Origin: a bacterium BMS3Abin02 | Lineage (GTDB): Bacteria > Actinomycetota > Acidimicrobiia > Spongiisociales > UBA4744 | Assembly: GCA_002897675.1 (NCBI GenBank) | Contig: BDSU01000022.1 | Span: forward strand, 1-64,000 | DNA length: 64,000 nt | Direction: 5' to 3' | Shown here: positions 1 through 64,000 of the stretch, one piece after another | How the letters are laid out: each line of letters starts with the position of its first letter | Numbering within the stretch: position 1 is the first letter of the stretch | Made by a program: the position numbers and the translations under genes | Notes under the pieces: generated by a model | What the model saw: only the letters and a program-made list of their open reading frames with translations | Database searches by the model: none | What the model was told of the DNA's origin: nothing

Positions 1-347
1 CCGACGCCTACCGCGAGATGGACGTCTTTGCGATGCCGGCCCGCTCGCGTTGGGCAGGCCTCGAAGTCGAAGGTCTCGGACTCGTCTACCTGGAGGCGGC
101 GGCAAGCGGACTTCCTGTCATAGCGGGCAGCAGTGGGGGAGCACCGGAGACCGTCGACGATGGACGGACCGGCTTCGTCGTGGCGAACCGTCCGGAGTTG
201 GTGTCGGCCCTGCGAGCACTCCATGCGGATCCCGATCTCGCGGCAGGCATGGGTTCCGCCGGCCGTGCCAGGGTGGTCGAGCTCTTCACGTGGCCCGCCG
301 TGGCGGCCCGCATCGACGCGCAACTCCGGGAGGCTGGAGATGAGTGA
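1..347 (+). CDS. Glycosyltransferase family 4, C-terminal fragment (gene cut by window start)
   Basis: The reading frame is open from the window edge, so only about the last 115 residues are visible. They match the C-terminal nucleotide-sugar-binding half of GT-B group 1 glycosyltransferases. The conserved E-G-L-G-L-V-Y-L-E-A-A-A-G-P-V-I-A pattern is followed by a G-G-A-P-E-T-V-D-D-G-x-T-G-F-V loop, then the usual terminal helix with F-T-W. In this family these residues bind the donor nucleotide and diphosphate. The likely role is transfer of a sugar to a lipid or glycan at the cytoplasmic face of the membrane; the acceptor is unknown. The stop overlaps the maf start by 8 bp, so the two genes are probably translationally coupled. 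The ATG at position 18 is internal to the domain and is not the true start. Confidence 0.85.
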   Translation, partial: DAYREMDVFAMPARSRWAGLEVEGLGLVYLEAAASGLPVIAGSSGGAPETVDDGRTGFVVANRPELVSALRALHADPDLAAGMGSAGRARVVELFTWPAVAARIDAQLREAGDE

Positions 348-912
348 AGCCCTGGTGCTCGCGTCGGGGTCACCGCGACGGCACGAGCTGCTCACGATGG
401 CCGGTGTCCTGCACATCGTCGATGTTCCAGAGATCGATGAGACCGCGTTGCCTGGTGAGCCGCCGGACGCCTATGTCGCGCGCCTCGCCCGAGCCAAAGC
501 ACGTGCCGTGGCTTCTCGCCACCCGGAGCGCTGGACGCTCGGCGCGGACACGGTCGTCGTTGTCGACGGCCGTATCGTCGGCAAACCGCGTGACACCGTC
601 GAGGCCGAGTCGATGCTCGAGATGTTGGCCGGGAGACGGCACGAGGTGATCACGGCCGTAGCGCTCGTTCGCGGAGCCCGGATAGAGGAGCGATCGAGTA
701 TCACTGCCGTGTGGATGAGACCGTTCGATCGGGAAACCGTTCGCTCCTATGTGGCTACCGGCGAGCCGATGGACAAAGCCGGCGCCTATGCGGCCCAGGG
801 CGTCGGGGCGATCCTGATCGATCACATGGACGGGGACTTCTTCACGGTCATGGGGCTCCCCCTCACCGCGGTGATCGAGATGCTGCGATCCGTCGGGTTC
901 GGGGCCATGTGA
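340..912 (+). CDS. maf: Maf-like nucleotide pyrophosphatase
   Basis: This 190-residue protein has the full Maf signature. An N-terminal LASGSPRRHELL substrate-binding loop is followed by GADTVVVVDGRIVGKP in the middle and EPMDKAGAYAAQG plus DFFTVMGLPL at the end. Maf proteins hydrolyse non-canonical or excess nucleoside triphosphates (dTTP/UTP in the YhdE branch) to the monophosphate and pyrophosphate in the cytoplasm, and are linked to septum regulation in Bacillus. The ATG at 340 lies inside the end of the glycosyltransferase gene and gives the standard family length of about 190-200 residues. Longer upstream extensions in this frame are not conserved Maf sequence. Confidence 0.93.
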   Translation: MSEALVLASGSPRRHELLTMAGVLHIVDVPEIDETALPGEPPDAYVARLARAKARAVASRHPERWTLGADTVVVVDGRIVGKPRDTVEAESMLEMLAGRRHEVITAVALVRGARIEERSSITAVWMRPFDRETVRSYVATGEPMDKAGAYAAQGVGAILIDHMDGDFFTVMGLPLTAVIEMLRSVGFGAM

Positions 913-1014
913 GGGTGCCGATCCCAGGATCGGGTCGACGGCGTCGGGGGAGCGCTCATGGGGCCTCCCGGCCGGCGACGCTGCGGAGGTGTCGAAGCGG
1001 TAGCATCGGGGCCA

Positions 1015-2694
1015 ATGGGTTTTGACTACGACGTGTTGGTGATCGGCTCCGGCTTCGGCGGCAGCGTGAGCGCGCTACGGCTCACGGAGAAGGGCTATCG
1101 GGTCGGCGTCCTCGAGGCAGGGAGACGTTGGGACGAGACGACGTTGCCGAAATCGAGTTGGAACCTGCGCCGGTTTCTCTGGTTCCCGCGTCTGGGGATG
1201 AGAGGAATCCAGCGCATCACGCTCCTGAAGGACGTCATGGCGGTCTCCGGCGCGGGTGTCGGCGGGGGTTCACTCGTGTGGGCCAACGTCTGCTATGAGC
1301 CGCACAAGGAGGCCTTCTCCGACCCGCAATGGGACGGGATCACCGACTGGAAGCAGGAGCTCGCGCCGTTCTATGACCAGGCCCGGCGCATGCTCGGTGT
1401 GCAGACCAACCCGGTCGAGACACCTGCCGACCGGGTCATGCAAGAAGTCGCCCGAAAGCTCGGTGTCGAAGACACCTGCGAGCCGACCCCTGTGGCCGTG
1501 TACTTCGGCGAGAGTGGCATCAGCGTGCCCGACCCCCTCTTTGGCGGTGCCGGTCCCGATCGAACCGGGTGCGTTCTGTGTGGCGGCTGTATGACGGGGT
1601 GTCGCCACAATGCAAAGAATCGGCTCGACAAGACGTATCTCTATCTGGCGGAACGGAACGGAGCACAGATCCACGCCGAACATCAGGTTGTCGACGTCGT
1701 GCCGCTCGACGCCGGCGGATATCGTGTGGTGACTGAGCGTCCGGGTGCCTGGCTGCGACGCCACCGCCGATCGTTCAGTGCGGAGCAGGTCGTGTTCTCC
1801 GCCGGAGCACTCGGAACGGCCCGGTTGCTGCTCAGGCTTCGTGACGACGGTCGCCTCGAGCGGCTGTCACCGCGCCTGGGCCGGCAGTTGCGCACCAATT
1901 CGGAAGCTCTGGTGGGTGCTTCCGCCCGCACGGTCGATGTGGACTATTCGAAAGGGGTGGCGATCACGTCGTCGTTTCAGCCCGACGCGCACACACACAT
2001 CGAACCTGTCCGCTACGAGAAGGGCAGTAACGCGATGGGGCTGCTGTCGGTGATGATGGTCGATGGTGGCGGCAGAGTGCCGCGTTGGCTGCGTTTCCTC
2101 GGGTCGGCCATCTTGCACCCGCTCCGACTGCTTCGTTCGTTGTCCGTTCGTCACTGGTCGGAGCGGACGATCATCCTGCTCGTCATGCAGAGTTTCGACA
2201 ACAGCCTGCGGCTGCGTCGTGGGCGATTCGGTCGTCTCACGACCGATCAGGAGAGCGGAAAACCGAACCCGACGTTCATTCCGGTTGCGAACGAGGCGGC
2301 GCGGATCGCCGCCGACGTAATGGGCGGTGATCCGGGGAGCAGCATCAACGAGGTGCTGTTGGACATCCCGCTGACGGCACACGCCATCGGTGGAGCGTCC
2401 ATCGGGGCCACTCCGGAGCGCGGCGTCATCGACCCCTACCAGCGGGTGTTCGGCTACGACGGGCTACACATCGTGGACGGCTCCGCGATCACGGCGAATC
2501 TGGGTGTCAACCCGTCACTGACGATCGCGGCGATGAGTGAACGGGCGATGTCGTTCTGGCCGAACCGTGGAGAGGAGGATCCCCGGCCCCCCGTCGGGGA
2601 TCCCTACGAGCGGCTGGAGCCGGTCGCTCCGCGCCATCCGAGTGTTCCGGGCGACGCACCGGCCGCCCTCTTCTATTCCCAGCCCTTCTCGTGA
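1015..2694 (+). CDS. GMC-family FAD oxidoreductase, cholesterol-oxidase-like
   Basis: The start at ATG 1015 places the FAD-binding motif (VIGSGFGGS) about ten residues in, as is usual. The 559-residue product has a Rossmann FAD domain, a second G-A-G-V-G-G-G-S-L-V-W motif, and a C-terminal H-x-I-G-G-A-S-I-G with G-x-x-V-N-P-S-L-T-I flavin-binding end, as in GMC oxidoreductases and mycobacterial ChoD-type cholesterol oxidases. A cysteine-rich C-V-L-C-G-G-C-M-T-G-C-R stretch near residue 190 is typical of the ChoD subgroup. Substrate is probably a sterol or other alcohol, but this is inferred from family only. A palindrome overlaps its stop codon. A convergent acyl-CoA ligase follows. Confidence 0.88.
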   Translation: MGFDYDVLVIGSGFGGSVSALRLTEKGYRVGVLEAGRRWDETTLPKSSWNLRRFLWFPRLGMRGIQRITLLKDVMAVSGAGVGGGSLVWANVCYEPHKEAFSDPQWDGITDWKQELAPFYDQARRMLGVQTNPVETPADRVMQEVARKLGVEDTCEPTPVAVYFGESGISVPDPLFGGAGPDRTGCVLCGGCMTGCRHNAKNRLDKTYLYLAERNGAQIHAEHQVVDVVPLDAGGYRVVTERPGAWLRRHRRSFSAEQVVFSAGALGTARLLLRLRDDGRLERLSPRLGRQLRTNSEALVGASARTVDVDYSKGVAITSSFQPDAHTHIEPVRYEKGSNAMGLLSVMMVDGGGRVPRWLRFLGSAILHPLRLLRSLSVRHWSERTIILLVMQSFDNSLRLRRGRFGRLTTDQESGKPNPTFIPVANEAARIAADVMGGDPGSSINEVLLDIPLTAHAIGGASIGATPERGVIDPYQRVFGYDGLHIVDGSAITANLGVNPSLTIAAMSERAMSFWPNRGEEDPRPPVGDPYERLEPVAPRHPSVPGDAPAALFYSQPFS

Positions 2695-2735
2695 CGCTCC
2701 AAGGGAATCAACGTCGTCAAGCGTCACGAGAACGG
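2683..2735. repeat. Dispersed palindrome A1, probable bidirectional terminator
   Basis: Arms TTCTCGTGACGCT (2686-2698) and AGCGTCACGAGAA (2720-2732) are perfect inverted repeats separated by 21 bp. The left arm contains the TGA stop of the upstream gene (2692-2694). The right arm continues with CGG, the same outer sequence seen in the palindrome at 13828-13888. The site lies between convergent genes, as expected for a bidirectional terminator, but the shared arm sequence suggests a dispersed element. Confidence 0.7.
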
Positions 2736-4355
2736 TCAATCGTCGAGTACCACGTCCGAGTAGCGGGCTCGCACGCTTCGTTTGTCGAACTTGCCGGTCC
2801 CGGTCTTGGGGAGCTCGTCCACGAAATCGATCCTGTCCGGGACCCACCACTTCGCGACCTTGGTGCGCAGGAACTCGGTGAGTTCCTGCGCGCTCACGTC
2901 GGCACCCGGGCGCTTGACGACGACCGCGAGAGGCCGCTCCTGCCAGCGGACGTGCCGCACACCGACGACGGCGGCTTCAGAGACCGCCGGATGCGCCATG
3001 AGGGCGCGTTCCAGATCGAGTGACGAGATCCACTCTCCACCGGACTTGATCACGTCCTTGGCGCGATCGGTGATGCGAATATATCCCTCGGGCTCGATCT
3101 TGCACACATCGCCCGTCCGCAGCCATCCGTCCTCGAAGGACTCGTCGCTCCTCGGATCTCGAATGTACTCGGCGGCGATCCACGGTCCTCGAATGAGGAG
3201 TTCGCCGAACGCCTTGCCGTCGTGGGGGAGCGACGTCCCCTCATCGTCGACGATCTTGGCCTGCAGCCCCGGGACCAGCATCCCGGCGGTCTCCAAGAAG
3301 TCGAGTTGGCGTTCGAAGTCCCAGTCCTCCATCCCCGGCTTGAGTTGCGACACCGAGGCGATCGGGTTGGTCTCGGTCATCCCCCAACCCTGCACGATGG
3401 TGATCCCCCGGGCCTCATGAAACCACTTGATCATCGCCCTGGGAACGGCGGAACCACCGACGAGGAACCCCCGGATGCTCGAGGTGTCGGCCTCCGGGTG
3501 CTCCATCAGGTACTGCTGGATACCGACCCAGACTGTGGGGACACCGGCGGAGAACGTGACCTTCTCGTTTTCGAAGAGCGACACGATGCCCTTGGGAGAG
3601 AGATCAGGTCCGGGATAGGTGATCTTGCAGCCACGCATGACTGCCTGGAACGGGTACCCCCACGCCGCCGCATGGAACATCGGAACGACCGGGAGGATGT
3701 TGTCGACGGCCGCGATGGGATAGTTGGCGACGTTGGAGATCGTGTGCAGGTAGGTGGACCGCTGTGTGTAGGCGACACCCTTCGGATTCCCGGTCGTGCC
3801 CGACGAGTAGCAGTACATCATCGGGGATCGCTCATCGAGGATCGGCCACACACCCCACGGCTCCGCATCCGCGATCAGGTCTTCATACGCGATCGCGTTC
3901 GGAAGCGAGGTCTCGCCGACGGAATCGCCCATGATGATGTAGCGCTCGACCGTGTCGAGCTGCTCGGCGAAACGCTCGACGAGCGGGACGAGGTTCGGGT
4001 CGACGAAGATCACCCTGTCGCCGCCGTGATTGACGATGAAGGCAAGCTGCTCGGGGAACAGGCGAATATTGAGCGTGTGCGCCACCCGGCCGGTGTTGGC
4101 GGTTGCCCAATAGAGCTCGTGGTGGCGCTGATTGTTCCAGGCGAACGTTCCCGCGACATCCCCGACTCCGAGCCCGAGCGTCGTTGAGAGCGCAGTTGCG
4201 AGCTTGCGGACCCTCAGGTCCGTTTCGGCGTACGTGTGTCGCCGAATCGACAGGTCGGCCTCCACGGAAACGATCTGCTGTTCGGGGAACACCGCTACCG
4301 CCTGGTCGTAGAGCGTTGAGAGAAGGAGTGGAAAATCGTCCATCATGTGCGGCAT
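2736..4355 (-). CDS. Acyl-CoA synthetase (AMP-forming fatty-acid-CoA ligase)
   Basis: The 539-residue product belongs to the ANL adenylate-forming superfamily. Visible motifs are the P-loop-like YSSGTTGNPKGV, the GWGMTETNP adenine-binding motif, GWLRTGD, and R-I-T-D-R-A-K-D-V-I-K-S-G-G-E-W-I-S followed by a conserved C-terminal lysine in G-T-G-K-F-D-K. It would activate a medium- or long-chain fatty acid to its CoA thioester using ATP, in the cytoplasm; AlkK-type medium-chain ligases are the closest pattern. The ATG at 4355 is preceded by a strong AGGAGG with 5-base spacing. It is convergent with the GMC oxidoreductase and is not in an obvious operon. Confidence 0.92.
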   Translation of the reverse strand: MPHMMDDFPLLLSTLYDQAVAVFPEQQIVSVEADLSIRRHTYAETDLRVRKLATALSTTLGLGVGDVAGTFAWNNQRHHELYWATANTGRVAHTLNIRLFPEQLAFIVNHGGDRVIFVDPNLVPLVERFAEQLDTVERYIIMGDSVGETSLPNAIAYEDLIADAEPWGVWPILDERSPMMYCYSSGTTGNPKGVAYTQRSTYLHTISNVANYPIAAVDNILPVVPMFHAAAWGYPFQAVMRGCKITYPGPDLSPKGIVSLFENEKVTFSAGVPTVWVGIQQYLMEHPEADTSSIRGFLVGGSAVPRAMIKWFHEARGITIVQGWGMTETNPIASVSQLKPGMEDWDFERQLDFLETAGMLVPGLQAKIVDDEGTSLPHDGKAFGELLIRGPWIAAEYIRDPRSDESFEDGWLRTGDVCKIEPEGYIRITDRAKDVIKSGGEWISSLDLERALMAHPAVSEAAVVGVRHVRWQERPLAVVVKRPGADVSAQELTEFLRTKVAKWWVPDRIDFVDELPKTGTGKFDKRSVRARYSDVVLDD

Positions 4356-4444
4356 GGAGCCCTCCTGTGGCGTCGACCTCTCGACGCTAGTACTTCAGCG
4401 CGTTGTGTGGTCCGCGAACCGGGCCCCTTCCGGGAGCCGGCCGA

Positions 4445-5245
4445 TCAGCCTCCGACTTGCCCCTTGGCTTCCTCGAGAGCCTTCTCGATATCGGCGCGAA
4501 GCTGTGACGGGAGGTTCGGCTCGGCCAGGACCTGTTCGAGCAGGGGGATTGCCGACTCGGGGTCTTCGAGCCCGTAGAGATCGACGATGCCCAGGAACAG
4601 TGTGGCTTCCAGGTTGGTGGGGTCCCTCTTCAATGCCTGGTCGATGTACTGCACGGCGGCCTCGTTCTGGCCCGTCACATAGGCGAGCCATCCGACCCGG
4701 CCGAGAGTGTGGCTTGCCTCCGCGTCCGTCGGATCCTTGTCCAACACCGCGAGGTACTGATTGAGGGCGTTCGAGAAATCGTTTGCCTCGAAGTACTGGT
4801 CGGCCAGTGCGATCCGCATCTCGATGATGTCGGGGTTGGCCGCTACGGCAGCCTCCATCTGTTGAATCTCCGGGTTGCTCGAATTGGTCAAGGGTGCTGC
4901 GCCGGAGATCGGTGGTGCCGTTTGTGTCGAGGAGATGACGAGCACCAACACGACGGTGAATGCAGCAACGAGGATTCCCGCGCCGACGAGGATACGCTTG
5001 GTGGACCGCCCCTGCTCAGGAGCTTCGACGGGGGTCTCTTCCGTGGCGCTCGGTTCTGTCGGAAGTTCGTTCAGCTGTGCCTCAGCTTCCGCCAGGTCCT
5101 GCTCGTAGCGGGCTCGCAATTCCTGGGCGGTCGCCTCGTCGATCTCGCCTACGTCGACCTGATCGGCGAGCTCCTGGATGTCTCTGGCGATGAGATCGCG
5201 GCGTTCGGTCAGACGAGCTCTGAGGTTGCCGGTCGAGGAAGTCAC
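4445..5245 (-). CDS. ccmI: CcmI/CycH-like tetratricopeptide protein of cytochrome c assembly
   Basis: The frame is open further upstream, but the GTG at 5245 overlaps the ccmH stop as GTGA and has a GGGAG element just upstream, giving 266 residues. The N-terminus resembles the CcmI/CycH leader: a short helical segment rich in R, E and L (residues 1-60), then one transmembrane helix near residues 85-105, then an external domain of about three tetratricopeptide repeats. CcmI binds the apocytochrome c C-terminus and presents it to the haem lyase. Position directly after ccmH supports the role. The rest of the Ccm pathway is not in the window. The several multiheme cytochromes at 41-49 kb are probable clients. 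Confidence 0.75.
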   Translation of the reverse strand: MTSSTGNLRARLTERRDLIARDIQELADQVDVGEIDEATAQELRARYEQDLAEAEAQLNELPTEPSATEETPVEAPEQGRSTKRILVGAGILVAAFTVVLVLVISSTQTAPPISGAAPLTNSSNPEIQQMEAAVAANPDIIEMRIALADQYFEANDFSNALNQYLAVLDKDPTDAEASHTLGRVGWLAYVTGQNEAAVQYIDQALKRDPTNLEATLFLGIVDLYGLEDPESAIPLLEQVLAEPNLPSQLRADIEKALEEAKGQVGG

Positions 5246-5649
5246 GACACTCCCTTCCGCCGGGAACGCATCTTCGACAGGATGAGGGCCACCCCGGCGA
5301 TGAGCGCTACGAGCGGCAGCAGCCAGACCAACAGAGTCTTTCCCGAGAACGGAGGGTCGACGAGGATCGCAGTGTTGTAGCGATCCTCGAAGTACTGGAT
5401 GATCTGATCGTCGGTCCATCCGGCCGCAACCTTCTCCCGGGTGATCTCCATCATCGTCTGGGCGGTCTTCGACGGTGATTCGGCGATCGTGACTCCCTGA
5501 CACACGGGGCACTTGATGCGCTGACCAAGGCTGTCGACCCGATCTTCCGGTGTCGGGTCACCTGCGATCAGGCCGGCGACGACGATCGCTGCGAGCGCCA
5601 CTGTGATGACACCGGCGATGATCTGTCTTGCGCGGTTGGACATTGACAC
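5242..5649 (-). CDS. ccmH: Cytochrome c-type biogenesis protein CcmH
   Basis: This 135-residue protein has an N-terminal signal anchor, the CcmH thioredox motif in R-I-K-C-P-V-C-Q-G-V-T-I-A-E-S (CxxC near residues 47-50), a helical domain, and a C-terminal transmembrane helix followed by a basic tail. In System I cytochrome c maturation CcmH reduces the haem-binding CxxCH cysteines of the apocytochrome outside the cytoplasmic membrane. The length and two-helix topology fit the family. It is the first gene of a two-gene unit with the ccmI-like gene (GTGA overlap). The divergent P-loop gene starts about 45 bp away on the other strand. Confidence 0.9.
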   Translation of the reverse strand: MSMSNRARQIIAGVITVALAAIVVAGLIAGDPTPEDRVDSLGQRIKCPVCQGVTIAESPSKTAQTMMEITREKVAAGWTDDQIIQYFEDRYNTAILVDPPFSGKTLLVWLLPLVALIAGVALILSKMRSRRKGVS

Positions 5650-5692
5650 TCCACACTCGGAGGAAGCAGGAAGGATACCAGAGGCTCAGGGG

Positions 5693-6730
5693 GTGGATTC
5701 CGAGAGTGGAGAGGAAGCGTCTACGCTGCGCGCCGTGGATCGCCCGCTCGGAATCGTTCTGTTGCTTGCCCTTCCTGCGTCCGGAAAGTCCGAGATTCGC
5801 CGGTATCTGGCGTCGCTGCCACCCCATGTGGCACGCTCGGATTTCAACCTCGGTCCCACGATCCAGATCGATGATTACCCGTACGTGCATCTCATGCGGC
5901 GGATCTCCCAGGAACAGGTCCGACTCGGGTCGGCACCTGCGTTCTTCGCCGACGACACTCAGCCGTTTCTCGACGATCGGGATTGGGGGACACTCACGGT
6001 GCTTCTCGACGAGGACTATCAGGCGCTGAAGCGAGAGACCCGGGAGTGTATCGACGATCCTGCTCGCCGGCTTCTCGATCGCCTCGATCGTGCCCGAGCG
6101 GCGGCAGGGGCGCCGGCCCCCTTCGATGACCTCGACTCGCGAGCAGCGCTCGAGGCCGCCATCGCGAAGGATGCGGCGGAAGTTGTCGCAGCGCTTCCCT
6201 CCGGGCCTCTCGAGGAAGGCGAGACGGTCGTCATGGAGTTCGCCCGGGGCGGACCCCGCGGGTCGGTCATGCCCCTTCCACCGCCCTTCGGATACCGCTA
6301 CGCACTGTCGATGTTGTCGCCGGAGATACTCTCTCGGGCAGCGATTCTCTACGTGTGGGTCAGTCCAGAGGAGAGCCGGCGCAAGAACCGGGAACGGGCA
6401 CGTCCGGGTGCCGACGGTTCGATCCTGCACCACGGGGTCCCGGAGGCGGTGATGGAGGCGGAGTATGGCGTCGATGACATGGCATGGCTGCTCGAGTCAT
6501 CGGACATTCCCGGCACGGTCACGGTGAACGCACATGGCCGCGTGTTTCACCTTCCTGCCGCGCGATTCGACAACCGGGTGGATCGAACCTCGTTCTTGCG
6601 CGCAGACCCGGGGCGGTGGCCCCCGAATGAGATTCGGGCCGTACATGAGGAGTTGCAGCGTGCGTTTCGTTCGTTGCAGGAATCACGGGAGGCGTTGGAC
6701 GAATCCGGCGACGTGGGCGGGGATCGCTAG
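5693..6730 (+). CDS. P-loop NTPase-like protein of unknown function
   Basis: I do not recognise the family. With the GTG at 5693 the product is 345 residues; GTG 5735 is a plausible alternative and would begin just before the first beta strand. The N-terminus reads I-V-L-L-L-A-L-P-A-S-G-K-S-E, a Walker A-like loop after a hydrophobic strand, followed by D-F-N-L-G-P-T-I-Q-I-D-D-Y as a possible Walker B or kinase-like acidic motif. The rest is acidic and helical with a conserved-looking R-K-N-R-E-R-A-R-P-G segment near residue 235. A nucleotide kinase-like fold is possible but unproven. Its 3' end overlaps the convergent PPOX gene by 48 bp. Confidence 0.6.
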   Translation: MDSESGEEASTLRAVDRPLGIVLLLALPASGKSEIRRYLASLPPHVARSDFNLGPTIQIDDYPYVHLMRRISQEQVRLGSAPAFFADDTQPFLDDRDWGTLTVLLDEDYQALKRETRECIDDPARRLLDRLDRARAAAGAPAPFDDLDSRAALEAAIAKDAAEVVAALPSGPLEEGETVVMEFARGGPRGSVMPLPPPFGYRYALSMLSPEILSRAAILYVWVSPEESRRKNRERARPGADGSILHHGVPEAVMEAEYGVDDMAWLLESSDIPGTVTVNAHGRVFHLPAARFDNRVDRTSFLRADPGRWPPNEIRAVHEELQRAFRSLQESREALDESGDVGGDR

Positions 6731-7309
6731 CCGGGGATTCGAGGGTTCAGGAGGGCCCGCGGTCAGCCGGGTCGGGATGACGCCCGTCCACACCGGCCAT
6801 TCTTCCACCGATGTCGGTGCTCCCGACCGGGCCTTCAGAGACGCCTCACTCAGCGGGATCGAGACGACCGCGGTCGCGCCAACTTCCTGGTCGGTCATCG
6901 GGCGCAGATGAGGAAGCCGTCCGGGAATGAGGTGTTCGACGATCGCGTCGAGCACAGCTCGCTTCTCCTGAGGATCCGTGATCTCGGTGGCCTTTCCGAA
7001 CACGACCACCGACCGATAGTTGAGCGAGTGATGAAACGCAGAGGATTCGAGCACGAGACCGTCGAGCAGGGCTACCGAAATGGACACGTCGGCACCGGAC
7101 CGCAAGGCCTTCATCATCCTGCTCGCCGGTGAACCGTGGAGGTACAGCCGGTCGTCGATACGCGCGTACGTCGAAGGGATCACGACGGGGCCGCCGTCCA
7201 TGAAGCCCACGTGACAGATCATCGCCTCGTCCAGGAGCGCTGTGATTTCGGCGGGGTCGAAGCTCCCGCGTTCCGGATGACGGTGCAAGGTGGTGCGGTC
7301 GGTCGGCAT
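6683..7309 (-). CDS. Pyridoxamine 5'-phosphate oxidase-fold flavin-binding protein
   Basis: The 208-residue protein matches the FMN-binding split-barrel group related to the 5-nitroimidazole reductase/NimA family (Pyridox_ox_2). The A-M-I-C-H-V-G-F strand, the V-V-I-P-S-T-Y-A-R segment and Y-L-H-G-S-P-A-S-R-M are characteristic, as is L-N-Y-R-S-V-V-V-F-G. Members bind FMN, F420 or haem and reduce small substrates in the cytoplasm; the substrate here cannot be told. It is a single gene, overlapping its convergent neighbour by 48 bp at the 3' end. No clear ribosome binding site precedes the ATG at 7309. Confidence 0.85.
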   Translation of the reverse strand: MPTDRTTLHRHPERGSFDPAEITALLDEAMICHVGFMDGGPVVIPSTYARIDDRLYLHGSPASRMMKALRSGADVSISVALLDGLVLESSAFHHSLNYRSVVVFGKATEITDPQEKRAVLDAIVEHLIPGRLPHLRPMTDQEVGATAVVSIPLSEASLKARSGAPTSVEEWPVWTGVIPTRLTAGPPEPSNPRLAIPAHVAGFVQRLP

Positions 7310-7442
7310 GCGCCGGAGCTTAGGGGACGATCGAACCGATCACAGGTGTGGGTGTTCCAGCCGACGACACCCACGACCGCAGGCCTGCCGCCAGAAGATG
7401 ACGACGACGCCGAGCAGCGCGGAGGTCACAACTGCGGACCGC

Positions 7443-10160
7443 TCACTCCTCGCGCACCTCAGGCCAGGAGGTGCGCGGGTCCGGCAAGTCCGGATCGATG
7501 CCGTATCTGGCGATGGCATCGGCGACGACTTCGGGCTGAATCACACCCTCTGTCTCGAGGGAGGACAGCACTGCGACGACGACGTGCCCGGTGTCGGTCT
7601 CGAAGAAGCGTCGCAGCGCCTCGCGGGTATCGCTGCGCCCGTATCCGTCGGTACCCAGCGGGATGAAACGGCGAGGCGCCCAGCGAGCGATCTGATCGGG
7701 GACCGCCTTCAGGAAGTCCGTCACGGCAACGATCGGACCGTGGGCGTCGTTGAGGAGACTCGTAACAAGCGGTATCCGAGGCTCACTTCCCGGGTGCAGG
7801 CGGTTCCAGCGCTCGGAGGAGAGCGCCTCTTCACGGAGGCGCTTGTAGGAGGTTGCGCTCCACAGTTCCACCCCGACGTCGTAGTGCTCGGCCAGCTCGC
7901 GCCGGGCCTCTCGCGCTGCCGTGTGAGCCGTTCCCGAGAAGAGGAGGGTCGCCTCGAGCGACGGCCCTTCGGGCGCCGGCGCCCATCGGTAGAGACCGTC
8001 GATGATGCCTTGTTCGACGCCTGCAGGCTTTGGCGGTTGGGTGTAGTTCTCGTTGTAGATGGTGATGTAGTAGAAGACGTCCTCTCCGTCACTGCCGTAC
8101 ATGCGCTCGATGCCCCGTTCGATGATCGTCGCCAGTTCATAGGCGAACGCCGGGTCGTACACTTCGCAGGAGGGGACGGTCGAGGCGAGCAGGAGGCTGT
8201 GCCCGTCCTGATGCTGCAAACCCTCGCCGAGCAACGTCGTGCGTCCCGCGGTTGCTCCCATGAGGAACCCTCGGGCGCGGGCGTCGGCCGCCGCCCACAT
8301 GAAGTCGCCGATGCGCTGGAAGCCGAACATGGAGTAGAAGGTGTAGAACGGCACCATCGGCACACCCCGGTGCGCATACGCCGTTGCCGCAGCGGTCCAG
8401 GAGGCGATCGCTCCCGCCTCGGTGATTCCTTCTTCGAGGATCTGGCCGTCGGTGGCCTCCTCGTAGGAAAGGAGGAGCCCGGCGTCGACGGGGACGTAGC
8501 GCTGTCCGTGCGGCGCGTAGATCTTCAACTCCTTGAACAGCGAATCCATCCCGAATGTGCGGCCTTCGTCGGGGATGATCGGAACGACTCTGGGACCGAA
8601 CGTCTCGTGGCGAGCCAGGTTGCGGAGCAGTCGGGTGAACGCCATCGTCGTCGAGAATGCCTGAGTGCTCGAACCCGCGTCGAATTCGGAGAACGGGTCC
8701 GGTCCCGGCAGCTCGATCGGTCTGCGGATTCTGACTCTTCGTTTGGGGACGGAACCGCCGAGGGTCTTTCGGCGCTCCATCAGGTACTCGTACTCGGGGG
8801 TGCCCACATCCGGCCGGTAGTACGGCGGTTCCCTGTGTTCGGTCAGCATCTCGTCGGGGATCTCTTCCTGCAGGTGGAGGCGGTCCCGCAGCCCGATCAG
8901 CTCACGGCCGGTGAGCTTCTTGATCTGATGAGTCGCGTTGCGGGCCTCCACGGACGGACCGAGAGTCCAGCCTTTGATCGTCTTGGCGATGATCGCCGTC
9001 GGGCGGCCCTCATGCTCGACCGCTGCCCGGTAGGCCGCGTAGATCTTGTGGTAGTCGTGTCCGCCGCGAGGGAGTTTGCGCAGTTGATCGTCACTGAGAT
9101 GCTCGACGAGTTTGCGCAGGCGCAGGTCGGGACCGAAGAACTTGTCCCTGATGTACTCTCCGGACTCGACGGCGTACTTCTGATACTCCCCGTCGAGGGT
9201 GCTGTTCATCCTGTTGACGAGCACGCCGTCGACATCCCTTGCGAGCAACTCGTCCCAACCGGATCCCCAGATCACTTTGATGACGTTCCAGCCGGCGCCT
9301 CGAAGCATGGCTTCCAGTTCCTGAATGATCTTCCCGTTGCCCCGCACCGGTCCATCGAGGCGCTGAAGATTGGCGTTGATGACCCACGTGAGGTTGTCGA
9401 GACCTTCGCGTGCCGCGATGCTCACTCCGGCAAGCGCTTCGGGCTCGTCCATCTCCCCGTCGCCGAGGAACGCCCAGACACGTGATTGTGACGTGTCATC
9501 GATGTGGCGATTGTGGAGATAGCGGTTGAAACGGGCGAGATAGACCGAGTTGAGGGGACCTAGTCCCATCGAGACGGTCGGGAATTCCCAGAAGTTCGGC
9601 ATCAACCGAGGGTGTGGGTACGAGGAGATTCCCCGGCCACCGACCTCGAGCCTGAAGTGGTCGAGCTGGTCTTCGGTCAGGCGGCGTTCGAGGAAGGCAC
9701 GGGCATAGATGCCCGGCGCGGCGTGACCCTGGATGAAAACCTGGTCGCCGGAGGATCCATCGTCCTTCCCGCGGAAGAAATGGTTGAAGCCGACCTCGTA
9801 GAGGGCGGCCGACGAGGCGAACGTGGACAGGTGCCCTCCGATTCCCTCCGCTGCATGGTTGGCACGCACGACCATGACGGCGGCGTTCCAGCGGATGAAC
9901 CTGCGGATCCGCTTTTCGAGAGCGTCGTCTCCGGGGAACCACGCCTGTTCCTCGGCCGGGATCGTATTGACGTAGGGCGTGTTGATCGTGGCAGGGATCC
10001 CCACCTGCTGCTCCCTGGCGCGCAGCAACATGCGAGACAACAGATACCGTGCCCTGGTCTTGCCTTCGACGGCGATGAGTTGGTCGAGCGAGTCGAGCCA
10101 TTCTTGGGTCTCGGTGGGGTCGGTGTCGGGGAGCTGCTGCACGAAGCGGTCGATATTCAC
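7443..10160 (-). CDS. aceE: Pyruvate dehydrogenase E1 component, homodimeric type
   Basis: The GTG at 10160 gives 905 residues, close to E. coli (887) and mycobacterial (about 901) AceE. Upstream in-frame sequence is arginine-rich and not conserved. The product starts with the AceE-typical segment that ends in P-Y-V-N-T-I-P, then H-L-S-T-F-A-S-S, the thiamine diphosphate motif G-D-G-E-M-D-E-P-E-A-L, and a transketolase-like C-terminal domain with G-E-G-L-Q-H-Q-D-G-H-S. It decarboxylates pyruvate and passes the acetyl group to the E2 lipoyl domain. No E2 or E3 gene is nearby. A very long open frame on the opposite strand (7290-9485) is an antisense artefact of this gene's GC-rich codons. Confidence 0.95.
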   Translation of the reverse strand: MNIDRFVQQLPDTDPTETQEWLDSLDQLIAVEGKTRARYLLSRMLLRAREQQVGIPATINTPYVNTIPAEEQAWFPGDDALEKRIRRFIRWNAAVMVVRANHAAEGIGGHLSTFASSAALYEVGFNHFFRGKDDGSSGDQVFIQGHAAPGIYARAFLERRLTEDQLDHFRLEVGGRGISSYPHPRLMPNFWEFPTVSMGLGPLNSVYLARFNRYLHNRHIDDTSQSRVWAFLGDGEMDEPEALAGVSIAAREGLDNLTWVINANLQRLDGPVRGNGKIIQELEAMLRGAGWNVIKVIWGSGWDELLARDVDGVLVNRMNSTLDGEYQKYAVESGEYIRDKFFGPDLRLRKLVEHLSDDQLRKLPRGGHDYHKIYAAYRAAVEHEGRPTAIIAKTIKGWTLGPSVEARNATHQIKKLTGRELIGLRDRLHLQEEIPDEMLTEHREPPYYRPDVGTPEYEYLMERRKTLGGSVPKRRVRIRRPIELPGPDPFSEFDAGSSTQAFSTTMAFTRLLRNLARHETFGPRVVPIIPDEGRTFGMDSLFKELKIYAPHGQRYVPVDAGLLLSYEEATDGQILEEGITEAGAIASWTAAATAYAHRGVPMVPFYTFYSMFGFQRIGDFMWAAADARARGFLMGATAGRTTLLGEGLQHQDGHSLLLASTVPSCEVYDPAFAYELATIIERGIERMYGSDGEDVFYYITIYNENYTQPPKPAGVEQGIIDGLYRWAPAPEGPSLEATLLFSGTAHTAAREARRELAEHYDVGVELWSATSYKRLREEALSSERWNRLHPGSEPRIPLVTSLLNDAHGPIVAVTDFLKAVPDQIARWAPRRFIPLGTDGYGRSDTREALRRFFETDTGHVVVAVLSSLETEGVIQPEVVADAIARYGIDPDLPDPRTSWPEVREE

Positions 10161-10259
10161 GAAGGTCTCTCTGGCCGGTCGATGCAGAGAGTATCGAAGC
10201 ACGAGGCCTAAGCAGAGTCGGGCGGCGCAGCGGCTCTTCCGGGCGTAGACTCGATTGGC

Positions 10260-11600
10260 ATGCAGGACACCCATGCAGACAAGTCCTTTTGGCTCGCCAC
10301 CTACGGCCCCTACACGCCAAACGATCCGGTGAGCGAATCCGTGGATGTCGACGTGGCCGTCGTCGGGGGCGGCTTCACCGGGCTCTCGACCGCCTACAAC
10401 CTGCGGCTGCTCGAACCGACACTACGAGTCGCGGTCCTGGAAGCCGAGGTGATCGGTTACGGGGCAAGCGGTCGGAACGGCGGCTTCTCCATGACGCTCT
10501 TCGGTCTCGAACCGGCCGTCACGAAGTTTCGCTTCGGGGTCCAACGGACCGTGGAGGCCCATCGATACATGGAGCGGGCGGTCGACTACGTCGACGACTT
10601 GATCCGCAGCCGGAACCTTCAATCCGACTACTGGTTCCCGGGCTTTCTGCGCGTGGCGACCACTCGCGCCTACGTCAAGCGCATCCAGCACGACATGAAG
10701 TTGCTGACCGACATGGGCATCACCGGCCTCGAGTGGTGGGACGCCGATCGGGTGCGGGAGCAGGTCGATTCCCCCCTGTTCCTCGGCGCTTGGTGGGAAC
10801 CGCGTTCGGGGCTCTTGAATCCGGCCAAGCACGTGCGGGAGTTGAAGAGGATCGCCCAGGAGGCCGGTGCGGCGATCTATGAGCACAGTCCGGTTCAGCA
10901 GATCGATCGGGGTGATCACTTCAGGCTCGAAACTCCGGGGGGAACGGTCACTGCGGATCGAGTCGTGCTGGCCACCAATGCCTACTCGCATCTGCTACCG
11001 GAGTTGCGCCGCTCCCAGGTGCCTGCCTTCACACATATGGTCGTCACCGAACCGCTCTCCGACGAGCAGTTGGGGGCCATCGGATGGTCGAACCGGCAGG
11101 GCATCGAGGATGCTCGCAACCTCGTGCACTACTTCAGGCTCACCGCCGACAACCGCCTGGCGATGGGAGGGAGTGACGTATCACTCACATATGGGATCGA
11201 CATGGACCGCGATCTCAACGAGCGGGTGTTCCAACGCCTCGAGACCGACGTCGTCGAGATTTTCCCCTCCCTTTCAGGGGTGCGGTTCACGGATCGATGG
11301 GGTGGACCGGTGTCGGTGCCGGTCGACATGGCGCCGGCCATCGGCTTCTTGGGGGACCGGAGGGTCGTGTACTCGATCGGCTGTGTCGGGCATGGCGTGT
11401 CGCTGTCCCAACTCAACGGAAAGACGATTGCCGATCTGGTGCTCGAGCGTGACACGGACCTGACGAACGTCTGGTTCGTGGGGCGCCGGCTGATTCCTTG
11501 GCCTCCGGAACCGCTCCGGTTCGCCCTATCGGCAGGTATCCGAGGCTATCTGCGGGGTGAGGACTGGGTCCACGAGCGCCCGCTGCGCGCGGGGCGCTGA
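10260..11600 (+). CDS. FAD-dependent amino acid/amine oxidase (DAO family, PuuB-like)
   Basis: This 446-residue protein has the DAO dinucleotide-binding motif [14 protein letters not shown] near residues 30-45 and the R-N-G-G-F-S segment typical of gamma-glutamylputrescine oxidases and related glycine/D-amino acid oxidases. The C-terminus has [10 protein letters not shown], another flavin-contact motif. The probable reaction is oxidative deamination of an amine or amino acid with FAD in the cytoplasm. It is divergent from aceE, with a 99-bp gap to it. The dehydratase gene follows by 23 bp, so the two are probably co-transcribed. Confidence 0.87.
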
Positions 11601-11623
11601 AGCAGGGCCGGTACACTCGCCCG

Positions 11624-12568
11624 ATGGGCAGACTTCCCGTGTTCGAGGACGTGCAGGCCGCCGCGGATCGCATCGCCGTGTTCGTGCACCGCACCCCGAT
11701 CATGACCTCGGCGACGCTCGACCGCGATCTTGGCGCGTCGGTGTTCTTCAAGTGTGAGAACCTCCAGAAGATCGGCGCCTTCAAAGCCAGGGGGGCCGTG
11801 AATGCGGTCCTCTCTCTCGACGAGGACACCGCCGCCCGCGGAGTGGTGACCCACTCGTCGGGGAACCATGGGCAGGCGCTCGCCTACGCGGCGTCGATCC
11901 GGAAGATCCCCTGTGCGGTCGTCATGCCGGATACGGCTCCGCGGATCAAGGTCGACGCGGTGCGCGGCTACGGGGCCGACGTGGTGTTCTGTGCACAGTC
12001 CGAGCGGGAGGCCACCGCGGAACAGGTGTGTGCCGAGCGGGGAGCGACGATCGTCCACCCATTCAACGACCCGGTGGTGATCGCCGGCCAGGGCACTGCG
12101 GCACTGGAGCTGGTGGCCCAGGTCGAGGGTCTGGATCTCCTCGTGGCGCCGATCGGAGGGGGAGGTCTGCTGTCGGGAACGACGCTGGTGGCCGAAGCGC
12201 TCCTCCCGTCGGCCCCGGTGGTGGGGGCCGAGCCCGAGATGGTCGATGATGCGTACCGGTCGCTGATCAGCGGGTTTCTCCAGCCAAGGGTGTCCCGAGC
12301 GACGACGATCGCGGACGGGTTGATCACCGGGATGGGGGAGTTGGCCTTCGAGATCCTGCGGGAGCGCAAGGTCGAGATCGTGACCGTGTCCGAGGAGCAG
12401 ATCGTCGTCGCGGCGCGATTCTTCGCAGAGAGGATGAAGCTGGTCGTCGAGCCGTCGGGGGCGACGAGCCTGGCGGCCATTCGGGCGATGGGAGGGCGCG
12501 TCGCCGGCCTGCGGGTCGGCGTGATCGTCTCCGGAGGAAACACCGACTTCTCCTGGCTACAGCGTTGA
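11624..12568 (+). CDS. PLP-dependent threonine/serine dehydratase or serine racemase-like enzyme
   Basis: The 314-residue protein is a fold-type II PLP enzyme. The Schiff-base lysine is K54 in G-A-F-K-A-R-G-A, the S-S-G-N-H-G-Q loop binds substrate carboxylate, and G-G-G-G-L-L-S-G binds PLP phosphate. The size fits catabolic threonine dehydratase/serine racemase and lacks the C-terminal ACT domain of biosynthetic IlvA. It probably deaminates L-threonine or L-serine to the 2-oxo acid. It follows the DAO gene at 23 bp. Its stop codon forms the start of a long palindrome. Confidence 0.88.
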   Translation: MGRLPVFEDVQAAADRIAVFVHRTPIMTSATLDRDLGASVFFKCENLQKIGAFKARGAVNAVLSLDEDTAARGVVTHSSGNHGQALAYAASIRKIPCAVVMPDTAPRIKVDAVRGYGADVVFCAQSEREATAEQVCAERGATIVHPFNDPVVIAGQGTAALELVAQVEGLDLLVAPIGGGGLLSGTTLVAEALLPSAPVVGAEPEMVDDAYRSLISGFLQPRVSRATTIADGLITGMGELAFEILRERKVEIVTVSEEQIVVAARFFAERMKLVVEPSGATSLAAIRAMGGRVAGLRVGVIVSGGNTDFSWLQR

Positions 12569-12616
12569 ACCCTGGGCTCGTAGGTGCCCTGTGGGTACCT
12601 ACGAGCCCAGGGTTCA
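12566..12616. repeat. Dispersed palindrome C1 (20-bp perfect arms)
   Basis: Two perfect 20-bp arms, 12566-12585 and 12597-12616, enclose an 11-bp loop. The arm core is GAACCCTGGGCTCGTAGGT. The left arm begins exactly at the TGA stop of the upstream gene. A diverged copy of the same arm sequence sits at 29450-29498, also just after a stop codon. The right arm is followed by AGGGATACG, which reappears inside the second copy. It has no T-tract. It may terminate transcription but the sequence identity between sites suggests a mobile or recruited element. Confidence 0.8.
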
Positions 12617-12668
12617 GGGATACGATGAGGCGATCGCCTCGAGCGTTCGAGGACTATGGTGCCTCGCC

Positions 12669-13850
12669 ATGGACATTGATGCGCTTCGCGCCGACACGCC
12701 CGGATGCTTCGACGTCGTTCACTTCAACAACGCCGGCACTTCGCTACCTCCGCGGCCGGTCATTGACGCGCAGATCTCCTGGATCAACCAGGAGGCCCAC
12801 ACCGGCGGGTACGAGATGGCAGAAGACCTCCAGGAGCAGGTCGCCGGCGTCTACGGCTCCCTTGCCAGACTCATCGGAGCCGACCCGAGCGAGATCGCAT
12901 TGATGGAGAATGCCACCGTCGCCTGGTGGCAGGCGTTCCACAGCCTCGATCTGCAGGGCAAGACGGTGCTCACATCCGAGGTCGACTACGGGGCGAACTT
13001 CATCAGCTACCTCCAGGCTGCTCGGCGCGACGATGTGGAAACGGTCGTCGTTCCCTCGGACGAATCTGGCCAGATCTCCCTCGAGGAACTCGAGAAGCGT
13101 CTCGACGAACGAGTCGGACTGCTCGCCGTGTCTCACATGCCCACCAACGGAGGACTTGTGAACCCCGCAGCAGAGATCGGGGCAATGGCCCGCGAGGCGG
13201 GCGTTCCGTTCCTTCTCGATGCGTGCCAAACGGTCGGCCAGATGCCGATCGACGTCGACGCCATCGGGTGCAGTTTCCTCTCGGCCACCGGTCGCAAGTA
13301 TCTTCGGGGGCCGCGGGGCACCGGTTTCCTGTATGCGCGCTCGTCGTTCCTGGAGGCCAACGAACCGTTGATGCTCGATCATTTCGGTGCCTCGTGGGTC
13401 GAACCCGAGCGGTATGTTCTTCGTCCCGACGCCCGTCGGTACGAGACGTGGGAATCGAATCACGCGATCAAAGCCGGGTTGGGGGTCGCAGCCGAGTATG
13501 CGATGTCCGTCGGACTCGAGTCGATTGCCGGGCGAGTCTTCGCCCTTGCGGCGGAACTGCGGGACAAGCTCACCGGGATCGGGGCAACTACGTACGACCT
13601 CGGTCGGGTGAAAGGGGGGATCGTCACCTTCTCGGTGCCCGGGGTGGATGCGGCAGCCGTGAAGCGGGAGCTTCGTGCGCAGTCGATCAATACGTCGCTG
13701 GTCGATCCTGCCTCCACGCTCATCGACGCCAAGCGCCGGCACCTTCCGGAGATGGTTCGCGCGTCGGTGCACTACTACAACACGAGTGGGGAGATCGACA
13801 CACTGATCGCCGCGCTCGAGCCGTGGTCCACCCGTTCTCGTGACGGTTGA
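12669..13850 (+). CDS. Class V aminotransferase, cysteine desulfurase/selenocysteine lyase-like
   Basis: The start ATG 12669 gives 393 residues beginning a few residues before the conserved V-H-F-N-N-A-G-T-S-L-P strand. The PLP lysine is K210 in S-A-T-G-R-K-Y-L-R-G-P-R-G-T-G-F-L-Y. The fold and length match the NifS/CsdB/isopenicillin-N-epimerase superfamily. No clear active-site cysteine loop can be asserted, so cysteine desulfurase activity is uncertain; other class V enzymes act as epimerases or lyases. It sits immediately upstream of the selenoenzyme operon, but a strong palindrome overlaps its stop and separates the two transcriptionally, so a selenium role is only a suggestion. Confidence 0.8.
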   Translation: MDIDALRADTPGCFDVVHFNNAGTSLPPRPVIDAQISWINQEAHTGGYEMAEDLQEQVAGVYGSLARLIGADPSEIALMENATVAWWQAFHSLDLQGKTVLTSEVDYGANFISYLQAARRDDVETVVVPSDESGQISLEELEKRLDERVGLLAVSHMPTNGGLVNPAAEIGAMAREAGVPFLLDACQTVGQMPIDVDAIGCSFLSATGRKYLRGPRGTGFLYARSSFLEANEPLMLDHFGASWVEPERYVLRPDARRYETWESNHAIKAGLGVAAEYAMSVGLESIAGRVFALAAELRDKLTGIGATTYDLGRVKGGIVTFSVPGVDAAAVKRELRAQSINTSLVDPASTLIDAKRRHLPEMVRASVHYYNTSGEIDTLIAALEPWSTRSRDG

Positions 13851-13888
13851 CCGGAATAGTCCCACCCAACTGTCACGAGAACGGGTGG
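13828..13888. repeat. Dispersed palindrome A2, probable terminator
   Basis: Left arm 13828-13849 and right arm 13867-13888 are 22-bp inverted repeats with one mismatch, separated by 17 bp. The core is CCGTTCTCGTGAC and its complement, the same as in the palindrome at 2683-2735. The stop codon of the aminotransferase (13848-13850) lies in the left arm. It would insulate the formate dehydrogenase operon from upstream transcription. Confidence 0.75.
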
Positions 13889-13931
13889 AATGGTGGGGGG
13901 ACCTCTAAACTGACGCGGGAAGGAGGTGCGC

Positions 13932-15827
13932 ATGCATCGAGATCGGCTCACCCGCCCGCTCGTCCGGGAAGATGGGGCTCTTCGACCGGCATCGTGGGAC
14001 GAGGCGCTCGACAGAGCAGCCGGCGGCATCCAATCCGTCACCAGGCAGTACGGCCCGGGAGCGTTCGGGGTGATGAGCTGCTCCAAAGGCACCAACGAGA
14101 TGAACTATCTCGCACAGAAGCTCGCCCGTGTCGCCGTTGGAACCAACACGATCGACTCGTGTAACCGTACCTGACACGCTCCCAGTGTCGTCGGTCTGGC
14201 GACAGTATTCGGAGCAGGTGGTGGAACGAGTTCCTACAAGGAAGCTGAGGACACCGGTCTCATCGTCCTGTGGGGTTCCAACGCGCGCGATGCACACCCG
14301 ATCTTCTTTCATCATGTCCTCAAGGGGATCCGCCGCGGTGCGAAGCTGATCGTCGTCGATCCCAGACGCAGCTCATCCGCGGCGTTCGCCGATCTCTGGC
14401 TCGGCCTCGACGTTGGATCCGACATCGCCCTGGCCAACGCAGTCGGGCGCGAGATCATCACGGCCGGCTTGCACAACCGCGAGTTCGTCGAACGTGCCAC
14501 GAGTGGCTTCGACGACTACCGAGCCGCCGTCGATGCATGGACGCTGGACCGAGCGGCCGAAGTCACCGGCGTCCCTGCAGATGCCATCCAGGAGTTCGCC
14601 CACGCCTACGCCCTCGCGTCGACGGCCCAACTGTGTTGGACCCTCGGGATCACCGAACACCACTGCGGGACCGACAACGTCTTCTCACTGATCAACCTGG
14701 CGTTGCTCACCGGACACATCGGTCGATGGGGATCCGGCCTGGTCCCCTTGCGGGGTCAGAACAACGTTCAGGGAGGAGCCGACATGGGTGCGCTTCCGAA
14801 CAAGCTTCCCGGCTTCAAGGACGTGTCCGACGACGTGGAGCGGGCCCGGTTCGAGGCAGCGTACGGCACGCAGCTGCCGGCCGAACCCGGATGGCACATC
14901 TCGCAGATGTTCGACGCGATGGAACGCAATGACCTCAGGTCCGTGTACATCATCGGTGAGAATCCGGCGCAGTCCGAAGCCGACGCGACGAGGGTACGCG
15001 GGCTCCTCGCCGGCCTCGATCATCTCGTCGTGCAAGACATGTTCCTCACCAAGACGGCAGGGTTCGCCGACGTCGTCTTGCCCGCGGCGGCAGGCTGGGC
15101 CGAGACTGACGGAACCTTCACCTCGTCGGAGCGTCGGGTGCAGCTCGTGCGGAGAGCCCTGGACCCGCCGGGCGAGGCGAAAGACGACCTTGTGATCATC
15201 GCCGACCTTGCCGCACGCCTCGGCCACGACTGGGGCCATCCGACTGCAGAGGAACTGTGGGATGAGCTGCGTGGGCTCTCGGCGATCCATGCGGGAATGA
15301 GCTATGAGCGTCTGGCATCCCACGGTGGCCTTCAATGGCCGTGCCGAGACGAGGACGATCCCGGCCGGCCATTCCTTCACGGTCGCCTCTGGGACGATCC
15401 GGTGACCGGCTCCAGGGCACCGTTCACGCCCGTCGAGTGGATTCCCCCCGTCGACGAGCTCAGCGAGGAGTATCCCATCAGGCTGACCACGGGGCGCCGA
15501 CTCGATTCCTACAACACCGGTGTGCAGTCCGGCCGGTACTCGTCGCCGAAACGATGGGGTGAGAGCATCGATCTCTCACCGGAGGATGCTGCCACTCTCG
15601 GGCTTGCCGATGGCGATCTGGCACGCGTTACGTCGAGACGCGGATCTGTCGAGGCGCCCGTGCGGACCGATCCAGACCTGAGACCCGGCCTGGCGTTCAT
15701 GACGTTCCATTTCCCCGACCAGGTGGACACGAATGTGCTCACGTTGGATGCCTGGGATCCCAAGTCGGGAACGTCTGAATACAAGGCGACGGCGGTCAGG
15801 ATCGAAGGGCTTGGAGAGTCTTCATGA
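13932..15827 (+). CDS. fdhA: Formate dehydrogenase catalytic subunit, selenocysteine-containing, lacking N-terminal Fe-S domain
   Basis: The frame is interrupted only by TGA at 14172-14174. Around it the protein reads I-D-S-C-N-R-T-[U]-H-A-P-S-V-V-G-L, aligning with the E. coli FdhF active site (C-A-R-V-U-H-G-P-S-V-A-G-L), so the codon is read as selenocysteine, Sec81. Full length is 631 residues. Downstream motifs fit the molybdopterin oxidoreductase family: D-A-H-P-I, V-D-P-R, R-G-Q-N-N-V-Q-G-G-A-D-M-G-A-L-P, and a C-terminal molydop-binding domain. AAGGAGG lies 5 bases before ATG 13932. The usual N-terminal [4Fe-4S] domain is missing, and the protein starts at H-R-D-R-L-T-R-P-L. The missing piece ends the gene at 17581-18387. 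The reaction is formate to CO2 at Mo/W-bisMGD, in the cytoplasm (no signal peptide). Confidence 0.93.
14172..14215 (+). promoter_or_regulatory. Selenocysteine UGA codon and bacterial SECIS hairpin
   Basis: UGA is at 14172-14174. Downstream RNA can fold with an outer stem GCTCC (14178-14182) to GGAGC (14211-14215). The apical stem TGTCGTC (14186-14192) pairs with GGCGACA (14198-14204), closing a GGTCT pentaloop (14193-14197). From memory of the E. coli fdhF SECIS, that element also has GGUCU at its tip and the same 18-nt distance from UGA. SelB binds this loop in known systems. No selA, selB, selC or selD gene is in the window, so they must lie elsewhere. Confidence 0.88.
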
Positions 15828-17584
15828 GTGTGATCGGCGATGCAGAACGTGCGGCGATCGATGCCGTGCTCGGCTCGGTGGCACTCGGTTGGGATGCATC
15901 GGCGCGAGCCGCAACCGGTGGCCGCGTCGCTCGCGGCGGTGCCGCGCTGAAAGCTCGACGCCACCTGCTCCTTCCTGCGCTGCAGGCCGTCCAGCAAGCC
16001 GCTGGATGGATCACGCCCGAGGCTCTCGACTATCTCGATCAGCGGCTCGACGTGTCGCCCGCGGAATCGTTTGGGGTCGCAACGTTCTACGACTTGCTGG
16101 ACACCGCTCCGGGGCCCGACACGACGGTCAGGGTCTGCGACGACATCGCCTGTGCGGGCAGCGCCCGGCTGATTGCCGACTCGAGGGCCTGCTACGGCGA
16201 TGACGTCAGGATCGAACCGGTGTCGTGTCTCGGGCACTGCGCCCACGGCTCCGCGGCACTGGTCGGCGTGACCGGCCGGCAGGATGTGACGGTTGCCCCC
16301 GCTTCGCTCGAGGGCATCAACGCTGCGATCGGCGGCGAAACAGCACGTGTCGCGGTTGACCGTATCGGTGGACGGTTGGCCCTCCTGTCGAGAGTCGGTG
16401 TCGTCGATCCCTCCAGCCTCGACGACTACCGCAACCATGGTGGCTACGCGGCACTGGACAAAGCCATGGGGATGGGCCCTGCCGCGGTGATCGGGGAGAT
16501 CGACCTGTCCCTGTTGCGGGGCAGGGGTGGGGCTTCGTTTCCGACGGGTCGGAAATGGGCGGCGGCGGCCCATTCGGAGGCCACACCCAAGTACGTCATC
16601 TGCAACGCCGACGAGTCCGAACCGGGGACGTTCAAAGACCGGGTCATTCTGGAGAACGACCCGTTCGCCATCGTGGAAGCCCTCACGATTGCAGGTTTCG
16701 CCGTGGGCGCATCGCTAGGTTTCATCTACGTGCGCGGCGAGTATCCGGTGGCCGCGGAGCGCGTCGAGAACGCAGTGTCGCTGGCACGAGAGGCAGGCCT
16801 GCTCGGTCCTTCGGTCATGGGAACCGGCTTTGGTTTCGACATCGACGTCCGGTGTGGCTCCGGCGCCTACATCTGTGGAGAGGAGACCGCCCTCTTCAAC
16901 TCGATCGAGGGTTTCCGCGGCGAGCCACGAGCGAAGCCCCCGTTTCCGACAGACGCGGGACTGTTCGGCAAGCCGACGGTGATCAACAATGTCGAGACGC
17001 TCGCCAACGTTCTGACAATCGTCTCCGAAGGAGGCAAAGCGTACGCCGCGTCGGGTCGCGACGGATCCACCGGAACGAAACTGTTCCCGGTCTCCGGGAG
17101 CGTTGGCAGGCCTGGCCTCTACGAAGCGCCGTGTTGCGCTTCACTCGGCGAGATCATCGAGTTGGCGGGCGGGGTGATCGGAACCTTTCGCGCCGCTCTG
17201 GTCGGGGGCGCCGCCGGAGTCTTCATGGGCCCCGAGCGGTTGGACGACACGATGTCGTTCGAGCACCTCGCGACCCTCGGTGAATCGTATGGGGCCGGTG
17301 CGATCGTCGTATTCGATGAAACGGCGGATCTCGATGCCGTCGTGCGGCGAATCGCGGACTTTTTCCGCCAAGAATCATGCGGACAGTGTGCACCGTGCCG
17401 GATCGGGACCGTCGCTCAGCGGGAGGCACTTGGCCGTCTCCTCGACGGTGACAACTCCCAGCGTGAGATTCTCACCGATGTGGACAGGGTCATGACGGAC
17501 GCTTCCCTCTGCGGCCTGGGGCGGACCGCGGCGTCGGCGATCCGTTCGGCGCTGCGACTCGGGCTGATCGGAGGTGCGCAATGA
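15824..17584 (+). CDS. NAD-dependent formate dehydrogenase diaphorase subunit, NuoE-NuoF fusion
   Basis: The 586-residue protein starts at ATG 15824 inside the stop of the catalytic gene (ATGA). Residues 1-150 are a NuoE/FdsG-like thioredoxin-fold domain with [2Fe-2S] cysteines C105, C110, C135 and C139. The remainder is NuoF/FdsB-like: G-R-G-G-A-S-F-P-T-G-R-K-W binds NADH/FMN, C-N-A-D-E-S-E-P-G-T-F-K-D follows, and E-S-C-G-Q-C-A-P-C-R-I-G-T plus a later cysteine ligate a [4Fe-4S] cluster. It passes electrons from formate to NAD+, or the reverse. Most Nuo/Fds systems have these as separate genes; fusions are known in hydrogenase HoxF-like proteins. It overlaps the next gene by 4 bp (ATGA). 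Confidence 0.93.
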   Translation: MSVIGDAERAAIDAVLGSVALGWDASARAATGGRVARGGAALKARRHLLLPALQAVQQAAGWITPEALDYLDQRLDVSPAESFGVATFYDLLDTAPGPDTTVRVCDDIACAGSARLIADSRACYGDDVRIEPVSCLGHCAHGSAALVGVTGRQDVTVAPASLEGINAAIGGETARVAVDRIGGRLALLSRVGVVDPSSLDDYRNHGGYAALDKAMGMGPAAVIGEIDLSLLRGRGGASFPTGRKWAAAAHSEATPKYVICNADESEPGTFKDRVILENDPFAIVEALTIAGFAVGASLGFIYVRGEYPVAAERVENAVSLAREAGLLGPSVMGTGFGFDIDVRCGSGAYICGEETALFNSIEGFRGEPRAKPPFPTDAGLFGKPTVINNVETLANVLTIVSEGGKAYAASGRDGSTGTKLFPVSGSVGRPGLYEAPCCASLGEIIELAGGVIGTFRAALVGGAAGVFMGPERLDDTMSFEHLATLGESYGAGAIVVFDETADLDAVVRRIADFFRQESCGQCAPCRIGTVAQREALGRLLDGDNSQREILTDVDRVMTDASLCGLGRTAASAIRSALRLGLIGGAQ

Positions 17585-18387
17585 GGATCACGATCGACGG
17601 CCGGCCGCTCGACGTCGCCGATGGAACGACGATCCTCGAGGCATGCCGCGAAGAGGACATCGAGATACCGACTCTCTGCTTCCTGGAGACGCTCGAGCCC
17701 GCCAATGCGTGCCGGCTCTGTGTGGTGGAGGTCGAAGGCTCGGCCTCCCTCGTCCCGTCGTGTTCTCGAGAGGCGGTTGAAGGGATGGTCATCAGCACGG
17801 ATTCGGAGCGGGTGCGGCACAGCCGACGCATGGTGCTCGAGTTGCTCGCGGCGACCTCCGACCTTTCCAACGCCGGCCTCGACAGAATGATCGAGTCCTA
17901 TGGAGCGAAGCCGGATCGACTGCACCTGACCGCAGCCGGTCGGGAGCCTGAAATCGACAACAGCCTCTACATGCGGGATCTCGACCGGTGCGTCCTTTGT
18001 TTTCGCTGCGTCGACGTGTGCGGCGAGCAGGCCCAGAACACGTTTGCCATCACCGTGGCGGGACGTGGGGGAACCGCCTACATCGCCACCGAGTTCGACG
18101 TCCCGTTGCCCGACTCCGCCTGCGTGTTCTGTGGGAATTGTGTGGCGATCTGCCCGACCGGTGCGCTGACCTCGCTCGCCGAATTCGAGATGCGCAGACA
18201 GGGAACCTGGGACGAGGCACTTCAGCAGATCACCCTGACGGTGTGCCCGTTCTGTGGTGTGGGCTGCAACCTCGAGTTGTACGTTCAGGACAATCGGATC
18301 GTCAAGGTGACGTCTCCCCTGAACCACGATGTCACGAGTGGGAACCTGTGCATCAAAGGAAGGTACGGGTTCGAGCACGTGGAGTGA
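17581..18387 (+). CDS. Formate dehydrogenase Fe-S subunit carrying the detached N-terminal domain of the catalytic subunit
   Basis: The 268-residue protein equals the N-terminal third of FdsA/FdhA enzymes. Residues 1-75 are a [2Fe-2S] ferredoxin domain (C33, C44, C47, C61). The His-Cys3 cluster region that normally follows has no cysteines, so that cluster is lost. Two ferredoxin-type [4Fe-4S] sites follow (C137, C140, C143, C147 and C181, C184, C187, C191). Residues 220-268 form the molybdopterin-oxidoreductase Fe4S4 domain (C222, C225, C229, C257), ending G-R-Y-G-F-E-H-V-E. In ordinary enzymes that ending continues directly into H-x-D-R-L-T-R-P-L, exactly where the catalytic gene at 13932 begins. 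It probably forms a tight complex with that subunit. Confidence 0.92.
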   Translation: MRITIDGRPLDVADGTTILEACREEDIEIPTLCFLETLEPANACRLCVVEVEGSASLVPSCSREAVEGMVISTDSERVRHSRRMVLELLAATSDLSNAGLDRMIESYGAKPDRLHLTAAGREPEIDNSLYMRDLDRCVLCFRCVDVCGEQAQNTFAITVAGRGGTAYIATEFDVPLPDSACVFCGNCVAICPTGALTSLAEFEMRRQGTWDEALQQITLTVCPFCGVGCNLELYVQDNRIVKVTSPLNHDVTSGNLCIKGRYGFEHVE

Positions 18388-18402
18388 CCCGCCAGGTTCT
18401 TC

Positions 18403-18712
18403 CTTCCCCCTTCAGGGGGAAGTGCCGAGTCTTCGAGGCGATGGGGGTGTGGGCGTCGGAGTCTTGTTCTCTACCCCATCGACCTCGGCTCGTTCCTCGC
18501 CTCGGCCACTTCCCCTGCGAGGGGAAGGAAAGAGACCCCATCGGCGTCGGTCAGAGCCCCGAGGCCACTTCTTTTCTTTGCTTCCCCCTTCAGGGGGAAG
18601 TGCCGAGTCTTCGAGGCGATGGGGGTGTGGGCGTTGGGGGGTTGTTCTCTACCCCATCGGCCTCGGCTCGTTCCTCGCCTCGGCCACTTCCCCTGCGAGG
18701 GGAAGGAAAGAG
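18403..18712. repeat. Two 132-bp REPIN-like repeats upstream of fdhD
   Basis: Copies at 18403-18534 and 18581-18712 are near identical, with a few substitutions in the middle. Each begins with a hairpin CTTCCCCCTTCAGGGGGAAG and ends with a hairpin CTTCCCCTGCGAGGGGAAG. The two hairpins are inverted relative to each other and flanked inside by GTGCCGAG and its near complement CTCGGCCAC, so each copy is a REP doublet. The 46-bp spacer contains a partial third copy (CCCCATCGGCGTCGG and GAGGCCACTTC). No RAYT transposase is visible. The array separates fdhD from the rest of the operon. Confidence 0.85.
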
Positions 18713-18752
18713 GGCAAGAGTTAGGATTCGGTGCTCCGGTAGGCTGCGCGAT

Positions 18753-19526
18753 GTGAGATCGACTCGGCGCGACATCGTTCGTTTCCAGGATGCGACTCCT
18801 CGGCGAGCCGTTGATCGCCTCGTGATCGAAGAGCCGCTCGAACTGAGGATCGCCGACACCCCGATCGCCGTGGTGATGCGCACACCGGGTGACGATGCCG
18901 ACCTGGCCCTCGGGTTCACGCTCACCGAAGGAGTTCTTCTCGAACCCGACGAGCTCACCGGCGTGACGGAGGTTGGAGAGAATCGCCTTCGCCTCGATCT
19001 CGCTCGCGGGGTGCAGGTCGACCCCGAGCAGTTCCGCCGGAACCTCTACACGACATCTTCGTGCGGCGTATGTGGCAAGGCATCGATCGATGCGGTACGC
19101 ATCGCCGCTTCCGAGGTGGTGACGGAAACCCCGATCACGGCGCGCGTTCTGGGTGAGTTGCCGCACAGGTTGCTGTTCGAGCAGGAGACCTTCTCGGACA
19201 CCGGAGGACTTCACGCCGCTGCGCTGTTCGACTTCGAGGGCAGGCTCGTCGAAGCGCGTGAGGACATCGGCAGGCACAATGCCGTCGACAAGGTCGTCGG
19301 CGCAGTTGCGCGCAGGTCATGGCCCTTCGGCGCGATGGTTCTGTTCGTGTCGGGCAGAATCTCATTCGAGATCGTGCAGAAGGCCGCCGTCGTGGGGATT
19401 CCCTGCGTTGCCGGGATCTCGGCAGCATCGTCGCTGGCCGTGGATCTCGCTCGAGAGTTGGGAGTAACGGTTGTCGGATTCGTTCGCGAGGGAGGCTTCA
19501 ACCTCTACACGGGTTTGGTGGGCTGA
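18753..19526 (+). CDS. fdhD: Formate dehydrogenase accessory sulfurtransferase FdhD
   Basis: The GTG at 18753 gives 257 residues; longer frames run through the upstream REP-like repeats and are not protein-like. The sulfur-carrying motif is T-S-S-C-G-V-C-G-K-A-S-I, and the conserved E-D-I-G-R-H-N-A-V-D-K and S-G-R-I-S-F-E-I-V-Q-K-A segments of FdhD are present. FdhD moves sulfur from IscS to the Mo-bisMGD cofactor, without which the formate dehydrogenase is inactive. It is 365 bp after the Fe-S subunit gene, with two hairpin-rich repeats between that could reduce its expression relative to the structural genes. Confidence 0.93.
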   Translation: MRSTRRDIVRFQDATPRRAVDRLVIEEPLELRIADTPIAVVMRTPGDDADLALGFTLTEGVLLEPDELTGVTEVGENRLRLDLARGVQVDPEQFRRNLYTTSSCGVCGKASIDAVRIAASEVVTETPITARVLGELPHRLLFEQETFSDTGGLHAAALFDFEGRLVEAREDIGRHNAVDKVVGAVARRSWPFGAMVLFVSGRISFEIVQKAAVVGIPCVAGISAASSLAVDLARELGVTVVGFVREGGFNLYTGLVG

Positions 19527-19615
19527 CGACCGACGGCATCGTTGAACGGAGCCAATGCACGGGAACAGGGACGATTGGAGATGACTGCCATGTGCGGTTG
19601 CCGAGGGAGTGAATC

Positions 19616-21229
19616 ATGGACATGCAGCTAGGCGCATATGAGACCGCCGTTCGACAGCGCCTCCGCGCGTGGGACGAATCCGGGTTTGCTCGCCGCTTGT
19701 GGGCGAAGGATCCCACACTGTGGTTTGAACGGGAAGAGCCGGAGATCGTCGATCGGCTCGGCTGGCTGACGCTGCCGGACGACATGGCTCCGCGCGTGCC
19801 TGAACTCACTGCGTTCGGAGCCGAGGCCCAATCTGAAGGCATTCGTCATGTCGTGCTGCTCGGCATGGGCGGTTCCAGCCTTGCCCCCGAGGTGTTCCAA
19901 CGGACGTTGGGCAGCAAGCCGGCCTATCCGTCGTTGATCGTTCTCGACTCGACACACCCCGACGCCGTGCGCGCCGTCGACGCCGCCATCGATCCTGCGG
20001 AAACTATGTTCGTGGTGTCGTCGAAGTCGGGCACCACGCTGGAGACGCTGTCCGGATTCCGGTATTTCTGGTCACAGACGGCCCGGACTCTCGACCGTCC
20101 GGGGCGCCGATTCGTCGCGGTCACCGATCCGGGCAGCCCTCTCGAGGACCTGGCGAAAAGTCGGGTCTTTCGTGCCGTGTTCTCGGCTCCGGCAGACGTC
20201 GGAGGACGCTACTCGGCACTCACGATGTTCGGCCTGGTCCCGGCTGCCTTGATCGGGGTGGACCTCGAACGGCTGCTCGACGCTGCCGCAACGATGGCGC
20301 ATCGGTCAGGACCCGCCGTGACCGCATCCGCCAGTCCCGGTTTGCGGCTGGGGGCGGCGATGGGGGAGTTGGCCCTTGCCGGGAGGGACAAGCTGACCTT
20401 CCTGGTTTCCCCGACACTGAGGGCGTTCCCCGACTGGCTGGAACAACTCGTCGCCGAGTCGACCGGGAAGGACGGAAAGGGCATCGTTCCCATCGCCGGT
20501 GAGCCGCCGGCCGATCCCGGCGAGTACGGGCAGGATCGGCTCTTCGTCTCCTATCACATCGACGGAGAGCCGGTGCCCGGAACCGATGGCGTCGTCGCTG
20601 CCGGACATCCCTTGATCACGATTCCCCTTGCCGGCGTCTATGAGCTCTCGGCCGAGATGTTCCGTGCGGAGATGGCCACCGCAGCGGCAGGCTCGGTGCT
20701 CGGCATCCACCCGTTCAATCAACCTGACGTCCAACTTGCCAAGACTCTCGCCCGTGAAGCGATGGAGGCAGAAGAGGGTGCTGCGGAGCCGATCGAAGCG
20801 GTCCGACTCGCAGGATCCGATTTCTCCGCCTCCGTCTCCAGGTTCCTCGGCACGGTGGACACCGGCGACTATGTTGCCCTCCAGGCCTATGTGCCGCGCA
20901 ACGCCGAGAACGAGAGTGTTTTGCAGCGACTCCGAATCGGCTTGCGGGCACGAACCGGCGCTGCGACGACGGTGGGGTTCGGGCCCCGTTTCCTTCACTC
21001 GACAGGACAACTCCACAAGGGTGGAGCAAACAACGGGGTGTTCATCCAGATCGTCGATGAACCTTCGTCGGACGTGCCCGTGCCCGAGGTCGACTATTCC
21101 TTCGGAAAGATCATCCGTGCCCAGGCCGACGGGGATTACCGTGCGATGCGGGGCCGTGGCCGCCGGGTGCTGCGCATCGACCTGGGCAGAGGGACATTGG
21201 CCGAGATGGAGCAGACATGGCCGGCATAA
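19616..21229 (+). CDS. pgi: Glucose-6-phosphate isomerase (of the transaldolase-fused type, stand-alone here)
   Basis: This 537-residue SIS-fold protein has G-M-G-G-S-S-L-A-P-E and V-S-S-K-S-G-T-T-L-E-T sugar-phosphate-binding motifs, then T-D-P-G-S and G-G-R-Y-S-A-L-T. Late motifs G-I-H-P-F-N-Q-P-D-V and S-T-G-Q-L-H-K-G-G match the isomerase half of bifunctional Tal-Pgi proteins of actinobacteria and cyanobacteria. It interconverts glucose 6-phosphate and fructose 6-phosphate. No transaldolase domain or gene is present here. It heads an operon with a HAD phosphatase, gnd and zwf (overlap of 13 bp with the next gene). Confidence 0.88.
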   Translation: MDMQLGAYETAVRQRLRAWDESGFARRLWAKDPTLWFEREEPEIVDRLGWLTLPDDMAPRVPELTAFGAEAQSEGIRHVVLLGMGGSSLAPEVFQRTLGSKPAYPSLIVLDSTHPDAVRAVDAAIDPAETMFVVSSKSGTTLETLSGFRYFWSQTARTLDRPGRRFVAVTDPGSPLEDLAKSRVFRAVFSAPADVGGRYSALTMFGLVPAALIGVDLERLLDAAATMAHRSGPAVTASASPGLRLGAAMGELALAGRDKLTFLVSPTLRAFPDWLEQLVAESTGKDGKGIVPIAGEPPADPGEYGQDRLFVSYHIDGEPVPGTDGVVAAGHPLITIPLAGVYELSAEMFRAEMATAAAGSVLGIHPFNQPDVQLAKTLAREAMEAEEGAAEPIEAVRLAGSDFSASVSRFLGTVDTGDYVALQAYVPRNAENESVLQRLRIGLRARTGAATTVGFGPRFLHSTGQLHKGGANNGVFIQIVDEPSSDVPVPEVDYSFGKIIRAQADGDYRAMRGRGRRVLRIDLGRGTLAEMEQTWPA

Positions 21230-21819
21230 CGACCCTCTTCTTCGATGTCGGAGGAGTGCTGCTGACCAACGGGTGGGATCGACGTTCCCGTCTCCATTGC
21301 GTGGAAAGCTTCGGTCTGGACTGGGAGGAGTTCCGGGACCGGCACGAATTCGTCGCGGATGCCTTTGAAACAGGTCGCATCACCATCGACGAATACCTCG
21401 ATCGCACCGTGTTCTATCGCGACAGGACCTTTTCGCGGGAAGCGTTCATCGCCGGCATGCAGGCCGAGTCGAAACCGGTGCCGGGTGCGCTCGAGTTCGT
21501 GTCCGGCCTGTCGGACACGTATTTGCTCGCGACCCTCAACAATGAGTCGAAGGAGCTCAACGAGTACCGGATCGAGACCTTCGGGCTGCACGAGATCTTC
21601 TCGGTGTTCCTCACGTCCGCGTACCTCGGTGTGAAGAAGCCCGACGAGGCGATCTACCGCCTTGCACTCGACATCACCCATCGGCGGCCTGAAGAGAGCG
21701 CGTTCATCGATGACCGGCCGCTCAACATGGAATGCGCCCGTGACCTGGGCTTACACACCATCACCTTTGAAAACGTAGGCCAGCTCGAAGCCGAATTGGC
21801 CGCACTTGGCATCAACTGA
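21217..21819 (+). CDS. HAD-superfamily hydrolase
   Basis: The 200-residue protein has HAD motif I (F-F-D-V-G-G-V-L, with the usual second aspartate replaced by glycine), motif II around T-L-N-N-E-S, the motif III lysine in G-V-K-K-P-D-E-A-I-Y, and motif IV I-D-D-R. The DVGGVL form is common in the epoxide-hydrolase-N/YihX-like subfamily, whose members dephosphorylate sugar phosphates. It starts inside the end of pgi and is followed 12 bp later by gnd, so a role in sugar phosphate housekeeping is likely but the substrate is unknown. Confidence 0.85.
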   Translation: MAGITTLFFDVGGVLLTNGWDRRSRLHCVESFGLDWEEFRDRHEFVADAFETGRITIDEYLDRTVFYRDRTFSREAFIAGMQAESKPVPGALEFVSGLSDTYLLATLNNESKELNEYRIETFGLHEIFSVFLTSAYLGVKKPDEAIYRLALDITHRRPEESAFIDDRPLNMECARDLGLHTITFENVGQLEAELAALGIN

Positions 21820-21831
21820 GAGGAGATCGAA

Positions 21832-22746
21832 GTGGATATCGGAATGATCGGCCTCGGCAAGATGGGGGCCAACATGGCGGAACGCCTCATCCGGCACGGA
21901 CACCGGGTCGTCGGATTCGACCTGAGCGCGGATGCCGTGGCTGCACTCGTCGAGCGGGGGGGTGAAGGCGCCGACTCACTCGAGGCGATTGCAGATGCAC
22001 TTCCCGCCCCGCAGGCGCTGTGGGTGATGGTCCCGTCCGGTCGTCCGGTCGACGCGACGATCGATGCGCTTCTCCCGCACCTGGGGGCCGGGGCGGTGAT
22101 CGTCGACGGGGGCAACTCGTTCTACAAGGACTCCATGCGTCGAGCCGAACGCTGTGCCGAATCCGGCGTGGAGTTCGTCGATGTCGGCACCTCCGGAGGC
22201 GTTTGGGGTCTCGCGGAGGGCTACTCGATGATGGTCGGCGGGTCCGCCGCCGCCGTCGAGCGGTTGCGTCCCGTGTTCGAGTCGCTCGCGCCGACCGCCG
22301 AACTCGGCTGGGGCCATGTTGGTTCCGCCGGATCCGGGCACTTCGTCAAGATGGTCCACAACGGTATCGAATACGGTCTCATGCAGGCCTACGCGGAAGG
22401 GTTCGCAATCCTGGAAGCCAAGAAGGCATTCGATCTGGACCTGCACCAGATCGCAGAGATCTGGCGGTACGGCTCGGTCATTCGCTCCTGGCTCCTGGAT
22501 CTGACGGCGACGGCTCTCGGACAGAACCCGACCATGGACGGTATCGCTCCGTTCGTGCCCGACTCCGGTGAGGGCCGCTGGACCGTGTTCGAGGCAATCG
22601 ATCTCGACGTCGCGGCACCAATCATCGCGGGCTCCCTCTTCCGCAGGTTCCGGTCGAGAGACGAGGAGGGATTCACCGACCGGATGCTGTCGGCGATGCG
22701 CAACGCGTTCGGTGGACATGCCATCAAGCCGGAAGACCCCTCGTGA
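21832..22746 (+). CDS. gnd: 6-phosphogluconate dehydrogenase, decarboxylating (short type)
   Basis: The 304-residue protein is the short GntZ/YqeC-type enzyme. The NAD(P) motif G-M-I-G-L-G-K-M-G-A-N-M is at the N-terminus. V-D-G-G-N-S and D-V-G-T-S-G-G-V-W-G-L substrate motifs follow, and the catalytic lysine is in H-F-V-K-M-V-H-N-G-I-E-Y. It converts 6-phosphogluconate to ribulose 5-phosphate and CO2 with NAD(P)+ reduction. GTG 21832 has GAGGAG upstream. It overlaps zwf by 4 bp (GTGA). 6-Phosphogluconolactonase is not in this operon. Confidence 0.94.
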   Translation: MDIGMIGLGKMGANMAERLIRHGHRVVGFDLSADAVAALVERGGEGADSLEAIADALPAPQALWVMVPSGRPVDATIDALLPHLGAGAVIVDGGNSFYKDSMRRAERCAESGVEFVDVGTSGGVWGLAEGYSMMVGGSAAAVERLRPVFESLAPTAELGWGHVGSAGSGHFVKMVHNGIEYGLMQAYAEGFAILEAKKAFDLDLHQIAEIWRYGSVIRSWLLDLTATALGQNPTMDGIAPFVPDSGEGRWTVFEAIDLDVAAPIIAGSLFRRFRSRDEEGFTDRMLSAMRNAFGGHAIKPEDPS

Positions 22747-24179
22747 AGCACATCGAATCGCATCTGTTCGTCATCATCGGGGCCACCGGCGATCTGACCA
22801 GCCGAAAACTGCTGCCGTCCCTCTACGCGATGATCGCCGACCAGGGACTCGGCGACCGCTGCCGGATTCTCGGCGTTGCCACATCCGAACTCACAGACGA
22901 AGCGTTTCGGGAAAGCACGAAAGATGCACTTCGGGCCGCCGGCCACGACGATGAGGACTTCGAAGCCTGGTCCGACAGGGCAGTGCACTACCAGTGCATC
23001 CGCCCAGGATATGAAGCGCTCAGGGAGCGCATCGAAGCGCTGGAAGAAGAGTACGGGATGCGCGGCAACCGGGTCTTCTATCTGGCGCTACCGCCTCGCG
23101 TATTCCCCACGGCCATCGAGGGCCTGGGCGAGGCAGGTCTGGCCAAGAGTTCCGGCTGGACACGTCTCGTGGTGGAAAAGCCGTTTGGAAGGGATCTCGA
23201 AAGCGCGCGCGAGCTCAACGAGCTGGTGCACCGATACTTCGACGAATCCCAGGTGTACCGCATCGATCACTACCTCGGGAAGGAGACCGTCCAGAACCTG
23301 CTGGTGCTCCGGTTCGCCAACTCGCTGTTCGAGAGCTCATGGAACCGGGACCGCGTGAAGTCCGTTCAGATCAGCGTCGCAGAGGAGCTCGGTGTGGAAC
23401 ACAGAGCCGGCTACTACGAACATGCCGGAGCACTCCGTGACATGGTGCAGAGCCATCTCACACAGGTCATGACCTTGGTGGCCATGGAGCCGCCGGCTTC
23501 GCTGGAAGCAGACTCCATCCGCAACGAGAAAGTGAAGGTCCTCCAGTCGATCCAGCGCATCGACCCGGAGCAGGTCGTGGTCGGCCGCTACGGTCCGGGT
23601 ACGTCCAACGGTTCTCCTGTTGGCGGTTACCTCGAAGAGGAAGGTGTCGCCGCAGACTCGACCACCGGCACATTCGTGGCGATGAGGGTCGATATCGACA
23701 ACTGGCGCTGGCAGGGTGTCCCGTTCTACCTTCGCACCGGCAAGCGCCTGCCTCGCCGACTCACCCAGATCGCCATCGAGTTCTATGAACCGCCCGTGTG
23801 CCTGTTCGACCGGGAGGGACTCTGCCAGGTCCACTCGAATACGCTCGTCATCACACTGCAGCCCCACGAAGGATTCGAACTGCTCTTCGACGTGAAGGCA
23901 CCCGAAGAGCGTTTTCGGCTCATAACGCTGCCACTGGACTTCTTCTACGAGGAGGCGTTCGGACCCCTGCCTGCCGCGTACACGACCCTGATCAAGGACC
24001 TCCTCTCGGGTGATCAGACCTTGTTCGTTCGTGCCGACGAAGTCGAGGAATCCTGGCGTCTGTTCACTCCTCTCCTCGCTCGAAGCGGCGAACCGGACCC
24101 CTATCCGGCAGGCTCATGGGGCCCGGAGGCATCGGAACGACTCCCGGCTCGTGACGGAAACGCCTGGGTGGTGCGCTGA
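22743..24179 (+). CDS. zwf: Glucose-6-phosphate 1-dehydrogenase
   Basis: The 478-residue protein has the coenzyme motif G-A-T-G-D-L-T-S-R-K near the N-terminus and the family signature R-I-D-H-Y-L-G-K-E-T-V-Q-N-L with catalytic H176. E-K-P-F-G-R-D-L and F-Y-L-R-T-G-K-R-L are also diagnostic. It oxidises glucose 6-phosphate to the lactone, producing NADPH. The GTG start overlaps gnd (GTGA). Together with pgi and gnd it forms an oxidative pentose phosphate operon. An F420-type oxidoreductase at 29.8 kb resembles an alternative glucose-6-phosphate dehydrogenase. Confidence 0.95.
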   Translation: MKHIESHLFVIIGATGDLTSRKLLPSLYAMIADQGLGDRCRILGVATSELTDEAFRESTKDALRAAGHDDEDFEAWSDRAVHYQCIRPGYEALRERIEALEEEYGMRGNRVFYLALPPRVFPTAIEGLGEAGLAKSSGWTRLVVEKPFGRDLESARELNELVHRYFDESQVYRIDHYLGKETVQNLLVLRFANSLFESSWNRDRVKSVQISVAEELGVEHRAGYYEHAGALRDMVQSHLTQVMTLVAMEPPASLEADSIRNEKVKVLQSIQRIDPEQVVVGRYGPGTSNGSPVGGYLEEEGVAADSTTGTFVAMRVDIDNWRWQGVPFYLRTGKRLPRRLTQIAIEFYEPPVCLFDREGLCQVHSNTLVITLQPHEGFELLFDVKAPEERFRLITLPLDFFYEEAFGPLPAAYTTLIKDLLSGDQTLFVRADEVEESWRLFTPLLARSGEPDPYPAGSWGPEASERLPARDGNAWVVR

Positions 24180-24234
24180 AAACGGCCGCGCTGAACCGAG
24201 CCGAGCACTGCAACCATCGAGATACAGCAGATGT

Positions 24235-24699
24235 CTACGACAGTTCGGCTCTGATCGGTTTCACCAACGCGACGTAGTCTTTGGTCGCCATTCGGATCGT
24301 CTCGACGTGGTTGCCCGCGTTGAAGACCATCTCGTCGGCCGTGAACGCTGTGTCCAGGTACACGGACATGTTGTACAGGTTGCCGAATGGCGGCTCTGCT
24401 CCGCGTTCGCAATCCGGGCACAGCGGCGCGAACTCGGCCTCTGTGGCAAGACGCACTTCTGCGCCTGCCGCGGCGGCGACCTTGGACAGTCGGACGTGCC
24501 GATTGGCCGAGAGTACGGCCATGATCGGTGACGTGCCCGCCATCAGAATCACCGCCTTGGCGAACTCGTCACCGGGGATGTGCTCGACGGCAGCGATCTC
24601 CTGTGCCGTGTACGCGGGACGGTGGCGTTCGACATCGAATGCGACGCCGTTGTTGGTGAGGAAGTCACGGACTCGTGCTGCGACTTTCGTCATGGACAT
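24235..24699 (-). CDS. YbaK/EbsC-family aminoacyl-tRNA deacylase
   Basis: With ATG 24699 (AGGAGG at 9-base spacing) the product is 154 residues, the standard size. The YbaK fold is indicated by the Y-T-A-Q-E-I-A-A segment, K-A-V-I-L-M, the G-A-E-V-R-L-A-T-E-A-E pattern and G-N-H-V-E-T-I-R-M near the end. Family members hydrolyse mischarged tRNAs such as Cys-tRNA(Pro) or Ala-tRNA(Pro). C-P-D-C-E-R-G-A-E-P-P-F-G is a common variant of the substrate loop. It is divergent from the whiB7 leader, with about 75 bp to the predicted promoter. Confidence 0.85.
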   Translation of the reverse strand: MSMTKVAARVRDFLTNNGVAFDVERHRPAYTAQEIAAVEHIPGDEFAKAVILMAGTSPIMAVLSANRHVRLSKVAAAAGAEVRLATEAEFAPLCPDCERGAEPPFGNLYNMSVYLDTAFTADEMVFNAGNHVETIRMATKDYVALVKPIRAELS

Positions 24700-24774
24700 C
24701 ACCCCTGTCCTCCTTTGCCGTATTACTACACCCGCCGTCGGCGGATTCCTAGGGTCGGAGGTCCCGAAATTGCC

Positions 24775-24804
24775 TTGACGCGCGATCGCTCGACCGGATA
24801 GGGT
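24775..24804 (+). promoter_or_regulatory. Predicted whiB7 promoter
   Basis: TTGACG (24775-24780) and TAGGGT (24799-24804) are separated by 18 bp, resembling an actinobacterial housekeeping -35/-10 pair. A short A/T-rich run, GAAATT, lies just upstream of the -35. In mycobacterial whiB7 the AT-hook contacts an A/T-rich stretch at this position for autoregulation, so the arrangement is consistent. A transcript from here would have a leader of about 145 nt. Confidence 0.55.
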
Positions 24805-24829
24805 TGGGCAACTCCACCCGGGAGGTGTC

Positions 24830-24901
24830 ATGCGGATGCGAACTTCGACATACGGGCCGACCAGGCCTGGTTCGTCGCGTCCGCGGCCACTCGTTCTCTG
24901 A
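24830..24901 (+). CDS. Possible 23-residue leader peptide upstream of whiB7
   Basis: ATG 24830 has GGGAGG four bases upstream and runs 23 codons to TGA at 24899-24901. The peptide is arginine-, proline- and serine-rich. It is followed by an inverted repeat CCTTCCG (24911-24917) to CGGAAGG (24934-24940), ending 14 bp before the whiB7 GTG. In mycobacteria and Streptomyces whiB7 is controlled by a translated upstream ORF and a leader terminator that ribosome stalling relieves. This layout fits, but the ORF is short and could be chance. Confidence 0.5.
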   Translation: MRMRTSTYGPTRPGSSRPRPLVL

Positions 24902-24954
24902 CCTCACAGTCCTTCCGAGCCGCCGGACGTTTCCGGAAGGCAAAGGAAATAGCT

Positions 24955-25257
24955 GTGAACGACATCCATCAGCGTGGGGCGTGTGTAGCGTCCGGCAAGC
25001 ATGATCTGTTCTTCTCCGAGCGCCCCGCCGACCTGGCAGGTGCCCAGACGGTCTGCGCTCGTTGCCCGGTCCGGCTGCCCTGTCTGCAATCTGCCCTCGA
25101 AGAAGGAGTGGAGTGGGGTGTCTGGGGAGGAGTGATCTTCTGGGAGGGCGACCCGTACTACCGGCGCAGGGGCAGGGGCCGTCCACGACGAGAGGACAAG
25201 GACCGGCCGCTCACGGCGAGCGTCGGCGAGTTGTGGGAACTCGTTCGGTCTGCATGA
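24955..25257 (+). CDS. whiB7: WhiB7-like Fe-S transcriptional regulator
   Basis: The 100-residue protein has the four WhiB cysteines C10, C34, C37 and C43 that bind a [4Fe-4S] cluster, then the turn V-E-W-G-V-W-G-G. Uniquely for the WhiB7 branch, an AT-hook G-R-G-R-P-R (residues 73-78) follows shortly after that turn. WhiB7 binds the primary sigma factor and activates intrinsic antibiotic-resistance genes on translational stress. The GTG start has AAAGGAA upstream. A C-terminal extension of about 20 residues beyond the AT-hook is longer than in M. tuberculosis WhiB7. The leader features upstream support the assignment. Confidence 0.88.
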   Translation: MNDIHQRGACVASGKHDLFFSERPADLAGAQTVCARCPVRLPCLQSALEEGVEWGVWGGVIFWEGDPYYRRRGRGRPRREDKDRPLTASVGELWELVRSA

Positions 25258-25373
25258 GCCGTTGAGCATTCAAAGGGCTCCTGGGAAGCCGGATGGGACC
25301 TGCCGGGCAACGCCTGGTCTGCATCTCCCCCCACCGTAGCGGCAAGGCCGGCGCATGCTCGATGGAACCACCT

Positions 25374-25411
25374 GGGCGGGCGAGCTTCCACTCGAGCTTC
25401 AACGCCCGCCC
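25374..25411. repeat. Inverted repeat between whiB7 and the ABM gene
   Basis: GGGCGGGCG (25374-25382) and CGCCCGCCC (25403-25411) are perfect 9-bp arms around a 20-bp loop. It lies between convergent genes, so a terminator role for both is likely. There is no T-tract on either side. Confidence 0.5.
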
Positions 25412-25484
25412 TACGGTCTCGGGTCGACCTGAGGCTGCGATGCGAAGCACGAAACACCAGGTACCGATATCGCTCAGCCGACTC

Positions 25485-25832
25485 CTAGTCGCTCTTCGGC
25501 GCCGAGCCGAGAACGTTGGTGTGCCCTTCCCGGCTCGCTGCGTAGAACACGGAGTAGCGACGCGACGACATCGTGGTGTCACAGCAGGACAGGACGTCCG
25601 CCATCAGCCGGCTCGGCAGGCTCGACGTCGCGAACCGTTGCGCGTGCTCTTCGTCTTCGAAGCGGGTCAGCACGAGCACTCGCGAAGGCTTGTCGGCATC
25701 GACGAGTACCTGATGCTCGAGGGGTCCAACCGCGTCCGAGAGCGCGGCGCGTTCCCACCGCTGGACGGCACTGGTGAATGGTCCCATCGCACCGGGGAGG
25801 ATATGGAACTCCGCTACGTGCATGTATTGCAT
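25485..25832 (-). CDS. Putative antibiotic biosynthesis monooxygenase (ABM) domain protein
   Basis: The 115-residue protein has the length and strand pattern of ferredoxin-like ABM/dimeric alpha-beta barrel proteins. It starts H-V-A-E-F-H-I-L-P-G and has V-L-V-D-A-D-K-P-S-R-V-L-V-L-T-R-F-E-D-E-E-H-A-Q-R-F in the middle, like the E-x-W-x-D-x-E-x-x-x-x-H pattern of this fold. Function of such small proteins ranges from quinol oxidation to structural roles, so nothing specific can be assigned. It stands alone between whiB7 and the sigma factor gene. Confidence 0.6.
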   Translation of the reverse strand: MQYMHVAEFHILPGAMGPFTSAVQRWERAALSDAVGPLEHQVLVDADKPSRVLVLTRFEDEEHAQRFATSSLPSRLMADVLSCCDTTMSSRRYSVFYAASREGHTNVLGSAPKSD

Positions 25833-25909
25833 GCAATGAAAGCTAGTAGCTCACGCGAACCTGCGCCGATCCGGCCGGTGCACCGGCGTCCGACCGAGTC
25901 TCAAAACGA

Positions 25910-26845
25910 CTATGGAGCAAGCATTTTGCGCAGTCCGGCCGGATTCGCAGGATGGCGCAACTTTGCCAGTGCTTTCGCTTCGATCTGGCGGATGCGCTCT
26001 CTGGTCAGATCGAAGCGTCTACCGACCTCGTCGAGCGTGCGGGGGATGCCATCTTCCAGGCCGTATCGCATCGTCAAGATGATCCGCTCGCGCTCTCCGA
26101 GTCTGCCGAGGACTACGGCAAGATCCTGTCTACGCATCTCGAGAGCGACGAGTTCGAACGGGGCCGCGGCGTTGGTATCTTCGATGAAGTCTCCGAGAGT
26201 GGCTTCGTCCTCTCCGACGGGTTCGAAGATGGAGACGGGCTCGGGTGCGACCCTCAGCGCCTCGATCACTTTGTGGACCTCGAGTCCGGAGTGGTCCGCG
26301 ATCTCGTCGAGAGTGGGAGCCTGTCCGAGGCGTTTTGTGAGGTGGTTCTCCGCCTGGCGAACCTGGGAGATGGTGTCCATCATGTGTACGGGCACTCGGA
26401 TCGTGCGGCCCTTGTCGGCGATGGCCCTGGTGATTGCCTGACGTATCCACCAGGTCGCGTACGTCGAGAACTTGAACCCTTTTCGATACTCGAATTTTTC
26501 GACCGCACGGATCAACCCGAGGTTGCCTTCCTGGACGAGGTCGAGAAGTCCCAGGGCCGTGTTCGTGTAGTGCTTGGCTATGGAAACGACCAGCCGAAGA
26601 TTGGCGCTGATGAAGTGCTGGCGCGCCTGCTCTCCTCGCCGAACCAGTGTTATGGCCCTTTCGCGATCGCGGCTGGAGAGATCGGTCTCGAGCGCCGTCG
26701 CGGCCTTCTTGCCGCGTTCTATCGTCTTGGCGAGGTCGACCTCTTCCTGCGCGGTGAGCAGGGGGTAGGCGCCGATCTCGTCGAGATATCGGCGGATTGT
26801 GTCTTCGCGTCCATCGCGGTCGGCGAGGCGCTTGCTGCCTGCCAC
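25910..26845 (-). CDS. RNA polymerase sigma factor, sigma-70 group 1/2 (RpoD/SigB-like)
   Basis: The 311-residue protein has all main sigma-70 regions. Region 1.2 is [11 protein letters not shown], and region 2 includes [24 protein letters not shown], and the -10-binding [13 protein letters not shown]. Region 3 follows, and region 4.2 ends [24 protein letters not shown]. It is too short for an actinobacterial primary sigma with region 1.1 extension, so it may be a principal-like alternative (SigB/HrdB-related) factor, or the lineage's compact primary one. GTG 26845 has GGGGAGG at 5-base spacing. tRNA-Val lies just upstream on the same strand. Confidence 0.93.
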
Positions 26846-26936
26846 GTGTACCTCCCCGGTGCGACGTGATAGTACCTGAGCGTTTCTTCTTCTTACCTAC
26901 AAGTCGTCGGCCGCCAGAGGCCTGGGCTTGAGCCGG

Positions 26937-27010
26937 TGGGCGCTGACGGGTTCGAACCGCCGACCCCCTCGGTGTAAACGAGGTGCTCTGCCAGACTGAG
27001 CTAAGCGCCC
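26937..27010 (-). tRNA. tRNA-Val (anticodon TAC)
   Basis: On the minus strand the 74 nt include a 7-bp acceptor stem GGGCGCT/AGCGCCC, D-stem GCTC/GAGC, anticodon stem CCTCG/CGAGG with loop TTTACAC (anticodon TAC, valine), a 5-nt variable loop, and a T-arm with GTTCGAAC. The discriminator base is A and no CCA is encoded. One G-U pair occurs in the T-stem. Confidence 0.95.
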
Positions 27011-27089
27011 GGGCTGACGGAGATTAGTGCAAGATCGGCGATGGCGAGGCGCCTTCGAGTGCTGTCGGGCTTGTGTACCATCTGCGCCT

Positions 27090-27812
27090 ATGGGAGCCAT
27101 GAGCGAATTTCGAAGCCTGGCCGATCTGCTGGAGCTTCAGCGGGTCGACTCTGAGATCGATCGTCTTCTGGAACGGCGAGCATCGCTTCCCGAGTTGGAG
27201 CACTACAAGAGCGCCCATCTCGAGACGGAAGCGATCCGAAGGAAGCTGTCTGAGAAAGAAACTCTCCTTCGTGAGATCGACCTCGACCTCGACCGGACCA
27301 ACGGGGAGCTCGAGATGGCAGAGACGAAGATGGGACAGCAGGAACAGCGCCTGTACGCCGGAGGCATGAGCGCCAAAGAGACCGAGAACCTGCGCCTCGA
27401 TGTGCAGAGCCGGCGAAAGCGCGTACGGGAAACCGAGGACAAGGTTCTCGAACTTCTCCAACTCAAAGAGACGCTCGAGAACGAAGCGGCGGTCATTCGT
27501 GATCAACTCGCCGCAGCAGAAGCAGAGGAACAACGCCTGAGCGGGATCATCAAGGAAGCCTGGAAGGGCATAGACGCAGAGTTGGCGCGCCGAGAAGAAC
27601 GCAAGACGACCGCGATCACGCTGATCCCCCCGGACTTGCTGGAGCTCTATGAGCAGCTACGGGAGCGGAAGGAGGGCGTGGCCATTGGCCGCCTCGATGA
27701 GACCGGAGTGTGCGGTGGGTGCCATCTCAAGCTCTCGGCGGCCGAACGACGTCAGGCGCTTGCCGTGGATCCACCCCGCTGTATCCACTGTCGTCGCATC
27801 CTCGTCCCGTAG
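27090..27812 (+). CDS. Coiled-coil zinc-ribbon protein (DUF164/CT398-like)
   Basis: The 240-residue protein is nearly all heptad-like helix from residue 10 to about 200, then has a C4 zinc ribbon: V-C-G-G-C-H and C-I-H-C near residues 209-236. This architecture matches the CT398/DUF164 family of putative nucleic-acid or secretion-linked proteins. The G-M-S-A-K-E-T-E-N-L segment in the middle of the coil is conserved in actinobacterial members. Molecular function is unknown. ATG 27099 is a possible alternative start. In many actinobacteria this gene lies near RNase H or a GTP cyclohydrolase-like gene; neither is seen here. Confidence 0.85.
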   Translation: MGAMSEFRSLADLLELQRVDSEIDRLLERRASLPELEHYKSAHLETEAIRRKLSEKETLLREIDLDLDRTNGELEMAETKMGQQEQRLYAGGMSAKETENLRLDVQSRRKRVRETEDKVLELLQLKETLENEAAVIRDQLAAAEAEEQRLSGIIKEAWKGIDAELARREERKTTAITLIPPDLLELYEQLRERKEGVAIGRLDETGVCGGCHLKLSAAERRQALAVDPPRCIHCRRILVP

Positions 27813-27952
27813 GGTTGTTCGCTCCCCTCGTCGTAGTCACGTATGCGGTATTTCGTACTGCGCCACGAAGCCTCCCAAGGCTGCGGGGCGAGCAAGGCGG
27901 CTCAGCCGCAGTAGGTCGTCGAGGTACGCGCCAGGCGTTGCTCGGCGGCCTC

Positions 27953-28711
27953 TCAGCTCTTCCTGAACAGCTGTAGGGCGGCGGCAAGGACGAGGAGCCC
28001 CGCGAAGAGGAACTGGAGTGTTGAGCCGGCCAAACTGAATGCCAGGAGCGCTCCGAGTAGCACGCCGGCGATACTGCCGGCGCCGAGGATGAGAGCGATC
28101 GGGATGTCGATTCGATGGGCGCGGTAATGAACGATGGCAGCCGATGCCGCAGTCGGAACGATGGCCACCAGCGATGTTCCTTGCGCGATGTGCTGTTCGA
28201 GGCCGAAGATGAGGGCAAGGATCGGTACGTAGACGAGTCCTCCTCCGAGGCCGAGCATCGACATCAGTACTCCTGTTGCCATGCCGAGGAGCACGATCCC
28301 GATCATGGCTCCGAGGGTGCCTTCGATGTGGTGGCCGCCGCTGCCCGGACTCAGCCCGCCGAGCGTGAGCCTGACCGCTGCGACGACGGCGACCGACACG
28401 AACAGTGCCTTGAGCCATTTCGATGGCACCTTGCCCATGAGAGTTGCCCCGGCGAGCGCTCCGAGAATCGCTCCGCCGGCAAGGAGTCCACCAGCACGCA
28501 GATCCGCCGCTCCTCCGTCGAAGAACCGAATCGCTCCCGTGGTGGCCGTCACGACGACCGCAGCAGACGATGTTGCGTGGGCGCGGTGCTGCTCGAAGCC
28601 GAGGATGAGAACCAGGCCCGGGACGAAGACGAGACCCCCACCGATGCCGAACAACCCACTGGCAACCCCTGCCGTGATTCCGACGAGTGCTGCCAAGAGG
28701 GTTCGCGACAT
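27953..28711 (-). CDS. TauE/SafE (TSUP) family membrane transporter
   Basis: The 252-residue protein has about eight hydrophobic helices in two similar halves. Each half carries the family signature: G-L-F-G-I-G-G-G-L-V-F-V-P near residue 20 and M-L-G-L-G-G-G-L-V-Y-V-P near residue 155, and each continues with a E-Q-H-x-A-x-x-T-S motif. TSUP proteins move organic or inorganic sulfur anions (sulfite, sulfonates) or other anions across the cytoplasmic membrane. The substrate cannot be deduced, and no sulfur genes are adjacent. Confidence 0.9.
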   Translation of the reverse strand: MSRTLLAALVGITAGVASGLFGIGGGLVFVPGLVLILGFEQHRAHATSSAAVVVTATTGAIRFFDGGAADLRAGGLLAGGAILGALAGATLMGKVPSKWLKALFVSVAVVAAVRLTLGGLSPGSGGHHIEGTLGAMIGIVLLGMATGVLMSMLGLGGGLVYVPILALIFGLEQHIAQGTSLVAIVPTAASAAIVHYRAHRIDIPIALILGAGSIAGVLLGALLAFSLAGSTLQFLFAGLLVLAAALQLFRKS

Positions 28712-28750
28712 GGTCCATTGAGTGTAGAACCCGGCGCTATCGTCACCCTG

Positions 28751-29443
28751 ATGTTGCGTCTCCTTGCCGTTGTCGCCGTGGCAACGCTCTTGGTCGGTTG
28801 CTCACAGCCGCCCGAGGAGCCGACGACGACCACCACCACGCTACCGGGGGCCGGGACGCCGGATGGCGCCCTGCGCGATCTTCTGTCCGCCGTTGTCGTC
28901 GGTGATTACTCGAGGGCGAGCGAAGTGACGGATAGTGAGCAGGTGGCCCTGCTCATCGCCTTGGACGGAGCCACGTTGTCCGAGGCGACGGCCATGCTCG
29001 AGGACGGGATCCCGGAGGCATCCCTTGCAGCTTTCTGGGCATCGTTCCAGGACACGTACGGGCGCAGTGTTCGAGAAGAACTCGACGACATGTTGGTGGC
29101 TGAGGGTCGGACTGTGACTGTGGACGGCGTTGAGTTCGCCAACATCGAAGTGGCGCTACGAAAAGGCAGGGGGCTGGCTCGTTGGATCGCCTACCGAGAT
29201 GGGAGCGGTCGATGGAGGGTCGACCTCTTCGCAACGTTCGGTCCGACCGTGGCCCTGCCGATGCGTTTGTGGCTCGCGACGCTGCCCGATGACCAAGACG
29301 TTCGTGTCGTCAGGAGCGCAATCGCAGATCAAAGGCCAAGCCTTCTCGCCGCTCTCCAGCAACAACCTCTCGGGCCGATCTCCCCGGGTGTGGCCGAACA
29401 GATCAGGGGGCTCTTGGTTGATGTGGGGGCAACGGCCCCCTGA
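28751..29443 (+). CDS. Lipoprotein of unknown function
   Basis: The ATG at 28751 gives a 230-residue protein with a lipoprotein signal: a hydrophobic run ending L-L-V-G-C at residue 17. A proline/threonine-rich linker (six consecutive threonines) follows, then a folded domain that looks like a DUF4878/NTF2-like export domain, based on G-D-Y-S-R-A-S-E-V-T-D and the late strand W-R-V-D-L-F-A-T. It is probably anchored to the outer face of the cytoplasmic membrane. It is divergent from the TSUP gene. Function unknown. Confidence 0.75.
   Translation: MLRLLAVVAVATLLVGCSQPPEEPTTTTTTLPGAGTPDGALRDLLSAVVVGDYSRASEVTDSEQVALLIALDGATLSEATAMLEDGIPEASLAAFWASFQDTYGRSVREELDDMLVAEGRTVTVDGVEFANIEVALRKGRGLARWIAYRDGSGRWRVDLFATFGPTVALPMRLWLATLPDDQDVRVVRSAIADQRPSLLAALQQQPLGPISPGVAEQIRGLLVDVGATAP
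29425..29440 (+). terminator. Short hairpin at the end of the lipoprotein gene
   Basis: GGGGGC (29425-29430) and GCCCCC (29435-29440) form a 6-bp stem with AACG loop immediately before the stop codon at 29441. The next palindrome starts 10 bp later. There is no T-run. Confidence 0.4.
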
Positions 29444-29449
29444 AACCCC

Positions 29450-29498
29450 GAACCCAGGGCTCAGGGATACGCTCAGCGCATCTACGAGCCCAGGGTTC
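29450..29498. repeat. Dispersed palindrome C2
   Basis: GAACCCAGGGCTC (29450-29462) pairs with GAGCCCAGGGTTC (29486-29498) with a single central mismatch. The right arm with its CTACGAGCCCAGGGTTCA context and the internal AGGGATACG match the palindrome at 12566-12616. It lies between the convergent lipoprotein and DUF1876 genes. Confidence 0.7.
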
Positions 29499-29529
29499 AA
29501 CGGTAGGTGTCGGAGTCGAAACGAGCGGG

Positions 29530-29769
29530 CTACTCGAGATACTCCGTGATGCGGTCCTGGGCCGCTTCCATGACCTGGGCGGTGAGTGATCCGAGCGCTC
29601 GAGCGATGGCCAGTTCTTCGCCCACGACGGGCATCGAGGGGTCGTCGGGATTACGTCGGGCCTTTCCATAGGACTCGAAGCGATCCCCCTGGAGATCAAG
29701 GCGCGCATGGACGGTGGTTTCGGTGGCATCTTCCTCGACGTGAAGGTTCACGTGGAAGCTTCTCTTCAT
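29530..29769 (-). CDS. DUF1876 (Rv2632c-like) small protein
   Basis: The 79-residue protein matches the actinobacterial DUF1876 family: D-A-T-E-T-T-V-H-A-R-L, Y-G-K-A-R-R-N-P-D-D-P-S-M-P-V-V-G-E-E-L-A-I-A-R-A-L, and a terminal helix. Rv2632c is a small dimeric protein with no known function and no catalytic motif; some are induced in stress. The distribution of the family is mainly actinobacterial, which supports the taxonomic assignment of the window. Confidence 0.85.
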   Translation of the reverse strand: MKRSFHVNLHVEEDATETTVHARLDLQGDRFESYGKARRNPDDPSMPVVGEELAIARALGSLTAQVMEAAQDRITEYLE

Positions 29770-29833
29770 CAGCGGACCCCTTTCACGAGCATCGTGACCG
29801 AACGCACACGCCGATGGAAGGGGACAGAAGACC

Positions 29834-30832
29834 CTACGGGGTGGGCCGACCGGACCTTTGGAGAACGGGGAGTACTTCGCTTCCCAGGAGCGAGATGAGT
29901 GCCGGTTGGTCGGTTGAGGTCATCTGGATGGTGACGACATCGGCGGCGAGATCCGTGACGAGTGGCAGATAGGCATCGACGATATCTTCCGCGGAGGCGG
30001 CGATCGTGTAGCGGCTCAGGATCTCGTCCCGTGGCAGATCATCTGCCCTGGTTCGCAGAACCTCCGGGTCGACGGCCTCCAGACGTCCCGGAGCGCGAAG
30101 CCCACGCCATGCCGACAGCGCCTCCCAAGCTTCGTCGTCGTTGTCGGCGAACACGGCCCAACGGGTCGTCACGAGCGTCGGCGTGGGCCTTCCCTCGGCC
30201 TCTGCAACGGCTCGAGCCGGTTGGACGACGCGTTTCAGCGTCGAAGCAGGATCTTTCACCGAAGTGATGACACCTTCGGCCCGGCGGGCGGCGAGAGCGG
30301 CCGACTTCGGTCCACCGGCGGCGAGCCAAATCGGAACCTTGCCGATCGGGGGGCTGTAGAGCTTTGCGCGATCGGTCGTGTAGTACTCACCGTCGAACGA
30401 CAGCTTCTCTCCGTCGAGAAGGCGGCGCATGATCTGGAGTGCCTCGTCCATGCGGGCTGCCCGTTCGGCGTAGTTCGGGAACGAGTATCCGAGCGGGCCC
30501 TCATTGATGTTCTCGCCGGTGCCGACACCCAGATGGAAACGGCCGCCAGAGAGTCGGTCGAGCGTCGCTGCAGCCTGCGCCACAACAGCAGGGTGGTACC
30601 GCCACAACGGTGTCGTGATGCCGGTGGCGAATCCGAGGCGGTCGGTCACCGCGGCCATCGCGCCGATCGTCGAGAAGGCGAATCCCGCAGCGGAAGTATC
30701 GTCAACCCAGGGGTGGAAATGATCGGAGATCATGACGAGGTCGAATCCGGCAACCTCCGCCAGTCGAGCGTGTTCGACGAGTTCCTCGGGTTGCCACTGC
30801 TCCTGGCCGCAGAAGTAGGCGAAGCGTGTCAT
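29834..30832 (-). CDS. LLM-class oxidoreductase, F420-dependent glucose-6-phosphate dehydrogenase-like
   Basis: The 332-residue protein is a luciferase-like monooxygenase fold protein of the TIGR03557/FGD type. Key segments are I-S-D-H-F-H-P-W near residue 36-43, which matches the F420-binding S-D-H-F-x-P-W of FGD1, then G-V-G-T-G-E-N-I-N-E and A-A-G-G-P-K-S-A. FGD reduces F420 with glucose 6-phosphate; related enzymes use other alcohols or tetrahydromethanopterin. Exact substrate is uncertain. Presence implies F420 biosynthesis elsewhere. No operon partner is evident; the next gene upstream is divergent and more than 400 bp away. Confidence 0.85.
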   Translation of the reverse strand: MTRFAYFCGQEQWQPEELVEHARLAEVAGFDLVMISDHFHPWVDDTSAAGFAFSTIGAMAAVTDRLGFATGITTPLWRYHPAVVAQAAATLDRLSGGRFHLGVGTGENINEGPLGYSFPNYAERAARMDEALQIMRRLLDGEKLSFDGEYYTTDRAKLYSPPIGKVPIWLAAGGPKSAALAARRAEGVITSVKDPASTLKRVVQPARAVAEAEGRPTPTLVTTRWAVFADNDDEAWEALSAWRGLRAPGRLEAVDPEVLRTRADDLPRDEILSRYTIAASAEDIVDAYLPLVTDLAADVVTIQMTSTDQPALISLLGSEVLPVLQRSGRPTP

Positions 30833-31243
30833 GGCCCAGGAGCGTAGTCCTCGGAGTCGCTGTGCAGCGGCTGCCCCGATCGTCTCTTCGGGTGCCGCCA
30901 GGTGTGCGAGATCCGATGTCGGGTCGAGTCTTTCTCTTCTTCGTTTTCGTCCGGACCGTCCTTTGAAACTCGCAGATCACCATGTGGCACACATCTCAAC
31001 GGTGCCGAGGAGTTCGGTCGGGAAGCCGGCCACCAGCTCTCTCTGTCTCAGCCTCGAGCAGGAGTTGCGACGCTCGCCCCACGATCCTGAAGCCGGATAG
31101 GTTGCGATACGGAATACGAAACACGAAGAATCGAGTACAAAGTGCGGAATCCGTCGGCAGGCGAGCGGCGCTACTCGGCATCGACACCGCGACCGTTGCC
31201 TGCCGAGGCACTACCATCGGTCGACGTGGGCGATGCACCGGCG
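30833..31243. other. Intergenic region, no gene seen (411 bp)
   Basis: Lies between divergent genes. Open frames here are short and lack coding character. It contains GCGACGCTCGCCC (about 31067-31080), also present in the fhs upstream region near 45418, and a run of A/G-rich sequence (about 31105-31145) that could include the promoter of the downstream synthetase. No tRNA or clear riboswitch fold is recognisable. Confidence 0.5.
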
Positions 31244-33364
31244 ATGACGGCGTTTTTTCGGCCAGAAGGTATTGCGCTGATCGGGGCCACCGCCGACGAA
31301 TCCAAATTGGGCTTTGGGGTGGCCGAGAACCTCCTCGAGGGCGGATACCCTGGATCGGTGCATCTCGTGGGTACGAGGGAGGGGACCCTGTTCTCCAGGC
31401 CGATGTACGCATCCGTTACCGAGGTTCCCGATCCGGTCGACCTGGCCATCATTCTCATTCCCGCGCCGGCCGTGCCGCCGGTCCTGGATGCCTGCGGTCG
31501 GCGAGGCATACGAGCCGTCGTGATCTCGTCCAGCGGTTTTCGCGAAGTCGGACCTGAGGGAGCTGCACTCGAACAGCGGTGCCTGGAGATCGCGGCCCGA
31601 TATGACATGCGATTGCTGGGACCCAACTGCATCGGCACGATCGACACCCAGGTCCCACTGGACACGACATTCCTTCCACTTCCGCCTCCGCCGGTTGGGA
31701 ACATCGCCTTCGTGAGCCAGAGCGGCGCCATCTGCGCCGTGGTGATCGACTGGGCTCGAGGTCAGGGCTTTGGATTCAGTCGCCTCGTCAGCCTCGGCAA
31801 CGAAGCCGACATCTCCGAGACGGACATTCTCGGCGCATTCACAGGAGATCCGAACACGAAAGTCGTCACGATGTACCTCGAAGGTATCGCCGACGGCCGG
31901 CGGTTCGTCGAGGTTGCACGTGCAGTGGACAAGCCTTTGGTTGCGTTCAAGGTGGGGCGGTTCGATGCGGGTCGGGAAGCTGCCTCCAGCCACACCGGTG
32001 CCCTCGCAGGCGAGGACGTCGCCTATGAAGCTGCGTTTCGCAGAGCCGGGATCCTTCGCTCCTCGTCAACCGAGGAGATGTTCGACTGGGCTCGCGCCCT
32101 TTCGAATCTTCCCCTGCCCGCCGGTCCAGGTGTCGCCGTGCTGACGAATGCAGGCGGTCCCGGGGTAGCAGCATCCGATGCGCTCGAGCTGCACGGCCTG
32201 CGCATCGCATCGTTGAGTTCGGAGACGACGATGCTGCTCGAGGATCTGCTGCCGCGTGCCGCGTCGGCCAACAATCCGGTCGACATCCTGGCTTCCGCCT
32301 CTCCGGAGCTCTATGCGCGTTGCCTCGAGGTGCTCCTCGAGGACACCGCGGTCGACGCAGTGATGGTCATCCTCCCGCCGCCGCCCCGGTACGCGGCCGA
32401 GGACGTGGCCGAAGCGCTCATTCCGGTCATCGAAGGAGGATCGAAACCGGTCGTCGTGGCGTTGATGGGGCACGAACTGATCGGCGAGGCGGCAAACAGG
32501 CTGCGGGCCGCCAAGGTGCCCGAGTACCGATTCCCATCGAGAGCTGCGGGTGCTCTGGGTGCCCTCTATCGACATGCTGCCGCCCTCGACCTCGATCAGT
32601 CGGTTTGCGCCGTTGCGGAATCGGTCGACGCGACCACTGCCTCCCGTCTGCTGACACACTCGACCGGCTGGCTCGACCCGTCGCGCGTATCGGCACTGTT
32701 GGCCGCGTATGGCATTCCGGCGGCTCCGTCGGCACGTGCGGAGAACGCAGCGTCGGCGGCGGTCGCGGCCGACGAGATCGGGTACCCCGTTGTCGTGAAG
32801 CTCGACTCACCCGACCTGCCCCACAAGTCGGATGTCGGGGGCGTGCTGCTCGGGCTCTCTGATGCCGACGACGTCAGGGTTGGTGTCGATACGATGCTGA
32901 CCAGGGTTCGCTCGGCCTACCCCGATGCTCGGATCGACGGGGTGGTCATCCAGGCGATGGTCGGCGATGGTCAGCAGATCGCAATCGGAGTGGTGCGCGA
33001 TCCTCAGTTCGGTCCGCTCCTGATGTTCGGCTCCGGAGGCGTCGACGTCGAGAACATGGGCGATGTTGCCTTCGCTCTCGCTCCGGTCACCTGCACAGAC
33101 GTGAACTACCTGCTGGGTCACACTTGGGCGGGTCGGCGACTGAGCGGATCACGGGGACAGGAACGGGTTGATCGCGATGCCGTGATCGACGTGATGGTTC
33201 GTCTCGGTGCAATGGTTGTCGCGCATCCTGAGATCGCCGAAGCGGAGATCAACCCTTTGCTTGCGCGTTCCGGCGGGGCCGTCGCACTCGACTGTCGCGT
33301 CCGTGTTGGCACCGGCGAGCCCAGAGCGTGCGACAATACAACCTTTGAGGAAGAGCGTGACTGA
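31244..33364 (+). CDS. Acyl-CoA synthetase, ADP/NDP-forming (acetate-CoA ligase type, fused subunits)
   Basis: With ATG 31244 the product is 706 residues. The N-terminal half has the CoA-binding domain with I-A-L-I-G-A-T and the succinyl-CoA-ligase-like domain carrying the phosphohistidine motif (S-S-H-T-G-A-L-A-G near residue 250) and V-S-Q-S-G-A. The C-terminal third is an ATP-grasp domain: V-V-V-K-L-D-S-P-D-L-P-H-K-S-D-V-G-G-V and E-I-N-P-L-L at the end. It interconverts acyl-CoA + ADP + Pi with acid + CoA + ATP, providing substrate-level ATP. GTG 31226 is an alternative start. It overlaps ftsH by 8 bp. Confidence 0.92.
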   Translation: MTAFFRPEGIALIGATADESKLGFGVAENLLEGGYPGSVHLVGTREGTLFSRPMYASVTEVPDPVDLAIILIPAPAVPPVLDACGRRGIRAVVISSSGFREVGPEGAALEQRCLEIAARYDMRLLGPNCIGTIDTQVPLDTTFLPLPPPPVGNIAFVSQSGAICAVVIDWARGQGFGFSRLVSLGNEADISETDILGAFTGDPNTKVVTMYLEGIADGRRFVEVARAVDKPLVAFKVGRFDAGREAASSHTGALAGEDVAYEAAFRRAGILRSSSTEEMFDWARALSNLPLPAGPGVAVLTNAGGPGVAASDALELHGLRIASLSSETTMLLEDLLPRAASANNPVDILASASPELYARCLEVLLEDTAVDAVMVILPPPPRYAAEDVAEALIPVIEGGSKPVVVALMGHELIGEAANRLRAAKVPEYRFPSRAAGALGALYRHAAALDLDQSVCAVAESVDATTASRLLTHSTGWLDPSRVSALLAAYGIPAAPSARAENAASAAVAADEIGYPVVVKLDSPDLPHKSDVGGVLLGLSDADDVRVGVDTMLTRVRSAYPDARIDGVVIQAMVGDGQQIAIGVVRDPQFGPLLMFGSGGVDVENMGDVAFALAPVTCTDVNYLLGHTWAGRRLSGSRGQERVDRDAVIDVMVRLGAMVVAHPEIAEAEINPLLARSGGAVALDCRVRVGTGEPRACDNTTFEEERD

Positions 33365-35354
33365 CCGAAACCAGCATCAACCCCGATCGCCATCGGGCTC
33401 AAACGACTCTCGAGACTCTGGAGGGCCCCGAGGTCCTGGCGGTTTGCCGCAGCGGCCGAAGCTCTCGCCGTTCTGGTGGATCGTCCTCGTCGGTCTGCTC
33501 ATTTGGAACGTGTTCTCGTTTCTGGGTTCGGCCCCCAAGAAGGCACCGCTTCCTTACACGGAGTTTCTTCGTCAGGTACGTGCCGACAACGTCGATCGGA
33601 TACAGATCAAGGGGGATGCGATCGTCGGCAAGCTGGTCCACCCCATCAGCCTCGCCGCGGTGGAAGCGGCAGCGGGTGTCACGACAACCACGGCTGCGAG
33701 CACCAAGTCGACGACAACCACAACCAAGGTGGTCCAGTTCACCGAATTCAAGACGACGTTTCCGCAGAGTGTCGGTGACCCCAGACTGTTGCCGCTCTTG
33801 GACAAACGTGGGGTCACCGTCGACGTTGAGCCGGCAACCACGACCTGGACCTCGATCCTGATCAACATCTTCCCGTTCGTCCTCTTGATCGGCCTGCTGT
33901 GGTGGATGGGCAAGCAGACCATGCAGAGACAGTCCGGAATGTTTGGTTTCGGCAAGAGCAAAGCACGCGAGTACACCACGGAACGACCGGACGCATCCTT
34001 TGCCGATGTTGCCGGTGCGGAGGAAGCAAAAGCCGATCTCGAGCAGGTGATCGGATTCCTCAAGGATCCAGAGAAGTTCCATCGGCTTGGTGCACACCTT
34101 CCACGTGGCTTCCTGCTCGTCGGGCCTCCGGGCACAGGGAAGACGCTGTTGGCGAAGGCAGTGGCCGGGGAAGCATCGGTGCCGTTCCTGAATATCAGCG
34201 CGTCCGAGTTCGTCGAGATGTTCGTGGGCGTAGGTGCCAGCCGGGTACGCGATCTCTTTCAGAAGGCCAAGGACGTCGCACCCTCCATCGTTTTCATCGA
34301 CGAGTTGGATGCGGTGGCTCGGCGTCGAGGCGCAGGGCTGGGGACCGTGAACGATGAACGCGAGCAGACCCTCAACCAACTTCTCACGGAGATGGACGGA
34401 TTCGACGAGCGACATAGTGTGATCGTGCTGGCTGCCACGAACCGACCCGATGTGCTGGATCCGGCGCTCTTGCGGCCGGGACGGTTCGATCGTCAGATCG
34501 TGGTTCCCTTACCCAACTTGGAGGGCCGCCAAGGGATCCTGGAGATTCACACCAAGAACCTCAACCTGTCTCCCGACGTGGATCTGGCCAGACTGGCCCG
34601 GCGGACCATCGGCTTGAGCGGTGCAGACCTTGCCAACATTGCGAACGAGGCAGCGCTGATGGCGGCCGAATCTGGTGCGGAGACGGTGGCGGAGAAGGAC
34701 TTCGATGCAGCGGTCGACAAGGTCACGCTCGGCGCGGAACGGCACATGCCGATGAGCGAGCACGACCGAAGGCTGGTGGCCTATCACGAGTCCGGTCACA
34801 CGCTGGTCGCCTGGTACTCGAGCCTGGCAGATCCGGTGGACAAAGTGACGATCATTCCGCATGGATTGGCGCTCGGCGTCACCGAACAGCTTCCCGCCGA
34901 GGAGCGTGTCAACTACACCCGGGCGTACCTTCTCACGAGAGTCGCGGTCATGCTCGGAGGCCGCACGTCTGAAGAGTTGGTATTCGAGGATTTCACAACC
35001 GGAGCCGAGTCCGACATCGTCCAGGCGACCAAGCTGGCCCGCAGAATGGTGACGAAGTGGGGCATGGGAAGTTTGGGCCCACTCGCGCTAGACGGCGACG
35101 AGGATCAGCCATTCCTCGGCTACGAGTTGGCCCAGGGACGCAATGTGAGTGAGGAGACACACGCTCAGATCGACAGGGACATTCGGGGGATCATCGAGGA
35201 TCAGCACAAGGCGGCCCGTTCGCTGCTCGAACAGCATCGCGAGGTTCTCGATCGCCTCGTCGATGCCCTCATGGACCATGAAACCGTCGAGGATGGTGAG
35301 CTTCGGGAAATCCTGGGGTCGCCCGCGTCCGAGATCGCGGCATCCGAAGCGTGA
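33357..35354 (+). CDS. ftsH: ATP-dependent zinc metalloprotease FtsH
   Basis: The GTG at 33357 has GAGGA seven bases upstream and gives 665 residues. The frame is open further upstream, but that sequence is antisense-like within the synthetase gene. A proline/serine-rich N-terminus leads to TM1 (near residue 40), a threonine-rich periplasmic loop, and TM2 (near residue 170). The AAA domain has Walker A G-P-P-G-T-G-K-T, the [10 protein letters not shown] pore loop and S-I-V-F-I-D-E-L-D Walker B. The zinc motif is H-E-S-G-H (H477), with serine in place of the common alanine. It degrades membrane and regulatory proteins at the cytoplasmic face. Confidence 0.95.
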
Positions 35355-35388
35355 GAGACACTTGGCGCATCTGTCGTCGGTAGGGCGG

Positions 35389-36351
35389 TCAGGGTGCAGA
35401 CGATCGGTGCCGAACCTCGATGAGTTCGTCCTCCGGGGCTAGATCGGCCATCGCCTTGGTCACTTCATCTGCTCGCGGGAGAGCCAGACCCGGGCGCGAC
35501 ACCGAGAGAGCGCTTGCAGCGTTGGCGAACCTCGCTGCGTCTCGCCAGCCGGCACCTGCGGCACGGTGCGTCGCGAGCGCTGCGATGAACACGTCACCGG
35601 CACCCGTCTCGTCGTTGGGTTCCACCGAGAGCGTCGGGATGCGCATCAGTTCATCACCGTGGCCGAAGAGCACACCGGCGTGGCCGAGCTTGAGAAACAC
35701 GTTCCTTACTCCCGCATCGAGGAGATCGCGCACGGCGAGCACCGGGCTGAGGAGCGATGTGGAAGTGCGACCGACCAGCAACGTTCCTTCCTGTAGGTCT
35801 GGTGTGACGGCTTCCGCCGCGAGCAGGGCAGCCCTCGTGACATTCTCGGGCGGAGCAGGATCGAGGAACAGCCGGACATCGTGTTCGGCGGCCCACGTCG
35901 TGAGACGGGCGAGCACATCGGTAGGGACCTCTGCTTGCACAAGGATCACATCGCATGATGCGAGCGCGGGGAGAGCGGTTTGCAGGTCGGACCACGTGAG
36001 ATACTCATTGGCGCCAGGCACGTAAACCAGTGATTGATGGTGCCCATCGGTGAGGCGGATCGCTACGAATCCGGTGCGAGCACCCTTCGTGGCGAGGACG
36101 TGCTCGGCGTCGACGCCGTCTGCGATGACAGATTCTCGGCAATCGTTTCCGAATTCGTCATCTCCGACTCGTCCGACGAGGAGTACCTCCGCACCGAGCA
36201 CCGCGGCGGCACGAGCCTGGTTGGCACCCTTCCCGCCTGGCTGGGCCAGGTAGTGGCGTGCCTGGAAAGCCGCTTGGCTGCCCCTCTCATGGACATCGAA
36301 TAGGTGGATGTCCATGTTGAGGCCGCCCACGACACCGATCCGAACGCTCAT
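35389..36351 (-). CDS. rbsK: Ribokinase-like PfkB-family carbohydrate kinase
   Basis: The 320-residue protein has N-M-D near the N-terminus, G-G-K-G-A-N-Q-A-R-A-A-A near residue 40, and the C-terminal PfkB signature with catalytic aspartate: N-D-E-T-G-A-G-D-V-F. These match ribokinase, which phosphorylates D-ribose at O5 to feed the pentose phosphate pathway. The length fits RbsK (about 305-320). No ribose transporter or RbsR is adjacent, so another sugar is possible. The gene is divergent from the cyclopropane synthase. Confidence 0.87.
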   Translation of the reverse strand: MSVRIGVVGGLNMDIHLFDVHERGSQAAFQARHYLAQPGGKGANQARAAAVLGAEVLLVGRVGDDEFGNDCRESVIADGVDAEHVLATKGARTGFVAIRLTDGHHQSLVYVPGANEYLTWSDLQTALPALASCDVILVQAEVPTDVLARLTTWAAEHDVRLFLDPAPPENVTRAALLAAEAVTPDLQEGTLLVGRTSTSLLSPVLAVRDLLDAGVRNVFLKLGHAGVLFGHGDELMRIPTLSVEPNDETGAGDVFIAALATHRAAGAGWRDAARFANAASALSVSRPGLALPRADEVTKAMADLAPEDELIEVRHRSSAP

Positions 36352-36432
36352 GCCCCTCCCTCGTGGTGTGCTTCATGTTACGCCCACGGGCTTCGCGGTA
36401 GTATTCCCAGATTGTCGCGCGAAGGCGTCACG

Positions 36433-37686
36433 ATGGACTCCAAAGAGGCCACGAAGGCGATCATTGACATGCTGTCGGACCGGTCCGAGAAGCCGCCGGC
36501 GTTCCGACTGTGGGACGGTGAGCGCATCGGTCCGGCCGACGCTCCCGTCACGATCGTTCTGCAGCATCCTGGGGCGCTGCGCTCACTGCTGATCCCACCG
36601 AGTGACCTGACCGCCGGAGAGGCGTACGTGTACGACGACGTCGATGTCGAAGGCGACATCTTCTCACTGTTGGACTTCGGCTTCGAGTTCGTGGAAGGCA
36701 GCCTCGACAAGAGGACGGCGCTGTCGCTCCTTCGTCTGGCACGCAGGCTGCCCAGACAGAACCGGCGCAGAAAGGCGGATCGACCGAGGAAGCAGGGTCG
36801 CCTGCATTCGATTCGGCGAGATCGCCAGGACGTCCGCTACCACTACGACGTCGGCAACGACTTCTACCGGCAGTTTCTCGATCCGTTGATGGTCTACTCG
36901 AGCGCTGCGTTTCTCGACCCTTCCGAATCGCTCGAAGTGGCACAGCGGCGGAAACTGGACATGATCTGTCACAAGCTCCAACTGTGTTCAGGACAGCGCC
37001 TTCTCGACGTCGGTTGTGGCTGGGGCGCGCTCGTGGCCCACGCGGCCCGCAAGTACGGTGTGGAAGCGGTCGGGATCACGCTCTCGTCCCAACAAGCCGC
37101 GTGGGCTCGCGATCTGGTCGATCTCCAGGGCCTGAGCGACCGAATCAGGATTCTCGAGCGTGACTACCGGGAAGTCGAAGGGACGTACGACGCCATTGCG
37201 TCCGTCGGCATGTTCGAGCACGTTGGCCGCGCCAAGATGCGAACATACTTCGACCATTTGCGGAGCTTGCTCGCCCCGGGTGGTGTCCTTCTCAACCATG
37301 GGATCGGGACTCGCGAACGTGACCGTGGCCGGATCAAACCGACATTCGTTTCCACGTATGTCTTTCCCGACGGGGAACTGCTGCCAATCGAGGAAGTCGT
37401 CGGTGTTGCCGAGCGATCCGGCTTCGAACTCCGAGACCTCGAGTCGTTGCGCACCAGTTACGCTCTCACGTTGCGTCGATGGGTGGCCAACCTGGAGCGG
37501 AACCGGGACGATGCCGTTGCCGCCGCCGACGAGCGGGTCTACCGGATCTGGAGGGCGTTCATGGCAGGATCCGCCCTTTCGTTCGAGAAGGCGAGAATCA
37601 GTGTCTACCAGCTCGTGCTTGCAGACCCCGCCCGACCGTGGACCTACGGCAGAGCGTGGGCAATGGCCTCTGACGACGAGGGTTGA
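36433..37686 (+). CDS. cfa: Cyclopropane-fatty-acyl-phospholipid synthase
   Basis: The ATG at 36433 gives 417 residues. The N-terminal 120 residues are the lipid-binding CFAS domain, then Y-H-Y-D-V-G-N-D-F-Y and M-V-Y-S-S-A. SAM-binding motif L-L-D-V-G-C-G-W-G-A is near residue 195, followed by G-I-T-L-S. The E-H-V-G motif near residue 260 and an N-H-G-I-G segment are conserved. It transfers the SAM methylene to unsaturated acyl chains in the membrane, typical for acid or stationary-phase adaptation. It stands alone; a palindrome follows the stop by about 20 bp. Confidence 0.94.
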   Translation: MDSKEATKAIIDMLSDRSEKPPAFRLWDGERIGPADAPVTIVLQHPGALRSLLIPPSDLTAGEAYVYDDVDVEGDIFSLLDFGFEFVEGSLDKRTALSLLRLARRLPRQNRRRKADRPRKQGRLHSIRRDRQDVRYHYDVGNDFYRQFLDPLMVYSSAAFLDPSESLEVAQRRKLDMICHKLQLCSGQRLLDVGCGWGALVAHAARKYGVEAVGITLSSQQAAWARDLVDLQGLSDRIRILERDYREVEGTYDAIASVGMFEHVGRAKMRTYFDHLRSLLAPGGVLLNHGIGTRERDRGRIKPTFVSTYVFPDGELLPIEEVVGVAERSGFELRDLESLRTSYALTLRRWVANLERNRDDAVAAADERVYRIWRAFMAGSALSFEKARISVYQLVLADPARPWTYGRAWAMASDDEG

Positions 37687-37705
37687 GTGGGCACCTCTCC
37701 CCAAC

Positions 37706-37754
37706 CCGTTCTTGCGTGAGAGAGCCGCGCTATGGCCAGCTCACGCAAGAACGG
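37706..37754. repeat. Dispersed palindrome B1
   Basis: CCGTTCTTGCGTGAG (37706-37720) is a perfect 15-bp inverted repeat of CTCACGCAAGAACGG (37740-37754). Copies with the same arms occur at 39062-39115, 57871-57925 and, degraded, at 58672-58724. It lies between convergent cfa and amidohydrolase genes. Confidence 0.8.
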
Positions 37755-37769
37755 AGCAATCGCAGGACG

Positions 37770-39008
37770 CTAGGAACCCTTGACCAGCGATCCGCCCTTC
37801 CACACCTTGACGATGTTCGTGGGGTCCGCGAGGAGGGCGATGTCATCGAGTGGATTGGCGCAAACGGCGATGATGTCGGCGTCGAAGCCTGCTGCGAGGC
37901 GACCGGAGTTCGGAGCCTGCGGTCCGAGTGTCGCAGGACCGTTGGCGGTGGCGGTCTCGATGATTTCCAGGGGTGACAGGCCCGCTCGCTCGAGGTAGAT
38001 GACTTCCTCGCCGTTTGCGCCCCAGGGCACGGCAGAATCCGCACCGCTGGTCGCGATGTCGGTGCCGAGCGCAATCGTGACTCCCACCTCATGCGCCAGT
38101 GAGATTGCCTGCATGTGACGGTCTCCGATCTCGACGAGTTTCCGATAGGCGTATTCAGGCATGCCGGATTCTCTTCCTCCGGCGAGGAGACGCTCGACGA
38201 TGAAGCGGGTCGGAACCAGGATCGCTTCCTGTTCCTTCATCTGTGCAGCGGTTTCCTCGTCGAGGTAGGTGCCGTGCTCGATCGTCGAGACACCGGCATC
38301 GAGAGCGGCCTTGATGCCAGGCGTGCCGTGGCAGTGGGCCATGACGACCCGTTCGGCTCGCGCCGCCTCTTCCACGATGGCGCGCAGCTCTTCTGCGCTG
38401 AACTGTTGGTGGACAGGGTCGTCGATCTCACTCATGACGCCACCAGACGCACAGACCTTGATGACCTTGGCGTTGCGGCGCAGTTGCTTGCGGGTTGCTT
38501 TCAGGCACTCTGCGACTCCATCGCAGATGCTGAGCCAGCCGCCGGAGGTTTCATAGTCGAGCACCCAGTCGAGCGGATAGGAGTGCAGATCACCGTGCCC
38601 CCCAGTGGTGCTGAGGATCGATCCGGCGGCGTAGATGTTCGGCCCGACGACCGTGCCTTCGGCGACCGCTCTGGCCAGGAACACGCCGTAGCCACCCGCT
38701 TCACGCAGGGACGTGAATCCTGCGCTCAGGGCAGCCTCGGCGTCTCTGGCGGATCGCACACCGGCGAGGACGTGGGGGATTCGCGGGGCCTCGTCGATGT
38801 TGGGCGTCGTAAGACCCGTGAAGTGCGTGTGGCAGTCCCACATTCCGGGCATCACAGCGGGAACCCTCGTCACCGTCGCCGATGGTGATGCCGGTGCTTC
38901 TTCGATGGAACCCGCATAGGTGATGGTGGTGTGGTCGATGAGCACGCAACCGTCATCGATCGGTGTTCCCCGTCCGGGAATCAGGACATCGGCTTCGATA
39001 CGTTGCAC
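37770..39008 (-). CDS. Amidohydrolase-family metal-dependent hydrolase
   Basis: The 412-residue protein shows the amidohydrolase metal site: D-C-H-T-H-F near residue 60, the K-V-I-K-V-C-A-S-G-G-V carboxylated-lysine or substrate segment, M-A-H-C-H-G near residue 225, S-T-I-E-H-G-T-Y, and T-D-I-A-T near residue 320. This resembles imidazolonepropionase/Xaa-Pro-dipeptidase-like amidohydrolases (PhnM/Zn-dependent organophosphate acid anhydrolase relatives), which hydrolyse cyclic amides or dipeptides. The substrate is unknown. GTG 39008 has AAGAGG upstream. Both ends are flanked by B-family palindromes, so it sits in a repeat-bounded segment. Confidence 0.88.
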   Translation of the reverse strand: MQRIEADVLIPGRGTPIDDGCVLIDHTTITYAGSIEEAPASPSATVTRVPAVMPGMWDCHTHFTGLTTPNIDEAPRIPHVLAGVRSARDAEAALSAGFTSLREAGGYGVFLARAVAEGTVVGPNIYAAGSILSTTGGHGDLHSYPLDWVLDYETSGGWLSICDGVAECLKATRKQLRRNAKVIKVCASGGVMSEIDDPVHQQFSAEELRAIVEEAARAERVVMAHCHGTPGIKAALDAGVSTIEHGTYLDEETAAQMKEQEAILVPTRFIVERLLAGGRESGMPEYAYRKLVEIGDRHMQAISLAHEVGVTIALGTDIATSGADSAVPWGANGEEVIYLERAGLSPLEIIETATANGPATLGPQAPNSGRLAAGFDADIIAVCANPLDDIALLADPTNIVKVWKGGSLVKGS

Positions 39009-39061
39009 TGGTCACCTCTTCTTTCGCCCGCAACATACCTGCGATTCTGCATCTCCTCCAA

Positions 39062-39115
39062 CCGCTCTTGCGTGAGTTGGCCCGGGCCATGGGCAGCTAA
39101 CTCACGCAAGAACGG
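39062..39115. repeat. Dispersed palindrome B2
   Basis: Arms 39062-39078 and 39099-39115 are 17-bp inverted repeats with one mismatch (core TCTTGCGTGAG). The loop contains GCCCGGGCCATGGGCAGC, the same as in the copy at 57871-57925, which shows the whole unit is repeated, not just the arms. It lies between divergent genes, upstream of the EamA transporter and the amidohydrolase, so it is not simply a terminator. Confidence 0.8.
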
Positions 39116-39148
39116 GGGCAGCACTAGGCGGCCTCCTAAGCTCACCCG

Positions 39149-40078
39149 ATGCAGACAGCAGCTCCCGCGACTCGGATCGGTGCCACGATCGGTGTCGTCT
39201 GCATCTCGTTCTCGGCAATCCTCGTGCGAGCGGCGCAGGTCTCGCCTTCCACCGCTGCCTTCTTTCGCGCCATCTATGCCATTCCGTTCCTTGCCGTGCT
39301 GTGGTGGTGGGGGCGGGGTCGCGACCATCGTGATGCGGGGTCTCGATGGATCGCTGTGGCGGCCGGCCTCATTCTCGCTCTCGACTTGACCGTCTGGCAC
39401 CACTCGATTGAGCTGGTCGGCGCGGGTCTCGCGACGGTGCTGGCGAATGCTCAGGTCATCTTCGTCGCCTTGGCGGCCTGGCTGGTGTGGCGAGAGCGTC
39501 CATCGACGGCCACATTCTGGATCGGTCCCGCCGTCATCGCGGGGCTGGTCCTCGTGTCGGGCCTTGGTCGTGATGACGCCTATGGATCGAATCCGACGCT
39601 CGGGGTGATTCTCGGCGCAGCCACTGGGATGGCGTATGCCGCGTTCCTGATCGTCTTTCGCTCGGCGACGCGTCGCCACGATGCCCCACCGGCCGGTCCG
39701 CTTCTCGATGCGACGATCGGGGCGGCTGTTGGTTCGCTTGCACTGGGACTGATGTTCGGAACCGTCTCGTTTGTGCCGACGTGGCCTGCACACGGCTGGC
39801 TCGTGCTCCTGGCAATCGTCTCCCAGGTCGTCGGTTGGCTGTTGATCGCCATGGCACTCCCGAAGCTACCGGCGCTGGAGACCTCGGTCCTGTTGCTCAT
39901 CCAGCCTGTGGCGACGTTGCTGTGGGGCCGGCTGTTCTTTGCGGAGACGATGTCGTGGATCCAGGCCACGGGGGTGGTGATGGTCATCGTTGGGGTGCTG
40001 GCGATCTCGGTGCGCGGCGCGACCGTTCAACGCGGCGTCCGGGAAGCCGGTACCCTGCGGCCGAGGAGGACGACATGA
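39149..40078 (+). CDS. EamA-family (DMT) transporter
   Basis: The 309-residue protein has ten hydrophobic segments in two EamA repeats. The first begins near residue 12 (V-V-C-I-S-F-S-A-I-L-V-R) and the second near residue 160 (L-G-V-I-L-G-A-A-T-G-M-A-Y-A). The second repeat includes V-A-T-L-L-W-G-R-L-F-F-A-E-T-M-S-W-I-Q. Drug/metabolite transporters export amino acids, nucleosides or drugs by proton exchange across the cytoplasmic membrane. The substrate is unknown. The stop overlaps the hydrolase start (ATGA). Confidence 0.9.
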   Translation: MQTAAPATRIGATIGVVCISFSAILVRAAQVSPSTAAFFRAIYAIPFLAVLWWWGRGRDHRDAGSRWIAVAAGLILALDLTVWHHSIELVGAGLATVLANAQVIFVALAAWLVWRERPSTATFWIGPAVIAGLVLVSGLGRDDAYGSNPTLGVILGAATGMAYAAFLIVFRSATRRHDAPPAGPLLDATIGAAVGSLALGLMFGTVSFVPTWPAHGWLVLLAIVSQVVGWLLIAMALPKLPALETSVLLLIQPVATLLWGRLFFAETMSWIQATGVVMVIVGVLAISVRGATVQRGVREAGTLRPRRTT

Positions 40079-40854
40079 AACTCGAGGTCATCACACACGA
40101 ACCCGCAACAGAGCGCAAGCCCAGACCGCTGCTGTTCGTCCACGGAGCATGGCATGGTGCCTGGTGCTGGAACGAGCACTTCCTTCCCTATTTCGCGGAA
40201 CATGGGTACGAAGTTCACGCGCCGAGCCTCCGGGGTCACGGCGAGAGTGAGATCGATGGGAGCCTGCGCGTTGCTCGGATGCGTGACTATGTGGCCGACG
40301 TCGTGTCCGTCGCCGAGAGCTTGAGTGCCCCTCCGGTGCTCATCGGCCACTCGATGGGTGGGCTCGTCGTGCAGATGTATCTCGAGGACCATTCGGCTGC
40401 CGGGGGAGTGCTCCTGGCTTCCGTCCCGATCCGGGGTGTGCTCGGCACGACGCTGCGCATCGCCAAACGCCACCCGGGTGCGTTCCTGAAAGCGAACCTC
40501 ATCTGGAACCTGTATCCGATCGTCGCCACACCTGAACTCGCCCGGGAGGCCTTCTTCACCGAGAGCATGTCCGACGAGCTGGTCGCTACGTACCACCGGC
40601 AGCTCCAGGCCGAGTCCTATCTGGGCTATCTGGACATGATGTTTCGGCTGCCCAAACCTGAGAGGGTAAAAGCACCGATGCTGGTCATGGGAGCCGAGAG
40701 AGACGCGATCTTCACTCCGGCGGAGGTTGCCGCGACCGCTGCTGCCTACGGAACGGAACCGGTCATGATGCCCGACATGGGGCACGACATGATGCTCGAA
40801 TCCGGCTGGCAGGATGTCGCGGACAGGATTCTGAAATGGCTGAGAGACGAATGA
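40075..40854 (+). CDS. Alpha/beta-hydrolase
   Basis: ATG 40075 with GAGGAGG upstream and ATGA overlap with the transporter gives 259 residues. The fold is plain: oxyanion motif H-G-A-W-H-G-A-W-C-W, nucleophile G-H-S-M-G-G (serine near 92), an aspartate in G-A-E-R-D-A-I-F, and the catalytic histidine in M-G-H-D-M-M. It likely hydrolyses an ester or lactone in the cytoplasm; lysophospholipase-like or EstC-like members share the H-G-A-W-H-G-A-W motif. It is co-transcribed with the transporter, hinting at a shared substrate. Confidence 0.9.
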   Translation: MKLEVITHEPATERKPRPLLFVHGAWHGAWCWNEHFLPYFAEHGYEVHAPSLRGHGESEIDGSLRVARMRDYVADVVSVAESLSAPPVLIGHSMGGLVVQMYLEDHSAAGGVLLASVPIRGVLGTTLRIAKRHPGAFLKANLIWNLYPIVATPELAREAFFTESMSDELVATYHRQLQAESYLGYLDMMFRLPKPERVKAPMLVMGAERDAIFTPAEVAATAAAYGTEPVMMPDMGHDMMLESGWQDVADRILKWLRDE

Positions 40855-41045
40855 CCGGTAGCCGAGGCTTATGGGCGCTGATCCAGGAGACAGTTGAAAA
40901 TAGGGTCCTTTGTCTGCCATTTGGCCTCTAGAAACGGAATGCCGCCGGGCGTACGGTGACATGTGATGGGCAAGCATGTCCATTTGAAAACCAGGAGAGA
41001 AGAGGGGTCCTGAGAGACCGCTCTGTTGTCAAGGAGTCTGCGCCC

Positions 41046-42980
41046 ATGAAACGCGAAATCGTCTTCGCGGCAGTGCTCATGACGGCTCTGACACTGGCGG
41101 CGTGCACAAACGGGTCGACCTCCACGACTGTGGAGGCTCCGGTGACCACGTCGACAGCGGCACCGACGCCATCCACTACCACTACCGCTACCACTACTAC
41201 TGCGGTGGCAGCGGTCACACTTCGAACCGACTGTGAGACCTGTCATGCGGATGTTCACGGTACGTGGACCACAGGGTCGCACGCAGATACCCAGGAAGAC
41301 GTCGCGAGTGAACTCGGCGAGGAGCGTGCCGGTCAGACTCCCGACGATGTCATCCACGGTGATGATCCCGAGAACTGCATCGCATGTCACGCCCCGACCA
41401 CCGGGGCGACCATGAGTGCCGTTGAAGCCCTCGACATGTTCTTCACGACGACCGATGGTGTGTTCACGAGCGACACGGCCACCAAAGATACGCCGGACTG
41501 GCCGGCCGTCACCTGCACTGCCTGTCACGAAGTGGCCGGCGATCACCCTGCAGCGTCCATGCCCACCGTCGCGGCATTCGATGCCACGTCCGGGTCGTAC
41601 ACGGCGGTTGTTGGGACGAGCGCGCTATGCGGACAGTGCCATGGGACGCTCAGGTTTCCCGACACCGACCACGTGACCTACGACGACTGGAAGGCCGGTG
41701 TGCATGCGGATACGCAGAGCGATGTGGCCGGTGAGTTGGCCGAGGAGCGTGCCGGGGAGACGCCGGCCGATGTCATCAGCGGTGATGATCCGGAGAACTG
41801 CATCGCCTGTCATGGACCGTCGGCGGTTCTCGCCAACGGCGGCATGAGTGAACAGGATGCGTTGGCCTATTTCTTCACGACGGACAACGGCCAATTCGGC
41901 GCAGCCACAACGAGTGCGCATCCCGATGAGTGGCCGAGTGTCGGATGCGTGTCTTGCCACAACCCGCACAACCCGCAGCAACCGGCGCTGTTGGATTCAT
42001 CGACAGGGAAGTACGTCGCGATGTCGAGCAGCTCGCGGCTCTGTGGCCAGTGTCACGGGAGTCTCCGCTTCGACACAGATCATCTGACCTTCGACGCCTG
42101 GTCCTCGAGTGCGCATGCGGCGACACAAGCAGACGTCGCCGCCGAGTTGGCCGAGGAGCGTGCCGGGGAGACGCCGGCCGATGTGATCGGTGGCGATGAT
42201 CCGGAAAACTGCATCGCCTGTCACGGTCCTACGGCGGTACTCGCCAACGGCGGCATGAGTGAGGCCGACGCACTCGCCTACTTCTTTACGACGGATGGCG
42301 GGAAGTTCGGCGCTGCGACGGTATCCGACCACACGTCCGAGTGGCCGAATGTCAGCTGTTCGACCTGCCATGATCCCCACAACCCGACCCAGCGTTCGCT
42401 GTTCGACTCGTCGACCGGCGAGTACCTAGTCATGAAGGACAGCTCGCAGCTGTGCGGACAATGTCATGGGAATCTGCGGTTCCCCGACACCGACCATCTC
42501 AGCTACAACATCCTGACCGGTACCGGCGGCATCAACGTGGCGGACGGCCGCACCATGCCGGGAACGACCTGCACCAGCTGCCACATGTACACGAGTGATG
42601 TCGATGGGAGTAACTCGTCGATGCAGCATGGGCACACTTGGGCGATCCTCACTCCCGAGGCAAATGGCGAGACCACCGCTTCGTGCAGCCAATGTCATGC
42701 AAACTTCTCGAGCAGCGACATCGAGGCGAAGATCACCGCATGGCAGGACTCATTCCAGTCGCTCGACGCAGTGGTGGCGGGAAGAGTGGCTGCTGCGAGT
42801 GGGGCCATGACAGGTGTCGACGATGCGGACCTTCAGGCCAAGCTGGACGAGGCACAGAAGAACCTGGCGCTCGCGGAGGGCGACGAGAGCGGCGGATTCC
42901 ACAATCACAACTATCTGATGGCTCTCCTGAAGGACGCACAGGCGAGAGCCGAAGAGGTGCTTTCCGCCCTCGGGAAGTAG
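41046..42980 (+). CDS. Dodecaheme cytochrome c lipoprotein with internal repeats
   Basis: ATG 41046 (AAGGAG 9-10 bases upstream) gives 644 residues. A lipobox L-A-A-C ends at C20, followed by a serine/threonine-rich linker. Twelve CxxCH haem motifs follow in the order CETCH, CIACH, CTACH, CGQCH, CIACH, CVSCH, CGQCH, CIACH, CSTCH, CGQCH, CTSCH, CSQCH. Three repeats of roughly 140 residues each start D-T-Q-x-D-V-A, then E-E-R-A-G-x-T-P-x-D-V-I-x-G-D-D-P-E-N-C-I-A-C-H and end C-G-Q-C-H-G. The C-terminal 110 residues are helical with two more haems. It is likely an outer-surface electron carrier. The family is not recognised beyond multiheme cytochrome. Confidence 0.93.
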   Translation: MKREIVFAAVLMTALTLAACTNGSTSTTVEAPVTTSTAAPTPSTTTTATTTTAVAAVTLRTDCETCHADVHGTWTTGSHADTQEDVASELGEERAGQTPDDVIHGDDPENCIACHAPTTGATMSAVEALDMFFTTTDGVFTSDTATKDTPDWPAVTCTACHEVAGDHPAASMPTVAAFDATSGSYTAVVGTSALCGQCHGTLRFPDTDHVTYDDWKAGVHADTQSDVAGELAEERAGETPADVISGDDPENCIACHGPSAVLANGGMSEQDALAYFFTTDNGQFGAATTSAHPDEWPSVGCVSCHNPHNPQQPALLDSSTGKYVAMSSSSRLCGQCHGSLRFDTDHLTFDAWSSSAHAATQADVAAELAEERAGETPADVIGGDDPENCIACHGPTAVLANGGMSEADALAYFFTTDGGKFGAATVSDHTSEWPNVSCSTCHDPHNPTQRSLFDSSTGEYLVMKDSSQLCGQCHGNLRFPDTDHLSYNILTGTGGINVADGRTMPGTTCTSCHMYTSDVDGSNSSMQHGHTWAILTPEANGETTASCSQCHANFSSSDIEAKITAWQDSFQSLDAVVAGRVAAASGAMTGVDDADLQAKLDEAQKNLALAEGDESGGFHNHNYLMALLKDAQARAEEVLSALGK

Positions 42981-43000
42981 CTGTTTGCCGAGTCAGTGAT

Positions 43001-43025
43001 CGAGGGGCCCTGATCGGGCCCCTCG
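43001..43025. terminator. Terminator-like hairpin after the dodecaheme cytochrome
   Basis: CGAGGGGCCC (43001-43010) and GGGCCCCTCG (43016-43025) form a perfect 10-bp stem with a TGATC loop. There is no T-run. It lies between the plus-strand cytochrome gene and the convergent cyclic-nucleotide-binding gene, so it may serve both. Confidence 0.75.
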
Positions 43026-43048
43026 ACGTGATGGCGGCTCGAGAGGGG

Positions 43049-43531
43049 TCAGCCCTGGGAGATCAGCCCTGGGCGAATCCGGCTGCGGATTTGTTCGCGT
43101 GCCGCAGCGAGACGCTCGGCAAGCATGTGGGTGAATCTCGCCAGGAGGCTGAGCCCAACGGCCGGGTTCTCCTCGAAAGCCTCCCAGAGTTCTGCGACGG
43201 GCATGACGACGAATTCGGAGTCCTCCATGCAGACTGCACTGAACGGATGTACGGCGTCGTCCGCGGTGGCCAGCGCCGACGCGCCGATCACCTCTCCCGG
43301 CCGGCTGACCACATTCATGAGGATGTCCTCGCCCCCGTGGATGGGATGCTGGCGATTCGCAACCATGCCGGTGACGAGCACGAGCAAGGTGTCGGAAGGG
43401 GCGCCCTCCTCGAATACCCGCTCACCGGTCTTGGCAGTGAGCAGCTCGGTGTGAGGTGCGAGCACGGCGATCGCTTCGTCGTCGAGTGAGCGGAAGAACG
43501 GCAGGGTCTTGAGTTCGGCAGGATCGATCAT
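43049..43531 (-). CDS. Cyclic nucleotide-binding domain protein without DNA-binding domain
   Basis: The 160-residue protein is one CRP-like cNMP-binding beta barrel plus C-helices: L-P-F-F-R-S-L at the start, G-E-R-V-F-E-E-G-A-P-S-D, and V-V-S-R-P-G-E-V-I-G-A-S-A-L in the phosphate-binding cassette. The R-x-x-x-A-x-x of cAMP binders is not clear, so a different ligand or no ligand is possible. It ends after the C-helices, with no helix-turn-helix. ATG 43531 has GAGGAGGAG upstream and lies 12 bp after the fhs stop, so it belongs to the fhs operon and may sense or regulate that enzyme. This pairing is unusual. Confidence 0.82.
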   Translation of the reverse strand: MIDPAELKTLPFFRSLDDEAIAVLAPHTELLTAKTGERVFEEGAPSDTLLVLVTGMVANRQHPIHGGEDILMNVVSRPGEVIGASALATADDAVHPFSAVCMEDSEFVVMPVAELWEAFEENPAVGLSLLARFTHMLAERLAAAREQIRSRIRPGLISQG

Positions 43532-43543
43532 GGTTTCTCCTCC

Positions 43544-45271
43544 TCAGAAAAGGCCTTGCACTTTGCCGGTCTCTGTGTCGATGTCGACGTTCTCGAACGC
43601 CGGTCTGCTGGGTAGCCCCGGCATGGTCCGCATCGTTCCGCACAGCGGATACAAGAAGCCGGCACCCACGCTGGCCCTGATATCTCGCACCGGAAGACGG
43701 AAGTGCTTTGGCACGCCTTTCGCGGTGGGGTCGTGGCTGAGACTCAGATGAGTCTTTGCCATGCAGATGGGCAGGTTGTCGTAACCGAGTTTCGTATAGA
43801 GCTTGACCTTCTTCTCTGCTGCGTCCATGAAGTCGACACCATCGGCGCCATACACGCGTGTGGCGATCAGTTCGATCTTGTCTCGGATCGGCATGTCGAG
43901 CGGATACAAGAACTTGAAATCCTTGGGCTGTTCGGCTGCCTTGACGACGGCTGTGGCGAGATCTTGAGCGCCCTTGCCGCCCCGAGCCCAGTGGTCGGTC
44001 ATGATCGCGTCTTCTGCCCCTGCCTCGACGGCGATCCTTCCCAGGAGATCGACTTCCCGCTCCGTGTCGGTGTCGAAGTGGTTGACCGCCACGACCACCG
44101 GCACGCCGAAGCCTCGGGCGATCTTGATGTGCGCGACCAGGTTGGCGGCGCCGGCTTCCAGAGACGGAAGGTTCTCGGTCGTGAGCTCGGGGGGCAGAGG
44201 TTTCCCGGCGACGACTCTGCCGAGCCCGCCGTGCATCTTCAGAGCACGGATCGTTGCCACGAGCACGACCACGTCGGGAGTCAGTCCGCTGGCACGGGAC
44301 TTGATGTCCATGAACTTCTCCATCCCGATGTCGGAGCCGAATCCGGATTCGGTCACGACATAGTCGGCCAGCCGCAACGCGATTTGATCGGCCACGATGC
44401 TGGAGTTGCCGTGCGCGATGTTGGCGAATGGGCCTGTGTGCACCAGGACCGGCGTGTGCTCGAGGGTCTGCATCAGCGTGGGCATCAGGGCATCCTTCAG
44501 CAGCACCGCCATCGCGCCTGCAACCTTGAGGTCTTCGGCGGTGATCGGGACACCGCCGAATGTGGTGCCGATCACGATGCGGCCGAGTCGCCCGCGCAAG
44601 TCTGCGAGACCGGTCGAGAGCGCAAGGATCGCCATGACTTCCGACGCAACCGCGATGTCGTACATCGACTCGCGGGGAGAGCCGTTGGGCTTGCCCCCGA
44701 GGCCGATGACGACTTTGCGTAGCGCCCGGTCGTTGAGGTCCACGACGCGTCCCCAGGTGACGGAGAACGGGCTGAGGTCGAGCTGGTTTCCGTGGGTGAG
44801 GTGGTTGTCGATCGCCGCCGCCAGCAGGTTGTGGGCGATCGAGACGGCGTGAATGTCTCCGGTCAGATGCAGGTTGAAGTCCTCCATGGGGATCACCTGG
44901 CTGTAGCCCCCACCGGCGGCACCACCCTTGATGCCGAACGTCGGGCCCATGCTCGGTTGGCGCAGCGTCGTGAACACCGAATGTCCGAGACGGCCGAGTC
45001 CCTGGCTCAGCCCGACGGCGGTGGTGGTCTTCCCTTCACCGAGCGGGGTCGGGGTGATGGCCGTGACGTCGATGTACTTGCCCATCGGCAGGCCGGAGAA
45101 CTTGTCACGAACGTCGAGGTGCACTTTCGCCTTGTACGTCCCGTACAGTTCGAGATCGTCCGGGTCGAGTCCGACGCCGGCAGCGATGTCGAGAATCGGA
45201 TCGAGAGGGGCCTCTTGAGCGATGTCCAGATCGGTCGGGACCGGCGTGCGGGGTTGGAGGTAGGAACTCAA
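43544..45271 (-). CDS. fhs: Formate-tetrahydrofolate ligase
   Basis: The TTG at 45271 has AGGAG about six bases upstream and gives 575 residues. The ATP motif is [11 protein letters not shown]. Other FTHFS markers include the N-terminal P-I-x-x-I-A followed by [39 protein letters not shown], and [10 protein letters not shown]. It makes 10-formyl-THF from formate, THF and ATP. With the Sec formate dehydrogenase it gives a route from CO2/formate into the C1 pool. It is the first gene of an operon with a cyclic-nucleotide-binding protein. A short remnant of a second copy is at 48667. Confidence 0.95.
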
Positions 45272-45466
45272 CGAATACTCCTCTCGAGGTCTGGTGGGGA
45301 GTCTATCGAAGCAGTGGAGCATCGGATCCGTTGGCCCGTGTCTGCCCGATTTCCTTCCTCAGGCGGCCTCCCTCAGGGTCGACCGGGACCCCATCCAGCG
45401 GCCACCACGAGCCGCGACGCTCGCCCTGCACGAAGCACCACGTACCCGGTAGGGCCCGCCGGCGTC

Positions 45467-47086
45467 CTAATAGCCCTCTTGTGGAGTGTGGCAGTCGGTG
45501 CAACGGATCTCCCGCCACTGCGTGCCGATATCTACCGGATGGCGGAACTCGAGACCGAGAAGATCGTGGTCCAGCTTCGACACGTCGGTGGACGGACCCT
45601 GGGCCACGATCGTGTGGCACGTGTCACACGCCCCGTTGATCTTCTCACCGGTGTCGGAGACCTTGTTGGAGCCATGACATCGGAAGCAGCCCTCGTTGAC
45701 GAAGTGGCTGAGATTGTTGAGGTGCGACCGGTAGTCGGTCTTCATGACGGGGAAGAAATTGCTCTCGTAGACACGAACGAGTGACACCGAGGCCGTTTCG
45801 ATCTGGCGCCGGATCTCGCCGACCCGCTGCGGATAGGCCTGCTCGTAGTAGGCGAGCAACGCGGTGGGGATCTTCTCGGCAGCTTCCTGCTGCGAAGTGT
45901 ACGACCTGTTGAGAAGATCCAGGCCGACTCGTCGTATGTAGGGCAGATCTCGGGAGATGGTCCCGCGAGCGATCTCCTGGTTGATCGCCACCGCCGGCGG
46001 CAAGAACAGGTGGCTGGGCCGGTTGTGGCAGTCCATGCAGTCGAACACCCTCAGCGCTGTCTTGGGGTCGTCGGGGTCGGGGTAGCTCGGCGCAGTCGGG
46101 TCCTTGTAGACCGTCACGGTGCCGTCGTCCCGGGTCACCCGCACCCATGGGATCACCTGCCGTTTCTCGTCGGTCGCCAGGTACTCGATCTTCTTGCCGA
46201 TGAGCATGTGCCAGTGGATCCCTTCCTGGGAGCCGGTATGCGTGTTGCTGCCACCGATGTTCACGAGCAGACTGATCGTCCAAGGCGAGTTCTGCTCGTC
46301 GGTCTGGAAGTAGCGACGCGTGACCAGTTTCCGTCCGTAGAACTGATTGGGCCAATGGCACGTTTCGCAGGTCTGCTGAGCAGGGCGCAGGTTCTTGACC
46401 GGAGTTGGAATCGGCCGTGGGTAGGAATTCGTCAGGGTGGCCACGACCTGACGGATCCCATCGACCTTCGACCGCACCCAGAATGATGTCCCTGAACCGA
46501 TGTGGCATTCGACGCATGGGACTCTCGCATGTGGCGAGTGCTCGTAGGTGACGGCTTCGGGTTCCATCACCTTGTGACATGTCTGCCCGCAGAACGCGAC
46601 CGAGTCTGTCGCCTCATAGCCTTTGAAGCCGCTCCAGCCGACTACGAGCAGCACCACGGCCCCGACCCCGAGGAAGACCCAGAGACTGCGCATGTACCTG
46701 GGGTTCGAAGGCTCGACACGAAGTGTGAACTGCACCTTCTCGCCGCGACGTCTCGCGTTCATCACCTGTCGGCGTACCGCGAGCAGGAAGATGAGGGCGC
46801 CCACGAGGACCACGAACGGCATCGCGACGTAGGTCACGAGGGAGCGGTACGAGTTCTGCCTACCGGAGGTCATGTCGATGGCCACGAGTACCAGGAACAT
46901 CAAGCCGCCTGCGACCATGATGGCGCCGCCCACACCGGCCAGTGGATGCCGGTACAGGCTTCGCACCTCGGTGATCGGCTCGTCTTCGCTCAGGGATGGA
47001 GGGTCGACCGGGACAGGGGATGGACCGGCAGACGATTGTCCGGGTGTGTTGGCGGGAGGCTCGTCGGGCGGTCTGACTTCAGACAC
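45467..47086 (-). CDS. Membrane multiheme cytochrome c, NapC/NirT-like, seven haem sites
   Basis: The 539-residue protein starts GTG 47086 (GGAGG upstream). A proline-rich 45-residue cytosolic leader is followed by three hydrophobic helices near residues 50-75, 85-105 and 135-155. Then come haem sites: F-C-G-Q-T-C-H (a CX3CH motif), CVECH, CETCH, CMDCH, CFRCH, CDTCH and CTDCH, together with extra histidines. The N-S-Y-P-R-P-I-P-T-P-V-K-N-L-R-P-A segment between haems 2 and 3 is typical of a group of NapC/NirT-like quinol-oxidising cytochromes in metal-reducing bacteria. It likely takes electrons from menaquinol and passes them outward. It is divergent from the heptaheme gene. Confidence 0.88.
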   Translation of the reverse strand: MSEVRPPDEPPANTPGQSSAGPSPVPVDPPSLSEDEPITEVRSLYRHPLAGVGGAIMVAGGLMFLVLVAIDMTSGRQNSYRSLVTYVAMPFVVLVGALIFLLAVRRQVMNARRRGEKVQFTLRVEPSNPRYMRSLWVFLGVGAVVLLVVGWSGFKGYEATDSVAFCGQTCHKVMEPEAVTYEHSPHARVPCVECHIGSGTSFWVRSKVDGIRQVVATLTNSYPRPIPTPVKNLRPAQQTCETCHWPNQFYGRKLVTRRYFQTDEQNSPWTISLLVNIGGSNTHTGSQEGIHWHMLIGKKIEYLATDEKRQVIPWVRVTRDDGTVTVYKDPTAPSYPDPDDPKTALRVFDCMDCHNRPSHLFLPPAVAINQEIARGTISRDLPYIRRVGLDLLNRSYTSQQEAAEKIPTALLAYYEQAYPQRVGEIRRQIETASVSLVRVYESNFFPVMKTDYRSHLNNLSHFVNEGCFRCHGSNKVSDTGEKINGACDTCHTIVAQGPSTDVSKLDHDLLGLEFRHPVDIGTQWREIRCTDCHTPQEGY

Positions 47087-47516
47087 TGAGTTCCTCCCTC
47101 CAGTTGCAGCGAGCGCCGGAACGCTGGGACAGACGTGGCCGTCGAACCTGAATCATGGAGCCGTTCGGTCCGAAAAGCAACCCGGCACGATCGTCGAGGC
47201 ACCGTACTGCCGGCGGTTACCGTTCCGGACGGAGAAGGCGAGGTGTACGGCGTATGGATCTCGACAGGCCGGTGCCTTCGTCCCGTGCGCGCCGTCCTTG
47301 GTCTTGGTTGCCTCATCGAGGCGGCAGACGGTGCACGATCTGGACTCCTGGATCGCATGCTCCCGAAGGCTGTGGACGGTCGGGTCTGTCGTGTGGGAAG
47401 AGTGGCCCGGTAGGGAGGGACTAGTCCCGGGTCCCGTGAGTAAGGGGCTTTTGGCCCTGTCAGGCGCCGCCGTTGCCCAGATAGGTTATGTCCCATAGAG
47501 AGAGTGGAGGCGGAGC
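47087..47516. other. Divergent control region between two cytochrome genes (430 bp)
   Basis: This region must hold both promoters. It contains the perfect palindrome GGGACTAGTCCC near 47416-47427, directly followed by GGGTCCC, and an imperfect hairpin GGGGC-TTTT-GGCCC shortly after. TAGGTTATG near 47480 could be a -10 element for the plus-strand gene. I checked for c-di-GMP (GEMM) riboswitch features, common upstream of cytochromes in other bacteria, and found only a weak partial resemblance. No convincing ORF. Confidence 0.4.
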
Positions 47517-48662
47517 GTGGCCGCTGATCGTCCCAATGTTCGCCATCCGAAGCAACGACGGACCGTGATTCGAGCGCGTGCGATCATTGTGGCGGGCGGG
47601 TTCGCGTTGCTTGTTCTGGTGCTCTTCGCGGCGACGGCGTGGGCTTTCGATGGCCCGACACCACCACGGCAGGGTGACCCCTTCGGCTCGAATGTGGCGC
47701 CTCACGGTGGCTACTCGGCCGGCAGCAACATGTGTCTCCAATGTCACGACGTGCACGACGCGAGCGGGGACTATGCGTTGATGTGGAAGAACAGCGTCAC
47801 CTTCATGTGCGCGACGTGTCACGGTTTGCATGGGCTCCGTGGAACGCTCGGGCTCCCGAGCGATTGCAGCGGGTGCCATGACATGCACGGAAGCTTCTTT
47901 CCTGCACCCCGAGACCCGGTCGGACCGGGAACCCTCGGCACGGTTTCGAGACGGAGTGCCTACAACACCTCCACACCGGCGTCGGCACATGGCATCGGGG
48001 CCCTTGCGCCTCCCGGTGAGACCGCCATCGTGATGACCCGGTCCGACTGGCAGTACTCGTGGGGGGCGAGCGGTCCGCCGGCTGCGGATGCGACGAACCC
48101 GTCGGGTCCAGGCACGGCGTCCGATGCCGGGGGCGGGCTCTACTGTGGGAGCTGTCACACGCCGCACGGCGACTTCGGGCAGGTCGTGAACAAGTGGACG
48201 TCGGCCGACGAGGGAAGGTCGATATGGTGGACCAACCCGGCCACGGGGGATCAGGAACAGAGGTTGTTGCACTATGACATCGGATCGGCCGCGTGGCAGG
48301 TGTGCGACGCCGACATCACCAATTGCGAGTTCGCACAAGTGCGAGATGCCGAGAACCAATTGGTGTACCTGTACGGATACAAGCTGTTGTCGGCGTATCC
48401 GAACCACGCGTACTCGACGCCCCAGAGCTACGGCACCGAGCAGGACGACGACGATGGGGCTCGATGGTGCGGCACCTGTCACACCTCCCGGGTCGACGGC
48501 GCCGGCTACCACAACCATCCGACGGGATGTAGTGCCTGTCACGGCAACCCGGCCGATGGAGCATCGACCGACTTCCCGCACACGTCAAGCGCAGATTCGC
48601 TCCTCATTGCCTACCCGGACGCGCTCTGCGTCACCTGTCATGCGTCGGGCAGCCTGCCATAG
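47517..48662 (+). CDS. Exported heptaheme cytochrome c
   Basis: The GTG at 47517 (GGAGG eight bases upstream) gives 381 residues. A basic N-terminus leads to a signal sequence with hydrophobic core near residues 22-42 (A-T-A-W-A-F likely cleavage region). The mature part has seven CxxCH motifs: CLQCH, CATCH, CSGCH, CGSCH, CGTCH, CSACH and CVTCH, with H-D-V-H, H-D-M-H and H-T-P-H distal histidines typical of doubled CXXCH repeats. These resemble NrfB/OmcX-like repeat cytochromes. It is probably exported and electron-carrying. Genes on the plus strand follow to 53 kb with the same orientation. Confidence 0.9.
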   Translation: MAADRPNVRHPKQRRTVIRARAIIVAGGFALLVLVLFAATAWAFDGPTPPRQGDPFGSNVAPHGGYSAGSNMCLQCHDVHDASGDYALMWKNSVTFMCATCHGLHGLRGTLGLPSDCSGCHDMHGSFFPAPRDPVGPGTLGTVSRRSAYNTSTPASAHGIGALAPPGETAIVMTRSDWQYSWGASGPPAADATNPSGPGTASDAGGGLYCGSCHTPHGDFGQVVNKWTSADEGRSIWWTNPATGDQEQRLLHYDIGSAAWQVCDADITNCEFAQVRDAENQLVYLYGYKLLSAYPNHAYSTPQSYGTEQDDDDGARWCGTCHTSRVDGAGYHNHPTGCSACHGNPADGASTDFPHTSSADSLLIAYPDALCVTCHASGSLP

Positions 48663-48666
48663 AAGT

Positions 48667-48828
48667 GTGCAACGCAACGAGGCACTTGCCCTCCATGTGG
48701 GACTCGAACCGGACGATCTCGACCTGTACGGCACATGCAAGGCGACAGTGTGCCTCGATGCCGATCAGGCACACCTCCTCGAGAGCGGTGAGTGGCGAGG
48801 CCCGGAGGCGCGTGGGGTTGGTGGTTGA
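48667..48828 (+). pseudogene. Remnant of a second formate-tetrahydrofolate ligase N-terminus
   Basis: An open stretch of 53 codons from GTG 48667 contains H-V-G-L-E-P-D-D-L-D-L-Y-G-T-C-K-A-T-V-C-L-D. This aligns with the start of the intact fhs product in this window ([23 protein letters not shown]). After this about 25-residue match the sequence diverges and stops, with no downstream ligase domain. It sits 4 bp after the heptaheme cytochrome stop. It is likely a fragment left by duplication or recombination; expression as a short peptide cannot be excluded. Confidence 0.6.
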
Positions 48829-48921
48829 TCTCCGGGACTGCGGGCGACCATCGCGCAGGCCGCCATCCCAACACCGCATCCAACCCGTTCGAGAAGGGAC
48901 CACTGCGTCCGGAGGTCGACG

Positions 48922-49581
48922 ATGACAAAGCGTCTGCTGGTGGTCGCGGCCTTGCTGATCGTTGTGATAGCGGGTCTGGCGACTGCCATCTGGTATCGAA
49001 CCGGGACTCACGACCCCGTCATCGCCAAGGTCGACAACATACTCATCCACGAATCCCAGGCCGATGCCAGGATTGCGGGGATCGCCGCGGTGCACAAGGA
49101 CATCACTTCGGCTCTGGGACCCGAATGGCGCTCGCTCGTATTTCAGTCACTCGTCGATGACGTCCTCATGGGGCAAGAAGCACGGCGAGCCGGCATCGAC
49201 GTGACCAAGAAGGACGTGGACGCGTCACTCGACTCCCTGCGCGGCAGATTCCCTTCCGAAGACGACTGGAGACGCTTCCTGGAGGACCAGGGCATCGATC
49301 AGGCCGAACTCGAGCGGAGAATCCTGCTTCAGCTGGTCGGTTCCAGGGTCTACGAGGAAGTCACGGCCGACGTAGTGCCCACCGAGGACGAGCTTCACGC
49401 CTACTTCGAGGCTCACCAGTCGGACTTCACCGTCGATGGCGAGGTGCAGTCTTTTCTCGAGGTTCGCAACTCGATCGAGGACACGCTCACGAAGCAGATG
49501 CAGGACGAGGCGTTCAGTGTGTGGCTGCAGCAGCGCCGCAGTGAGGCGAACGTCGTGGTGGTGAGCGATGAGTGGCGATAG
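48922..49581 (+). CDS. Membrane-anchored SurA-N-like chaperone/foldase-related protein
   Basis: The 219-residue protein has one N-terminal membrane helix (residues 5-25) and no lipobox. The outside domain begins V-I-A-K-V-D-N-I-L-I-H-E-S-Q-A-D, then has a helical region with E-A-R-R-A-G-I-D-V-T-K-K-D-V-D, a pattern of the SurA N-terminal/trigger-factor-like chaperone domain of parvulin foldases. The parvulin rotamase domain is absent. It probably helps secreted proteins fold, and the neighbouring cytochrome genes are the obvious clients. It overlaps a small ORF by 14 bp. Confidence 0.75.
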   Translation: MTKRLLVVAALLIVVIAGLATAIWYRTGTHDPVIAKVDNILIHESQADARIAGIAAVHKDITSALGPEWRSLVFQSLVDDVLMGQEARRAGIDVTKKDVDASLDSLRGRFPSEDDWRRFLEDQGIDQAELERRILLQLVGSRVYEEVTADVVPTEDELHAYFEAHQSDFTVDGEVQSFLEVRNSIEDTLTKQMQDEAFSVWLQQRRSEANVVVVSDEWR

Positions 49582-49774
49582 GAGCCCGAGCGTCGGACTC
49601 TCCAGGGGTCCCGTCATTGTCGCCCTCGAAGACATGCGACTCGTCCGAAGCGATGCAGAAGGAGTCGAACAGTTCCACGGAGCGGCGGTCGCCGATGCGC
49701 GGTTCCTCTTCGATGCCGGCTTCGGTCTCGCTCGGACGCCGCAAGGACTCGGTTCTTCGATCTCGGTCCCGTGA
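49568..49774 (+). CDS. Small protein of 68 residues, unrecognised
   Basis: ATG 49568 begins inside the stop of the SurA-like gene (14-bp overlap) and ends 10 bp before the NHL gene start, so it fits the operon exactly. Codon third positions are mostly G/C like true genes here. The sequence has V-I-V-A-L-E-D-M-R-L-V-R-S-D and G-A-A-V-A-D-A-R-F-L-F-D-A-G-F-G-L-A but no motif I recognise and no signal peptide. It could be a chance open frame. Confidence 0.4.
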   Translation: MSGDRSPSVGLSRGPVIVALEDMRLVRSDAEGVEQFHGAAVADARFLFDAGFGLARTPQGLGSSISVP

Positions 49775-49784
49775 AGGAGCGCGC

Positions 49785-50933
49785 ATGGAACCGACACGAG
49801 AACCACCGATGGAGCAGGAACGGCAGCGTGGGAAGCAGGTCTCGACACACCGCCTGCTCTACGCTCTGGTCGCTCTTCTCGGCATCGTTGCGATCGCCCT
49901 CCTCGTCGTGCTCGTCTGGTTGCTGCGTCCTCAGCCCACCTCGACGGCGGTTGCGGCGAAGGGATGTCCCATGGACATCACGCGTTCCATCTACGGATTC
50001 GGGACCAAGCCCGGCGAGTTGCTGGTCCAACCCCTCGCGGTCACTTTCGACGGCATGGGCAACGTGTGGGTCTCCGACACGGGGAATGCCCGAGTCGTCG
50101 AGTTCGGTCCCGACGGCAAGCTGATTCGCTCCGTGGGCGACGACGGAGGTCCGGGGCGTCTCCACAGCCCCTACGGCCTGTCGTTCAGCAGCGACTTCCA
50201 GCGTCTCTACGTGGCGGACTGGACCCGACGAGAGGTGCTGATCTTCTCGGCCGAGGGACGCTACGTGCAAAGCCTGCCCGCAGGCGACCAGGACCTTGCC
50301 GTGTTCGGGCCCGACGGTTTCTCTCCCTACGATGTCGCCGTTCGCGGAGCCCAGATCGTGGTCGCTTCCAATGATGGTCTGTACTTCTTCGACAGATCGG
50401 GGTACGTCGTTGATCGGTGGGGAGGCGAGACGCGAGGATCCGACGTGGGCAGTTTTGCGTTCCCGGATGCTCTGGCCATCGACCCGACAACGGGCAACGT
50501 GTACGTTGCGGACACTCTCAACCGGCGCGTCATTGCGCTCGACGGCGACGGGAACGTGCTCTGGGTCTCGGGAGAACGTGATGAGCAGGGCAAGATCGTC
50601 GGCTTCTGGCAGCTTCCGAGATCGGTTGTGGTCGGCCCGGATGGTCTGGTCTACGTCACCGACACCTTTCGAGCCCAGGACCGCTGCGCCGGCACAGGGC
50701 ACATCGTGGTCCTGAAGCCGACGGGAGAGCTGGTCTCCGAGTTTGGTGCAGCCGGGCGATCGGAGGACACACTCAGCTTCCCGGAGAAGATGGCGATCGG
50801 CCCGGATGGCACGTTCGCCATTGCCGACCGCGAGAACAATCGGGTAGTGGTGTTCACCGTCGGTCCGCTGCCACCCGCCGATCCCGGTGAAGCGAGCCTC
50901 TACGAGAAGTCGTTCGTTCGTTTCGGGCAGTGA
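49785..50933 (+). CDS. Membrane-anchored NHL-repeat beta-propeller protein
   Basis: ATG 49785 has AAGGAG seven bases upstream and gives 382 residues; a longer frame upstream overlaps the previous ORF and is not protein-like. One transmembrane helix spans about residues 25-47. The exterior has six NHL-type blades such as P-L-A-V-T-F-D-G-M-G-N-V-W-V-S-D-T-G-N-A-R-V and P-D-A-L-A-I-D-P-T-T-G-N-V-Y-V-A-D-T-L-N-R-R-V. NHL propellers bind proteins or ligands; some sit next to cytochromes in metal-reducing bacteria. It is in the cytochrome operon, so a scaffold or electron-transfer partner role is possible. Confidence 0.88.
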   Translation: MEPTREPPMEQERQRGKQVSTHRLLYALVALLGIVAIALLVVLVWLLRPQPTSTAVAAKGCPMDITRSIYGFGTKPGELLVQPLAVTFDGMGNVWVSDTGNARVVEFGPDGKLIRSVGDDGGPGRLHSPYGLSFSSDFQRLYVADWTRREVLIFSAEGRYVQSLPAGDQDLAVFGPDGFSPYDVAVRGAQIVVASNDGLYFFDRSGYVVDRWGGETRGSDVGSFAFPDALAIDPTTGNVYVADTLNRRVIALDGDGNVLWVSGERDEQGKIVGFWQLPRSVVVGPDGLVYVTDTFRAQDRCAGTGHIVVLKPTGELVSEFGAAGRSEDTLSFPEKMAIGPDGTFAIADRENNRVVVFTVGPLPPADPGEASLYEKSFVRFGQ

Positions 50934-51021
50934 TCCGAACCCCGGCGCCGGTGGCGACCTCCCCGAACGCCGTACCTAGACTTGTCGAGCCGGGCCGGCA
51001 CTTTCGAGGAGGCCGATTGCA

Positions 51022-51723
51022 ATGGCGCGATCCGTGGAACGTATGATCGGGTACCGGAAACTCCTCGCCGACCTCGAAGAGAGCGGATGCCCGGTCTGTC
51101 GTGGATCGGTTCGCGCGGCGGCCAAGTACCTGGAGGGCCTGCTCTGGGAGAACGTGAACGATTCCGGCGTCCGCGAGGAACTTCGCGACGATCACGGGTT
51201 CTGCCGAGAGCACTCCTTGGCCCTGCTGCAGGTGGCCGGGGCGCGCAGCGAAGCTCTCGGTGTGGCCATCGTCTACGAGGACCTGCTGGACCACATCGAG
51301 CGGGACGTCGCCAACGGGGGACCGAATCCTCGACATAGATCCCTCCGCCTTCGGTCGAACACGAGGCCCGGCCGGTCCTGTCGGGCTTGTGCGGTCGCCG
51401 ACGATGTGGCCGTCAACTATCTCGGCATCATCGCGGCCTCCGAACCGGATGGTGCTGCGGGTCGACGGCTCGAAGGAGCGGTTCTGTGCTTTCCGCATTT
51501 CTCGAGGGGATTGGGGATCCCGGGGATCGATCATGCACGACTCGAGTCGGTGTATCTGCGAGGGTCGGTCTCGATCCGGTCTGAACTTCGGCGTCTCATC
51601 GATCATGCCGACTATCGGCGGGCCGATGAACCCTGGGGGCCAGAGAAGGACGCCTGGGTGCGCGCCATTCACCTGATCGTCGGTTCTCCCGCACACGGTG
51701 CCGTCGCGGACTCGCGACCATGA
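51022..51723 (+). CDS. Cytosolic protein with two CxxC-CxxH modules (DUF6062-like)
   Basis: The 233-residue protein has no signal peptide or membrane helix. It carries two copies of a C-x2-C-x(32-34)-C-x2-H motif: C23, C26, C61, H64 and C120, C123, C156, H159. The intervening sequences are helical. This pattern (C-P-V-C then G-F-C-x-x-H) resembles DUF6062-type proteins, whose function is unknown. Four such ligands could hold zinc or an iron-sulfur cluster. It overlaps the next gene by 4 bp (ATGA) and lies 88 bp after the NHL gene. Confidence 0.7.
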   Translation: MARSVERMIGYRKLLADLEESGCPVCRGSVRAAAKYLEGLLWENVNDSGVREELRDDHGFCREHSLALLQVAGARSEALGVAIVYEDLLDHIERDVANGGPNPRHRSLRLRSNTRPGRSCRACAVADDVAVNYLGIIAASEPDGAAGRRLEGAVLCFPHFSRGLGIPGIDHARLESVYLRGSVSIRSELRRLIDHADYRRADEPWGPEKDAWVRAIHLIVGSPAHGAVADSRP

Positions 51724-53078
51724 GCAGCTCGGAGCCGGCGCAAGGAGCAGCCCGGCCGGCTGACGAATGTCCCGTATGCAGCGAAGTGTCCCTGGCTCGC
51801 CAGAGACACTGGTTCTGGGTGTTCGCCGAGAAACTCGGAGATGGGGCGTTCCTCACCCGACTCGGAGCGGGAGGCGGCTACTGCGTCAGGCACGCTCGTG
51901 AGCTGCTTCTGCACGAGCAGGGAGAGCGCACGGCCCGGGGGTTCCAATTCGTGCTGCGAGGATGGCGAGATGGTCTCGGCGGTTCGATGCGTCTCGACTG
52001 CCCTGCCTGTCGTATCGAGGTCGAGACGGAGGCGTATGTCCTGCGTCTGCTGAGTCGTGGATCGTGGAGCGGAGATCAACAGACACGTCTGGACCCGGAC
52101 GCCCTGTCATGTCTGCCGCATGCCCGGATGCTCCTCGAGCAGGCACCGGAGGGAATACTCTCTGAGGCCCTGAAGCGGCTGGGTGCAACGGTTGATCGGG
52201 TGCGGGCAGGTGACGGTAGATCGCAGGCCGAGATCCACACTGCAATCGGTCACGGGTACGACGAGGCCTTCCGGAAGGCTGAACGTTGCGACACCGATGC
52301 CACGGCCGTGCTCTCGTTCGACGCCTTGGATCGTGCGCTCGCCCAAGGGTGGTGTCCTCTCTGTCTGGCAGGCCGAGAGGCGTCGGAGAACGTCATCGGA
52401 TGGCTCGGGCATCCGGATCGAACCGACCGAGATCAGGACGATTTCGCCCGGTTGTGTCCGTCCCACCTGTGGGACGCCGCGGCGAACGATCCGGAAGCTT
52501 CTGTCCGGACGATGCAGCGGATCCGTCGAACATGGATCAGGAGCCTCGGGGGACTCGAGACCCTTGTCGAAGGGGCCGCGCCGTCTGATCGGAAGGGACG
52601 ATCGGGCAGTGGGTGGCGGAGCAGGTTCCGTGGATGGTTGGAACGGGCGTTCCCGAGACGCAGTCGTGAAGTCCAGCTCCGCAAGATTCTCGTCCAGGAG
52701 GAGTGTGTGGCGTGCGTCGCAGCCGTGACTGCGGTCGATCGTGGCATTGCACTCCTCGACGCCTACCTTCTCGACACGGATCGGAGCGACTGGTACCTGC
52801 GTTCGAGCGGCGTGTGCCTGCAGCATGCCTATGTCGCGATCCCTCACCTCGGTGAGCAGCCTGCTTGCGTCGTGACCGACCGGGCGAAGACTCTCATCGC
52901 GCGCACGATGTGGGGGCTGGAAGAAGCGATCCGCAAGGTGAGCTGGTCGGTCCGGTATGAGCCGCCCGGGGAGGAGTCCGAGATGTGGCGTGAAGCGGTC
53001 GTCCTCACCGTCGGACGAGGCGTGTTGTGCTCAGATTGGCTCGCGCCCGTTCCTCAGCGACCCGAACGAGCGGTATAG
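51720..53078 (+). CDS. Cytosolic protein with four CxxC-CxxH modules
   Basis: The 452-residue protein has four modules of the same kind as its upstream neighbour: C17, C20, C55, H58; C94, C97, C131, H134; C212, C215, C246, H249; and C329, C332, C366, H369. A basic region with G-W-R-S-R-F-R-G-W-L-E-R lies between modules three and four. It has no signal peptide. I recognise no catalytic domain. The two proteins together present six modules and probably bind each other or a shared partner. Location directly after the cytochrome genes is the only functional clue. Confidence 0.7.
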   Translation: MSSSEPAQGAARPADECPVCSEVSLARQRHWFWVFAEKLGDGAFLTRLGAGGGYCVRHARELLLHEQGERTARGFQFVLRGWRDGLGGSMRLDCPACRIEVETEAYVLRLLSRGSWSGDQQTRLDPDALSCLPHARMLLEQAPEGILSEALKRLGATVDRVRAGDGRSQAEIHTAIGHGYDEAFRKAERCDTDATAVLSFDALDRALAQGWCPLCLAGREASENVIGWLGHPDRTDRDQDDFARLCPSHLWDAAANDPEASVRTMQRIRRTWIRSLGGLETLVEGAAPSDRKGRSGSGWRSRFRGWLERAFPRRSREVQLRKILVQEECVACVAAVTAVDRGIALLDAYLLDTDRSDWYLRSSGVCLQHAYVAIPHLGEQPACVVTDRAKTLIARTMWGLEEAIRKVSWSVRYEPPGEESEMWREAVVLTVGRGVLCSDWLAPVPQRPERAV

Positions 53079-53196
53079 GAAACCGACCAGCAGGCTTCGC
53101 GAATCCACCGAGTGATGCCGGTGCGGAGATGCATATCTCGTACTGGGCAGGACATCGCTGGAAGTTTGCAGACCGTCCATGGGGTTCATGACATTG

Positions 53197-53907
53197 TCAG
53201 CAAGCGGTTGAGGAGTCCGTTGCCGCTCGTGTGGTCTTCAGCGCCACGGCTTCCGCCCCGGCGATGAACCCGAGCGCGATGAGCCCTTCCAGCGGCGTAA
53301 CGCGGTCACTGGTGCATATGGACCCGGTGACGCCGTCTCCTCCGGAGGAGATCGAAGCAGACTCCCCTCCGGCGAACCATCCGCTCTCCCGGGCGCCGTT
53401 CAAAGCCGTACGTGTGTAGGTGATGTGGCCGTCGACCCCTTTGGTGGAGTTCCAGCAGGCCGGGTCCTGGTGGGCGAAGAAGGTGAGGCCGGCGAGGATT
53501 GCGAGTATCGGGATGGTGAGCGGTAGGAGGTCACGTCGCCATGAGCGTGCAGTCTTTGGCGTCGGCCAGCGTGTTGCGGCCTGTATCCACAACAACGCCG
53601 GGACCACCAGGACGAGGCCGACCGAGAAGAGGGTGAGCATCGCGGGCACGAGGCCGGTGACGATCGCCGGCAAGAGGAGGCGCGGGTCACGCCTGCGTAC
53701 ACCCAGCAGAGCGACGAACGCGGGAAGTGCGAGTATCCCCACCCAGGCGAGCGCTGCCGGGACGCTTGCCGGCTGTCGCGGAGGCTCGCTGTTGAGCCAG
53801 AACAGCAGACCGATGGCGATCGCCAAACCGAGAAAGATCACCGCACCGATGATGACCAGCACCCGGGCCGTCTTCGGTGGTGCTCCGACAGGCGAACCGC
53901 GGTTCAT
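53197..53907 (-). CDS. Multi-pass membrane protein of unknown function
   Basis: The 236-residue protein has about five hydrophobic helices: residues 15-38, 48-65, 78-110, 125-145 and 210-228, with a glycine/serine-rich loop outside before the last. It starts 3 bp after the anti-sigma gene and is the third gene of the ECF operon. No family is recognised. It may be a target, transporter or sensor subunit of the sigma/anti-sigma pair. Confidence 0.6.
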   Translation of the reverse strand: MNRGSPVGAPPKTARVLVIIGAVIFLGLAIAIGLLFWLNSEPPRQPASVPAALAWVGILALPAFVALLGVRRRDPRLLLPAIVTGLVPAMLTLFSVGLVLVVPALLWIQAATRWPTPKTARSWRRDLLPLTIPILAILAGLTFFAHQDPACWNSTKGVDGHITYTRTALNGARESGWFAGGESASISSGGDGVTGSICTSDRVTPLEGLIALGFIAGAEAVALKTTRAATDSSTAC

Positions 53908-53910
53908 CGT

Positions 53911-55038
53911 CTATCCCTCCCAATTCCAGAAGTCGACGTCGAGTTGAATTGCTGCGTCGGCACCTGACGCTTCCATGATCTTGGCGACGTTTTCGGTCGG
54001 CCCGGTGATAACGAGAGACACGACGGCCGGATCATTGCCGGCCAGCCACGCCGCCACGGTGTCGGCATTCCTGAGCGCCACCGAAGCCGGACCCGCTGCT
54101 TTCATCAGCTCGGGATGTGACGCCAGATTGTCAAGTGCGCGACGCACCTGTTGGAGAGCAGAGGCAACGCCGTTCCCGCTGGTTGAGGGGCAACCGAATC
54201 GGCTCCCGCCGCCACCACCGGACGTCATGGAGCCGACCGCGGAATCAAGGATGGTCGGCTCTCCACACGTTCCGTAGCCGAGGACCTCGAAGGAAGGGTG
54301 TAGCGGGTCCGACGGAAGGGCAGGAGTCACGTCGAAACCGACCCACACGATGCGTGCCCCGTCCTTTGCCGGCTGGAGCGACTCTGCGTCGGCGATGCTG
54401 ATGGAATCCTCCCACCACTGCAACTGTACGGTGACGACGGTGTCCACAGGTAGTCGCTCGGGTGTGAATGGGCGAGATCCATCCCCACCGAAGTGGGGAA
54501 AGAGCGGTGAGCCATGCTTGCCGCTGAACTTGATCAACCCCAGATGCGTGTCGAACGTACCGAGAGGGCGTGTGGCGTCGCCGATGGGACGGACCAGATC
54601 GACACTGAGGTCTCTGCCGAAGGGTGTCGGGTTGTTGAGCCAACCCGACACCCGGGCTCCCGGTGTGACGAGGACGGGCAGGTCCCACGTCGCGATTGCG
54701 GCGGAACGGACCCGGTCGCCACGGTTGACGACGAGAGGCTGGATGGCGTACGCCGACAGGATCGTCAGCGCTATGGCACCGATGATCCAGATGGAGATAG
54801 CATCGAACACGAGCCGGAACAGGGTTCGGCGGATCGTCTTTCGCAACTGCTTTTCATCCCATGCCTGAGTCGGCTGCCCGATCGTGTTCCCCAGATGGAC
54901 GGGCGCCTCCACGCCCTCCAGGATGCTCCGGCACTCCGTGCACCCGGTCAGGTGTTCCTCGAGTTCGGCTCTCGTGTCGGACTCGAGGGTGTCCTCCACG
55001 TAGCCTTCGAGCAGGTCACGAGCAATGTGATGCTCCAC
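53911..55038 (-). CDS. Zinc-finger anti-sigma factor with large external domain
   Basis: The likely start is GTG 55038, seven bases after AGGAGG (GTG 55044 is in-frame but too close to it), giving 375 residues. The N-terminus is a zf-HC2 anti-sigma domain: H-I-A-R-D-L-L-E-G-Y-V-E, then E-L-E-E-H-L-T-G-C-T-E-C, which binds zinc and the sigma factor. One transmembrane helix lies near residues 82-105. The external domain has about 260 residues with a glycine-rich G-G-G-G-G-S segment and no recognised fold. It overlaps the sigma gene stop. Confidence 0.8.
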   Translation of the reverse strand: MEHHIARDLLEGYVEDTLESDTRAELEEHLTGCTECRSILEGVEAPVHLGNTIGQPTQAWDEKQLRKTIRRTLFRLVFDAISIWIIGAIALTILSAYAIQPLVVNRGDRVRSAAIATWDLPVLVTPGARVSGWLNNPTPFGRDLSVDLVRPIGDATRPLGTFDTHLGLIKFSGKHGSPLFPHFGGDGSRPFTPERLPVDTVVTVQLQWWEDSISIADAESLQPAKDGARIVWVGFDVTPALPSDPLHPSFEVLGYGTCGEPTILDSAVGSMTSGGGGGSRFGCPSTSGNGVASALQQVRRALDNLASHPELMKAAGPASVALRNADTVAAWLAGNDPAVVSLVITGPTENVAKIMEASGADAAIQLDVDFWNWEG

Positions 55039-55040
55039 GC

Positions 55041-55499
55041 TCACGCCTCCTTCTCGAACGCGGTCCGAAACGCCGCCCGTGCCCGGTGGATGATGAGTTT
55101 GGTTGCGCCGAGGCTCTTGCCGAGAACCCCCGCCACCTCTTCGTACGACAGTCCGAGTTGGTCACGGAGAACGAGTGCCGACCGCTGCGTTTCAGGGAGA
55201 TTGGCCAGCACCGCCCGGACGGTGATCTGTTGAGCAATATCCGGATCGAAGACCGCCACATCCGTCAGTTCACCGTCCATAGGGTGCCGAGACCGACGGC
55301 GAACGTCGTCCAGGAAGGTGGTGCGGGCTATGGCAAGCAGCCATGCTCGGGGGCTTCCACCCTGGAACCCGCCAAGGGCGCGGGTGGCCCGCACGAACGT
55401 GTCCTGCATCAAATCCTCCGCCCACACGGGGTCCCGGCATTGCGAGACCAGATAGGCGTAGATCGCCTGTGCGTGATCCCGGTAGAACTTCTCCAGCAT
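55041..55499 (-). CDS. ECF RNA polymerase sigma factor (with anti-sigma partner)
   Basis: The 152-residue protein has sigma region 2 (A-E-D-L-M-Q-D-T-F-V-R-A, R-A-W-L-L-A-I-A-R-T) and region 4 (L-P-E-T-Q-R-S-A-L-V-L-R-D-Q-L-G-L-S-Y-E-E-V-A-G-V-L, then K-L-I-I-H-R-A-R). It lacks regions 1 and 3, as do all ECF factors. It heads a three-gene operon with an anti-sigma factor and a membrane protein. The start ATG has GGAGAGGG upstream. Usual role is response to envelope or metal stress. Confidence 0.92.
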   Translation of the reverse strand: MLEKFYRDHAQAIYAYLVSQCRDPVWAEDLMQDTFVRATRALGGFQGGSPRAWLLAIARTTFLDDVRRRSRHPMDGELTDVAVFDPDIAQQITVRAVLANLPETQRSALVLRDQLGLSYEEVAGVLGKSLGATKLIIHRARAAFRTAFEKEA

Positions 55500-55886
55500 C
55501 CCTCTCCTTCACCGGGCACTGCCGTGGACACGGTAGGTGAGGACGCCGGCGCGCTGCGATCAACGTCACCTCGATACCTTCTGGCAGTTGTGATCATCCG
55601 CTTCATACCAGGGAGACGAACAAGAAGGCACGGAAGTTACAGCCCGTGCTTCGCGCAGCCCTTCGGCACGGCGCCCTCTACCGTCGGTCGGGCAGATTCT
55701 GGCAGATTGACGGGGAGTTGGAATAGAGCCTCGGATGGCTCGTGGAGGCAGGGGCTCTGCTCGCTGATGCGCACGGACTTTGTCAATCAGGGTTGGCACT
55801 GGAGTGCCTTGGCAGTCTGGATGAGCCACGTACGGAACCGTCGGATACGACCGCTTTGAAACAGGTCTCTGCGTACTATCGAGACG
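55500..55886. other. Intergenic region, no gene seen (387 bp)
   Basis: Lies between divergent regulatory operons. No coding frame of convincing length or composition, no tRNA and no repeat found. It should hold the promoters of the ECF operon (minus strand) and the histidine kinase operon (plus strand), but I could not identify either with confidence. Confidence 0.4.
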
Positions 55887-57212
55887 ATGAGCAGCAGATC
55901 ATGGCGTCGTCGTGTCGTGCACTCCGTGCGGGCGGACTGGAGCGAGGTGGGGAGCCTCGGCAGATTGGCGTTCGCCGGTATCGTGCTGTCTCTCGTTGTC
56001 ACGATCGTTCTGGGGTTCTCGATCCAGAATGCGACACGGAGACACCTGCTTGCGGCGCGGGGACAGATCCTGGCGAATGTGATCGAGGAGATCGAAGCCC
56101 AGCACCTTCGCCCCTCATCGGGACCGGGCGGTTCGAGCTATGAGGCGTTCGATCAGGAGGTTCGACTCCGGCTGATCGGTGGGGAGACACTCCGTGTCAA
56201 GCTGTGGGCGCCTGATGGCACGATTCTGTATTCGGACGATTCGGGCCTGGTCGGGTCGGTATTCAAGCTTTCGCCACCGGCCCTTTCCGCATTGCGCGGT
56301 GAACAGACATACAACATCTCGGACACCTCGGATCCGGCTCACGCCGATGAGAGTTCCGTCGGTTCACTCATCGAGTTCTACATCCCGTATCACGATTCGA
56401 CAGGGAGAATCATCGGGGCCTTCGAAGTCGAACAGCGGATCGACACACTGCAAAAGACCCTGCAGAGGGTTGGTGTCAACGTATGGCTCACCATAGGTAG
56501 CGGGTTGCTGCTGCTCGGGGGCTTCATGCTTGCCCTTCTGCTTGCTCGCGCCCGAGCATTCAATCGCCGTCGGAGACAGGTCGAGTCGCTCGTCGGTGAG
56601 ATCCTGAAGGCGCAGGAGAACGAACGGAGACGCATCGTTGGTGCACTTCATGACGATATCGGGCAGCCTCTCTACCGACTTCTCTACGGACTGGAAGGAG
56701 GCAAGTCACGTCTTCCTGCAGACAGCCCGATTCGAAGCGAACTGGATCGGCTGGAGGGGATCGTGCGAGACATCGACGCGACGCTGCGCACCGAACTGCG
56801 GGTGCTCCATCGCGGTCTTGCCGAGGACTTGGGACTGGAAGCCGCCTTGGCCCAGCTTCTGGACGCCACCAGGCAAGAGACGGGACTCAGCATCGACTTG
56901 TCGGTGAACGTCACCAACGAGCCAGACCCGATTCCGCGATCGGCACTGCTGCGCGCTGCTCAGGAAGCCTTGACCAATATCCGAAAACATTCGGGGGCGG
57001 GATCGGTATCGGTTGGCGTGTGGGAGGAAAACCGGGAGGTCATCATGGAGATCAGTGATGATGGGTTCGGAGTGAAGGGTCCTCGAGGTCTTGGACTCAC
57101 AACGACCAGGGAGAGGCTCGAATCGATCGGCGGGGGTGTCGAGGTGCGGCCTCGTCGCGAGGGAGGCACTGTCTTTCGCGCGTGGGTGCCACTTCCGGAG
57201 TCGGGCGCATGA
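55887..57212 (+). CDS. Sensor histidine kinase, NarL/NarX type
   Basis: The 441-residue protein has two transmembrane helices (residues 28-48 and 200-222) flanking an external domain of 150 residues. The HisKA_3 box with phosphoacceptor H255 reads R-R-I-V-G-A-L-H-D-D-I-G-Q-P-L. The HATPase domain has Q-E-A-L-T-N-I-R-K-H-S and I-S-D-D-G-F-G-V, then G-L-G-L-T-T-T-R-E-R. It phosphorylates the next gene's product. Overlap of 4 bp (ATGA) with the response regulator. The signal is unknown. Confidence 0.92.
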   Translation: MSSRSWRRRVVHSVRADWSEVGSLGRLAFAGIVLSLVVTIVLGFSIQNATRRHLLAARGQILANVIEEIEAQHLRPSSGPGGSSYEAFDQEVRLRLIGGETLRVKLWAPDGTILYSDDSGLVGSVFKLSPPALSALRGEQTYNISDTSDPAHADESSVGSLIEFYIPYHDSTGRIIGAFEVEQRIDTLQKTLQRVGVNVWLTIGSGLLLLGGFMLALLLARARAFNRRRRQVESLVGEILKAQENERRRIVGALHDDIGQPLYRLLYGLEGGKSRLPADSPIRSELDRLEGIVRDIDATLRTELRVLHRGLAEDLGLEAALAQLLDATRQETGLSIDLSVNVTNEPDPIPRSALLRAAQEALTNIRKHSGAGSVSVGVWEENREVIMEISDDGFGVKGPRGLGLTTTRERLESIGGGVEVRPRREGGTVFRAWVPLPESGA

Positions 57213-57838
57213 GGGTCGTCATCGCCGATGACCACCGCATCGTGCGGGAGGGGTTGCGGTTCATGTTGTCCGATCACCCCGACGTCGAGATCGTCGCCGA
57301 AGCCGCGAACGGCGAGGAGCTGCTGGAGACGCTGGCGACGGTCAAGGCGGATATCGTTCTTCTGGACCTTCGAATGCCCGGCATAACGGGACTCGAAGCC
57401 TTGGATCGGATTTCTGTCGACCATCCACGAACGAAGGTCATCATCCTCTCGATGCATGACGATCCTGGGTACGTGCGTCGGGCCGTCGAGCTGGGGGCGT
57501 CGGGCTATCTGCTCAAGAACACGGGACGCGACGAGCTCCTGAGGGCGTTGAAGGCGGTCCAGGAGGGAGGTGCGTATATTCAAGGAGAGATCATGGGGCC
57601 CCTCCTGTCGGTATTCACACAAGGTTCCGAAGAGCAGGACACACCGTCGTTGAGCCCGCGAGAGAGTCAGGTCTTGCAGCTCGTCGCCGATGGCTGTGAG
57701 AACAAGCAGATTGCCAAAGACCTCGGCGTGTCCGAAGCGACCGTGAAGACGTACCTCAAGAACGTGTTTGCGCGCCTCGGTGTGCGCAGCAGGGCGGAGG
57801 CTGTCGCGGTCGGGTTGCGAATCGGAATCATCGATTAG
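57209..57838 (+). CDS. Response regulator, NarL/FixJ type
   Basis: The 209-residue protein has a receiver domain (D7-D8 acidic pair, phosphoacceptor D53 in L-L-D-L-R-M-P-G, K-N-T-G-R near residue 103) and a LuxR-type helix-turn-helix: L-S-P-R-E-S-Q-V-L-Q-L-V-A-D-G and N-K-Q-I-A-K-D-L-G-V-S-E-A-T-V-K-T-Y. It is phosphorylated by the kinase encoded upstream. A probable target is the cupredoxin gene 260 bp downstream, which has two tandem palindromes in its promoter. Confidence 0.93.
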   Translation: MRVVIADDHRIVREGLRFMLSDHPDVEIVAEAANGEELLETLATVKADIVLLDLRMPGITGLEALDRISVDHPRTKVIILSMHDDPGYVRRAVELGASGYLLKNTGRDELLRALKAVQEGGAYIQGEIMGPLLSVFTQGSEEQDTPSLSPRESQVLQLVADGCENKQIAKDLGVSEATVKTYLKNVFARLGVRSRAEAVAVGLRIGIID

Positions 57839-57870
57839 CGCCTTGTCCGGTGACGTTCGGGGTGTCGATA

Positions 57871-57925
57871 CCCTTCTTGCGTGAGGGCCCCGGGCCATGG
57901 GCAGCGAGTTCACGCAAGAACGGGG
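57871..57925. repeat. Dispersed palindrome B3
   Basis: CCCTTCTTGCGTGA (57871-57884) and TCACGCAAGAACGGGG (57910-57925) form inverted arms with one mismatch. The loop GGCCCCGGGCCATGGGCAGC shares nearly all of its sequence with the copy at 39062-39115. It lies 33 bp after the response regulator stop and may end that transcript. Confidence 0.75.
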
Positions 57926-58002
57926 GGACCGGCGTTCCCGGCCTGCAGAACACCGCAAAGGTTGCCGGTCGAGGCACCAGGGTCTTTCCACCTCCCTCCC
58001 CT

Positions 58003-58040
58003 CACCCAAATGGGTGATGGGCTCGTCCCAAACGGGTGAC
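58003..58040 (+). promoter_or_regulatory. Tandem operator-like palindromes upstream of cupredoxin lipoprotein
   Basis: CACCCAAATGGGTG (58003-58016) is a perfect 14-bp palindrome. GTCCCAAACGGGTGAC (58025-58040) is a 16-bp imperfect one with the same CCCAAA-YGGGTGA core. Their centres are 23 bp apart, about two helical turns, on the same DNA face. They lie 60-97 bp before the lipoprotein ATG. Best candidate binder is the adjacent NarL-type response regulator, but its consensus is unknown. Confidence 0.6.
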
Positions 58041-58099
58041 TACCAAGAGCCGGTCGTTTCCTGTACGTTCCCTCGAACGGAACATAAGGAGCTATTCCA

Positions 58100-58573
58100 A
58101 TGCGTAATCTGAGAATCTTTGCGATTGTTGCCGTGCTGGCGGTGCTTGCTGCTGCCTGCGGTGGAACCGGTGCCGTGGATACGACGGCGGCACCGACCAC
58201 GACGGCGGCACCGACCACGACGGCGGCACCCGCAGCGGGCCCAGTGATCGTGCATGTCGTTGCCAACGAGATGACGATCACCTCCGACCTGACAACGTTC
58301 AAGGTGGGCGTGCCATATCGGTTCGAGGTTACGAACGAAGGCGCCATCGCGCACGAAGTCATGCTGGTTCAGCCGTCGGATTCCACCGACATGGAAGCAA
58401 TCGATGAACTCGCTCTCGGCATGGTCGAGGCAGAGGACCTGGTTCCGGGCGCAACAGAGTCGTTCGACTATACGTTCACAAAGGCGGACTTGGCCGGACC
58501 GCTGGAGCTGGCATGCCACGTTCCCGGCCACTACGAAGCGGGAATGTTCCTGCCGATCACCGTCGAGGCCTGA
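58100..58573 (+). CDS. Cupredoxin-domain lipoprotein (type 1 copper)
   Basis: The 157-residue protein has a lipobox L-A-A-A-C with C20 and an alanine/threonine-rich linker. The mature domain is plastocyanin-like. Predicted copper ligands are H85 (A-I-A-H-E-V), C139, H144 and M149 in C-H-V-P-G-H-Y-E-A-G-M, the blue-copper pattern. It would carry electrons at the outer face of the membrane. It could replace a c-type cytochrome or serve a copper oxidase or reductase. TAAGGAG lies 10 bases upstream of ATG 58100. It ends in a strong terminator. Confidence 0.9.
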   Translation: MRNLRIFAIVAVLAVLAAACGGTGAVDTTAAPTTTAAPTTTAAPAAGPVIVHVVANEMTITSDLTTFKVGVPYRFEVTNEGAIAHEVMLVQPSDSTDMEAIDELALGMVEAEDLVPGATESFDYTFTKADLAGPLELACHVPGHYEAGMFLPITVEA

Positions 58574-58597
58574 AGAACCGATCCGATCTGCGTTTCG

Positions 58598-58625
58598 GGG
58601 GACCGGCAGGACACTGCCGGTCCCC
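58598..58625 (+). terminator. Rho-independent-type terminator after the cupredoxin gene
   Basis: GGGGACCGGCAG (58598-58609) and CTGCCGGTCCCC (58614-58625) form a perfect 12-bp stem with a GACA loop, followed by TTCTCT. It lies 25 bp after the stop codon. Confidence 0.85.
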
Positions 58626-58671
58626 TTCTCTCGTGTTCCACCGAGGCAGGGGCGTCTGGACGAAGGCGCAC

Positions 58672-58724
58672 CCAACCCTTCTTGCGTCCAAGGCACGCCG
58701 GCGGGGTTTGCTCACGCAAGAACC
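58672..58724. repeat. Degraded dispersed palindrome B4
   Basis: CCAACCCTTCTTGCGT on the left and CTCACGCAAGAACC on the right match the arms of the B-family elements at 37706, 39062 and 57871, but the left arm has lost the terminal GTGAG. It lies in a gene-poor stretch next to a possible gene remnant. Confidence 0.6.
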
Positions 58725-58739
58725 GGGGGGAGGGGGGGC

Positions 58740-59000
58740 TTCGCGGTCGATGTCGATCCGAACGGGGCACCGATTGCGCGGCTGGGGCCGGCCGGCACAT
58801 ATCGTGTTGACTTGTTCGGGCGAGGCGACCAAGGCGACGCCGCCTGGGTCTTTGAGTTGATCACCACGAGTGATTGGGCGCTCGTCCTGGACCTGATCGT
58901 GACTCCCGACGGTCTCGTCACCGTGGGATACAGCGAGCTGATTCGGGTAGACCCGACAACGCTCCAACTGCTCGACTCATCCGGATGGGCGCTTCCTCGT
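58740..59000 (+). pseudogene. Probable remnant of a beta-propeller-like protein
   Basis: A stretch of about 87 codons without start codon reads F-A-V-D-V-D-P-N-G-A-P-I-A-R-L-G and later L-I-V-T-P-D-G-L-V-T-V-G-Y-S-E-L-I-R-V-D-P-T-T-L-Q-L. Its strand-like pattern resembles one or two blades of a sugar- or protein-binding propeller. After about position 59000 the reading continues better in other frames, so the gene seems broken by frameshifts. It lies upstream of a sigma gene that is also frameshifted. Confidence 0.35.
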
Positions 59001-59144
59001 CGAGGCTGCTGCCAGGTGGCGAGTCTCGTATTGTGTCGTGAATGTGGACGATGCCGGTCGATCCGAGGGCCGAGTGGATCCTGGCCGCGGAGCGTTGGAC
59101 GATGGTGGAACGTTTTGGGGGTGCTGATGCGTCTTGGGGGTGAG

Positions 59145-59611
59145 ATGACCAGTCCATCGTTCGATGCGTTCTATCGCGCATATCGAAGCGAGGTTGCCCA
59201 TGCGTTGTCGCTCACCCTACGGGATCCCTGGTTGGGTGGCGAGGCGGCGGATGAGGCGATGGTTCGAGCGTGGGAGCGGTGGAGGTCTGTTGAGAAGGTG
59301 AGCAATCCTGCCGGCTGGGTGTATCGGGTCGGGTTGAATTGGGCCCGATCGAGATTGCGAAGACGATGGCGCGAGGTTCTGGGTGACGCGCCGGACACGG
59401 GCCGGTTGGCGCCGATGCCGGGCGATGTGGATGTCGAGCGTGCGCTGACCGAGCTTTCCGTGTCGCATCGGGCGGTGGTGGTGTTGCGCTACTACTCGGA
59501 TTGGCGCTTGAAGATATCGCTGTTGCTTTGAGGGTCCCGGTCGGGACGGTGAAGAGCCGCCTCAGCCGGACCCATTCGAAGCTGGCCGACCTGTTGGAGG
59601 TGGAGCCATGA
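59145..59611 (+). pseudogene. ECF sigma factor with a 1-bp frameshift
   Basis: From ATG 59145 (59127 possible) the frame reads sigma region 2 (F-D-A-F-Y-R-A-Y-R-S-E-V, E-A-A-D-E-A-M-V-R-A-W-E-R-W) and the start of region 4 (L-S-V-S-H-R-A-V-V-V-L-R-Y-Y-S-D-W-R-L). It then runs into K-I-S-L-L-L and a TGA at 59529-59531. Shifting frame at about 59510 restores the region 4 end, E-D-I-A-V-A-L-R-V-P-V-G-T-V-K-S-R-L-S-R-T-H, up to a stop at 59609-59611 that overlaps the next ATG. Either a real inactivating deletion of one G or a sequencing error. Confidence 0.85.
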
Positions 59612-61230
59612 GACCTGATGAGCGTTACCGGGCGCATTTCGATGCCGCCGCGCACCGCTACGAGCCGGATCCTGGATCGCTGGAGGCGGTGCGTTCGAAA
59701 GCCACGCACCGCCGTCGCAAGAGGGCGTTTGCCTCCGCCGCGATCGTCGTGTTCGTCGGCGTGGGCTCCGTTCTGTTGGTGCGTCCGCCTGGCGCCGGCT
59801 TCGTCGCCCAACCGGTCGCATCGACGACGACGGTGCCGGCAACGACGACGGCAGCAGGGCAGGACACGTCGACCACAACATCGGCACCGACTCCCGAGCC
59901 GACCGTCGTGTCACGGACTCCCGCACCGAACGTGGCTTGGCAACGGGTCACAGATCTGCCCGACTCGAACCCGGAGTCGTCGTTTCTGGAGGACCCGGTG
60001 GTGTTCGACGGTGGTTTCCTGACAATCGAGTCGATCTTCGAGCCTTTGCCGTCGGACGTTTGGCATGAGAACCCCGCTGTCTCACACCGGTTGTGGACGT
60101 CGACGGACGGGGTCGCATGGACGGTGACCGCCGACGACCCGTTCGGCCCGTCGGCGGTGCTCAACGAGTTGACCGCAACGCCGCTCGGCTTGTTCGTCGC
60201 CGGCACGATCGGTGACGGCGCCACCTGGACACAGGTGCCGATGCAACTGCCACCGCCGGCGCAGATCGACACGAGCTACCAGAAGGCATCCTATGGGATC
60301 GACCGGATCGTCGCCGGCCCACACGGGGTCATGGTGTTGGGAGGCCGATGGACCACGACTGACTGGCCAAAACTGGTCGATCCGTACCTCCCCGACGGCA
60401 AGACCATGGACGCCGGCGAGTACTCACTCACCTTCAACGGGGACACCATCACCGTCTACGAAGGACGCGATCAGCAACACCTACTCACCTTGACGTCCGC
60501 CGACCTGGGCATGGATCTGACGAAGGCCGGAGACGTGGTGCGCGAGCCGTTCACCTGGTACTCGACAGACGGCACCAGCCTCACTCTCATCGACACGCCA
60601 GGTTCAACGGTGCAAGACAGCCCCCACTTCGCATCCGTCGCTGTCGCGACCGAAAGGGGGTTCGTGGTATTCGTACCGGTGCCGGCTGACAACTCCTCCG
60701 ACCTCCCCGCCGTAGAAGTGTGGGAAACCACCGACGGTACCGCATGGGAGCAAGTCCAGACCAGCGGCCTGCCAGGAGCTGGGTTCCTGGTCGACACCGC
60801 CTACCGAGACGGCCGGATCGTCGTCATAGGAGGAACCCCATCTGGACCGTCTGCCTGGGTTTCCACCGACGCTGCGACCTGGGCGAAGGTCGCTTCCTCA
60901 TTCGGGACGCGATCCCAGTTGGAGACCATCGCGGTCGGACCTGCCGGATGGGCCGTCACCGGCAAAGCCACCAACACAATGCCACCAGGTGCCAGTCCCG
61001 CACGCTGGGCGCCGGCGCCGGCCGTGTGGACATCCGCCGACGGGATCGCTTGGAAACCGATGCAGCTGCCAGACGACGTGTTCGGCCTCGCCGGCATTCC
61101 CTTCTTCGGCAGGGCCGCGATCGGCGCCGACACGATCCTGCTGGCCGGGTCGGAGATGAACGACTTCTCCAACGGGTCGACCGGCAACCCCACACGGGTC
61201 ATCTACGTGGGCAGGCCAACCGCGCCATAG
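59608..61230 (+). CDS. Single-pass membrane protein with Asp-box-like W-x-S-T-D-G repeats
   Basis: The 540-residue protein begins in the sigma gene stop (ATGA). A cytosolic stretch of about 35 residues is followed by a membrane helix (residues 38-58), a proline/threonine-rich stalk to about residue 110, and a beta-rich outer domain. At least five repeats of a W-x-S/T-T/S-D-G-x-x-W motif are seen, for instance W-T-S-T-D-G-V-A-W, W-E-T-T-D-G-T-A-W and W-T-S-A-D-G-I-A-W. These are typical of BNR/Asp-box propellers. Linked to an ECF gene, it may act as a membrane anti-sigma factor or be a target. Function unknown. Confidence 0.8.
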   Translation: MRPDERYRAHFDAAAHRYEPDPGSLEAVRSKATHRRRKRAFASAAIVVFVGVGSVLLVRPPGAGFVAQPVASTTTVPATTTAAGQDTSTTTSAPTPEPTVVSRTPAPNVAWQRVTDLPDSNPESSFLEDPVVFDGGFLTIESIFEPLPSDVWHENPAVSHRLWTSTDGVAWTVTADDPFGPSAVLNELTATPLGLFVAGTIGDGATWTQVPMQLPPPAQIDTSYQKASYGIDRIVAGPHGVMVLGGRWTTTDWPKLVDPYLPDGKTMDAGEYSLTFNGDTITVYEGRDQQHLLTLTSADLGMDLTKAGDVVREPFTWYSTDGTSLTLIDTPGSTVQDSPHFASVAVATERGFVVFVPVPADNSSDLPAVEVWETTDGTAWEQVQTSGLPGAGFLVDTAYRDGRIVVIGGTPSGPSAWVSTDAATWAKVASSFGTRSQLETIAVGPAGWAVTGKATNTMPPGASPARWAPAPAVWTSADGIAWKPMQLPDDVFGLAGIPFFGRAAIGADTILLAGSEMNDFSNGSTGNPTRVIYVGRPTAP

Positions 61231-61710
61231 AGTGAGCAGAAGGGTGCACTCCGAACCGACGTGACGCGGTCGCTTCGACGGACTGGCGCTGTCGCCTTCG
61301 GGTATCCGGAGCGGTAATCGCATCGGTCAGCCGAGTCGCGCGCGCTGGATCGCGTCTCCTGATGGGCCGATTGTCGTGAACCCAACCCGGGTGAAGTGGC
61401 TGGTTGTTGGCATCATGTTGATCGGCGTCTGATCTTGCAGCGGAGCGTCGAGTTCGCCAAAGGGGTGGGTCAGCCGAGTTCGCTGGGGGGCGACAGGTGT
61501 CGTCGCCACCGTGTCCAGTCGCCGGCAGGGAGGTCATGCGCAACGGCCGAATGTCCACGGTTCCGGAGGCATGAGAGAAGCACGCGTTCTGGATGAGGCT
61601 GACAGCGGCAATGGCATCGACGCCCGTGCTGAGCATCCGGAAGTGCGTTCCTTACGAACGCGCAGTGGTCGGCGGCGAGGATGTTGGGTCACCTGCGCCC
61701 AGTGGTCCGG
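61231..61710. other. Intergenic region, no confident gene (480 bp)
   Basis: Lies between convergent genes. Open frames here look like chance. A minus-strand frame at 61327-61509 has some protein-like residue use (D-A-P-L-Q-D-Q-T-P-I-N) and may be a remnant, but has no identifiable domain. A short direct repeat GGTCAGCCGAGT occurs near 61326 and 61469. Confidence 0.35.
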
Positions 61711-62493
61711 TCACTGACCGCCGGTGCCGAGCACGACACCTGTTGTATCGAGGAACTGCCATTCGGAGCTCTCGTCGGACGAAACTTGGAGGACGAAAAA
61801 GCTGATGCCTCCGCGGGGAACCTGCCAGAACGTGCCTCGTGGTGTCGTCACCAGCACCACGGATGTGGACTCTGGGACCAGCCCCGACACCACTCTGAAT
61901 TCCTGTCCTGTGTCGCTGCCCCACCCTCCGCCGAGGCCAAACGGCGGAGCGGGATGCTCTTGTGTTCTGACGCACGAGCCTGAAGGTGCGGGGCCTGATG
62001 TGTCGATGATGCAGGCCGAGCGTGATCCGTCGTCGGCTGAGGCGATCTCGAGAGGTCCGGTGACGAGAAAGACACGATGGGTACCGTCGCTGGTCTGTCC
62101 TATCGCCACAATCTCATCCGGGTCGGGGGTGAACGATCGAATGTAGGCGGCGTCAGCAGGGAGGAACTCTGTGATCGGGTCCAGGGGGACTTCAACGGCG
62201 GATTCGGGAACCTCGAAGTTCGGTGGGATGGCACGAGATGCCTGGACTACGCGTGGATCAGCGTTGATCTGGGTTGCCGGTTGCGTGAAGACCGTCGTCT
62301 GGTCGGTCTGTCGTGTCTCACCGATGATGCGACCTACACCAATGAGGGCTACGACAGCGGTCACCGTTGCCAAAGCTCGGACCAGTCGCCGAGAGAACAT
62401 CCGGACGTGTCGCTGTTCAATTCTGGGCCGCTCGAATGTGCCCGCCACCCGGTGGGCTTCGTCCGCGGCGCGTCTGAGTCGTTCATCCAACAT
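61711..62493 (-). CDS. Membrane-anchored protein, putative anti-sigma partner
   Basis: The likely start is ATG 62493, nine bases after AGGAGG (an in-frame TTG at 62502 touches that element), giving 260 residues. A cytosolic N-terminus of about 40 residues (L-D-E-R-L-R-R-A-A-D-E-A) precedes one transmembrane helix near residues 42-58, then an external domain with a cysteine pair (C-I-I-D ... G-S-C-V). It overlaps the ECF sigma gene end by 11 bp. Such ECF-adjacent single-pass proteins are often anti-sigma factors, though no zinc finger is seen. Confidence 0.65.
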   Translation of the reverse strand: MLDERLRRAADEAHRVAGTFERPRIEQRHVRMFSRRLVRALATVTAVVALIGVGRIIGETRQTDQTTVFTQPATQINADPRVVQASRAIPPNFEVPESAVEVPLDPITEFLPADAAYIRSFTPDPDEIVAIGQTSDGTHRVFLVTGPLEIASADDGSRSACIIDTSGPAPSGSCVRTQEHPAPPFGLGGGWGSDTGQEFRVVSGLVPESTSVVLVTTPRGTFWQVPRGGISFFVLQVSSDESSEWQFLDTTGVVLGTGGQ

Positions 62494-63025
62494 GCCTGTC
62501 AACCTCCTCGCTGGTCCAGATTCCGAGGACTCGCTCCAGGCGGTGTCGCCCTCGTGCCAGATGGGTCTTGACCGTCCCGGCTGAACACCCCATGATCACG
62601 CCGATCTCCTTAAGGGAGAGATCATTCAGATAGCGAAAAGCTACCGCCTGCGCCTGTCGTTTGGGTAGCGCTCGCACCGCGTCCCACACCTCGGTCGCTT
62701 CCCCGTCCATATCCTGGGGTCCCGGTGGCGGCGGGCGAAACAGTCTGGCCAACAGCTTCAACTCGGTGATGCCACGTCGTCGCAGGGAGACGGCCCGATT
62801 CGCAACCACACGGCGCACCCACGCTTCAGGCTTGTCATAGAAGCCGATCCGATCCCAGTTCCTGAAGGCAGCAACGAACGCTTCCTGTGCCAGATCCTCA
62901 GCGGTGCCGCTGCGCCCGGTCAGCACGTACGCCAAGGCAGCGACCTGTCGGTACTCGCGACGATAGAAATGCTCGAACGCCTCACGGAACGGTTGCGTTG
63001 AAGTACCACCGTTCACGGTTGTCAC
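62483..63025 (-). CDS. ECF sigma factor, SigE-like (SigE family)
   Basis: The 180-residue protein has region 2 (A-E-D-L-A-Q-E-A-F-V-A-A-F-R-N-W, K-P-E-A-W-V-R-R-V-V-A-N) and region 4 (A-L-P-K-R-Q-A-Q-A-V-A-F-R-Y-L-N-D-L-S-L-K-E-I-G-V-I-M-G-C-S-A-G-T-V-K-T-H-L-A-R). It is closest in pattern to the actinobacterial SigE-family ECF group. GTG 63025 has AAAGGA upstream. It is co-transcribed with the membrane protein downstream (start within the stop region). Confidence 0.92.
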   Translation of the reverse strand: MTTVNGGTSTQPFREAFEHFYRREYRQVAALAYVLTGRSGTAEDLAQEAFVAAFRNWDRIGFYDKPEAWVRRVVANRAVSLRRRGITELKLLARLFRPPPPGPQDMDGEATEVWDAVRALPKRQAQAVAFRYLNDLSLKEIGVIMGCSAGTVKTHLARGRHRLERVLGIWTSEEVDRHVG

Positions 63026-63388
63026 ACCCGTCCTTTCTCAGTCCTTCACCAGTTACTCGCACGACCACCCAAACCGGTGGACACGATTCTCCCATGGACA
63101 GTGGCGATCTCAGCGCGAAGCGACGCTGAACGGATCTGTTCTGACGGCGGTGCTGTCAGCTGCGTCATCGTGTGGGCCACTCTCGAATCGACGCCGAGGC
63201 CCATTCCGTGTTCAGTCGGCGGTCGTGTCGAATGCGAAGCGTCAGCTATCCTCTCAACCGTGCCCACCAGCCCGAAGTGTCTGTCTTCCCTTCCGATCCG
63301 CAGACCGGTCACGGCATATCCATCGCCCGATCCACGAACCCCGGCTTCTGTGTCTCACACCACGGGTGTGCGAGTCCAACGGCCGGGT
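63026..63388. other. Intergenic region, no gene seen (363 bp)
   Basis: Lies on the upstream side of the ECF gene and past the 3' end of the partial gene at the window edge. No convincing frame, tRNA or repeat. It should contain the sigma gene's promoter. Confidence 0.4.
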
Positions 63389-64000
63389 TCAGCAGGCCGG
63401 CTTGCCGGTGCTGTTGGTCACGGTGACGGGTGGGGGCCTGTCGAAGGTGCCTTTGACAAGACCCATGGCGACGTCGCCGGCGGCTGTGACGTCGACCGGT
63501 TTCCCATCGACGGTGACTGTCCAGCCGGGATCTTCGACGATCACGATGGCGTAGCCTGCGTTGGAGTAGTCGACTCGGTAGCAGCCCTGCCAGGTCTCTC
63601 CCGGTCCGCCACCGACGAAACCTTCGCCACCGCCGGTGAAGAGTTCTGCCGCCCAGTAGTAGGTCGCGGCCGCCTGCTCGTCCTTGATCATCACGACGTA
63701 CCCGTCACCGAACGCGAACCGGGCGACCGGTTCGTTTCCTTCGGGAAGGTCGAAGTCTTCGGGGAGGAACGAGGAAGGGTCGACAGTGGTTGCGAGGCGT
63801 GACGATTCGTTGCTGTCGGTCGGGAAGTCGTCGGGCCAGCGGACCGGGTCGCTGATGATGCCGGCCCCGTCGATGGTGGCGCTGACGGTCACGTCGTACG
63901 GTGAAGGTCCGAGACTGAGGACGTCGCCGGTGAAGTCTGTGCCTGCATCCAAGCTGACCGTGCCCTCCCAACAGTTGCTCGTCTGCTCTGCTGTCAGGTC
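63389..64000 (-). CDS. Hypothetical exported protein, 5' end outside window
   Basis: The frame is open to the window edge (about 203 residues visible), so the start is missing; the TTG at 63952 is internal or a weak alternative. The residues form two beta-rich segments: S-N-C-W-E-G-T-V-S-L-D-A-G-T-D-F near the edge, and G-D-G-Y-V-V-M-I-K-D-E-Q-A with W-Q-G-C-Y-R-V-D-Y and a C-terminal K-P-A-C. Even cysteine content and low charge suggest an extracellular domain. No family recognised. Confidence 0.6.
   Translation of the reverse strand, partial: DLTAEQTSNCWEGTVSLDAGTDFTGDVLSLGPSPYDVTVSATIDGAGIISDPVRWPDDFPTDSNESSRLATTVDPSSFLPEDFDLPEGNEPVARFAFGDGYVVMIKDEQAAATYYWAAELFTGGGEGFVGGGPGETWQGCYRVDYSNAGYAIVIVEDPGWTVTVDGKPVDVTAAGDVAMGLVKGTFDRPPPVTVTNSTGKPAC

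Follow-up and report, generated by a model that had tools for sequence, protein, structure and literature searches.

A dodecahaem lipoprotein related to OcwA as a candidate cell-surface terminal reductase in an actinobacterium

The gene at 41046..42980 (+ strand) of the window, the whole 64,000-nucleotide stretch of actinobacterial DNA analysed here, raises the question of whether duplication of a three-haem repeat lengthened a haem wire, as the preliminary description proposed, or enlarged a terminal reductase. The gene encodes a dodecahaem c-type cytochrome lipoprotein with matches to Pfam domains and to OcwA, described as the nonahaem cell-surface terminal reductase of Thermincola potens (PMC6703420); its coding part (41046-42977, +) specifies 644 residues and is followed by a stop codon up to 42980. 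The 644-residue product is a probable cell-surface lipoprotein, an enlarged relative of surface enzymes that pass electrons to minerals or electrodes. What its sequence presents as new is a terminal-reductase-like build lengthened by a whole three-haem module, the superfamily itself being ordinary.

All 12 CxxCH motifs of the dodecahaem protein proposed earlier were counted in the 644-residue frame, whereas 5000 composition shuffles averaged 0.04 and reached 2 at most; with the repeats also far above their shuffles, the possibility that this is not a real feature was rejected. The motif EERAGxTPxDVIxGDDPENCIACH occurs three times, exactly as first quoted, and self-comparison peaks at offsets of 137, 141, and 278. 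The signal sequence (41046..41105, +) carries a lipobox, LAAC with Cys20, read by eye as LTLAAC at residues 15-20, and an S/T/A-rich linker (41106..41225, +) runs from there to the first haem; the name lipoprotein stands on this reading by eye. Three modules of about 137 residues follow on the same strand: module 1, of type A, with haems 1-3 (residues 61-194; 41226..41627), and modules 2 and 3, of type B, with haems 4-6 (residues 195-332; 41628..42041) and haems 7-9 (residues 333-469; 42042..42452). The three three-haem repeats are thus real, but the description built on them had overlooked the C-terminal part, where a haem-bearing segment with haems 10-12 (42453..42713, +), aligned by hmmsearch with haems 7-9 of OcwA (6i5b), precedes a three-helix bundle (42714..42977, +). 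If each repeat is taken to start at the EERAG motif, the repeats hold nine haems, with haem 1 before them and haems 11 and 12 and the three-helix tail after them, and this ending is the NrfA/OcwA signature.

The host assignment was upheld. Six matches to WhiB, an actinobacterial marker, occur in the genome (2.5 Mb in 46 contigs, 95% complete), two of them on the window's own contig, and among 14 control genomes Corynebacterium glutamicum alone matched. A sister genome (G001) is largely collinear around the locus, and bin contamination was rejected because of this collinearity and the WhiB genes on the same contig. Multihaem cytochromes are not unheard of in actinobacteria: the available text of one study describes two Anaerosomatales genomes encoding 17-18 of them, one with an OcwA homologue (PMC9686372), and that of another describes a Coriobacteriaceae-related strain, EMTCatB1, that expresses them on a biocathode (PMC7943316). 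Among the open PMC papers searched, none dealt with a dodecahaem cytochrome lipoprotein in actinobacteria. Elsewhere in the genome, contig C8 opens with a large multihaem cluster of four neighbouring frames that carry 11, 10, 10, and 8 CxxCH (L035:2-4607, +; the first is cut by the contig end). Beyond it, a 744-residue frame joins several cbb3-type cytochrome c domains to the C-terminal domain of a cytochrome b and has 7 CxxCH (L035:8174-10405, +). Contig C14 of the window's genome holds a second 6-haem NapC/NrfH-like gene with a 9-haem gene near it.

Placement in the c554/NrfA/OcwA superfamily

By their profile matches, the three modules and the C-terminal part belong to the cytochrome c554/NrfA/OcwA superfamily. 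Cytochrome_C554 (PF13435) matched the module starts (49.6 bits against a cut-off of 20.8; 7.8e-13) and Cytochrom_C552 (PF02335) the C-terminus (79.8 bits against 24.1; 2.7e-22). OcwA (6i5b) came top in all searches of solved structures, at 1.8e-11 with the protein, 1.5e-14 with five rows, and 4.6e-17 with a nineteen-row profile, and was followed by NrfA and the octahaem nitrite reductase; the 4.6e-17 match places profile positions 232-439 on chain positions 301-496, the NrfA-like half. The Pfam MtrC/MtrF II/IV domain also matched (2e-17), and TIGR03507 (OmcA/MtrC decahaem) was absent among the NCBIfam matches listed.

The window protein shares with OcwA the haem order of the NrfA-like half, the CHxxH ligand, VDCHM, and C-terminal helices with HN, and a pocket His of OcwA aligns with the His of the family's TDH. 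It differs in having 12 haems rather than 9 (one extra B module), a lipoprotein anchor with a long linker, and Asp-His at the pockets where OcwA has His-His, with the second His alone kept. It also has no space for the beta domain reported at OcwA residues 75-156 (PMC6703420), since only 48 residues separate its haems 1 and 2. The C-terminal haems, three-helix bundle, and above-cut-off score are shared with NrfA, the pentahaem ammonia-forming nitrite reductase (PF02335), though the window protein has seven more haems, all CxxCH and none CxxCK, and the best stretch of the NrfA profile spans 244-375 of its 438 positions. Each module opens like cytochrome c554 (PF13435; PDB 1bvb/1ft5), with haem 1, W...H, and haem 2, but cytochrome c554 is a single tetrahaem protein with neither repeats nor an NrfA-like tail. 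A further Gram-positive comparison, made by description and not by sequence, is OmhA of Carboxydothermus ferrireducens, presented as an OcwA-related, 11-haem surface reductase candidate linked to ferrihydrite reduction (PMC7829351), against 12 haems here.

Haem-free structure predictions were confident mostly in the terminal helices (largely pLDDT 80-98) and low in the haem part, with a mean pLDDT of 52 and pTM of 0.28 for the full-length model (593 aa, 8 rows) and of 65 and 0.44 for module 3 plus the C-terminus (317 aa, 12 rows). Foldseek with the latter, low-confidence model placed OcwA in the first row (E 7e-3, probability 0.95, TM 0.27), with NrfA, octahaem nitrite reductase, and MccA in other rows and none reaching E 0.001. 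VIA-align matched mainly the helix bundle, where NrfA and MccA stand amid designed and unrelated bundles that score equally, and OcwA was not among its 50 rows.

The Cytochrom_C552 score and these Foldseek rows would suit a periplasm-side or surface enzyme for nitrite, hydroxylamine, sulfite, or tetrathionate, serving respiration or detoxification. OcwA itself is reported to reduce nitrite, slowly, and hydroxylamine, which makes a soluble substrate conceivable for the window protein by analogy, but the candidate active-site haems are CxxCH, in contrast to the CxxCK that the same source gives for most NrfA (PMC6703420). The relatives, moreover, bear surface-export tails. Such tails are unusual for a nitrite reductase, and we regard an enzyme dedicated to nitrogen or sulfur compounds as quite unlikely.

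Relatives and history of the modules

A named scan with two short peptide patterns gave 70 stretches and 5 relatives, all on MAG contigs, from genomes labelled Phycisphaerae, Melioribacteraceae, Verrucomicrobia, Acidobacteriota, and Eisenbacteria; two of the five contigs are just 3.3-3.8 kb, so these labels may be wrong. Within the class to which the Melioribacteraceae genome belongs (Ignavibacteria), profile searches matched 15 of 294 genomes; they also matched 2 of 297 Acidobacteriota genomes at 1e-40 and, in the phylum that includes the Phycisphaerae genome, solely that genome itself (1 of 294 at 1e-60). Within its own class, the full protein was found only in its own genus (2 of 296 genomes at E<=1e-8, one of 148 genera), and the search of its own phylum matched 3 of 296 genomes at 1e-15, two of them through distant OcwA-like SLH proteins. 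Repeats private to actinobacteria were rejected, given the relatives in other phyla from the named scan and the Acidobacteriota and Ignavibacteria-class searches.

The relatives follow a common plan, A + n x B + C, and homologues with both fewer and more repeats exist, as the preliminary description had suggested looking for. Outside the genus, 18 complete or nearly complete relatives (L017, L018, L019, L031, L043-L055, and L057) were counted: 17 have one B module and 9 haems, and L057, from Acidobacteriota, has a c554-like start, three B modules, a C part, and 15 haems. The window protein and its sister species lie between, with two B modules and 12 haems. Four partial sequences (L020, L021, L030, and L056) were excluded from this count. 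Among the 9-haem forms, the Ignavibacteria-class relatives (L018, L043-L055) have the A, B, and C parts in common with the window protein at about 50% identity, and differ in their single B module and in a T9SS tail in place of its lipid anchor. No paper on this family was found among the open PMC papers searched. Separately, the Eisenbacteria relative (L021:5254-6534, +) ends after haem 7 with DPDHPLMSGKGKGG, without a helix bundle, and looks like either a shortened family form or a damaged gene.

Modules 2 and 3 are identical at 98 of 132 columns, against 64 of 130 for modules 1 and 2 and 65 of 131 for modules 1 and 3, all three pairs lying 23-41 SD above shuffles with the CxxCH sites held in place; repeat 1 is older and more diverged than the other two. 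The counterpart in the sister species is likewise 644 residues long and 89% identical, with a dN/dS of about 0.10-0.19 for each module (0.10 in module 3). A decaying copy was rejected on the strength of this purifying selection.

In a midpoint-rooted tree of 45 modules, first modules stand apart from later ones, and module 1 of the window protein clusters with the first modules of its relatives (97/92). Modules 2 and 3 form one clade with their orthologues from the sister species (100/97), so they are each other's closest kin, and the extra module is a product of this lineage that is older than the split between the two species. Duplication, as first proposed, is thus borne out. The three L057 modules cluster weakly (87/84), and the extra B module of the window lineage was apparently gained independently of them.

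A core tree groups the window protein with proteins of Verrucomicrobiota, Planctomycetota, and Acidobacteriota (100/99) and separates it from the Ignavibacteria set (100/99); support for the exact sister of the window protein is weak (87/77). This placement, together with presence in one of 148 sampled genera of the class, makes horizontal gain of the gene by the window lineage likely, its direction being inferred from midpoint-rooted trees. Composition gives no sign of transfer, as the GC of the gene (0.626) is close to that of the window (0.637).

Candidate ligands and open haems

OcwA is reported to have six bis-His haems (1, 3, 4, 6, 7, and 8), one His-Met haem (9), and two open haems (2 and 5) that sit under the His-His motifs 281/282 and 380/381 (PMC6703420). 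In the hmmsearch alignment with the nineteen-row profile, family haem 6 (CHDPHNP) falls on OcwA TCQVCHASH, with the His of the family's CHxPH on CHASH; the family's CGQCHGNLRFPDTDH covers the CTQCH...VHHPH segment, its VDCHM is paired with VDCHM, its GH His with SHLMKVV, and its HNH with VHNYD. Of the HH380/381 pair, which lies above open haem 5, the second His falls on the TDH His. The first motif, SHHLQYPEWLMTGH, matches TDHVTYDDWKAGVH by eye with identical spacing to W and H, and in the OcwA-like protein L024 its own HHSYYNEWLLSGH aligned on tDHriydaWksskH (TDH...W...H). These alignments of OcwA pocket motifs with TDH suggest that haems 2 (C111-H115), 5 (C252-H256), and 8 (C389-H393) of the window protein hold the place of the OcwA open haems, and each module may thus have one such haem, giving three substrate sites rather than two.

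The candidate ligands are strongly conserved. The W...H histidines (H79, H220, and H357) are kept in 45 of 45 modules, H167 in 17 of 20 first modules, the CHxPH histidines (H308 and H445) in 24 of 25 later modules, and the TDH histidines H209 and H346 in 25 of 25 later modules. In the 21 C-termini, H530, H619, M504, and M514 are invariant, and H621 and the TDH histidine H484 occur in 20. As a bookkeeping argument, we propose a set that fits twelve haems: eight bis-His haems with H79, H167, H220, H308, H357, H445, H530, and H619 as putative distal ligands, three open haems, and haem 12 as a likely His/Met haem with M504 or M514. Above each candidate open site would stand the His of the TDH that follows, namely H209, H346, and H484.

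The TDH His could instead ligate a haem, and the protein would then have no open haems. It might in that case be a pure electron conduit, the reading of the preliminary description, with every haem six-coordinate, the repeats extending a chain through the cell wall, and contact with the acceptor left to another protein; the 12 conserved extra histidines would suffice for 11 bis-His haems and one His/Met haem, and repeats with conserved spacing under purifying selection are consistent with it. Against this, the TDH His aligns with the pocket residues of OcwA and not with its ligands, and the structurally solved relatives are terminal reductases and multihaem enzymes that bind substrate at a haem, which makes a pure conduit unlikely. 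The haem wire of the preliminary description is thus only partly supported: the same relatives suggest that each added repeat brings not just length but also a candidate active site.

Surface location, neighbouring genes, and electron flow

All 14 of the Ignavibacteria-class relatives that are complete or nearly so carry a type IX sorting (T9SS) tail with the motif NYPxPFNP, and L018 gives a Por_Secre_tail match of 6e-10. At the Acidobacteriota locus L020, a 634-aa barrel-like frame with no Pfam or NCBIfam match is followed by a DmsE-type decahaem gene (6.9e-47, under that model's cut-off) and then by the family relative, as would be expected if a porin-cytochrome conduit were encoded together with its outer partner. 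The T9SS tails and the DmsE adjacency both indicate the cell surface for these relatives, and the tails, with the window protein's own lipobox, are indirect signs from which we infer a surface location for it too. The open PMC papers searched included none that joined type IX secretion with a multihaem cytochrome, nor any on Ignavibacteria that linked multihaem proteins to sorting as well as to extracellular electron transfer. Another genus of the window's own phylum also encodes two OcwA-like nonahaem proteins (L023:409-3003 and L024:376-3006, both +), of which L023 carries SLH domains; such SLH cousins would bind the cell wall and fix a terminal reductase there.

Two multihaem genes lie less than 7 kb from the dodecahaem gene. 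One encodes a membrane hexahaem cytochrome of NapC/NrfH type, a candidate quinol oxidase (45467..47086, -; 6 CxxCH; Cytochrom_NNT 1.3e-8; NrfH 5.6e-18 at 65.3 bits, below the cut-off of 134.2), and the other a heptahaem cytochrome with an N-terminal hydrophobic stretch, a candidate intermediate carrier (47517..48662, +; 7 CxxCH; Paired_CXXCH 2.5e-17). These neighbours resemble the order of quinol oxidase, carrier, and terminal reductase proposed for Thermincola in the text available to us (PMC7911101), an analogy that may reflect a functional link, although proximity of genes does not prove a common chain. No cell-wall conduit gene was identified near the dodecahaem gene. The window also holds a CcmH gene for haem attachment (5242-5649, -) and, behind the heptahaem gene and in one direction, genes for a SurA-like foldase, an NHL propeller, and two Cys-rich DUF6062 proteins (48922-53078, +), a set that may serve cytochrome export or assembly.

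We therefore favour, with modest confidence and on sequence evidence, a lipoprotein of the c554/NrfA/OcwA superfamily that acts as a cell-surface terminal reductase, passing respiratory electrons to an external acceptor such as an Fe(III) mineral, a humic substance, an electrode, or a soluble shuttle. Electrons would pass from the quinol pool into the hexahaem cytochrome of NapC/NrfH type nearby, cross other multihaem proteins to the dodecahaem protein, and run down a continuous chain of low-spin haems inside it. The middle haem of each module (2, 5, and 8), lacking a sixth ligand from the protein, would be where the acceptor or shuttle binds, and tandem duplication of the B module in the window lineage would have added three haems and the third such site.

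Electrons might also flow the other way, supplied to the protein by a mineral, cathode, or partner cell and handed on to the interior. The biocathode expression of multihaem cytochromes by the Coriobacteriaceae-related actinobacterium (PMC7943316) fits such uptake, and OcwA-type haem chains should be reversible in principle. Direction cannot be told from sequence, but none of the window genes examined points to lithotrophic electron uptake, and we consider this very unlikely.

Beyond the single protein, it is possible, if doubtful, that a terminal reductase has grown by insertion of whole catalytic three-haem modules, each B copy with its own open haem (two sites in the 9-haem, three in the 12-haem, and perhaps four in the 15-haem form), and that an actinobacterium acquired it from diderm bacteria and re-fitted it with a lipid anchor. 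If this is true, one surface protein would offer several parallel discharge points and a longer reach from the membrane. Electron exit across thick Gram-positive walls is an open question, for which OcwA is the structurally characterised terminal reductase, and the 9-, 12-, and 15-haem family forms a natural series in length and site number that could separate the effect of more acceptor sites from that of a longer wire, or of both. The family may likewise record how octa- and nonahaem enzymes arose through module duplication.

Two minor observations concern the neighbouring genes. The sister genome has a nonahaem membrane cytochrome gene (L039:16413-17642, -) between its hexahaem and heptahaem genes, which is missing from the corresponding interval of the window (47086-47517). 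After the heptahaem gene of the window, at approximately 48684-48828 (+), a frame, GLEPDDLDLYGTCKATVCLDAD, resembles by eye the start of the formate-tetrahydrofolate ligase at 43544-45322 (-), and looks like the remains of another copy of that ligase.

Follow-up and report, generated by a model that had tools for sequence, protein, structure and literature searches.

What is the task of two overlapping genes, here called P1 and P2, that lie behind a multihaem cytochrome cluster and encode proteins built around two and four copies of a C-x2-C...C-x2-H module? The pair lies within a 64,000-nucleotide stretch of DNA (the window), and we approached the question through the proteins themselves, their relatives, and the genes that surround those relatives in other genomes.

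Modules and gene structure of the pair

P1 (51022-51723, + strand) encodes a 233-aa protein with the modules C-x2-C-x34-C-x2-H at residues 23-64 (C23/C26...C61/H64; 51088-51213, + strand) and C-x2-C-x32-C-x2-H at residues 120-159 (C120/C123...C156/H159; 51379-51498, + strand). P2 (51720-53078, + strand) encodes 452 aa, and its four modules, all on the + strand, have spacers of 34 (C17, C20, C55, H58; residues 17-58; 51768-51893), 33 (C94, C97, C131, H134; residues 94-134; 51999-52121), 30 (C212, C215, C246, H249; residues 212-249; 52353-52466) and 33 (C329, C332, C366, H369; residues 329-369; 52704-52826). These ligands account for all six cysteines of P1 and for 12 of the 15 in P2. When each protein was shuffled 100,000 times with its composition preserved, at least one module arose by chance 44 times for P1 and 133 times for P2, and no shuffle reached two modules for P1 or four for P2. 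The array of two and then four modules at near-constant spacing (spacers of 30-34), which the initial annotation had pointed out, is thus well founded, as are the 4-bp overlap of the genes and the cytosolic location without signal peptide that it had also claimed. The overlap, in which the stop of P1 and the start of P2 share the bases ATGA (51720-51723, + strand), is identical in the genome of a sister species (L021). Kyte-Doolittle 19-mer maxima (1.5 for P1, 1.6 for P2) are below those of the neighbouring cytochrome, PPIase and NHL proteins (2.6-3.2), so we judged both proteins to be without a transmembrane or signal segment; none was evident by this measure.

Both genes are under purifying selection, with dN/dS values between window and sister genome of 0.27 for P1 (77% identity) and 0.11 for P2 (92% identity). 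The CxxCH haem motif is absent from both proteins, which together with the lack of an export signal argues against haem c binding or an identity as c-type cytochromes. Domain searches found no DNA-binding, signalling or recognised catalytic domain in either protein, and no Fe-S family matched P1, P2 or 43 relatives (described below). A defence role was rejected, as PADLOC gave no match of note.

A conserved two-module family and its double-length branch

By its sequence, P1 is an ordinary member of DUF6062 (Pfam PF19538; E 1.9e-14, 54.2 bits over two stretches, above the curated cut-off of 27). The standard protein of this family contains one pair of modules, whose spacing is near-constant across two-module proteins from Actinobacteria, Chloroflexi, Armatimonadota, Pseudothermotoga and Thermococcus. 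When 43 DUF6062 proteins from these groups (five phyla, with Thermococcus among them) are aligned, no column but those of the eight ligands is invariant; L14, G22, E43, V45, N46, D47, G59, G80, L174, E208 and G221 are nearly invariant, E43, N46 and D47 lying within module 1 of P1. P1 holds all eight ligands, and all 43 relatives match PF19538 and no other Pfam family. The two modules are themselves homologous (hhalign E 3.5e-12). Three short Chloroflexota members encoded beside MoxR genes, which stand outside the 43-sequence alignment, have Asp where module 2 otherwise ends in His (C-x2-C...C-x2-D; L067:7328-8002, L068:6350-7285, L153:2174-3577); Asp is another metal ligand, and such an exchange would be tolerable at a metal site. 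A plasmid search yielded one match, in Thermomicrobium roseum.

P2 reaches 27.2 bits against PF19538 in a single stretch, marginal beside the cut-off of 27. Each of its halves nonetheless matches the whole DUF6062 profile (hhalign E 6e-29 for the N-half, 2.5e-31 for the C-half), making P2 a tandem double DUF6062 protein. With four modules in two tandem domains it departs from the usual architecture of one two-module domain per protein, usual being meant here descriptively and with no formal Pfam criterion. P2 is a member of a divergent, double-length and poorly recognised subfamily, with homologues in the sister species (L021), in another actinobacterial family (L033), in one actinobacterial genus where three genomes carry them (L088-L090) and in Chloroflexota (L067, L068, L152 and L153, with incomplete copies at the ends of contigs in L154 and L155). 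Pfam barely detects this subfamily: L153 scores 23.5 bits, below the cut-off of 27, and L068 gives no match. An alignment of seven four-module proteins shows no variation at any of the 16 ligands, with identity to P2 outside the genus at 24-33%. The invariance of 8 ligands in the one group and 16 in the other argues for the metal binding that the initial annotation had proposed, although haem c, with no CxxCH, drops out of its list of candidates.

When two-module proteins were put in a tree together with the separated halves of four-module proteins, the N-halves fell into one clade (support 0.92) and the C-halves into another (0.98). The two clades branch in similar order, so the doubling took place a single time, early on; L159 appears to be an independent doubling. 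P1 is placed in a separate actinobacterial clade of two-module proteins (0.99), and in a tree of whole four-module proteins P2 clusters with Chloroflexota proteins that are encoded in MoxR operons (support 0.976). The adjacency of the genes and their shared module might suggest that P2 is simply a recent local duplicate of P1, merely longer. The tree rejects this, and we find it scarcely credible: P1 and P2 lie in separate, deep clades and so are not local copies of each other, and the halves of P2 join those of other four-module proteins rather than P1.

AlphaFold2, given the 43-sequence alignment, modelled P1 with confidence (pLDDT 89.2, pTM 0.84) as an all-alpha fold in which helices begin at the Cys-x2-Cys and Cys-x2-His pairs. 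The model of P2, built from seven sequences, is all helical and too poor to interpret (pLDDT 52.6). Foldseek found no PDB relative of the P1 model (best E 2.3, TM 0.15) and nothing under E 1.5 in the PDB or BFVD, hence no viral relative; phmmer searches of the PDB with P1, P2 and the 43-sequence profile returned chance-level matches only. Neither the sequence searches with P1 and P2 nor the fold search with P1 thus gave a link to a solved zinc-finger or Fe-S fold. The module 2 region aligns with zinc-binding S18 ribosomal proteins at E ~0.2, a chance-level match and not evidence of homology. The initial annotation had held that no known function fits, and had named a strong match to a known zinc finger of unrelated function as what would refute it; no such match appeared, the best family match being a DUF, and Foldseek gave no PDB relative. 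Its statement on function stands, since DUF6062 is functionally unexplained and was named in no paper of the literature searched, including papers on MoxR/DUF58 and CrcB/DUF190; what changes is that the proteins now belong to a known family, PF19538, albeit one without known function.

Neighbours of the pair and of DUF6062 genes elsewhere

Upstream of P1 lie genes for a seven-CxxCH cytochrome c (47517-48662, + strand; Paired_CXXCH_1 E 2.5e-17), a SurA-type PPIase-like protein with an N-terminal hydrophobic segment (48922-49581, + strand; SurA_N_3 E 2.9e-11) and an NHL-repeat beta-propeller protein with a hydrophobic segment (49758-50933, + strand; NHL E 4.7e-20), the last ending 88 bp before the start of P1 on the same strand. 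The adjacency to cytochrome genes reported initially is therefore one of nearness, as the PPIase and NHL genes intervene. Cytochrome-PPIase-beta-propeller operons of the SEEP-SRB type have been described for extracellular electron transfer (PMC12246660, citing Skennerton 2017), and their content resembles that of the genes upstream of P1; the consulted portion of that description makes no mention of DUF6062. The sister species keeps the order of cluster and DUF6062 genes, and only in these two species does the pair adjoin the cluster. Three related cytochrome-PPIase-NHL clusters (in G007, in G028 and the second cluster of G001, G001:C81) are without DUF6062, a family present in 2 of 99 relatives and in 14 of 296 genomes sampled from the phylum. 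Across 55 DUF6062 loci, cytochrome or NHL neighbours occur at one, that of the sister species. Taken together, these observations mark the cytochrome link as local and lineage-specific, and the general connection that the initial annotation implied falls away.

Several other features of the region were recorded in passing. The sister cluster contains two further multihaem cytochromes (L021, 7411-8643 and 10971-11804, with 9 and 10 CxxCH motifs), for which no open frames were found at the corresponding place in the window. Elsewhere in the window are a cytochrome with twelve CxxCH motifs that matches cytochrome c552 (NrfA-like) and MtrC-like domains (40956-42980, + strand), about 2.5 kb from an NrfH-like six-CxxCH protein, and a histidine kinase (HisKA_3) with a LuxR-family response regulator 2.8 kb downstream of P2 (55887-57838, + strand). 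A formate-dehydrogenase-like gene (13926-15827, + strand), adjoined by genes for NADH-binding and Fe-S subunits, has an in-frame TGA at 14172-14174 in the context SCNRT-U-HAPSVVG, which appears typical of selenocysteine formate dehydrogenases.

Within 4 kb of the 55 DUF6062 loci, the recurring neighbours are a zinc-ribbon HEAT protein (15 loci), MFS (13), DUF190/CBS (12), MoxR (10), a CPA antiporter (9), a DUF58-like protein (9), CrcB (8), a protein that by its sequence start is histidine-phosphatase-like (7), Usp-CBS (7) and a dynamin-like GTPase (5). These tallies were made by tblastn and six-frame HMM searches, because gene calls based on codon usage miss or mis-start genes in GC-rich loci. 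When the locus from which a seed came was excluded, the zinc-ribbon HEAT gene lay near in 14 cases and far in none (p 0.0002); the corresponding near and far counts were 8 and 0 for DUF58, 7 and 0 for the CPA antiporter, and 8 and 1 for MoxR. Most positional tests for the main families were modest (p about 0.0002 to 0.06, own-seed loci excluded), and the enrichment figures give no more than an indication, the loci being related and having themselves supplied the seeds.

A pair of like composition occurs at three Chloroflexota loci (L067, L068 and L153), where a short and a four-module DUF6062 gene flank MoxR-DUF58-DUF4129 (neighbours identified as AAA_3, DUF58 and DUF4129). The MoxR genes of the present genome are about 90 kb from P1/P2 or on other contigs, with none near the pair. 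Nor is the MoxR link universal, since four-module genes have other neighbours in L088-L090, directly behind a complex-I/group-4-hydrogenase-like operon, and in L033, beside a dynamin-like gene. In Thermococcus, a prenyltransferase-toroid-like protein precedes DUF6062 (L059, L061, L064, L066), and in two of these loci (L061, L064) crcB and DUF190 follow; the Thermococcus genes have no cytochrome nearby.

Candidate roles and known systems

The explanation we favour, as a whole about evenly poised between right and wrong, is that P1 and P2 are cytosolic, zinc-stabilised adaptors or regulators of the DUF6062 family, the partner of P2 being likely linked to MoxR. The two proteins would be made together, probably by co-translation, and each pair of modules would form one all-helical domain with two putative Cys3His metal sites, P1 having one such domain and P2 two in tandem. 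The sites would most likely hold structural Zn2+, and the proteins would most likely act through protein-protein contact on membrane-associated machinery. Zinc-stabilised adaptors fit the invariant Cys3His ligands, the near-constant spacing, the helical fold and the lack of a catalytic or DNA-binding domain, and the recurrent neighbours are consistent with a role in serving machinery linked to the membrane. For P2 our best guess is the system of a chaperone-like, MoxR-type ATPase: because its nearest relatives are encoded in MoxR-DUF58-DUF4129 operons, its partner may be a MoxR-type AAA+ ATPase or a protein remodelled by one. The pair may also be co-transcribed with the upstream cytochrome-PPIase-NHL cluster of the extracellular-electron-transfer type.

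Other chemistry at the metal sites would imply other roles. Could the pair be a cytosolic thiol/zinc redox switch, in which oxidation of the CxxC motifs frees zinc as a report on the redox state of electron export towards the cytochrome system? Cys3His sites with CxxC beside multihaem cytochromes would suit such a switch, as would the four-module relatives behind the complex-I/group-4-hydrogenase-like operon. We nevertheless think it unlikely, given that P1 and P2 offer no domain for DNA binding or signalling, that redox neighbours are missing at most DUF6062 loci, and that His and Cys are equally invariant, which is expected of a structural site. Fe-S clusters held by three Cys and one His, with the proteins carrying electrons or sensing iron or oxygen, are compatible with the ligand set and with the electron-transfer genes next door; with no Fe-S family matched and no redox partner conserved across DUF6062, we rate this reading as decidedly improbable.

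The position of the genes suggests a further role, in which the proteins would be dedicated to the adjacent cluster and help, from the cytosol, to make or export its multihaem cytochromes. The shared strand, the 88-bp distance from the NHL gene and the order kept in the sister species all speak for it. Against it stand the three related clusters without DUF6062, the single cytochrome-bearing locus among 55, and the Thermococcus genes, which sit beside a prenyltransferase-like gene, CrcB and DUF190. Because nearly all DUF6062 loci, those of Thermococcus included, are without such cytochromes, we disfavour a general role in cytochrome making, and we give the dedicated role here a slim chance. 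The impression that P1 and P2 are cytochrome factors is thereby corrected: their placement looks local and does not reflect a general job.

Beyond the zinc-stabilised adaptor reading, we offer a bolder proposal, which is speculative and on balance unlikely: that four-module DUF6062 proteins make up a class of their own, as yet unnamed, of cytosolic metal-site proteins that have a fold absent from the PDB and act as adaptors for MoxR-type AAA+ systems, and that in this genus the short and four-module pair was recruited to a new use, working on the cytosolic side for a cytochrome operon of extracellular electron transfer. More generally, DUF6062 is found in bacteria and in Thermococcus archaea; its putative metal ligands are strictly conserved, its fold is confidently predicted and has no PDB relative, and its neighbours recur (MoxR ATPase operons, CrcB/DUF190/CBS, CPA antiporters and zinc-ribbon HEAT proteins). 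From the four-module subfamily and the MoxR genes around it comes a concrete and testable hypothesis on the partner.

Set against known systems, P1 resembles PF19538 in its two C-x2-C...C-x2-H modules, its length (about 240 aa in the family), the E-x2-N-D motif after the first helix and E-P-x-G-x-E...W near the C-terminus, whereas P2 differs from the family in being double-length, divergent and at the Pfam cut-off. The architecture of P2 is that of the Chloroflexota four-module proteins (L067, L068, L152, L153), its nearest relatives outside the genus in the tree. Their genes lie in MoxR-DUF58-DUF4129 operons, the setting by which an accessory protein of a MoxR system would be recognised; in this genome, by contrast, the P2 gene lies instead behind a cytochrome-PPIase-NHL cluster.
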